Positions 1 to 35,439 of a DNA stretch of 35,439 nt are shown piece by piece. Below the pieces are notes generated by a model. It had not been told where the DNA came from. It saw only the letters and a list, made by a program, of their open reading frames with translations, and did no database searches. The position numbers and the translations under genes were made by a program. Numbering within the stretch: position 1 is the first letter of the stretch; every line of letters begins with the position of its first letter. The DNA is from Acidimicrobiales bacterium (GTDB taxonomy: Bacteria; Actinomycetota; Acidimicrobiia; Acidimicrobiales; VFJN01), in NCBI GenBank assembly GCA_030681555.1, contig JAUXRW010000111.1:1-35439 (forward strand). Direction: 5' to 3'.

Positions 1-87
1 CTCGCCGTCGTCGTGACCCTCCAGCGATCGTCGCCATCCTGGCGATGGTCGAGAAGTGGCACCCGTAGACTCAGGTATCCCCGATTC

Positions 88-105
88 GTTGGAGGGCGCT
101 CCAAC
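88..105. terminator. Hairpin, perfect 7-bp inverted repeat GTTGGAG-GGCG-CTCCAAC; possible terminator without U-tract
   Basis: Direct reading of the inverted repeat in non-coding sequence; no T-run follows. Confidence 0.35.
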
Positions 106-258
106 TGGCCGAGCATCGTTGGTGGGGAGGAGCGGTGACGAAGGGTCGCGACTCTGGTCCACAGATGGCTCTCAGCATCGGTCATGAGCCAGTCAGGCTG
201 CCCTGGTCCATCAAGGTGGGTGGCCGACCCCGCGAGGTGGATCCACGGTACCAGCCGC

Positions 259-987
259 TCATCGCCCTCGGAACTGGGGTCGACGACGTTCGCGGAACGC
301 GGCGATGCCCTCCTCGAGATCGTCGCTCCCCCAGGCTGCGTCTGAGGCGCCCTGCACCTCAGGGTCGTCGCCTCGCCCGACGGGCATCTCGAGCCGGTTG
401 AGGGCCAGCTTGTGCGCAGCGATGGTGAGCGGAGCGAGGGCGGCGATCTCGTCGGCCCAGCCGAGCGCGTCGTCCAGGTTTCCCACCCGCTGCACGAGCC
501 CGAACTGCACCGCCTCCTCACCGCCGTAGGTCTCGGCGGCGAGCAGCATCGCCCTGGCCGGCCCGGCCCCGGCCAGGAGGGCGAGGCGCTCCACGGTCCA
601 GTGGTCGACCGTCAGCCCGAGCTTGGCCGCCGGGATCCCGAACCGTGCCGAGGCCGTCGCGACGCGCACATCGCAGGCCACCGCCAGCTGGGTGCCTGCC
701 CCGAGGGCGGCGCCGTCGCACGCCGCGACCCAGAGCCGCGGGTCGTCGCGGATGCCGGCTAACACCACCCGCAGCAGGTCGGTGAAGGCGACGTCCTCCA
801 CGCCCGACAGGTCGGCCCCCGCACAGAAGTGGCCTCCCGCTCCGGTGAGCACGACCACGCGGGCCGAGGCGCTCCGAGCCTGCGCCTCCAGGAGTTGCTC
901 GAGCGCCTCGTGGTCGAGGGCGTTGCGCCGCTCAGCCCGGTCGATGGTGACGACGGCGACCGGCGCGCGGTCCTCGAGGTGGATCAC
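259..987 (-). CDS. Enoyl-CoA hydratase/isomerase family protein
   Basis: Motifs VAVVTIDRAERRNALD, GAGGHFCAGADLSG, AACDGAALGAGTQLAVACDVRVA; GTG start at 987 chosen over the long upstream extension of the ORF track, which overlaps the SDR gene. Confidence 0.9.
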   Translation of the reverse strand: MIHLEDRAPVAVVTIDRAERRNALDHEALEQLLEAQARSASARVVVLTGAGGHFCAGADLSGVEDVAFTDLLRVVLAGIRDDPRLWVAACDGAALGAGTQLAVACDVRVATASARFGIPAAKLGLTVDHWTVERLALLAGAGPARAMLLAAETYGGEEAVQFGLVQRVGNLDDALGWADEIAALAPLTIAAHKLALNRLEMPVGRGDDPEVQGASDAAWGSDDLEEGIAAFRERRRPQFRGR

Positions 988-1039
988 ACGGCCGCACTGT
1001 ACCGACGTCGCTAGCCTCGTTCGGAGAAGGGGAGGTCGA

Positions 1040-1831
1040 ATGGAGCTGCAGGGCAAACGGGTGCTGGTGACGGGCGCGTCGCGAGGGATCGGCCGAGAGC
1101 TGGCGACCCACTTCGCCAGAGCCGGGGCGAAGGTCGCGCTCGTGGCACGGGACGCGGCCTCGCTCGAGGCGCTGGCGAAGGACCTCGGAGGCACGGCGCA
1201 CCCGACCGACCTCGGCCAGGGAGCGCAGCTCGACCGGCTGCTCGACCGGGTGGAGGACGAGGCGGGCCCGGTGGACGTGCTCGTGAACAATGCCGCGAGC
1301 GCCGCCGAGGGTGCACTGTGGAAGCAGACCGGCCAGGAGCTCTCGAGCCGGGTGTGGCTGAACCTGGTCGTCCCCCTCGAGCTGTGCCGACAGGCCGTGC
1401 CCCGCATGCTCGAGCGGGGCGGGGGGCACCTCGTCAACGTAGCGTCGCTCGCTGCGCTCGCCTCGGTGCCGGGGATGACGGCGTACGCCGCCACGAAGGC
1501 GGGACTGGCCCACGGCGCGTCCGCGCTGCGCGACGAGCTGAAGGGCCTGCCGATCGGGGTCACGACCGTGCTGGTCGGCGGGGTACGCACCGAGCTGCTG
1601 GAGGCCGGGGAGTCCTACGAGCCGTTCCACCGGTCGTTCGAGCGCCTCCGGAAGATCCAGCTCGTCCCCGACACCCCCGTCGAGGTGCTCGCGGCGGCGG
1701 TCGTGCTGGGAGTGGAGCAGGGCAAGCGCACCGTCTGGGTGCCGAAGCGGGCGCTGCCGTTGGTCGCCGCCGTCGAAGCACCCCGCAAGATCGTGTCGCT
1801 GGCGCTCACCGGCATCAAGCGCCGCGCCTGA
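1040..1831 (+). CDS. SDR family NAD(P)-dependent oxidoreductase
   Basis: MELQGKRVLVTGASRGIGRELA (TGxxxGIG), NNAAS, YAATKAG; RBS GGAGAAGGGGAGG before ATG. Confidence 0.92.
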   Translation: MELQGKRVLVTGASRGIGRELATHFARAGAKVALVARDAASLEALAKDLGGTAHPTDLGQGAQLDRLLDRVEDEAGPVDVLVNNAASAAEGALWKQTGQELSSRVWLNLVVPLELCRQAVPRMLERGGGHLVNVASLAALASVPGMTAYAATKAGLAHGASALRDELKGLPIGVTTVLVGGVRTELLEAGESYEPFHRSFERLRKIQLVPDTPVEVLAAAVVLGVEQGKRTVWVPKRALPLVAAVEAPRKIVSLALTGIKRRA

Positions 1832-1904
1832 AGCGGCAGGCGGCGGCGGGTGCCGCACCTATGCTCGGGCGGTCCACCCGGCACTCCACGGCAAGGCTGA
1901 TCAC

Positions 1905-2228
1905 ATGCGCCTCACTCCCCTGCTCGCCACCTCGGTGGTCTTCGCGCTCGCCGCACTCGGCGCGTGCAGCGGCGAGGACGACCCGACGGCGGAGGAGCTG
2001 CAGGAGGACATCGCCGAGGAGCTGCGGGACGTCGACGCCGACCTGACGCAGGAGCAGGCGGACTGCTTCGCCGGTGTGATCGTCGACGAGCTCGGCGCAG
2101 ACGCCGTCAACGACATCGACTTCGCCGCAGCCGAGCCGGAAGCCGACGAGGCCGAGGCGCTGGCCTCAGCCGCCATCGAGGCCCGAGACACCTGTGACCT
2201 GGGCGACGGCGCCACCGGCGCCGGCTGA
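1905..2228 (+). CDS. Small acidic predicted lipoprotein/secreted protein with two-Cys module
   Basis: MRLTPLLATSVVFALAALGACSG signal/lipobox-like N-terminus; module EQADC...DTC shared with the next gene. Confidence 0.75.
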   Translation: MRLTPLLATSVVFALAALGACSGEDDPTAEELQEDIAEELRDVDADLTQEQADCFAGVIVDELGADAVNDIDFAAAEPEADEAEALASAAIEARDTCDLGDGATGAG

Positions 2229-2253
2229 CCCTCCCCCACGAGACGAGGTCCCG

Positions 2254-3525
2254 ATGACGGACATGACCCCGAGCTGGCAGGCCGACCCGACCGGTCGCCA
2301 CGACCACCGCTACTGGGACGGGACGAGCTGGACGGAGCACGTCGCCGACGCCGGCGTGGCCGCCGTCGACCCCTACGACGGCCCGGCGGCCGGCGCCGCC
2401 ACCTCGGCCGATCCGGCCGGACTCTCCACCGGGTGGGGCGCCACGCCGACGGAGGACGCAGGAGCCGGCGCCTCCACCTGGGGCGGCGGCACGGCCACCG
2501 GTTGGGGCGCCCCCGCCCCGTCCGGCGCCGCCGACGCTCCGACGACGGGCACCGGGTGGAACGCGACGGCCGCCGCCACGCCCACCGCATCGACGCCCAC
2601 CACCTGGGGCGCGAGCGCGTCGGAGCCCACCACGCACGAGCCAGAGACCTCCGAGCCCGAGGCCGCCACGCCGGCCGCGGAGGCGGACACCCAGGCGTTC
2701 CCCGCCGCCGGCGAGCCCACCACGGTCTGGGGTGCCTCCGAGACCCCCTTCACGGACACCGGCACCCAGGCGACCGTGGAGCGCGATGTCTATGAGCAGA
2801 CCGTCGCGCCGGCCGTGCGCGCCGAGGGCGAGCCGCCCAAGGGCCAAGGGAAGGCCTTGCTGCTGGTGGGCCTGGCGCTGTTCGCGGTCGTGGCGCTGGT
2901 GGTGGCCATCCTCCTCACCAACGACGACGAGGACGCCGGGGGCGACGGCGACCTCACCTCGCGCGTGTCCGAGGAGCTGCGCGAGGACGATGGGGTGCTC
3001 GCCGGCGTGCCCACAGAGGACGCCGACTGCGTCGCCGACCACATCGTCGACCAGATCGGCCCCGAGCGGCTGGATGGCGTGAACCTCGGCGAAGAGCCAC
3101 CGCCAGACCTCAGCGGCGACCTCGCGGCAGCGCTCACCGGTGGCATCAACGCCTGCGAGATCGACGCCGAGCAGCTCACCGGGGACGGCAGCACGATCGG
3201 CGCCGAAACCGACGACGAGACCGACGGGCGCGCCGAGGACGGCGACGGCTCCGACGCAGCCGCGGACGACACGGTCACGGCCGACGGCGGCAACGACGTC
3301 GACCTCACCGACCCCGACCAGCTGGACCAGGTCCTGGTGGAGTCCTTCACCTCGGCCTACGGCATCGACCGGGAGCGGGCCGAGTGCCTGGCCAGCCGGC
3401 TCACCGACGCCATGCGCGAGGGCACCACCGATCCGAACAACCCCTTCGGAACGCAGGAGGAGTACGTCGAGCACCTGGAGGCCTGCGACATCACCCCCGA
3501 AGAGGTCGGCTTCGTCGGCACCTGA
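2254..3525 (+). CDS. DUF2510-like membrane protein with Trp-Gly-rich linker, one TM helix and two C-terminal two-Cys modules
   Basis: SWQADPTGRHDHRYWDGTSWTEHV at N-terminus (DUF2510 pattern); hydrophobic ALLLVGLALFAVVALVVAILL; ATG at 2254. Confidence 0.85.
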   Translation: MTDMTPSWQADPTGRHDHRYWDGTSWTEHVADAGVAAVDPYDGPAAGAATSADPAGLSTGWGATPTEDAGAGASTWGGGTATGWGAPAPSGAADAPTTGTGWNATAAATPTASTPTTWGASASEPTTHEPETSEPEAATPAAEADTQAFPAAGEPTTVWGASETPFTDTGTQATVERDVYEQTVAPAVRAEGEPPKGQGKALLLVGLALFAVVALVVAILLTNDDEDAGGDGDLTSRVSEELREDDGVLAGVPTEDADCVADHIVDQIGPERLDGVNLGEEPPPDLSGDLAAALTGGINACEIDAEQLTGDGSTIGAETDDETDGRAEDGDGSDAAADDTVTADGGNDVDLTDPDQLDQVLVESFTSAYGIDRERAECLASRLTDAMREGTTDPNNPFGTQEEYVEHLEACDITPEEVGFVGT

Positions 3526-3599
3526 GCGCAGGTCGCCCTGCCGCCCCCGCCCGCACGGTGATCCGCTCGTAGGCGGGCCCCGCTCGCTACCTTCAGGGA

Positions 3600-4406
3600 G
3601 TGGTGCTCCTCGTCGTCGCCGTGCTGGGCGGACTCGTCGCCGGGCTGCTGCGCCCGCGCGCGGGCGGGCACGGCGCCCGGCCGCACCTGCACCAACCGGT
3701 CCTCGTCGGGGCGGGCCTCGGCCTGCTGGTCGCCTCGGCGTTGGTCGAGGGCGACATCGCGACCGTCACGGGAGCGCTCGGCCTCGCGGCGCTGCTCACG
3801 TTCGTGGGGGTCAACCGATCGGTGACGGGCCTGCTGGTGCTCGGCCTCGGGCTCCTGGCCAACCTGGCGGCCCTCGTGCTCAACAACGGGATGCCCGTCC
3901 GACCCGACGCCCTGGTCGAGGCCGACGTGGTCGAGCGGTCCGAGCTGGCTGACCACGACCTTCGCGGGCTTCGCCACCTCGAGACCGACGCCGACGCGTT
4001 CGACTGGCTCGGTGCCATCGTGCCGGTGCCCCTGGCCCGCCAGGTCGTGTCGTTCGGCGACCTGCTCGTGCTCGTCGGCCTGACCGACGCCGTGCGCGAC
4101 CTGGCGCGCCGTCGGAGCCGGGTCCATCCGGTCGAGCGGTCGGGCGGCACCGCGGACGATGACGCGGGGGCCGACGGCGTCGAAGACGGCGGGGCCGGCC
4201 GGGCAAGTCCCGGCGACGACGGCTACGACGCGACCACGCAGGCCAAGGTCGACCACGACTGGGGCGCCGCGCCGAGCGACGCCCCCGAGTCGGGTTCCCA
4301 GTACTCCGAGAAGCCCGAGACCACCGCGGCCGACGTCAGCGCGTTCTGGAGCGACAGCTCCGTGACGCCGTCCCCGGCCCACCTCGCAGCACGCCACGAC
4401 AAGTAG
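3600..4406 (+). CDS. DUF5317-like integral membrane protein with variable hydrophilic tail
   Basis: Multiple TM segments, NNGMPV motif typical of DUF5317; GTG start; last 184 nt overlap the convergent gene. Confidence 0.7.
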   Translation: MVLLVVAVLGGLVAGLLRPRAGGHGARPHLHQPVLVGAGLGLLVASALVEGDIATVTGALGLAALLTFVGVNRSVTGLLVLGLGLLANLAALVLNNGMPVRPDALVEADVVERSELADHDLRGLRHLETDADAFDWLGAIVPVPLARQVVSFGDLLVLVGLTDAVRDLARRRSRVHPVERSGGTADDDAGADGVEDGGAGRASPGDDGYDATTQAKVDHDWGAAPSDAPESGSQYSEKPETTAADVSAFWSDSSVTPSPAHLAARHDK

Positions 4407-5380
4407 CTGAGCTGCGGCCACGCCGCTCCCCGCCAGTAGCTGGCCGGGTCGAAGGAGGGCTCGGCGCGGTGCACGCCGGACGGCCCGAAGCGGGCACCGA
4501 ACGCCGTCGGGTCGGTGAGCTGCGCCATGGCCTCCGGACGGCGGACCACGAGGAGGGGCAGGAGGGCATCGAGCGTGCGCACCCGCCCGGAGGTCGGCGC
4601 CGTCGGACCGTCGTCGATCCACGTGCAGAGGTCGGCATCCCACCGGGCGTCGACGGCCTGGACGAGCTCCCGCGCGGACGCGAGCAGCCGCTCGTCACCG
4701 GTGACGCCTGCCAGCTCGATGGCGTTCCAGGCGACCAGGCTCGAGAACCCGGCCGAGCCGACGGGGAACGCGGGGTTGGCGAGGGCCGCCCCGGTGGAGG
4801 ACCGCTCGATCGTCTCGAGCAGCCGTCCCTTGGTGTCGTGCCACGACGGCGACGTCCAGGCCGCCTCGAGCACGCCATCCCATCGGGGGCTGTCGTCACA
4901 TCCAGACTCCCACGGATGGCACAGCTCGACGAGGCCGCCGGCGGACCGGCGGCGCCGGTCGAGCAGGAACCGGAGGCCGTCGCCGGCCCGCGCGACGACG
5001 CGTTCCGGCACGGGGAGGCCCGCAGCCAGCACGACCGAGACGGCATGACCGAACATCGGCGGCTGGGTGATCGAGGACGTGTGGCGCCGTCGCCAGAAGT
5101 CCGCGTGCGGGTTCGGGGCCCCCGCGTAGCGCATGTGCGGCACGAAGCCGTCGGCGTCCTGGTCGGCCAGCGCGGCGGCCACCTCGAGGGCGGCGCGCTC
5201 GTCGCCGAGATGGGCCCACACCACCGCGTGGAAGCAGCTGTCCCACAGCCACTGCCACGGGTAGGTGCCGGCGTGGGGCACGCAGAACCCGCCGCCCTCG
5301 CCGTCGGAGCGCCAGGCCTCGCCGAGGATCTGGCGGGCCTGGCGCTCGAGCTCGGCGCGCGACGCCGGGTCTAGGGTCAC
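4223..5380 (-). CDS. GH63/MGH-like (alpha/alpha)6-barrel glycoside hydrolase (mannosyl-/glucosylglycerate hydrolase type)
   Basis: [62 protein letters not shown] start at 5380. Confidence 0.8.
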
Positions 5381-5386
5381 CTCGCC

Positions 5387-6418
5387 GTGCCCACCGTCGC
5401 CCTCGTCTCGTTCCGACTCGGCCGTCACGACGGCGTGTCCGTGGTGGCGGCCACGTGGGAGCGGGTGCTCTCCGAGCTCGGGTGGACCGTGATCACCGTT
5501 GCGGGGGACGGCCCGGTGGACCACCTCGTGCCGGGACTGGCCATCGGCGCCACCGATCCACCGACGCAGGACGAGCTGGCCTCAGCGCTGGCGAGCGCCG
5601 ACCTCGTGGTCGTGGAGAACCTGTGCACGATCCCGCTGAACCTACCCGCCGCCCGGCTCGTCGCCGCCGTGCTGGCCGGCCGCCCTGCGGTGCTCCACCA
5701 CCACGACCCGGCCTGGCAGCGCCCGGCGCTCGCCCACATCACCGAGCTCCCGCCGGCCGATCCGGCCTGGCGCCACGTCACCATCAACCGTCTCACCGAG
5801 TCGGAGATGGCGGACCGCGGCATCGAGGCGACCACCATTTACAACGCGTTCGACCTGGACGTGCCGACCGGCGATCGCGCCGGCACCCGGGCCGCGCTCG
5901 ACGTGGCCGAGCGCGAGCGGCTCCTGCTCCACCCGGTCCGGGCCATCCCCCGCAAGGACGTGCCCGCAGCGGTGGCCCTGGCCGAGGATCTGGGCGCCAC
6001 CTACTGGCTCGCCGGCCCGGCCGAGGAGGGCTACGACCACGAGCTGGCCGAGGTGCTCGCGAAGGCGGCCTGCCGCGTCATCCACCGGCCGCCGCCGAGC
6101 GGGATGGCCGACGCCTACGCGGCGTGCGACGCCGTCGCCTTCCCCTCCACCTGGGAGGGCTTCGGCAACCCCCCGGTCGAGGCGGCCCTCCACCGACGCC
6201 CCGTCGCGGTGGGCCCGTACCCCGTGGCCGCCGAGCTCCGGTCGCTGGGCTTGCGATGGTTCGACCCGGCCGACCCCGCCGCCCTCGACGCCTTCCTCGT
6301 CCGCCCCGACGAACGGCTCCACGACGCCAACCACGCCCTCGTGCGCCGCCACTTCGGGATCGACCGGCTGCGCGCCGACCTCGCCGCGCTCCTCACTGGG
6401 GCAGGCTGGTCGGCATGA
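5387..6418 (+). CDS. GT4-like glycosyltransferase
   Basis: [44 protein letters not shown] (GT-B C-terminal motif); GTG start. Confidence 0.85.
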
Positions 6419-6681
6419 CGACCGGAGGCGCCGTGGATCCCGTGCGCGAACGGCGGGCGAGGATCGCGCGGTGGGTGCTGCTGGGCCAGCGCGGGGGCTA
6501 CGCGCTGTACGCCATCGCTGTGGCCGCCTTCGTCGCCGGCTTCGTGGTCGGGTTCACGGACGGCTTCGTCACCTTGATCGTCACATCCCTGCTCGTGGGG
6601 TCGGCCGTCCTCGCCCCCGCCATCGTCTTCGGCTACGCCGTGAAGGCGGCGGAGCGCGACGACCGAGAGCGGGGGCTCTGA
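6415..6681 (+). CDS. Small membrane protein, two predicted TM helices
   Basis: [87 protein letters not shown] overlap with the GT4 stop. Confidence 0.8.
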
Positions 6682-6759
6682 GCAACGCTCACGGGTTTGC
6701 CCCACCGGGAGCGCAGTGGCACGCTCGGGCACATCGATCACAGCAGGGGGATGCACCAG

Positions 6760-7869
6760 ATGATCACCGCAGCGGTTCTGCACGGCATGAGCGAGGACCT
6801 CCAGGTCCACGACGACATCGAACAGGCCCCACCCGGCCCCGGCGAGGTGAAGGTCAAGGTCGTCGCGTCCGGTGTCTGCCACTCCGACCTCTCCGTCCAG
6901 AACGGCACCATCCCGCTCCCCACGCCCATCGTGCTCGGACACGAGGGCGCCGGCATCGTCGAGGAGACCGGCGAAGGCGTCTCCAGCCTGGCCCCCGGCG
7001 ATCACGTCGTCCTCTCCTTCGTCCCTGCCTGCGGCAGCTGCTTCTACTGCGCCCGCGACCAGGGCTTCCTCTGCGAGAAGAGCGCGATGGCGGCGGGCGG
7101 GGGGCTGCTCGACGGCACGACCCGCCTCACCCACGGCGGGCAGGGGCTCGGCCAGATGGCGATGTGCGGCACGTTCGGCAACTACGCCATCGTCCCCGAG
7201 ATCTCGGCGGTGAAGATCGACGATGACGTCGACCTGCGCTACGCCGCCCTCATCGGTTGCGGCGTCCTCACCGGCGTGGGGGCGGCGCTGAACACCGCCA
7301 GCATCCGTCCCGGCGACTCGGTCGCCGTCGTCGGCTGCGGTGGCGTCGGGCTCAACGTCATCCAGGGCGCCAAGATCGCCGGTGCCGAGAAGATCATCGC
7401 CATCGACATGTTCGAGTCGAAGCTCAAGATGGCCGAGCAGTTCGGCGCCACCGACCTCGTGAAGGCCGACGAGGGCGATCCCGTCGGCACCGTCATGACC
7501 CTCACCGGTGGACGGGGCGCGGACGTCGCCTTCGAGGTCATCGGCCTCGGCCCCACGATCGAGCAGACGATCAACATGACGCGCAACGGCGGGGAGGCGA
7601 TCCTCGTCGGTGTGCCCCGCATGGACGTCATGCTCAACCTCAACGCTGCCTTCACGTTCCTCTACCTCGCCAAGACGGTGAAGGGCTGCTGGTACGGCTC
7701 GGCCAACGTCCGCACGGACGTACCGAAGCTGATCGGTCTCTACAAGGAGGGGAAGCTCAAGCTCGAGGAGCTCGTCTCCCGCGAGATCGGTGTCGACGGC
7801 GTCAACGAGGCCTTCACCGCCATGCAAGCCGGCGAGGTCGCCCGCTCGCTGATCACGCATCAGCACTAG
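6760..7869 (+). CDS. Zn-dependent alcohol dehydrogenase (class III/NDMA-dependent-like MDR family)
   Basis: GVCHSDL, GHEGAGIVEE, CGSCFYCARDQGFLC zinc motifs, VAVVGCGGVGLNVIQGA Rossmann motif; start 6760 or 6751. Confidence 0.92.
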   Translation: MITAAVLHGMSEDLQVHDDIEQAPPGPGEVKVKVVASGVCHSDLSVQNGTIPLPTPIVLGHEGAGIVEETGEGVSSLAPGDHVVLSFVPACGSCFYCARDQGFLCEKSAMAAGGGLLDGTTRLTHGGQGLGQMAMCGTFGNYAIVPEISAVKIDDDVDLRYAALIGCGVLTGVGAALNTASIRPGDSVAVVGCGGVGLNVIQGAKIAGAEKIIAIDMFESKLKMAEQFGATDLVKADEGDPVGTVMTLTGGRGADVAFEVIGLGPTIEQTINMTRNGGEAILVGVPRMDVMLNLNAAFTFLYLAKTVKGCWYGSANVRTDVPKLIGLYKEGKLKLEELVSREIGVDGVNEAFTAMQAGEVARSLITHQH

Positions 7870-7893
7870 CGCGCACACTCACGCTCCACCGGT

Positions 7894-7910
7894 TGCCGGC
7901 TGCGCCGGCA
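7894..7910. terminator. Hairpin TGCCGGC-TGC-GCCGGCA downstream of the alcohol dehydrogenase
   Basis: Perfect 7-bp inverted repeat 24 bp after the stop codon; no T-run. Confidence 0.35.
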
Positions 7911-8057
7911 GGTCCAGTCACGCTGTGCCTCTGGCCAGGCGGCTTCGCCGCCGGACCGCGGTGCGCGTCAGCAAACGAACGAGCCGCTGTACCGCCTCCC
8001 GGGCGGCGCCGGCAGGTCACGATCACACCGCGCCTCTGGCCAGGCTGCCGCCGCCGG
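7902..8057. repeat. Imperfect ~52-bp direct repeat, copies near 7902-7954 and 8006-8057
   Basis: Both copies share gcgccggcaggtc...tcac...gcctctggccaggc...cgccgccgg. Confidence 0.6.
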
Positions 8058-8347
8058 CGTCGGCTGGACTTCTCGGTGACGTGTCGGTCTCGGACGGGGC
8101 GCCAGGCCCGATGTCGGCTACCAGCCGCCGGACTCGCCGGCGCGGGGTGGGAGGGAGTCGCTGAAGCGACGCCGTCGGGCCTGCACGGACAGCAGGCTGA
8201 CGCCGGGCTTGCGCGCCGGGAGGGGCCGGAAGGGCTCGGCCGGACGACGCGCCGTCGCCGCCGGAGTCTGCTTGGGAGGCCGCACACGGATGGTATTGGC
8301 CGTCCAGGGGTCGGTCTCCTGCCGGCGTCGGCGCGTACGCTCGCGCT

Positions 8348-8950
8348 GTGCCCCCCCGCCCGCCCGCCGCCCGCCTCCCCGCCGCTCGGCGGCGCGAGCA
8401 GCTCCTCGACGTCGCCCTTGCGGTGTTCGGTGAGCAGGGGTTCCACCCCGCCTCGATGAACGACGTCGCAGAAGCGGCAGGGGTGACCAAACCCGTCCTG
8501 TACCAGCACTTCCGCTCGAAACGGGACCTCTACCGCGAAGTGCTCACAGATGTTGGCGGCAAGCTCCTCGACGCCATCACCAAGGCCACGACCGCCGCCC
8601 GCTCGCCGCACGAGCAGGTCGAGCTGGGCTTCATCGCGTACTTCCGCTTCGTCGCCGAGAACGAGGCCGCGTTCCGGGTGCTCTTCGGCGGGGGCACCCG
8701 CCGGGACGAGGAGTTCGCCGCCCAGGTGGCCCAGGTCGAGGGCGCCGTGGCCGAGGCCATCGCAACCCTCATCGACGTGGAAGGGCTCGGGCCCGACCAG
8801 CGCCGGCACCTGGCCCACGGGCTCGTGGGGCTCGCGGAGGGCACCAGCCGGGTCTGGATGGCGGAGGGGGCCGAGCAGGCCCCCGACGAGCTGGCCCGCC
8901 TCGTCGCGGACCTCGCCTGGCGGGGCCTGCGCGGGGCGCGCGGCGCCTGA
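8348..8950 (+). CDS. TetR/AcrR family transcriptional regulator
   Basis: RREQLLDVALAVFGEQGFHPASMNDVAEAAGVTKPVLYQHFRSKRDLYREVL TetR HTH. Confidence 0.92.
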   Translation: MPPRPPAARLPAARRREQLLDVALAVFGEQGFHPASMNDVAEAAGVTKPVLYQHFRSKRDLYREVLTDVGGKLLDAITKATTAARSPHEQVELGFIAYFRFVAENEAAFRVLFGGGTRRDEEFAAQVAQVEGAVAEAIATLIDVEGLGPDQRRHLAHGLVGLAEGTSRVWMAEGAEQAPDELARLVADLAWRGLRGARGA

Positions 8951-9081
8951 GGGTCCACCGAGCAGGTACCGGCCGGCTCGTGCTGGCGCGTCACCCTGAC
9001 CGGCATGCAGAGCCGTTGGGGCTCTTCACCCCGACCCGCGTCCTCCGGAATGGTCGACACACGACCAACCGATGGGAGCGT

Positions 9082-9120
9082 GGACATGCGGAGATGGACA
9101 GGACATGCGGAGATGGACAG
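9082..9120. repeat. Perfect 19-bp-period tandem duplication spanning a start codon
   Basis: ggacatgcggagatggaca|ggacatgcggagatggaca|g. Confidence 0.95.
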
Positions 9121-9572
9121 TCGGGATCGCAGCAGCGGCGGTGGCGCTCGGAGGCGGGGTAGTGACTGCGCCACCCACCGTCGCCACCCCCGCCCCAGTG
9201 GAGAAGCACTGCATCGTGCACGTCATCGATCGGGCTGCCAGCGGTCGGCTCCGCACGACCGAGCCCGTGTGCTCGGCGAGCCGTGCCGAGGCGGGGGCGC
9301 GCGCAGCGAGCAGCGAAATGATCGGCGTGCACTTCGAGGGGGCGGGCTACACGGGCAGCTCCTTCACCGTGGTGGGCGACGACTGCACGGGCGGGTGGCT
9401 CGACCTGAACGCCGCATGGATCAACCGGGTCTCGTCAACGCTCCACGGGTGCCCGCGGATCCGGCACTTCAACGGGTACGGCCTCACCGGCACGAACCAG
9501 ACGACGATGGCGCCCGGAGCCAACCTCGGGGCACTGAACAACCTGACCAACTCCATCCAGTACCTGCCCTAG
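9105..9572 (+). CDS. Secreted protein, possibly beta/gamma-crystallin or I36-like
   Basis: MRRWTVGIAAAAVALGGGVVTAPPTVATPA signal peptide; VHFEGAGYTGSSFTVVGDDCTGGWLDL...FNGYGLTGTNQT; in-frame alternative ATG at 9072. Confidence 0.65.
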   Translation: MRRWTVGIAAAAVALGGGVVTAPPTVATPAPVEKHCIVHVIDRAASGRLRTTEPVCSASRAEAGARAASSEMIGVHFEGAGYTGSSFTVVGDDCTGGWLDLNAAWINRVSSTLHGCPRIRHFNGYGLTGTNQTTMAPGANLGALNNLTNSIQYLP

Positions 9573-9582
9573 CGGGGACGAC

Positions 9583-9600
9583 CGGGCGATGTAACGCCCG
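9583..9600. promoter_or_regulatory. Inverted repeat CGGGCG-ATGTAA-CGCCCG upstream of the ECF sigma gene; TGTAAC may be part of a -35
   Basis: Perfect 6-bp arms read directly; promoter role is inference. Confidence 0.3.
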
Positions 9601-9624
9601 CCGGGCCGCACGCGAAGTACGGGT

Positions 9625-10242
9625 GTGAAGATCCGGCGGGCCGTGCCCACGGCATCCAGCGGCGCCGTGGATCCCGCCGCCGCGGCGAGCAGCGACCTCG
9701 ATGGGTCGCTGCTCGTCCGCGCGCGCACCGACCCGGACGCGTTCCACGCCCTCTACCGCCGCAACCACGACACGTTGCTGCGGCACTTCATGCGGCTCAC
9801 CGGCTCGGCCCACACGTCGGCCGAGCTGGCCGCAGAGACGTTCGCCCAGGCCCTCGCCTGCGTCGATCGCTACGACCCTGCCAAGGGCAACGGCACCGCC
9901 TGGCTGTTCGGGATCGCCAACCACCAGTTCCACTCGTTCCTACGGCGGGGCGACGTCGCCCGCCGGTACCGATCCAGGCTCGGCATCACCACGCCCACCA
10001 CCACCGAGGACGACATCGAGCACATCGAGGCCCTGGCCGACATCGAGGAGTTGCTCCCCCAGCTCAACGCGGCGCTCGCCCAGCTCAGCACCGGCGTGCG
10101 GGCGGCCGTGGAGCTCCGGGTCGGGCACGACCTCCCCTATGCCGAGGTGGCCGCCCGCCTGGGGTGCACGGTGGGCAGCGCGCGGGTGCGGGTGGCGCGC
10201 GGCCTCCGCAGCCTGAACGTCGCGATGCGGGAGGCCGGATGA
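9625..10242 (+). CDS. ECF-type RNA polymerase sigma factor
   Basis: FHALYRRNHDTLLRHFMRLTGS, AAETFAQAL, WLFGIANHQFHSFLRR, LRVGHDLPYAEVAARLGCTVGSARVRVARGLRSL (sigma2 and sigma4). Confidence 0.88.
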   Translation: MKIRRAVPTASSGAVDPAAAASSDLDGSLLVRARTDPDAFHALYRRNHDTLLRHFMRLTGSAHTSAELAAETFAQALACVDRYDPAKGNGTAWLFGIANHQFHSFLRRGDVARRYRSRLGITTPTTTEDDIEHIEALADIEELLPQLNAALAQLSTGVRAAVELRVGHDLPYAEVAARLGCTVGSARVRVARGLRSLNVAMREAG

Positions 10243-11003
10243 GCGCGCCCTTCGTCGACGCCCTCGGCGACGAGTTGCGGGCCGCAGCCACCCGGCGCGT
10301 CGCGGCAGTGGCGAACGGCCGTCGTCGCCGGGCCGGGCGGGCCGGAGCGCTCCTGGCTTCGGGCGCCTTGGGCGCAATCGTGCTCCTCGGGCTGGTCCAC
10401 CCGCCACCGGCGAAGGCCGACGTGCGCGTCGAGCACCTCGGCGGACGCGTCCACGTCACCCTCGTCGACGTCGAGCAGCGCGCCGAGCGGATCGAGGCGG
10501 AGCTGCGGGAGGCAGGCCTCGATGTGTCCGTGGTCGCCGTGCCCGTCGGGCCCTCGGCGGTCGGACGCTTCGTCGGCCACGTGGCCGACCGGCTGCCGCC
10601 GGAGCTCACCATGGTCGACGGTGGGCGGTCCACCTTCGCAGGCTTCTCGGTGCCCGAGGGGTGGGCCGGCCAGCTCGACCTGCAGGTCGGGCGCGTCGCC
10701 CGCGCCGGCGAGACCTATGCGGCGTTCTCCGATGCCCTCGCCCCGGGGGAGCCCCTGCAGTGCACCCAGGTGCTAGGACGCCCGGCCGTCGAGGTCGGCG
10801 CCGAGATCCAGCGACGGGCGCTGGAGCCGGCCTTCCTCGCTGTGGGTGACGGGCCGGCCCTCCGCGTCGATGCCGCCAACCTGCGGGGCAGCGGGCGAGC
10901 CCGCTGGTTCGTGACCGGGGTGGACGCCATCTCGCCGCAGGACCTGCTCGTGCGCATCGGGCCAGAGCCCCCCGCCCCGGCCAGCGAAGACCGCTCGTGC
11001 TGA
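10239..11003 (+). CDS. Single-pass membrane protein, candidate anti-sigma factor lacking an obvious zinc motif
   Basis: ATGA overlap with the sigma stop; basic N-terminus followed by AGALLASGALGAIVLLGLV TM segment. Confidence 0.65.
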   Translation: MSAPFVDALGDELRAAATRRVAAVANGRRRRAGRAGALLASGALGAIVLLGLVHPPPAKADVRVEHLGGRVHVTLVDVEQRAERIEAELREAGLDVSVVAVPVGPSAVGRFVGHVADRLPPELTMVDGGRSTFAGFSVPEGWAGQLDLQVGRVARAGETYAAFSDALAPGEPLQCTQVLGRPAVEVGAEIQRRALEPAFLAVGDGPALRVDAANLRGSGRARWFVTGVDAISPQDLLVRIGPEPPAPASEDRSC

Positions 11004-11569
11004 CCTCACCCACGACAGACGTGCCGGGCGCGGTGGTGCACGTCGACGTGCGCCCGGACGCGCTGCGCCTCGCGCTGCTCCACGTGGTGGAGGAGGCCGG
11101 CTGGACGACGGTCCTCCGGGCCACGGACGACGCAGCACGGGTGAGCGACCGCGTCCCGCGCCCGTCGCCCGGGCCTCCCCTGGACGTGCTTGTGGTGCCG
11201 CCGACGGCGAGAGCGAGCCGGCGGGCCCTCGACGCGTTCGCCGCCGGGGTGGTGCGATCGATCGTGCTCACCACCGTGCCCACCGACCTCACCGTCGCCC
11301 TGGCGCTGGTCCGGCGAGGCGTCCACGCCCTCCCCGCCACCATCATGGCCGACGCCCACCGGTGGCCCGCCCTCCGGCCCCGGCTAGAGCGCACCCTGCA
11401 CCTCGTGCTCCGCGGCCGCAGCAACGCCGACATCGCCCGGAGCACGCACCAGTCCGAAGCCACGGTGAAGCGCGATGTCGCCGATCTGCTCCGGGCCTTC
11501 GACGTGAGGAACCGCGTGGCGCTGGCCGCGACGGTGATTGAGCTCGGCTACGGGCCCGAGGCCGCATGA
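10997..11569 (+). CDS. LuxR-type HTH regulator with a degenerate receiver-like N-terminal domain
   Basis: LHLVLRGRSNADIARSTHQSEATVKRDVADLLRAFDVRNRVALAA; GTG start overlaps the preceding gene. Confidence 0.75.
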   Translation: MLTSPTTDVPGAVVHVDVRPDALRLALLHVVEEAGWTTVLRATDDAARVSDRVPRPSPGPPLDVLVVPPTARASRRALDAFAAGVVRSIVLTTVPTDLTVALALVRRGVHALPATIMADAHRWPALRPRLERTLHLVLRGRSNADIARSTHQSEATVKRDVADLLRAFDVRNRVALAATVIELGYGPEAA

Positions 11570-11843
11570 TCGGCCCGACGGCCGGCCCGAGCACCTCGTG
11601 GCTAGCGACCGGAATCGAGGTCGTCGGGGTTCATGGTCCCTCTTGGGAGTCGAGGTGGCGTGTCCACAGCTCCCACTAAGGCATGAGCCAGCTGTCGAGC
11701 GCGTACGGCTCTTTTTCGAGCCGGTGGATCCGCTGCTTGCGGTCGGTCCGTGCGGACACGAAGCCGGCGCCGGGGAGGACGCGGAGGTGAGCGGACTCGG
11801 TCGGCTGGTGCACGCCAAGGTCGTCGACGAGGGATGGAGGTGC

Positions 11844-12374
11844 CTACCGGTGCGACTCGAGGCGGATCCGGAGCGGTGCGACCACCCACAGGCCGATCAG
11901 CACCAGCGTCACCGGCGCCACCAGCAGGACGGCGACCGGCGTCCCGAACACGAGGCGGAGGACGCAGAGCAGCGCGGCCAGCAGCGACGCCGCGAGCAGG
12001 ACGAGCCCGCCGAGCGTCGTGCGGATGGCCCATCGGAGACGCGCCCGCCGGGCCTGTCGGTCGGAGACGCGGTGGAACACCGCAGGCGTGAGGAGGCAGA
12101 CGACCGCGCACCAAGCGCCGACCAGCGCCACACCGAACAGCGTGCGGCCGGCATCGTCGAGCTCGGGGAAGCGATTGGCGAAGGGAACGGTGAGGAGGAA
12201 GGCCAGGAGCACCTGGACGCCGGGCAGGATGACGCGCAGCTCCTGCAGCAGCCCGTAGTAGCGGGTGCGCAGTTCCTCGCGGTCCTGCTCGTCGTCGAGC
12301 TCCTTCAGGTTCCGATCGTTGCGCTCGTCGGCGTCCTCGTCGTGTTGGGGACCGGGGTCGGCCGGGTCGGTCAC
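11844..12374 (-). CDS. DUF6328-like membrane protein
   Basis: ELRTRYYGLLQELRVILPGVQVLLAFLLTVPFANRFPELDDAGRTLF followed by TM segments. Confidence 0.8.
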   Translation of the reverse strand: MTDPADPGPQHDEDADERNDRNLKELDDEQDREELRTRYYGLLQELRVILPGVQVLLAFLLTVPFANRFPELDDAGRTLFGVALVGAWCAVVCLLTPAVFHRVSDRQARRARLRWAIRTTLGGLVLLAASLLAALLCVLRLVFGTPVAVLLVAPVTLVLIGLWVVAPLRIRLESHR

Positions 12375-12477
12375 GTCAAGGGGTGCGGGTCATGCGGGCG
12401 CAGGATCTGGGATCGGCGGCGGTCCCGGCTCGGGGGTGGGGTCGGGCACAGTGGGTCCGGGCGGGAAGGGATCCCCG

Positions 12478-12493
12478 CTCGTCGCGCGACGAG
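12478..12493. promoter_or_regulatory. Perfect 16-bp palindrome CTCGTCGCGCGACGAG in the divergent region
   Basis: Read directly; lies between divergent 11844-12374 (-) and 12603-14039 (+). Confidence 0.3.
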
Positions 12494-12602
12494 GAGCAGG
12501 AGCGTCGTCCATCACCCGTCTATGCCCCGTCCACCGTCCGGTCATCCACCCGCACCCACGCAAGTACGGCTCGGCCGCCCGCGGCGCGGGTAAGCCTTCG
12601 GC

Positions 12603-14039
12603 ATGGCCCAGGTCAGTCGCGTTCTCGATCCGGCACCGGTCTCCAGCTTGCAGGACCACCAGCGCTCAGGCGGGGGCAAAGCCCTCGAAGCCGCTCGCGC
12701 CGCCGAGCCCGTGGCCGTGATCGAGGTCGTCGAGGCCTCCGGGCTCCGCGGGCGCGGTGGCGCCGGGTTCCCCACCGGCACGAAGTGGCGGACCGTCGCG
12801 GGGATGGGCGGCGCCGAACCGGCCGTCGTGGTGATCAACGCGGCCGAGGGCGAGCCGGGCACGTTCAAGGACCGCACCCTCCTTCGTCGCAACCCCTACA
12901 AGGTGCTCGAAGGGGCGCTCATCGCCGCCCACGCGATCGCCGCCGACCGCATCGTGGTCGGTATGAAGCGCTCGGCCACCGTCGAGCGCAAGAGCATCGA
13001 GCGGGCGATCGCCGAGTTGGTCGCGGCGGGGTGGGATCAAGGGATCACCATCGAGGTCTCCGCCCAGTCCGACCGCTATTTGCTGGGAGAGGAGACGGCC
13101 CTGCTCGAGGTGATCGCCGGTCGGCCGCCGTTCCCTCGCATCGCACCTCCCTACCGGTCGGGTGCCGAGCAGGTGGGGGATGACGTGACCTCGAGTGCCG
13201 GCACCGAGTTGGCCGACCCCGAGGGCAGCACCGGCGCCCCGGCGACCCTTGTGAACAACGTCGAGACGCTGGCCAACATCCCGGCCGTCGTCTTCGACGG
13301 CCCGGACGCATTCCGCTCCCTGGGAACTGCGGAGTCCCCCGGCACGATCATCTGCACCGTGACCGGCCGCACCGAACGGGCCGGCGTGGGCGAGTTCGAG
13401 CTCGGCACCCCGCTGCGCGTCGTCATCGAGGAGCTGGGAGGTCCCGTGATCGGCCGGGAGATCCTCGGGGTGCTCTCGGGCACTGCCAACCCGATCCTCC
13501 CCGGGAGCGCGCTCGACACGCCACTGTCGTGGGAGGCGCTCGCAGCCGCCGGCGGGGGCCTCGGCTCCGCGGGGTTCATCGTCCTCGACGATGACGTGGA
13601 CATGGTGGCCGTGGCCCATGGCGTGTCCCGCTTCCTGTCCGTGGAGTCCTGCGGTCAGTGCACCCCGTGCAAGCAGGACGGGCTGTCGATCACCTCGATC
13701 CTCGATCGGGCGCGCACCTCGGCACCCGAATCGCAGGACCTCGACGAGCTCAGCTACCTGGCCGCCCGGATCACCACCGGTGCCCGGTGCTTCCTCGCCC
13801 AGCAGCACCAGCTCGTGGCGACGAGCCTGCTGCAGCACTTCCCCGACTCCCTGGCCGCCCACGCCGACCCGAACGGGCGAGGGCCGGCCGACGCCTTCCC
13901 GATCGTTCCCCTCGTGGACATCGTGGATGATCAGGCGGTGCTCGATCTCGGCGCGCTGGAGGTCACCCCGGACTGGAGCCAGGGCAACGACTCGGGAGCG
14001 TCACCCGCCGAGCGCATCGACGTGCGCTCGGGCACTTAG
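12603..14039 (+). CDS. NuoF-like NADH:quinone oxidoreductase 51 kDa-type flavoprotein, standalone
   Basis: GLRGRGGAGFPTGTKW, INAAEGEPGTFKDR, EETALLEVIAG, ESCGQCTPCKQD plus GARCFLAQ Fe-S ligand motifs. Confidence 0.88.
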   Translation: MAQVSRVLDPAPVSSLQDHQRSGGGKALEAARAAEPVAVIEVVEASGLRGRGGAGFPTGTKWRTVAGMGGAEPAVVVINAAEGEPGTFKDRTLLRRNPYKVLEGALIAAHAIAADRIVVGMKRSATVERKSIERAIAELVAAGWDQGITIEVSAQSDRYLLGEETALLEVIAGRPPFPRIAPPYRSGAEQVGDDVTSSAGTELADPEGSTGAPATLVNNVETLANIPAVVFDGPDAFRSLGTAESPGTIICTVTGRTERAGVGEFELGTPLRVVIEELGGPVIGREILGVLSGTANPILPGSALDTPLSWEALAAAGGGLGSAGFIVLDDDVDMVAVAHGVSRFLSVESCGQCTPCKQDGLSITSILDRARTSAPESQDLDELSYLAARITTGARCFLAQQHQLVATSLLQHFPDSLAAHADPNGRGPADAFPIVPLVDIVDDQAVLDLGALEVTPDWSQGNDSGASPAERIDVRSGT

Positions 14040-14063
14040 GGGCGCCCGATCACCGGCTCGCGA

Positions 14064-14258
14064 TCAAACGGAGCTCGGACCCAGGAAGGGATCGCCTCCG
14101 ACCTCGGCGGACGGCCACGGATCGCCGACCTCGTCACCGTCGAGGAACGGGTCGACCGGCCAGTCCAGGGCTTCGTCGAACCGGGCCATGAGGTCGTGGA
14201 GGAACGTCATGCCCCGGTTTCCCCGGCGCTCGCGGAGAGTAAACGCCTTGCTTGACAA
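14064..14258 (-). CDS. Possible small protein with repeated DPFL motif
   Basis: MSSKAFTLRERRGNRGMTFLHDLMARFDEALDWPVDPFLDGDEVGDPWPSAEVGGDPFLGPSSV; occupies an otherwise empty interval. Confidence 0.35.
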   Translation of the reverse strand: MSSKAFTLRERRGNRGMTFLHDLMARFDEALDWPVDPFLDGDEVGDPWPSAEVGGDPFLGPSSV

Positions 14259-14376
14259 GAACAGCAGCGACTCCCGTCACACCTACCGCCCCCGTCCAAG
14301 TCGTTCCGTCCCGTTGTGGCGGTTCGACCTCGGATTCGCCGGGTTCGAATGTTCTTCGCAGGGGTACGTCTGGGAC

Positions 14377-14589
14377 ATGGCCAAGACCAACCTCATCACC
14401 GCCCTGACGGCGTCCATCCTCCTGGGGCTCGGTTCCCTGGGCGTCGCCGCCTGCTCCGACGAAGACGGCGACGGTGGCACCACCGACGAGGAGATCGAGG
14501 ACGTCGAGGACACCGTGGACTCCGTGCAGGACGAGGTCGAAGAGGAGATCGACTCCCAGGGCGAGGGCAGCAACGAGGACAACGAGTAG
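14377..14589 (+). CDS. Small acidic predicted lipoprotein
   Basis: MAKTNLITALTASILLGLGSLGVAACSDEDGDGG: signal plus lipobox-like VAAC, acidic remainder. Confidence 0.7.
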   Translation: MAKTNLITALTASILLGLGSLGVAACSDEDGDGGTTDEEIEDVEDTVDSVQDEVEEEIDSQGEGSNEDNE

Positions 14590-14607
14590 CGCCCCCGCCC
14601 GGCGCCC

Positions 14608-14659
14608 GCTCTGGGCCGCCGTCCGTGGGCTCGGCTCTGGGCCGCCGTCAGTGGGCTCG
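14608..14659. repeat. 26-bp tandem duplication, one mismatch
   Basis: gctctgggccgccgtc(c/a)gtgggctcg twice in a row. Confidence 0.95.
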
Positions 14660-14860
14660 GGGGTCCTTCATGACGCACGGTGCCGGCGGCGATGCCGGCG
14701 ATGGCGGAGCGTTTCGGCCACGTCAGCGACCCCGACGATCCTGCGTCCGTGCGCCGCCACGCCCACACCGCCGTCGCGACTCCTTTTCGGCAGCCTCGTC
14801 GAGGGCAGTCCTCGCCCCTGAGCCACGGGCTGAGCGCAGGGTGCGTGCCCCGCGGGGCCG

Positions 14861-15796
14861 TCAGGCGTGGAGGTGGAGGCGGACGATCTGCTCGTCGGGC
14901 AGCACGCGGAGCTGCACGAGGTCGCACAGCTGGTGCATCAGCCAGAGGCCCCGTCCGCCGAACCGTTCGGTGGACGGCCGTCGGCGACCGGCTAGGGGAT
15001 CGCAGATGCGGCCCTTGTCGCGGAACTCGAAGATGAGCGCGCCCGCCTCGATCCACATCGCCATGGAGCCCGAGCCGCCGCCGTGACGGATGCAGTTCGT
15101 AGCCGCCTCGGTGACCGCGAGCACGGCGTCGTCGCAGCGGGCTGCGGTGAGGCCGACCTCATGGCCTGCGGCTGCGGCGCGCTGGCGGAGCATTCGCAGC
15201 TCGTCCACGCCGAAGTGCACCACCTGGGCGTGGGCGGGCGCGGGCGGCAGCGGCGTTCCGATCCAGTCGGGCACGGCGTCCCAGTACGCGCTGCTCGGCT
15301 CGGCGCCGTGGACGCTGCTCACGGTCGGGTGGTTCCGATGGGCCTCGTCGATGACCACCTCGGGCAGCACCCGCGTGTCGTAGGGGCACAGCAGCGTGAA
15401 CCCGAACGCGTCGGCGAAGGCCACGTTGAGCAGCGCCTCGTGCCGCTCGCACTCCACGAGCTGGTCGGGGGTGCGCTCGCTCCAGATCGGCTCGCCGATT
15501 CCTCTGGCGGGGCGGCCCTCCGCGACGAACGGGTCGGCGAAGTCCGCCCAGGCGGGGATGATCCACGCCGGGTTCCGCCCCATCTGGTCCATCCGCACGA
15601 AGTGGAGCTCGTCGGAGGCCACCCGGGCGAAGTTCGGCTCGATCAGCTCGAGGCGCGACGGGGGCACGGCCACGAGCACGGGCTCCCCGGCGTCGAGCCC
15701 CTCGGTGATGAACGCCGTCGTGCGGGTGATGTACTCCTCGTCGCTCCCGTAGAGGAAGGCGTCGTGGACGAACGGGCGGGGCGTCATGAGGCTCAT
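14861..15796 (-). CDS. RsbA-like anti-sigma regulator: MEDS sensor domain plus HATPase_c_2 kinase domain
   Basis: HDAFLYGSDEEYITRTTAFITEGLDAGEPVLVAVPP (MEDS); AVTEAATNCIRHG, FEFRDKG, GGRGLWLMHQLCD (N and G boxes). Confidence 0.85.
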   Translation of the reverse strand: MSLMTPRPFVHDAFLYGSDEEYITRTTAFITEGLDAGEPVLVAVPPSRLELIEPNFARVASDELHFVRMDQMGRNPAWIIPAWADFADPFVAEGRPARGIGEPIWSERTPDQLVECERHEALLNVAFADAFGFTLLCPYDTRVLPEVVIDEAHRNHPTVSSVHGAEPSSAYWDAVPDWIGTPLPPAPAHAQVVHFGVDELRMLRQRAAAAGHEVGLTAARCDDAVLAVTEAATNCIRHGGGSGSMAMWIEAGALIFEFRDKGRICDPLAGRRRPSTERFGGRGLWLMHQLCDLVQLRVLPDEQIVRLHLHA

Positions 15797-17490
15797 GGCC
15801 GGCCCGTCCCAGGGGACGGTACGGGCGCTCCCGCATCGTGACCATTCCGGGGGACCGCCATGGCGCCAGGGTACGCGAGCGACGGTGGGGAGTTCGAAGC
15901 GCGGCGGGCCAGGGCGCTACGGAGCCGTCGTCCCCGGTCGTGCCAGATCGCAGCCCGAGCGGCGTTCGCGCCGCAGGCGCCGTGCACGGAACCGCCCGGG
16001 TGGGCCGAGGCCGAGCCGAGGAACAGCCCCGCGATGGGGGTCTCTGGGCGGGCGAGGCCCGGTACGGGCCGGAAGATGAGCTGTTGATGGAGCTGGGAAG
16101 AGCCGCCGCCGATGTCGCCACCGACCAGCGAGGGGTTCGCGCTCTGCAGGTCGGCCGGCCCCTGCACGTGACGGGCCATCACCGCCGACCGGAACCCCGG
16201 CGCGTGGGCCTCGAGCCGGTCCTCCATGCGCTCCACGAAGCGGTCGAGGGCGGGCCCGATCAGGAGTCCGGTGGCGTCGATCTGGCCGCCCGCGTCGTTG
16301 ACGATGTGCTGCGGGACGTGGGTGTAGGCCCAGAGCGACTCGGTGCCCGCCGGGGATCGGGTGGGATCGCTCGTCGTCATCTGTCCGACGAGCAGGAACG
16401 GCTTGGCCGGGATCTGCCCCATGGCGAGCTCCGCCGCGGTGAGGGTGAGCTCGTCGAGTGAGTCGGCGATGTGAACGGTGCCAGCTCCCCGCAGCCCGGG
16501 GTCGCTCCACGGCACCCGCTCCCGCAGCGCCCAGTTGACCTTGACCGTGGCGTGCGCACGGTGGAACCGGCGCAGCCCGGCTCGGAACGCGACCGGGAGG
16601 TCGTCGGGATCGACCAAGTGATCGTAGAGCACCTGAGCATCGCACGCGGCGATGACGGCTCGGCGCGCCGCGATCGGCCCGGCCCCCGTGTGCACGACGG
16701 CGGCCCGACCGTTGCTCACCTCGATGCGCTCGACGGGGCGGCGGCACCGGAGCACCCCTCCGGCCTGGCTCAGGCGGTCGACGAGCGCCGCGGTGATCTG
16801 CCCCGCCCCTCCGACGGGCACGGGGAAGCCGACCGTCTGGGCCAGGCCGCAGAGCATCCAGCCCAGCAGGGCGCTCGGGGCCGCTTCCGGGGGAACGTCG
16901 GCGTGCAGAGCGTTGCCTGCCAGCAGCAGCGTGGGGTCCGGCCCGCCGAAGCGCTCCTCGCCCAGGCGCCGAACCGGGAGGATGGCGAGGCGGGCCAGGT
17001 CGAACACCTCGGTGCGGGCTGCGGCGGCGAGGCGGAGCCCGGCCCGCACGGGCGGGAACGGCCCGAGCAGTGCGCTCAGCATCTGGGCGCCGAACCGGTC
17101 CCACGACGCTGCCAGCTCCAGCCACGCCTTGCCGTCGCCACGGTGGGCTCGGTCCAGCCCGTCGGCGGTCAGCGAGGCGTTGCGGTGGAGGAGGACGGCC
17201 GGACCGTGCGCTGCTGCATGCCCGAGCACCACCGGGGCGTGGGCCCACCGCAGGCCGTGCTCCTGGAGGCCGAGCCGCGCCATGACGGGCGACGCCGCGG
17301 TCATCGGGTAGAACGCGGAGAAGAGATCCGTCTGGAACCCGGGGGCGGTGGTCTCCGCGCTGCGCACCGCACCGCCGGGGGCTTCGGCGGCATCGACGAC
17401 CACGACCTCCCAGCCGGCGTCGGCGAGGTCGTTGGCCGCCACCAGGCCGTTGTGGCCTGCGCCGATGACGACCGCGTCGACCGACTGCAT
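15793..17490 (-). CDS. CrtI/PYROXD2-like FAD-dependent oxidoreductase
   Basis: DAVVIGAGHNGLVAANDLADAGWEVVVVDAAEAPGGAVRS (dinucleotide-binding) and GLFLGSASAHPGGSVHGACGANAA C-terminal motif; ATG at 17490. Confidence 0.9.
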   Translation of the reverse strand: MQSVDAVVIGAGHNGLVAANDLADAGWEVVVVDAAEAPGGAVRSAETTAPGFQTDLFSAFYPMTAASPVMARLGLQEHGLRWAHAPVVLGHAAAHGPAVLLHRNASLTADGLDRAHRGDGKAWLELAASWDRFGAQMLSALLGPFPPVRAGLRLAAAARTEVFDLARLAILPVRRLGEERFGGPDPTLLLAGNALHADVPPEAAPSALLGWMLCGLAQTVGFPVPVGGAGQITAALVDRLSQAGGVLRCRRPVERIEVSNGRAAVVHTGAGPIAARRAVIAACDAQVLYDHLVDPDDLPVAFRAGLRRFHRAHATVKVNWALRERVPWSDPGLRGAGTVHIADSLDELTLTAAELAMGQIPAKPFLLVGQMTTSDPTRSPAGTESLWAYTHVPQHIVNDAGGQIDATGLLIGPALDRFVERMEDRLEAHAPGFRSAVMARHVQGPADLQSANPSLVGGDIGGGSSQLHQQLIFRPVPGLARPETPIAGLFLGSASAHPGGSVHGACGANAARAAIWHDRGRRLRSALARRASNSPPSLAYPGAMAVPRNGHDAGAPVPSPGTGRP

Positions 17491-17945
17491 CAGGCCACGG
17501 CCGGCTCTCGCTCCGCGGCGCGCACGATCTGCTCGAGCACCTGCTGGGCCTCCGCCCCGGCTCGAGCGGCCAGGCCGAGCCGACCGGCCAGCCGACCCAC
17601 GGGGCCGAACGGCATCTTGTACCGCATGGTGAGGCACACCTCGGTGCCCCCCGCATGCTCGGCCAGCGTCTCGTCCATCTCGACGGAGACGCCCGGGAGC
17701 AGCTTGCCGGACAGGGCGATCCGCCGTTCGGGCTCGAAGCGCTCGACCCGCCAACGCGACGAGAACGAACGACCGGCGACGACGACGGTCTGGGTGAACT
17801 GGTCGCCTACCCCGCTCAGCTGTGCCGGACCCTCCACCGCCGTCGTGCTCGGCGACCATGCCTCCAGCTGCCCCACGTCGAGGAGCAGCGCCCAGACCCG
17901 GGCCGGCGGCACCCCGGCGATCGAGCAGCGGCGGATCTCGGTCAT
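17490..17945 (-). CDS. SRPBCC family protein
   Basis: VPPARVWALLLDVGQLEAWSPSTTAVEGPAQLSGVGDQF, START-like fold pattern; TGATG coupling to the next gene. Confidence 0.8.
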   Translation of the reverse strand: MTEIRRCSIAGVPPARVWALLLDVGQLEAWSPSTTAVEGPAQLSGVGDQFTQTVVVAGRSFSSRWRVERFEPERRIALSGKLLPGVSVEMDETLAEHAGGTEVCLTMRYKMPFGPVGRLAGRLGLAARAGAEAQQVLEQIVRAAEREPAVA

Positions 17946-18418
17946 GATCCGCCCGTGCCGGTCGTTCCGTTGCCGTCGCGCTCCTCCAGGTAAGCGCTGA
18001 GCCGCCGCAGTGACCCGGCATTTCGGGCGTGCAGCACCGGGCGCAGCACCGGGGTGAGTGCGGCGGCCGGGCCGGTGGGCTTCTCCGAGAAGCGGATCTC
18101 CGAGCCCTTCGGGCTGGGTAGCACCAGGATCTCGACATTCGCGTGGAAGATCCCCGCCCGGACGTGGAGTCCGAGGCGATGGGGCGGATCGGCGTCGATG
18201 GCCTCGGTGGAGTCGTCGACGGTGACCCCGTCGGCCGGGCCGACGGAGTGGTCAAAGCTGCTCCCCGGCTTGGGGAACTCGGGGTCGACCCCGCGGATCC
18301 GCTGGGCGCCGACCAGCCAATCGGGGTAGGTCGTGGGGTCCGAGATCACCCGGTAGACGGCCTCCGGCGAGGCCTCCACCTCCGTGCGGGCCTCGGAGGG
18401 CGCGAACAATCCGGCCAT
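17942..18418 (-). CDS. SRPBCC family protein
   Basis: VEASPEAVYRVISDPTTYPDWLVGAQRIRGVDPEFPKPGSSFDH; ATGA overlap with the next gene. Confidence 0.85.
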   Translation of the reverse strand: MAGLFAPSEARTEVEASPEAVYRVISDPTTYPDWLVGAQRIRGVDPEFPKPGSSFDHSVGPADGVTVDDSTEAIDADPPHRLGLHVRAGIFHANVEILVLPSPKGSEIRFSEKPTGPAAALTPVLRPVLHARNAGSLRRLSAYLEERDGNGTTGTGGS

Positions 18419-18505
18419 AGGTCACGTACTTGCCCACTCGTGCTGCGAAGTATCCTCGGAGCGGAGGGACGGTCGTCCGTCGTCCAGAACGGGTAGGTCG
18501 GCCGC

Positions 18506-19306
18506 GTGACCGACTCGGATGTGCACCAGACCGTCCTCATCACCGGGGCCAGTTCGGGCATCGGCTTGGCCTGCGTCGAGGCCGTCGCCGAGCGGTGCGC
18601 CGATGTCGTCGCCACGGTTCGCAAGAACGACGACGCGTCCATGGTCCGCGAACGGCAGCGACGGCTGCGGCACCCGGTCCGCACGGCGTTGCTCGACCTC
18701 GGGAACGACGACCAGATCCGCTCGGTGATCGACGAGCACCAACCGGACGTGGTGGTCAACAACGCCGGGGACGCCCTGCTCGGCCCGGTCACGGACGCCG
18801 ACGTCGACAGGGTCACGGCCCAGTTCCGGCAGCACGTGATCGGGCCGATGCAGGTCACGTCGGCCGCCCTGCCCCACATGCGACGCAAGGGCCGGGGGCG
18901 GATCGTGAACGTCTCGTCCGCGTTGGCGAGGACTGCGGTTCCGATGACCGGGTGGTACGCCGCGGCCAAGGCGGCCCAGGCGATGGTGACGGCCGCCCTC
19001 CGGGCCGAGGTCGCGGAGGAGGGCATCGACGTCGTCTTGGTCGAGCTGGGAGCCGTCGACACGCCGGCGTGGGACGCCGCCACCGACCCTGAGGGTCCGG
19101 CCGGCGAGGAGTGGGCGCGCGCCACCCGCCTGGTGCGGCCGTTCTTCTCCGACGCCGCCACGGCGGCCGCGACCATCGCCGATGCCGTGTGCGATCCGAA
19201 CCCCCGCAACCTCTACAGGGTGGGGTTCGGCACCGAGCTGCTGGCGCTTTCCGGCCGGGTGCCGGCGGCCGTGCGGGATCGGATGCTCCGGCACATGTTC
19301 ACATGA
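18506..19306 (+). CDS. SDR family oxidoreductase
   Basis: VLITGASSGIGLACVEA, VVNNAG, GWYAAAKAAQAMV; GTG start. Confidence 0.9.
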   Translation: MTDSDVHQTVLITGASSGIGLACVEAVAERCADVVATVRKNDDASMVRERQRRLRHPVRTALLDLGNDDQIRSVIDEHQPDVVVNNAGDALLGPVTDADVDRVTAQFRQHVIGPMQVTSAALPHMRRKGRGRIVNVSSALARTAVPMTGWYAAAKAAQAMVTAALRAEVAEEGIDVVLVELGAVDTPAWDAATDPEGPAGEEWARATRLVRPFFSDAATAAATIADAVCDPNPRNLYRVGFGTELLALSGRVPAAVRDRMLRHMFT

Positions 19307-19315
19307 CGAACATGT
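19293..19315. promoter_or_regulatory. Inverted repeat ACATGTTC-N7-GAACATGT spanning the SDR stop codon
   Basis: Perfect 8-bp arms read directly. Confidence 0.35.
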
Positions 19316-19369
19316 CTGGCGGGGCCCCGTAGCGGGAAGGCGAGCGGCAACAGACAGACGGAGGCACAC

Positions 19370-19684
19370 ATGGGACAGCCGTTCGAAGTCCACGTCGACG
19401 CCGACGGGTTCCCGTCCCGAGTCACGGTCAGCGGCGACCTCGACCTCGATGGCGGCGACGTGCTGGAGGGGGCTGTCGCCCCGCTGCTGTCGCCCGGGTC
19501 CCGGGTCGAGATCGACCTTCGACAGGTCGACTTCCTCGACTCGAGCGGCCTCGCCGCGCTGGTGTCGCTCTCGCAGCTCGCCGAGGAGGCGCCCGCCTAC
19601 CTCGTGCTGCTCGAGCCGTCGGCGCGTGTGCGTCACGTGATGGAGATCACGAGCACCGAGTCGCTGTTCTCCTTCGCTGCCTGA
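19370..19684 (+). CDS. STAS domain protein (anti-sigma factor antagonist type)
   Basis: VTVSGDLDLDGGDVLE...VEIDLRQVDFLDSSGLAALVSLSQ (DSSG phosphosite motif). Confidence 0.88.
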   Translation: MGQPFEVHVDADGFPSRVTVSGDLDLDGGDVLEGAVAPLLSPGSRVEIDLRQVDFLDSSGLAALVSLSQLAEEAPAYLVLLEPSARVRHVMEITSTESLFSFAA

Positions 19685-19695
19685 CCACCGGTGCC

Positions 19696-21792
<2,097 letters not shown>

Positions 21793-21831
21793 GGTGATGT
21801 TCGCTCCGAGACGTGAGGAGGGAGAGGTCGA

Positions 21832-23559
21832 TCAGTCGGCGGGTCGGTGCCAGAGGACGACCGTATCGACGGGCAGGGCGGTGGAACCAACGCCCACCTG
21901 GGTTTCGGGCGATGCGGCCAGCACCTCGGCGCCCTCGTCGACCTCGACGCAGTGCTCCTGCGGCGAGAGGTTGGCAGCCAGAAAGACGGGCCCGCGGCGC
22001 ACGACGAGGAGCCCGTCCTCCCACGTGACCTCGGTGGGTACTCCGGGGTCGGTGATCGCCGCCACGCGACGGCGGCAGGCCAGCAGCGTGCGGTGCCACT
22101 CGAGGAGGCGGCGGTGGGCGGGTCGGTCGAGCTCCGACCAGTCCAGCCTGGACCGGTCGAAGGTGGCCGGGTCCTGCGGGTCGGGGACGTCTTCCGGCGC
22201 CCAGCCGAAGGACGAGAACTCCGCCCTGCGCCCCTCGCGCACGGCATCGGCCAACTCGGGCTCCCCGTGGTCGGTGAAGTACTGGAACGGCGTCGATGCG
22301 GCCCATTCCTCGCCCGCGAAGAGCATCGGGACGAACGGCGTGGTCAACAGCAGCGCCGCAGCGATCTCGAGGCGGCCGGGGCTGACCAGCGCCGCCGTGC
22401 GCTCACCGGTGGCCCGGTTGCCCACCTGGTCGTGGTTCTGCGTGCACACGACGAACCGCGACGGCGCGAGGCCGGCGGGCGAGCGGCCCTGCGCCCGCCC
22501 ACGCGACGCGGACCAGTCGCCGTGGTGCACCCATGCGTGCCGCAGCGCGGTCGGGAGGCTTTCGCCCACGTCGACGAAGTCCTGGTAGTACCCGTCGCCC
22601 TCGCCCGTCAGCGCTACGTGCACCGCGTGGTGCCACTCGTCGGCCCAGGCAGCGTCGAGGCCGTAGCCCCCCGCCTCACGGGGGCGCACGATGCGGGGAT
22701 CGTTGGTGTCGTTCTCCGCGATCACGAACAAGGGACGGCCCTGCTGCACCGCTAGGGCCTCGACGGCCACGCCGACCTGCTCGAGGACGTGGGTGGGCGT
22801 GGGGTCCACGATGGCGTGGACGGCGTCGAGGCGGAGGCCGTCGCAGTGGTAGTCGCGCAGCCACAGGAGGGCGTTGTCGACGACGAACCGGCGCACCTCG
22901 TCGGCGCCGACGTCGTCGAAGTTCACCGCCTCGCCCCACGGTGTGTGGTGGCGCTCGGTGAAGTACGGGCCGAACGCAGGCAGGTAGTTCCCGCTCGGCC
23001 CCAGGTGGTTGTAGACGACGTCCATCACGCAGCCGAGGCCGTGCCGATGGCAGGCGTCGACCAGGCGCTTCAGGCCCTCCGGTCCGCCGTACCGGTGGTG
23101 GGGCGCGAAGAGGTCGACGCCGTCGTAGCCCCAGCCACGGTCCCCGGGGAACTCGGCCACGGGGAGTAGCTCGATGGCATCGATCCCGAGGTCGACGACG
23201 TGGGACAGGTGCTCGATCACGCCCTCGAACGTGCCGCCGTCGGAGAAGGTGCCGACGTGGAGCTCGTACAGGACGGCGCCGGCGAGCGGCACGCCGCGCC
23301 ACGCGGCGTCGCTCCAGGCGAACGCGTCGTGGTCGACCACTGCGGACAGCCCGTGCACGCCGTCCGGCTGGTGCATGGAGCGGGGATCGGGACGGGGTTC
23401 CCCGCCATCCAGCGAGAACCCGTAGCGGCTCCCGGGCCTGGCCTGGGGGACCTCGGCCCGCCACCAACCACCCGCCCGCTGCTCCATCGGGTAGCGCACG
23501 CCGTCGACGACGACTCCCACCGCCGTGGGCGTCGGGGCCCACACCTCGAACCGGTGCAT
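21832..23559 (-). CDS. treZ: Malto-oligosyltrehalose trehalohydrolase TreZ
   Basis: MHRFEVWAPTPTAVGVVVDG, ELHVGTFSDGGTFEGVIEHL, DVVYNHLGPSGNYLPAFGPYFTERHHTPWGEAVNFD, CTQNHDQVGNRA; ATG 23559. Confidence 0.95.
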   Translation of the reverse strand: MHRFEVWAPTPTAVGVVVDGVRYPMEQRAGGWWRAEVPQARPGSRYGFSLDGGEPRPDPRSMHQPDGVHGLSAVVDHDAFAWSDAAWRGVPLAGAVLYELHVGTFSDGGTFEGVIEHLSHVVDLGIDAIELLPVAEFPGDRGWGYDGVDLFAPHHRYGGPEGLKRLVDACHRHGLGCVMDVVYNHLGPSGNYLPAFGPYFTERHHTPWGEAVNFDDVGADEVRRFVVDNALLWLRDYHCDGLRLDAVHAIVDPTPTHVLEQVGVAVEALAVQQGRPLFVIAENDTNDPRIVRPREAGGYGLDAAWADEWHHAVHVALTGEGDGYYQDFVDVGESLPTALRHAWVHHGDWSASRGRAQGRSPAGLAPSRFVVCTQNHDQVGNRATGERTAALVSPGRLEIAAALLLTTPFVPMLFAGEEWAASTPFQYFTDHGEPELADAVREGRRAEFSSFGWAPEDVPDPQDPATFDRSRLDWSELDRPAHRRLLEWHRTLLACRRRVAAITDPGVPTEVTWEDGLLVVRRGPVFLAANLSPQEHCVEVDEGAEVLAASPETQVGVGSTALPVDTVVLWHRPAD

Positions 23560-26237
23560 CACTGCGTCGGAGGCAGGTCGCGGGCCAGGACGGCCACGGG
23601 GAAGTCGACGAGCAGCTCGCCGACCGGGTGGGGACCGCCGGAGCGGAGCTCGCCGGTGAGGACGTCCTCCCACGCGCCGTCCGCCAGCGTGACGCTCGTG
23701 TCCCCCCAGTCGTCGCCGAGGCCGGTGAGGAGGCGCGGCACGACGACCGTCAGCGCGCCGCGGGTGGACGCCACGACGTGGCGGGCCTTCGCTCCCGTGG
23801 CCGCGATGGCTGCATGATCACGCCCGCCGTAGCGAGCCGGAACGCGGCGACGGTCTCGAAGGAGGCGGCTGAGCAGCCACAGCTTCGTGCCGCCCGCGTC
23901 GAGGTGGTGCAGCGCCTCCTTCGGCGTCGCCTGCAGCAGCTGCTGGAGGAGCGCGGCGCGGCGCTCGTGATCGACCGGCCGTCGGTTGTCGGGGTCGACC
24001 AGGCTGTGGTCCCACAGCTCGGTGCCCTGGTAGACGTCGGGCATGCCCGGTGCCGTGGCCAGGAGGGTCACCTGCGAGAGGGCCGTGAGCTGCCCCAGCT
24101 CGACGATGCGATGCTCCTCGAGGAAGGCCTCGAGCTGCTCCACGAACCGGTGATCACCCACGATGCCCTCGACGAAGGCGGCTAGCGCCTCGTCGAACCG
24201 CGGGTCGGGGTTCGTCCACGAGGTGTGCTGCTTCGCCTCCTTCGCCGACTTCGCCATCGCTGCGACGAGCCGGTCGGGCTCGATCGGCCACGTCCCCACG
24301 AGCGTCTGGTACACCAGCATCTCGATCGTGCGGTCCGGGGCGGCGTGCCGGCGGTGGCGCTCGTTGTGGTCCGCCCATCGCGCCGTCGCCGCGCCCCAGG
24401 CCTCGGGGAGCTCGGAGAGCAGGTGGATGCGGGCCCGGACGTCGGCGCTGCGCTTCGTGTCGTGGGTCGACAGCGTCAGCATCGTGTCGGGCCAGTGCGC
24501 TGCGAGGTGCGCGCAGTGCTCGTGGTAATCGTCCACCGGTCGCCCGAACGCGGACGGCTCGCCGCCCACCTCGTTGAGCGAGACGAGCCGGTTGTACCGG
24601 TAGAAGGCGGTGTCCTCCACGCCCTTGGCCATCACGGGCGCGCTCAGCTGCTGGAAGCGAGCGGCCAGCTCCACCTCCTGCAGCGCACCCTCCCCCTCCA
24701 GAAGGAGGGTGCGCTGCACGAGGTCGAGCAGCTCGCGGTCGAGGTCGGGCCGGAGGGCGGCGGCCGCGTCGACAGCGGCCTTGACGTGGGCGCGGTCGTC
24801 GTCGCTCGGCGACGCGCCCTCCACCACGTAGGTGCGGTAGACGGCGAACGCAGCGAGCACCTCTCGGAGGACGTCTCGCAGCTCACGGCGCGTGTGGTCC
24901 CGATGGCGGCGGCGGCTCGCGCAGACCTCGGCCAGCAGGCCGGTGAGCCGCTCGGTCTCGGCCGCCAGCTCCTCGCCCATGACGTGGTGCTTCGCGCTGT
25001 GGGCGATCTCGTCGAAGGTCCCGGGGTGCCCCACGAACGCGTCGTAGGCAGCGGTCATCGCCTCCTCGCCGGCGTCGTCGACGAACAGGCGGTCGACCGC
25101 GATCAGGTGGTCGTAGCCCGAGGTGCCCTGCACGGGCCAAGACTGCGGGAGCCGCTCGCCCTCCTGCAGGATCTTCTCCACCACGATGTAGGCGTCGGGG
25201 GCGAGGGCACGGAGCCGACGGAGGTACTCGGCGGGATCGCGGAGCCCGTCGATGTGGTCGATCCGGAGCCCGGTGACCCGACCGGTGTCGACGAGCTCCG
25301 CCAGGAGCCGGTGGCTGTCGCGGAAGACGTCTTCGTCCTCCACCCGGAGCCCGACGAGGGTCGTGATGCTGAAGAACCGGCGGTAGTCGAGCTCCTCGGC
25401 GGCGGTGCGCCAGTGGGCCAAGCGGTAGTTCTGGCGGGCGAGGAGCGTCTCGAAGGCATCGGGGTCGCCGGCGATGGCCGCGAGCTCGTCGTCGATCGCG
25501 TCGGCAACAGCGGGTTCCAGCTGGGTCAGTGCGGCGAGGCGCTGCCGCAGCTCGACCTTGCCGCGGTGGCGGGCCTCGATGGCTTCGCGCCCGTCATCGG
25601 ACGCGTGGGGCAGGGCACCGAACCCGACGGCGATCTCGTCCAGCTCCGGGGAACCAGCCCGCTGGGCCGCGGACGACAGCAGCGCGTCGACGCTGCGGGG
25701 TGAGAGCGGCAGCTCGTGGTCGGCGTAAGTGGCGACGAACGCACCGCCCCGGCGCTGCAAGCCGAGCTCGCCGGCGTCGAGGAGGCGTCCGACGTGGTCA
25801 CCGAGGATGGGGGCGAGCACGGAGGGCCCGGCCGCCCGGTCGGTCCCCCAGTCGATGTCGAAGTACTTCGCGAAGCGGCTGGCCGGCCCGTCCTCCAGGA
25901 CATCCCACCACCACCGGTTGTGGCTGCCGGCGAGGGCCATGTGGTTCGGCACGGTGTCCACCACGATCCCGAGCCCGTGCTCCTCGAGCGCGGTGGCCAT
26001 GCGGGCGAACGCAGGCGCGCCGCCGAGGTCCTCGCTCAGCTGGTTGTGGTCCACCACGTCGTAGCCGTGCGTGCTGCCCGGCGTGGCCTGCAGGACGGGC
26101 GAGCAGTAGAGGTGGCTCACGCCGAGCGAAGCCAAATAGGGCGCCAGCGCCGCTGCGTCGTCGAAGGTGAAGCGGGCGTGCAGCTGGACGCGGTAGGTCG
26201 AGGTGGGCCAGGCGGCCGGACGGACACCGCCGGTCAT
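23559..26237 (-). CDS. treY: Malto-oligosyltrehalose synthase TreY
   Basis: STYRVQLHARFTFDDAAALAPYLASLGVSHLYCSPVLQATPGSTHGYDVVDHNQLSEDLGG, VDTVPNHM; ATG 26237. Confidence 0.96.
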   Translation of the reverse strand: MTGGVRPAAWPTSTYRVQLHARFTFDDAAALAPYLASLGVSHLYCSPVLQATPGSTHGYDVVDHNQLSEDLGGAPAFARMATALEEHGLGIVVDTVPNHMALAGSHNRWWWDVLEDGPASRFAKYFDIDWGTDRAAGPSVLAPILGDHVGRLLDAGELGLQRRGGAFVATYADHELPLSPRSVDALLSSAAQRAGSPELDEIAVGFGALPHASDDGREAIEARHRGKVELRQRLAALTQLEPAVADAIDDELAAIAGDPDAFETLLARQNYRLAHWRTAAEELDYRRFFSITTLVGLRVEDEDVFRDSHRLLAELVDTGRVTGLRIDHIDGLRDPAEYLRRLRALAPDAYIVVEKILQEGERLPQSWPVQGTSGYDHLIAVDRLFVDDAGEEAMTAAYDAFVGHPGTFDEIAHSAKHHVMGEELAAETERLTGLLAEVCASRRRHRDHTRRELRDVLREVLAAFAVYRTYVVEGASPSDDDRAHVKAAVDAAAALRPDLDRELLDLVQRTLLLEGEGALQEVELAARFQQLSAPVMAKGVEDTAFYRYNRLVSLNEVGGEPSAFGRPVDDYHEHCAHLAAHWPDTMLTLSTHDTKRSADVRARIHLLSELPEAWGAATARWADHNERHRRHAAPDRTIEMLVYQTLVGTWPIEPDRLVAAMAKSAKEAKQHTSWTNPDPRFDEALAAFVEGIVGDHRFVEQLEAFLEEHRIVELGQLTALSQVTLLATAPGMPDVYQGTELWDHSLVDPDNRRPVDHERRAALLQQLLQATPKEALHHLDAGGTKLWLLSRLLRDRRRVPARYGGRDHAAIAATGAKARHVVASTRGALTVVVPRLLTGLGDDWGDTSVTLADGAWEDVLTGELRSGGPHPVGELLVDFPVAVLARDLPPTQ

Positions 26238-28405
26238 CGGCGCGGGGCGAGGAACGTGACGGACAGCGGGGGGAGTGCCAGGACCGCGCTGTGCGAGCGT
26301 CCTTGCATGGGGATCTCGTCGGCCTCGAGGTCCTCCTTCCACCCACCGCCCCCGCCGAAGCGGCTGTCGTCCGTGGTCAGGAGCGCGCCCCACCGACCGC
26401 CGCCGTCGAGGCCGATGCGGTAGCCGTGCTCCGCGATGCCGGAGAGGTTTGCGACGCACACGACGAGGTCGTCGGTGCCCGGAGCCCGCCGCTCGAAGGC
26501 CAGCGTGCTCTGCTCCGCCCGGTCGACATCGAGCCAGGCGAAGCCGGCTGGGTCGCCGTCACCGGCGTAGAGCGCAGGGTGCCGGGCCTCGACCTCGTTG
26601 AGGCACCGGACGAGCTCGGTCACCCCGGCGTGCCGCGCATCCTGGAGGAGGTCCCAGTCGAGGCTGCGGTCGTGCGACCACTCGTGCTGCTCGGCGAGCT
26701 CTGCGCCCATGAACAGCAGCTGCTTGCCGGGGTGGGCCCACATCCACGCGTACAGCGCCCGCAGGTTGGCGAAGCGGTCGTCGTCGCTCCCGGGCATCTT
26801 GCCGAGCAGCGGCCGCTTCAGGTGGACGACCTCGTCATGGCTCAGCGGCAGCACGAAGTGCTCCGACCAGGCGTACGTGAGCCCGAACGTCAGCTGGTTG
26901 TGGTGCCACGGCCGGTGGATCGGGTCGTGCGACCAGTACTCCAGCGAGTCGTGCATCCAGCCCATGTTCCACTTGTGCGTGAAACCCAGGCCGCCTGCGT
27001 CGACGGGCCGGCTCACGCCGTTCCAGGCGGTCGACTCCTCCGCGATCGTGAGCACGCCCGGGTGGGCGCGGTGGACGACGGTGTTGAGCTCCTGCAGGAA
27101 GGAGACGGCGTCGAGGTCCTCGTGGCCGCCAAGCGCGTTGGGCGACCACTGCCCGTGGTCCCGTGAGTAGTCGAGGTACAGCATCGATGCGACGGCGTCG
27201 ACGCGCAGCCCGTCGACGTGCAGCTCGCCCAGCCAGAACAGCGCGTTGGCGACGAGGAAGTTGCGCACCTGGCGGCTCGAGTGGTCGAACTCCAGGGTGC
27301 CCCAGTCGGGGTGCTCGGCACGCCGGGGATCGGCGTGCTCGTAGAGGGGGGTGCCGTCGAACCGTGCGAGACCCCACTCGTCCTTCGGGAAGTGCGCCGG
27401 TACCCAGTCGACGATGACGCCGAGGCCGCGCTGGTGGAGGTGGTCGACGAACCACCGGAACTCGTCGGGGTCGCCGAAGCGGGACGTCGGTGCGTAGAAG
27501 CCGGTGACCTGGTAGCCCCAGGACGGCTCGTAAGGGTGCTCCGCCGGGGGCATCAGCTCGACGTGGGTGAACCCGAGGGAGCAGGCGTGGTCGGCCAGCT
27601 GCGAGGCCAGCTCGCGGTAGGTGAGGAAGCGACCGTCCTCGTGCCGACGCCAGGAGCCGAGGTGCACCTCGTAGACGCTCATGCGATCGCGCAGGGGATC
27701 CAGGCCGCGGCGCTGCTCCATCCACGCCTGGTCGCCCCACTCGTGGCGACTGTCGAAGACGATGGAGGCCATGCCGCCGCTGTGCTCGGAGAACTGCGCC
27801 ATCGGGTCCATGTGGCGCACCCGGCGACCGTCGGCGCCCTCGACGTCGAACTTGTAGACCGCGCCGCGCGCGACATGGGGCACGAACCCCCACCACACGC
27901 CGCCGTCGAGGCGCTCCAGCGGATGCGCGCCGGTGTCCCATCCGGTCCACTCGCCGACCACCCACACGGCCCGTGCGTTCGGTGCCCACACCGCGAAGGC
28001 CGTGCCTTCGACGCCCTCCCACGTTCCGGGGTGCGCACCCAGGACGTCCCAGAGGCGCTCGTGGCGGCCCTCGCCGATCAGCCAGAGGTCGTCGGCCGTG
28101 GGCCGCAGCGAACGGCCGAGGGGCGCGACGACAGCGGCGGTGGTGGCTGCTTCGGAGGCGGGCTCCCCCACCGCTGCCTTCTTCACCGCAGCCTTGCGAC
28201 CGGCGGCCGTCTTCCTGCTGCGGGGCTGCTTCGTCGCGGCAACCTTTCGCGGGGCCGGCGCCTTCTTGGAGCCCTTCTTCGCCGCAGCCTTCGCGGGGGC
28301 GGGGGCTTCTGGACCCGAGCTCGCGCCGGGCGAAGCAGCCGCCTCCGCAGCGGCGACGAGCTCCGGATCGGGCGCATCGGGCACCGGATCCCGGCTGGAG
28401 TTCAC
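26234..28405 (-). CDS. glgB: 1,4-alpha-glucan branching enzyme GlgB with Lys/Ala-rich N-terminal extension
   Basis: VLGAHPGTWEGVEGTAFAVWAPNARAVWVVGEW, VIVDWVPAHFPKDEWGLARFDGTPLYEHADPR, HVDGLRVDAVASMLYLDYSR, LPLSHDEVVHLK; GTG start overlapping the mak stop. Confidence 0.96.
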   Translation of the reverse strand: MNSSRDPVPDAPDPELVAAAEAAASPGASSGPEAPAPAKAAAKKGSKKAPAPRKVAATKQPRSRKTAAGRKAAVKKAAVGEPASEAATTAAVVAPLGRSLRPTADDLWLIGEGRHERLWDVLGAHPGTWEGVEGTAFAVWAPNARAVWVVGEWTGWDTGAHPLERLDGGVWWGFVPHVARGAVYKFDVEGADGRRVRHMDPMAQFSEHSGGMASIVFDSRHEWGDQAWMEQRRGLDPLRDRMSVYEVHLGSWRRHEDGRFLTYRELASQLADHACSLGFTHVELMPPAEHPYEPSWGYQVTGFYAPTSRFGDPDEFRWFVDHLHQRGLGVIVDWVPAHFPKDEWGLARFDGTPLYEHADPRRAEHPDWGTLEFDHSSRQVRNFLVANALFWLGELHVDGLRVDAVASMLYLDYSRDHGQWSPNALGGHEDLDAVSFLQELNTVVHRAHPGVLTIAEESTAWNGVSRPVDAGGLGFTHKWNMGWMHDSLEYWSHDPIHRPWHHNQLTFGLTYAWSEHFVLPLSHDEVVHLKRPLLGKMPGSDDDRFANLRALYAWMWAHPGKQLLFMGAELAEQHEWSHDRSLDWDLLQDARHAGVTELVRCLNEVEARHPALYAGDGDPAGFAWLDVDRAEQSTLAFERRAPGTDDLVVCVANLSGIAEHGYRIGLDGGGRWGALLTTDDSRFGGGGGWKEDLEADEIPMQGRSHSAVLALPPLSVTFLAPRR

Positions 28406-29790
28406 CGCGCCGCTCCGGCGTGCGTGAGCCGGTCGATGCGTTGCAGCGGGATCCAGACCTGGTCCGGTCGGTAGCCGAGCTCGTACCCGACCTCGTAGAC
28501 CGCCTTGTCCAGCTCGAACGCAGCGAGGACCGCTTGCCGGTGCTCGGGCTCGACGGGCAGCAGTGCGTCGATCCCGTCGACGCCGAAGTACCCGTCGAGG
28601 AAGGCCTGGCGGCAGTGCTCGTCCCAGGCCTGCGCCGCCTCTGCGAGGGCGGGATCGAGGGCGGGGTCGGGGTCACCGATGGTCCACTGGGCGAGGCCTG
28701 TTGCTGCGGCGTAGTGGAACGAGCGCAGCATGCCGGCGACGTCCCGGAGGGGCGAGGAGGTTGTGGCTCGTTCCTCGCGTCGGCGCGCCGGCTCGCCCTC
28801 GAAGTCGAGGACGTACCACCCCTCGTCGGCCAGCAGCACCTGCGCGAGGTGGAGGTCGCCGTGGATGCGCTGGTCCACCCCGACGTCGTCGAGTTCGGCC
28901 AGCTCGCGGTAGCGCTCGGCGACGGACGCGACGTCCAGGCGGTGGTCGCCGAGGTCGGCGCCGCTGTCTGCGAGCTGGCGGAGCTGCCCGTCCATCTCAG
29001 CGGCCCATCGGGCGGGATCACCGGGGCGGGTGCCCCACGCGTCGGCGATCGCCAGGTGGAGCCCCGCCAGCACCGCCCCCAGCCGCCTCGCCTCGGGTCC
29101 GAAGTCGCCACCGGCCTCGTCCGGGGCGCAGCCGGCGTCGAGCAGGTCGCGCACCGAGCTGGCGGCGAGCTCCCAACCCTCGATCGATCCGGAGAGGAAC
29201 CGTCGGAGCACCGCGAGGTCCGTGTCGTCCCGCCGGAGTTCGGCGAGGGGCGGGAGCTGGTGCTCGAAGCCCTGCTCGGCCAGCTTGCGCGGGATCTCCA
29301 CGTCGGGGTTGGGGCCCGGCTCGACCCGGCGGAAGACCTTCAGGATCTTCTTGCTGTCGTAGACGATCGAGGTGTTGGAGTGCTCCAGGACGAGGGGATG
29401 GTGCGTGCTCACCTCGGCGCCGGGATCCACGAGGTGCAGCACGTCGATCGCCAGCTCCGGATCGGCGAGGGCGTCGTACATGGCGACCGGCCCGCGGTCG
29501 CCCGGAACCACCGTCAGACGCCGGCGGTCGTCCCTCGGCAGGAACGAGGTGTCGTCAACCGGCCGCACGCCGATGAAGACCTGGTACGCCTGCGTGTCGG
29601 CGTCGTCGGCGAAGGCGACGTCCACGAGCGCCCAGACGAGGCCGGCGGCGGCGTCGTCCCGGACGACCTCGTGCCAGCGCAGGTCGATCGACCGGATGGC
29701 GCGGCCGTGCGCCCCGGACCACCGCTGTCGCGCGAGATGGGCGGGCAGGTGGTCGACGAGCAGCTGGGGGAGGCTGGCAAGAGGAATCAC
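28402..29790 (-). CDS. mak: Maltokinase
   Basis: ARQRWSGAHGR, QRIHGDLHLAQVLLADEGWYVLDFEGEPARRREERATTSSPLRDVAGMLRSFHYAA. Confidence 0.92.
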   Translation of the reverse strand: MIPLASLPQLLVDHLPAHLARQRWSGAHGRAIRSIDLRWHEVVRDDAAAGLVWALVDVAFADDADTQAYQVFIGVRPVDDTSFLPRDDRRRLTVVPGDRGPVAMYDALADPELAIDVLHLVDPGAEVSTHHPLVLEHSNTSIVYDSKKILKVFRRVEPGPNPDVEIPRKLAEQGFEHQLPPLAELRRDDTDLAVLRRFLSGSIEGWELAASSVRDLLDAGCAPDEAGGDFGPEARRLGAVLAGLHLAIADAWGTRPGDPARWAAEMDGQLRQLADSGADLGDHRLDVASVAERYRELAELDDVGVDQRIHGDLHLAQVLLADEGWYVLDFEGEPARRREERATTSSPLRDVAGMLRSFHYAAATGLAQWTIGDPDPALDPALAEAAQAWDEHCRQAFLDGYFGVDGIDALLPVEPEHRQAVLAAFELDKAVYEVGYELGYRPDQVWIPLQRIDRLTHAGAAR

Positions 29791-29838
29791 GTCTTGTGTC
29801 CCTTCCCACGCGGGCGGGCGCTGAACCCGCCGGCGCGG

Positions 29839-31815
29839 TCAGTGGGTGATGTGGAAGATGTGGGCGACCTGGCCGAGACCAGGATCGAGGCGGACGTAGC
29901 CGCTCTGGCCCCACCACTCGTACCTGGCCCCGTCGAGCTCGTCGAGCAGCTGCATCCGCCCGTCCCCGTGCAGGCCCATGGCGCCCCCGTCGAGCTGGAG
30001 GACCCCCTCCTGCGCGTTGTGCGGATCGAGGTTGACGACGCACAGCAGCAGGTCCTCGCCCGCTCGGCCGCGGCTGTACGCCAGCAGCTGCTCGTTGCCG
30101 GTGTCGTGGAAGCACACGTCGCTGAGCGACCACACGTCGCCGTGACGGCGCCGGACGCCGTTGAGCGTTCGCATGAGGGGCGCCAGCGTGGCCGGATCGG
30201 TGTAGTCGCGGTGCTTGAGCTCGTACTTCTCGGAGTGCAGGTACTCCTCGTTGGACTCGCTGGCCGGCTCGTTCTCGCAGAGCTCGTAGCCCGAGTACAC
30301 ACCATACGTGGGCACGAGCGTGGCGGCGAGGACGAGCCGCAGGGCGAAGGCCGACCGGGGTCCGTCGCGGAGCACCCCACCGAGGATGTCGGGTGTGTTG
30401 GGCCAGAAGGCCGGCCGCATGTAGTCGCTGAGCGGTCCGTGGCTCAGCTCGGTGACGTAGGTGCGGAGTTCCTCGGCCTCGTGGCGCCATGTGAAGTACG
30501 TGTAGCTCTGGCTGAACCCCACCTCCGCCAGCTTTGCCATCATGGGCGGCGTGGTGAAGGCCTCGGCCAGGAAGATCAGGTCGGGGTGCTGGCGGCGGAG
30601 GTCGTCCAGGAGCCAGGCCCAGAAGGCAAGCGGCTTGGTGTGGGGGTTGTCGACGCGGAAGATCCTCACGCCCTGACCGATCCAGTGGACGAGGACGTCC
30701 CGACAGGCCTCCCACAAGGCGACGCGATCCTCCTCGCGAGCCGGCCAGAACTCGATCGGGTGGATGTCCTGGTACTTCTTCGGCGGATTCTCTGCGTACC
30801 GGATCGACCCGTCGGGCCGCTGCTTGAACCACTCCGGGTGATCCCGCACCCAGGGGTGGTCGGGGCTGCACTGGAGCGCGTAGTCGAGCGCGATCTCGAG
30901 GCCGAGCTCGTCGGCGCGCCCGAGGAGCGCGGCGAAGTCGGCCTCGGAGCCGAGGTCGGGGTGGATGGCCGTGTGCCCGCCCTCCGGACCGCCGATGGCC
31001 CAAGGGCTCCCGCGATCGTCGGGCGCTGCGTGCAACGTGTTGTTCGGCCCCTTGCGGTGGCTCCGCCCGATCGGGTGGATGGGCGGCAGGTAGACGACGT
31101 CGAACCCGAGGTCGGCGACGTAGTCGAGGTGCTCGGCCGCACCCTTGAGGCCGCCGAACGACCTCGGGAACAGCTCGTACCAGGCGCCCACCGAGGCCGT
31201 GCGCCGATCGACCCACAGGGGGTGCGGCGCCGACTCGGAGCGCCGGGCGTCCGGGAGGGGACAGACCACGGACGCGACCGCGTCATCGAGGGCTGCGTTG
31301 AGGCGGTCGTCCACCGAGCGGTCGGCACGGCGCACGCCAGTGGCGGCGGCGCGGACGAGCTCGGCATCGGCCGTGGCGAGCTGGGCGGCAAGTTCCTCCA
31401 GGAGGAGCGCGCCCTCCTCGAGCTCGAGCTCCACGTCCTGCGCGGCGCCCGCCTTCACCTCGACCTCGTGCCGCCAGGTGGAGTACCGGTCGATCCACGC
31501 CTCCACGACGACCTCGTGCAAACCGAGCTGAACGGGTTCGATCGTGCCGCTCCATCGGCTCCGCTCTCCGGCCACGAGCGAGGCGACCTGCCACTCGTCC
31601 TGACCCACTGGCCGCCAGCGGACACGTGCGCCCAGGCGATCGTGCCCGTCGACGATCAGGACCGCCGACACGGTCAGAGGCGTGCCGGCCACGCCCTTGG
31701 CGGGGAAGCCCGCCGGCGTGCGCGGGCGGGCGTCGTCGATGACGATCGGGGACAGCAGCTGAGCGGCCGACGGAGGAGGCTCAGGGGGAGCCGCGGGGCG
31801 TCGAGGCATGCACAC
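29839..31815 (-). CDS. glgE: Alpha-1,4-glucan:maltose-1-phosphate maltosyltransferase GlgE
   Basis: GAWYELFPRSFGGLKGAAEHLDYVADLGFDVVYLPPIHPIGRSHRKGPNNTL, IRYAENPPKKYQDIHPIEFW, IFRVDNPHTKPLAFW, VYSGYELCEN. Confidence 0.96.
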   Translation of the reverse strand: MCMPRRPAAPPEPPPSAAQLLSPIVIDDARPRTPAGFPAKGVAGTPLTVSAVLIVDGHDRLGARVRWRPVGQDEWQVASLVAGERSRWSGTIEPVQLGLHEVVVEAWIDRYSTWRHEVEVKAGAAQDVELELEEGALLLEELAAQLATADAELVRAAATGVRRADRSVDDRLNAALDDAVASVVCPLPDARRSESAPHPLWVDRRTASVGAWYELFPRSFGGLKGAAEHLDYVADLGFDVVYLPPIHPIGRSHRKGPNNTLHAAPDDRGSPWAIGGPEGGHTAIHPDLGSEADFAALLGRADELGLEIALDYALQCSPDHPWVRDHPEWFKQRPDGSIRYAENPPKKYQDIHPIEFWPAREEDRVALWEACRDVLVHWIGQGVRIFRVDNPHTKPLAFWAWLLDDLRRQHPDLIFLAEAFTTPPMMAKLAEVGFSQSYTYFTWRHEAEELRTYVTELSHGPLSDYMRPAFWPNTPDILGGVLRDGPRSAFALRLVLAATLVPTYGVYSGYELCENEPASESNEEYLHSEKYELKHRDYTDPATLAPLMRTLNGVRRRHGDVWSLSDVCFHDTGNEQLLAYSRGRAGEDLLLCVVNLDPHNAQEGVLQLDGGAMGLHGDGRMQLLDELDGARYEWWGQSGYVRLDPGLGQVAHIFHITH

Positions 31816-31866
31816 AGTCTTGCCCGTCCCGGACCCGTCCGAGACGGTCGCGCCGGGGGATGCGCC

Positions 31867-32421
31867 TCAACGGGCGTGGGCGTGGAGCCGGTCGCGCTCC
31901 TTGTCGACCATCGCCACGAACGGCCCGGTCAGGAGGTTGCCGAGGCCGCTCTCCGGTCCGTGCGGGTGCGGATGGGTGGGCGCCATCGCCTCCGCCACCT
32001 CGACCTGCTCCCCCATCTGGCGCAGGTCCCCCATGCCGAGCTCGCCCTCGAGGAGGGGGAACAGCTCTTGCTCCTCGGCCTCGGCGTGAACCTCGACGGC
32101 TTGCCGCAACTCGACGAACTTCGAACCGAAGCCCTCCTCGTCGGGGCCGAGCCTCTCGAGGTCGGCCAGCAGCTGCTTGGCCGCTCCCTCCTCCCGGAGG
32201 CGGGCGTCCACGACCTGGTCGGCAGCGTCGCCGAGGCGGCGTCCGGCGGGGTGCACCACGATCTCCTCCGCCGTCTCGTGGACGGCGAGCAGGCGACGCA
32301 GGCAGTCGAACAGCTCCGCCCGCTGGTCCGCAGCTGACTGCTCGATCTGGGCGAAGAGGCTGCGCACCTCGGTGTGCTGGACGCGCAACAGGTCGGTGAC
32401 GGTCGGCCGGTGGTCGGTCAT
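31867..32421 (-). CDS. Hemerythrin HHE domain protein
   Basis: LLRVQHTEVRSLFAQIE, LLAVHETAEEIVVHPAGRR, EVHAEAEEQELFPLLE; ATG 32421. Confidence 0.88.
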   Translation of the reverse strand: MTDHRPTVTDLLRVQHTEVRSLFAQIEQSAADQRAELFDCLRRLLAVHETAEEIVVHPAGRRLGDAADQVVDARLREEGAAKQLLADLERLGPDEEGFGSKFVELRQAVEVHAEAEEQELFPLLEGELGMGDLRQMGEQVEVAEAMAPTHPHPHGPESGLGNLLTGPFVAMVDKERDRLHAHAR

Positions 32422-32520
32422 GCACGGTGCGTACCCAGCGGGTGAGCGCGACAGCCGACGGGCGCATCTCGCAACGGGACCGTCACGAGCGCTTCGTCCG
32501 GTCCGGTAGTAAGGTGCCTC

Positions 32521-32532
32521 TGTTCTTGAACA
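32521..32532. promoter_or_regulatory. Inverted repeat TGTTC-TT-GAACA upstream of a STAS gene
   Basis: Read directly; regulatory role is inference. Confidence 0.3.
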
Positions 32533-32570
32533 CACAGGAGCGGTAGGGCACCGACCCACTGGAGATCCGT

Positions 32571-32915
32571 GTGCACCATCATCCCCTGACAATCGAGGTT
32601 CGGCCCGAGCAGAGCTCGGTGACGCTCTTCCTCTCCGGGGAGCTCGACCTCGCTTCCGCTGGCTCGCTGCGTGCCTGCTTCGAAGGTCTCGACGCCCGCT
32701 TCCGCTCTATCGTCGTGGACCTGTCCGACCTCACCTTCCTGGACTCGACCGGGTTGGGCCTGCTCGTCCAGGCGCAGCAGCGCTTCGGGCCCGAGTTCCG
32801 GGAGCTCGCCCTCCGCAACCCGCTCGGGAACGTGCGGCACGTGCTGGCCATCTCGGGCGTCGATCAGGTCGTGCCGATCCTGACCGACCCCCAGCAGGCG
32901 GTCGCCGCAGGATAG
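32571..32915 (+). CDS. STAS domain protein (anti-sigma factor antagonist type)
   Basis: VTLFLSGELDLASAGSLRACFEG...SIVVDLSDLTFLDSTGLGLLVQAQQ; GTG start. Confidence 0.9.
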   Translation: MHHHPLTIEVRPEQSSVTLFLSGELDLASAGSLRACFEGLDARFRSIVVDLSDLTFLDSTGLGLLVQAQQRFGPEFRELALRNPLGNVRHVLAISGVDQVVPILTDPQQAVAAG

Positions 32916-32945
32916 CGGCGGGCACCGTTGGGGTAGGACCCCGTC

Positions 32946-33101
32946 GTGCCCGACGCCGACAACATCCCCGACGAGGACCCGAACAAGTTCCCGGACGACC
33001 CCGGGGTGGCGCCGCTCGACGAGGCGCCCGATGGACAGACGCCCGCTGACGTCACCGACTCGTCCCCGGACTCGTTGCCCCCCGGGGCCAAGCGCTCCTG
33101 A
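32946..33101 (+). CDS. Small acidic Pro-rich protein, 51 aa, absent from the supplied ORF track
   Basis: GTG start after GGGGTAGGA; (M)PDADNIPDEDPNKFPDDPGVAPLDEAPDGQTPADVTDSSPDSLPPGAKRS then TGA. Confidence 0.5.
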   Translation: MPDADNIPDEDPNKFPDDPGVAPLDEAPDGQTPADVTDSSPDSLPPGAKRS

Positions 33102-33135
33102 GCACGAACCCCGTGCGGCAACCCGACAGGTGGCG

Positions 33136-33864
33136 ATGAGCGGGCCCTATCCGACATCGCTGACGCTCGTCCGCCACGCGGAAAGCGCCGGCAACGTCGC
33201 CAACGATGCCGCCCTCGAGGCCGGGCTGCCCGAGCTCGACCTGGCTTCGCGCGACATGGACGTCCCGCTCTCCGAGCTCGGGGAGGCACAGGCGACCGCG
33301 CTGGGGGCGTGGTTCGCCGGCCGCCCGTCGCCGCCGGACGTCGTGTGGTGCTCCCCCTACCGACGAGCCGTCGACACCGCCACGCTGGCCCTCGCCGCAG
33401 CCGGGCTGGACGTCCCGATCCGCTTGGACGAGCGGCTCCGGGAGCGGGAGTTCGGAGTGCTCGACCGCCTCACCAAGCTGGGCATCGAGGCCCGCTTTCC
33501 GGAGCAGGCGGCCGCTCGGGCGTTCCTCGGCAAGTTCTTCCACCGACCGCCCGGCGGTGAGTCCTGGGCCGACGTCGCCGCCCGGGTGCGATCGATCGTC
33601 ACCGACCTCCGGCTCGACCATGCGCACGAGGACGTCGTCGTGGTGACGCACCAAGCCGTGATCATGCTGTTCCGCTACGTCCTGGACGGCCTCGACGAGG
33701 CGGCGCTCCTGGGGCTCGACGACACCATCGACATCGCCAATACCTCGGTGGGCACCTACGAGGGTGACGGGTCGTCGCTCCGGCTCACCAAATTCAACAA
33801 CACCGACCACCTGCCCGAGCGGGCGACCACCGACGAGCCAGACCGACCAGTCGCGCCCCGGTGA
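33136..33864 (+). CDS. Histidine phosphatase (phosphoglycerate mutase) family protein
   Basis: LTLVRHAESAGN, SELGEAQATALGAWF, CSPYRRAVDTA, REREFGVLD, VVVVTHQAVIML. Confidence 0.92.
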   Translation: MSGPYPTSLTLVRHAESAGNVANDAALEAGLPELDLASRDMDVPLSELGEAQATALGAWFAGRPSPPDVVWCSPYRRAVDTATLALAAAGLDVPIRLDERLREREFGVLDRLTKLGIEARFPEQAAARAFLGKFFHRPPGGESWADVAARVRSIVTDLRLDHAHEDVVVVTHQAVIMLFRYVLDGLDEAALLGLDDTIDIANTSVGTYEGDGSSLRLTKFNNTDHLPERATTDEPDRPVAPR

Positions 33865-34712
33865 GCCCGCTCACCGAGCTCCTCACCCGTCATCCCCTGC
33901 CCGATCCCGAGGGCGGCAAGGACGACCGTGGCACACTGGTGCTGATCGGCGGACCCCCGGAGTGCCCGGGCGGCGTGCTGCTGGCCGCCCAGGGCGCGCT
34001 GCGCACGGGGTCGGGCCGGGTGCAGCTCGTCGTGCACCCCGCCGTGGCCACTGCCGTCGCGGTGGCCGTGCCCGAGGCGCTCGTGCTCCCCTGGGACCAG
34101 GCCGGGGCGCTGCCGGACGCCACCGCGCGGTCGGTCTCGCGAGCCCAGGCCGTCGTCATCGGCTGTGGGCACTCGGCCGACCTGACAGGCGCCGTGGGCC
34201 AGGTGGCGCAGCTCCTGGGCAGCACCCCGCTCGTGCTCGATGCCGGCGCTCTCGAGGGCTCAGCCCTCGACGCGGCCGAGCGGTTCGGCGAGGCCCCGCA
34301 CCTCGTGCTGGCGCCCAACGTCAACGAGGCGCGGTCGCTGCTGGCCGACGAAGGGACCGGCGACGATGCCGCCGATCAGGTCGGGGTGGCTGTGCGCCTC
34401 GCCGAGCGCACCGGCGGCCCCGTGGCCGTCCGCGGCGCCAGCACCGTCGTGGTGGACGGCGACGGGCGGTGGCGCCTCGACGGTGCCCCGCCGGGCCTCG
34501 GCACCCCGGGATCGGGTGACGTGCTCATGGGCGTGCTCGGCGGCCTGCTCGCTCGAGGCCTCCCCGCGGCAGGCGCGCTGGGGTGGGCTGTGGCCCTGCA
34601 CGCCCGCGCCGGTGCGGAGCTGGCGGCACAGACGCCGATCGGCTTCCTGGCGCGCGACATCGCGGTGCGGCTGCCCGCTGCCCTTGCCGGCCTCCGCAGC
34701 GAGGTCGCCTAG
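33861..34712 (+). CDS. nnrD: ADP-dependent NAD(P)H-hydrate dehydratase
   Basis: GTLVLIGGPPECPGGVLLAAQGALRTGSGRVQL, LAPNVNEARSLL, GTPGSGDVLMGVLGGLLARGLPAAGAL; GTGA overlap with the preceding gene. Confidence 0.88.
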   Translation: MSPLTELLTRHPLPDPEGGKDDRGTLVLIGGPPECPGGVLLAAQGALRTGSGRVQLVVHPAVATAVAVAVPEALVLPWDQAGALPDATARSVSRAQAVVIGCGHSADLTGAVGQVAQLLGSTPLVLDAGALEGSALDAAERFGEAPHLVLAPNVNEARSLLADEGTGDDAADQVGVAVRLAERTGGPVAVRGASTVVVDGDGRWRLDGAPPGLGTPGSGDVLMGVLGGLLARGLPAAGALGWAVALHARAGAELAAQTPIGFLARDIAVRLPAALAGLRSEVA

Positions 34713-34872
34713 CCCGACGCGGACGGTACGCCGGTGGACGCCGGACCCATCGTCGTCGCCATGGTGAGCGCGACGACCATGCGATGGTGCTGATCGACGA
34801 CGGCCGCCCAGTCGCGCACGGTGCACTGGCTCGAGCGGAGGTCGCGGCGGGTGCGCAAGGGCCTGGGCTGGT

Positions 34873-35439
34873 TCACGAGGTGCTCCGGAGGGACGGGCGG
34901 CCCTGTTCCCAGGCGGCGAGGACGTGGCTGCTGAACAGGGACTCGACGGTGGTGAGGCACTGCGCCCCGTACACGATCTCGCCGCCGAGGAACGGCTCGT
35001 CCTCCACGAGGGTCGCGACCATGTCGTGGAGCGCGACGACCTGGTGGCGCTCGTCGGCCACGACGTGGACCCCGTAGAACCGGGTGGCCTCGTCGCCGAA
35101 CCCGAGCCGCTCGAGGCACGCCTGGTACCGGCCCATCGGGCTCACCGAGCACATCTCGAAGAGCGCGAGGTGCCCTACCAAGGCGCCCCGCCACCGGCGG
35201 TGCAGCCCGAACAGGGACATCAGGTTGCAGGTGCTGAGGGTGACGCCGGGGATGTCGTCGAGGTACGCACCGTACCGATCGTCGAGCTCGAGCGCGCACA
35301 TCGTTTTGGCGAAGAGGGTGGCGTGCAGCCCCTCGGCCCGCCCGTCGCCGTACTCCCCCGTCTGGATGTCGACCAGCGCAGCCTTCGGTCGTCCGACGAG
35401 GCGCGGAATGGCCCACGTGTGGGGGTCGGCCTCCTTCAG
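34873..35439 (-). CDS. Iron-containing redox enzyme family (haem-oxygenase fold) protein, 5' end truncated by the window edge
   Basis: Frame stays open upstream of the ATG at 35301 to the edge: KEADPHTWAIPRLVGRPKAALVDIQTGEYGDGRAEGLHATLFAKTM...; RFYGVHVVADERHQVVALHDM. Confidence 0.75.
   Translation of the reverse strand: MKEADPHTWAIPRLVGRPKAALVDIQTGEYGDGRAEGLHATLFAKTMCALELDDRYGAYLDDIPGVTLSTCNLMSLFGLHRRWRGALVGHLALFEMCSVSPMGRYQACLERLGFGDEATRFYGVHVVADERHQVVALHDMVATLVEDEPFLGGEIVYGAQCLTTVESLFSSHVLAAWEQGRPSLRSTS

Follow-up and report, generated by a model that had tools for sequence, protein, structure and literature searches.

The locus examined here raises the question of whether an anti-sigma sensor has become a working part of a redox and lipid module, or whether the two are neighbours on the chromosome. 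The window, that is, the whole stretch of 35,439 nucleotides that we analyzed, is contig C10 of the 162-contig genome (98% complete) of a bacterium of the order Acidimicrobiales. An original prediction made for this DNA had joined two START-like (SRPBCC) proteins, a phytoene desaturase-like FAD oxidoreductase (below, the flavoenzyme) and an RsbA-like regulator into one system, in which the regulator was supposed to be hard-wired to the other three.

Gene Arrangement in the Window

Four minus-strand open reading frames, located between 14861 and 18418, overlap by their start and stop codons at all three junctions, and both the frames and the predicted coordinates were confirmed. They encode SRPBCC protein 1 (SRP1, 17942..18418, 158 aa), SRPBCC protein 2 (SRP2, 17490..17945, 151 aa), a CrtI/CrtO/PYROXD2-like FAD oxidoreductase (15793..17490, 565 aa, with PF01593 and PF01266 domains) and a predicted RsbA-family anti-sigma/serine-kinase protein with MEDS and HATPase domains (14861..15796, 311 aa, NF041045). 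On the minus strand, the SRP1/SRP2 junction is ATGA (17942-17945), the SRP2/flavoenzyme junction is TGATG (17488-17492), and the flavoenzyme and RsbA genes share a 4-base ATGA (15793-15796), an overlap that permits co-translation of RsbA with the flavoenzyme. Divergently from SRP1, beyond an 87-bp gap (18419..18505) that by direct reading is the putative divergent promoter region of the two genes, lies the plus-strand SDR gene (18506..19306, 266 aa; PF00106, 125 bits). This member of the conserved module described below had been left outside the originally delimited four-gene interval. It is followed, also on the plus strand, by the gene of a STAS anti-anti-sigma protein (19370..19684; PF13466, 60 bits), a possible partner of RsbA. 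No sigma-70 consensus was found in 18419-18505, the scan for sigma-70 promoters and terminators being uninformative at this G+C content.

The overlapping junctions were considered as proof of a four-gene unit and set aside as weak evidence, because overlap is common in the window, where it affects 8 of 25 same-strand junctions (32%); in the related loci the share is 300/1205 (25%). The feature that stands above chance is the adjacency of SRPBCC and flavoenzyme genes kept across genomes, rather than the overlaps themselves.

Conservation of the SRPBCC, Flavoenzyme and SDR Genes

Conservation was assessed in 38 flavoenzyme neighbourhoods from the same class and in 80 named loci, mostly from Streptomyces, Nocardioides, Mycobacterium, Actinomadura, Intrasporangiaceae, and Pseudonocardiaceae, with 117 neighbourhoods scored besides the window; genes within three gene places of the flavoenzyme were regarded as near, and those five or more places away as far. 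In 62 of the 117 neighbourhoods a gene of the SRP1 subfamily directly adjoins the flavoenzyme gene. SRPBCC genes are concentrated close to it (67/645 near against 0/1049 far, p of about 1e-29, uncorrected for kinship), and so are SDR genes (40/645 near against 18/1049 far, again with kinship uncorrected). An SRPBCC gene lies upstream and on the same strand in 47 neighbourhoods, in 26 of which it overlaps the flavoenzyme gene by 4 or 8 bases, compared with 25% overlap for same-strand pairs as a whole, according to gene calls made in the related loci with a simple custom codon-usage gene finder, whose individual starts may be off. In a genome of another family (G051) the divergent SDR gene and the SRP1-SRP2-flavoenzyme order are kept together with identical ATGA and TGATG junctions. 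Gene fusions were also found: in Humibacillus xanthopallidus (L236) SDR and SRPBCC are joined in a 509-aa protein encoded just upstream of the flavoenzyme, and in Actinomadura (L214) a hydrolase is fused to the SDR. About half of the flavoenzyme orthologues have no adjacent SRPBCC gene; the pattern as such extends over many families and occurs in several gene orders.

The SRPBCC, flavoenzyme and SDR genes are thus a real, old and conserved actinobacterial module, and the SDR of the window is part of it. The association of the START-like proteins with the phytoene desaturase-like enzyme, as originally proposed, is borne out by the conservation of the neighbourhood, by the overlapping genes and by the SDR-SRPBCC fusion. 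In the literature that we searched for the SRPBCC-flavoenzyme-SDR set, for PYROXD2 in bacteria and for MEDS anti-sigma proteins, the combination is not described; a set recurring in Streptomyces, Nocardioides, Mycobacterium, Actinomadura, Acidimicrobiales-type and other genomes therefore goes without a name there. Its cultivable carriers open the substrate of the module to direct testing, and the module offers a putative dedicated pair of hydrophobic carrier and flavoenzyme for study.

Both SRPBCC proteins match PF10604 (SRP1 with 47 bits, SRP2 with 56 bits) above its gathering score of 27.4. SRP1 carries the subfamily signature WVVGA...WP..G..FHH, common to the flavoenzyme-adjoining members across Actinobacteria. 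SRP2, a second putative carrier, is shared with a few close relatives only (G051, G268), with orthologues in the loci L049 and L115. The PF10604 domain is also that of the Rv0910 type II toxin family; however, this identity was rejected for SRP1 and SRP2, which score 29 and 53 bits with NF047960 against a cut-off of 100, have no antitoxin gene in sight and possess a distinct subfamily signature.

The Flavoenzyme and the Carotenoid Question

The flavoenzyme, which we take to resemble PYROXD2, has in common with the CrtI, CrtD and CrtO desaturases and ketolases the fold, the FAD-binding motif and the C-terminal motif HPGG.VHG..G.NAA. Its AlphaFold model is confident, with a pLDDT of 84.8 (below 50 for residues 539-565), and the nearest solved folds are the CrtD-type gamma-carotenoid desaturase 4rep and CrtI 4dgk. 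These folds, the CrtO model NF045689, which matches the protein over nearly its full length, and the presence of a phytoene synthase gene in the window genome would fit a carotenoid-modifying pathway of the CrtO/CrtI type with SRPBCC proteins as carotenoid carriers. We nevertheless regard such a pathway as quite unlikely. The flavoenzyme does not reach the curated cut-off of the CrtO, CrtI, or CrtD models, and falls far short of it in the case of CrtO (213 bits with NF045689, cut-off 1000) and of the CrtI family (96 bits with TIGR02734, cut-off 238), and, in contrast to these enzymes, it is partnered with SRPBCC and SDR proteins and occurs in genomes without phytoene synthase. Indeed, the squalene/phytoene synthase domain PF00494 is absent in 9 of the 38 carrier genomes, including a one-contig genome (G093) whose flavoenzyme orthologue is 66% identical and overlaps its SRPBCC gene; therefore a carotenoid or squalene-derived substrate is not obligatory. 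In the window genome itself the phytoene synthase is encoded on another contig (C81), away from the module and next to a different frame with a weak desaturase-like match. Judging from these gene contents, the substrate of the module need not be a carotenoid, and the carriers without phytoene synthase provide an argument against naming the flavoenzymes of the module carotenoid enzymes.

The C-terminus of the flavoenzyme deserves separate attention. Residues from approximately 531 to 565 form a poorly conserved extension without homology: the last conserved motif is followed by 55 residues, where the median is 28, and GC3 of codons 531-565 is 0.71 against 0.90 in the body of the gene, every 35-codon stretch of which has at least 0.80. 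This looks like a recent read-through into a former leader. The ATGA overlap with the RsbA gene exists because the flavoenzyme of the window alone has this derived extension. In the tree the flavoenzyme clusters with its counterparts from G051, G268, G093, and G006, away from the included copy from the same genus.

The RsbA Gene and Its Relatives

The RsbA gene of the window encodes a MEDS domain (PF14417, 102 bits) followed by a HATPase domain (HATPase_c_2, PF13581, 58 bits). The protein matches the RsbA family model NF041045 over its full length and passes it with 320.9 bits against a cut-off of 210. Its kinase-motif residues E230, N234, D260, G262, and G283 are invariant among relatives, and conserved residues of this type are common to the RsbW/SpoIIAB partner-switching kinases; among solved structures, no relative was found by single sequence, and RsbW alone, weakly, by profile. 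In about one third of the approximately 35 RsbA loci of relatives, a gene for a SpoIIE/RsbU phosphatase, a MEDS-STAS or STAS protein, or SigB lies within 1.5 kb. Thus, in a genome of the same family (G004), RsbA closes a run made up of two STAS genes (RsbR/RsbS-like) and one gene each of the HATPase (RsbT-like), SpoIIE, and RsbU-like kinds, with SigB-type genes nearby. The window gene differs from these loci in that metabolic genes precede it and neither a sigma factor nor a phosphatase is encoded next to it.

The RsbA adjacency is absent from all 117 other flavoenzyme neighbourhoods, and flavoenzyme and SRPBCC genes are absent from the approximately 35 RsbA loci of relatives. HATPase-only genes that adjoin the flavoenzyme in two genomes (G020, G016) were considered as RsbA and rejected, as they are convergent and, with 122-140 aa, too short for a MEDS domain. 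Partner-switching genes in general show no enrichment next to the flavoenzyme (6/645 near against 17/1049 far, p=0.28). RsbA belongs to a known family, of which it is an unexceptional member, and adjoins the module in the window genome only; to judge from these comparisons, it is probably a neighbour rather than a functional part of the module. The expected conservation of linkage holds for the SRP1, SRP2, and flavoenzyme genes, which are kept together in relatives, and fails for RsbA. The claim of a hard-wired sensor is not supported, given this comparison, the other partners that RsbA has in relatives and the origin of the overlap in a derived C-terminal extension. As found, the RsbA link is of local interest only.

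Three readings of this adjacency were weighed against the one that we prefer. RsbA could serve the SRPBCC/flavoenzyme pathway as a dedicated sensor, detecting its substrate or product with the MEDS domain and freeing a sigma factor. Its gene is on the same strand as the flavoenzyme and overlaps it by four bases, it encodes the sole MEDS protein, as well as the sole full RsbA, of the genome, and a STAS gene flanks the module at its opposite end. However, the linkage is missing from all the other flavoenzyme and RsbA loci, the relatives of RsbA have classical stress partners, the overlap was created by the low-GC3 extension, and the only SigBFG factor of the genome, located on contig C144, has an adjacent STAS gene of its own and an adjacent HATPase-like gene without a Pfam match, all of which makes this reading very improbable. 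We find it hardly credible that, as a special case, the SDR, SRPBCC proteins and flavoenzyme make or repair a non-carotenoid hydrophobic compound under stress, which in this lineage is read by the MEDS domain of RsbA so that a SigB-type sigma factor is switched by feedback. On the whole, a product-sensing RsbA circuit has little support.

According to the third reading, which is possible though unlikely, RsbA formed a divergent partner-switching pair with the STAS gene at 19370, and the module was inserted between the two; RsbA would then ride on the transcript of the module, and the coupling would be positional only. RsbA and STAS exactly bracket the module, the last 35 or so flavoenzyme codons have a lower GC3 than any other 35-codon stretch and no homology, as if they were a former leader, and the flavoenzyme clusters with those of other families (G051, G268, G093). 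Against the insertion, no empty site was found in the family members compared (G001-G006), which show no synteny with the window: GlgX is absent in G001-G003, and in G004-G006 the GlgX and NuoF-like flanks have other neighbours.

General Stress Context

The reading that we prefer, and consider reasonably probable, is that the SRPBCC, flavoenzyme and SDR genes are a lipid-redox module often found in general-stress islands and that RsbA is a stress-type switch that arrived downstream of it. The SRPBCC protein would bind a hydrophobic substrate and hand it over for desaturation or oxidation by the membrane-associated FAD enzyme, and the SDR would interconvert alcohol and carbonyl groups on the same compound. 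The module would tend to occupy general-stress (SigB/SigF) islands, and in the window lineage RsbA would have come to sit downstream of the flavoenzyme; its HATPase domain may bind a SigB-type sigma factor or act as the kinase of a STAS protein, and the MEDS domain may serve as a ligand sensor. We infer from the sequences how the substrate is delivered, what reaction follows, that the genes are co-transcribed and that stress controls them in the window organism. Candidate partners of RsbA are two STAS proteins, encoded at 19370 and 32571, and the SigBFG factor that contig C144 encodes. The STAS protein encoded at 19370 has the motif FLDSSGL with a candidate phosphorylatable serine; its gene is not kept beside the module in G051.

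The association with general stress is suggested by the neighbours that the module has elsewhere. The 80 named loci, 1.48 Mb in all, contain 15 SigB-type genes at 10 kb or less from the flavoenzyme against 1.8 expected, an excess of approximately eightfold, the expectation being derived from genome counts (226 in 180 Mb) in a density sample that includes the loci with matches, and the matches coming from several genera and varied distances, with related genomes counted and kinship uncorrected. SigB-type promoter motifs are weakly enriched upstream of the orthologues (11/113 against 43/1085, p=0.014). In Mycobacterium smegmatis, genes for trehalose synthase, maltokinase and hemerythrin depend on SigF (PMC4694148); the window has trehalose/maltokinase and hemerythrin genes in common with this SigF/SigB general stress regulon, as it carries genes for TreZ, TreY, GlgB, GlgX, maltokinase and hemerythrin. 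The window operon differs from such a regulon in having no SigB-type motif GTT-N-GGGTA between 18419 and 18505, its putative promoter region, and in the location of the sigma factor gene on another contig. Taking this gene content together, the module is probably stress-related, and a general-stress island seems likelier than an anti-sigma circuit that senses a product. Seven neighbourhoods also have a 4-alpha-glucanotransferase gene near the flavoenzyme, and none has one far from it.

SigB/SigF-type sigma factor genes were found within 10 kb of the CrtI/CrtO/PYROXD2-like FAD oxidoreductase (the flavoenzyme) 15 times in the 80 named loci, related genomes included, while 1.8 occurrences were expected, an approximately eightfold excess over the genome-wide density of such genes; examples are the neighbourhoods L158, L164, L184, L231, and L236.

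In several genomes (L076:6111-6908, L077, L071, and L276), a MEDS-STAS gene is located directly upstream of the gene encoding the MEDS-HATPase regulator RsbA, which suggests that the anti-sigma and anti-anti-sigma proteins share matched sensor domains. As to the window, it contains at 9625-11003 the gene of a Sigma-70 region 2/region 4 (ECF-like) factor and a downstream gene, overlapping by 4 bases, whose product may be the anti-sigma factor for it.

The glycogen/trehalose cluster of the window (19696-31692, minus strand) encodes GlgX, TreZ, TreY, GlgB, maltokinase, and, by its last gene, a protein with only a weak TreS-type match, which is probably GlgE. In the window, GlgX and the trehalose genes are on the side on which other flavoenzyme loci have a 4-alpha-glucanotransferase (GH77) gene. 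The latter gene is close to the flavoenzyme in L034, L040, L042, L043, L047, L115, and L197 (directly divergent from it in five of these). Frequently, an ATP-dependent DNA ligase gene comes next, with a DUF72-like gene in the vicinity.

Directly upstream of the flavoenzyme, Humibacillus xanthopallidus harbors an SDR-SRPBCC fusion (short-chain dehydrogenase with START-like protein, L236:8430-9959), and Actinomadura rifamycini, in the same place, an alpha/beta hydrolase-SDR fusion (L214:8196-9953). Three genomes of one genus possess a distant second flavoenzyme paralogue (25% identity), five genes away from the first (L129:1870-3441, L130:13459-15027, and L131:8270-9808).
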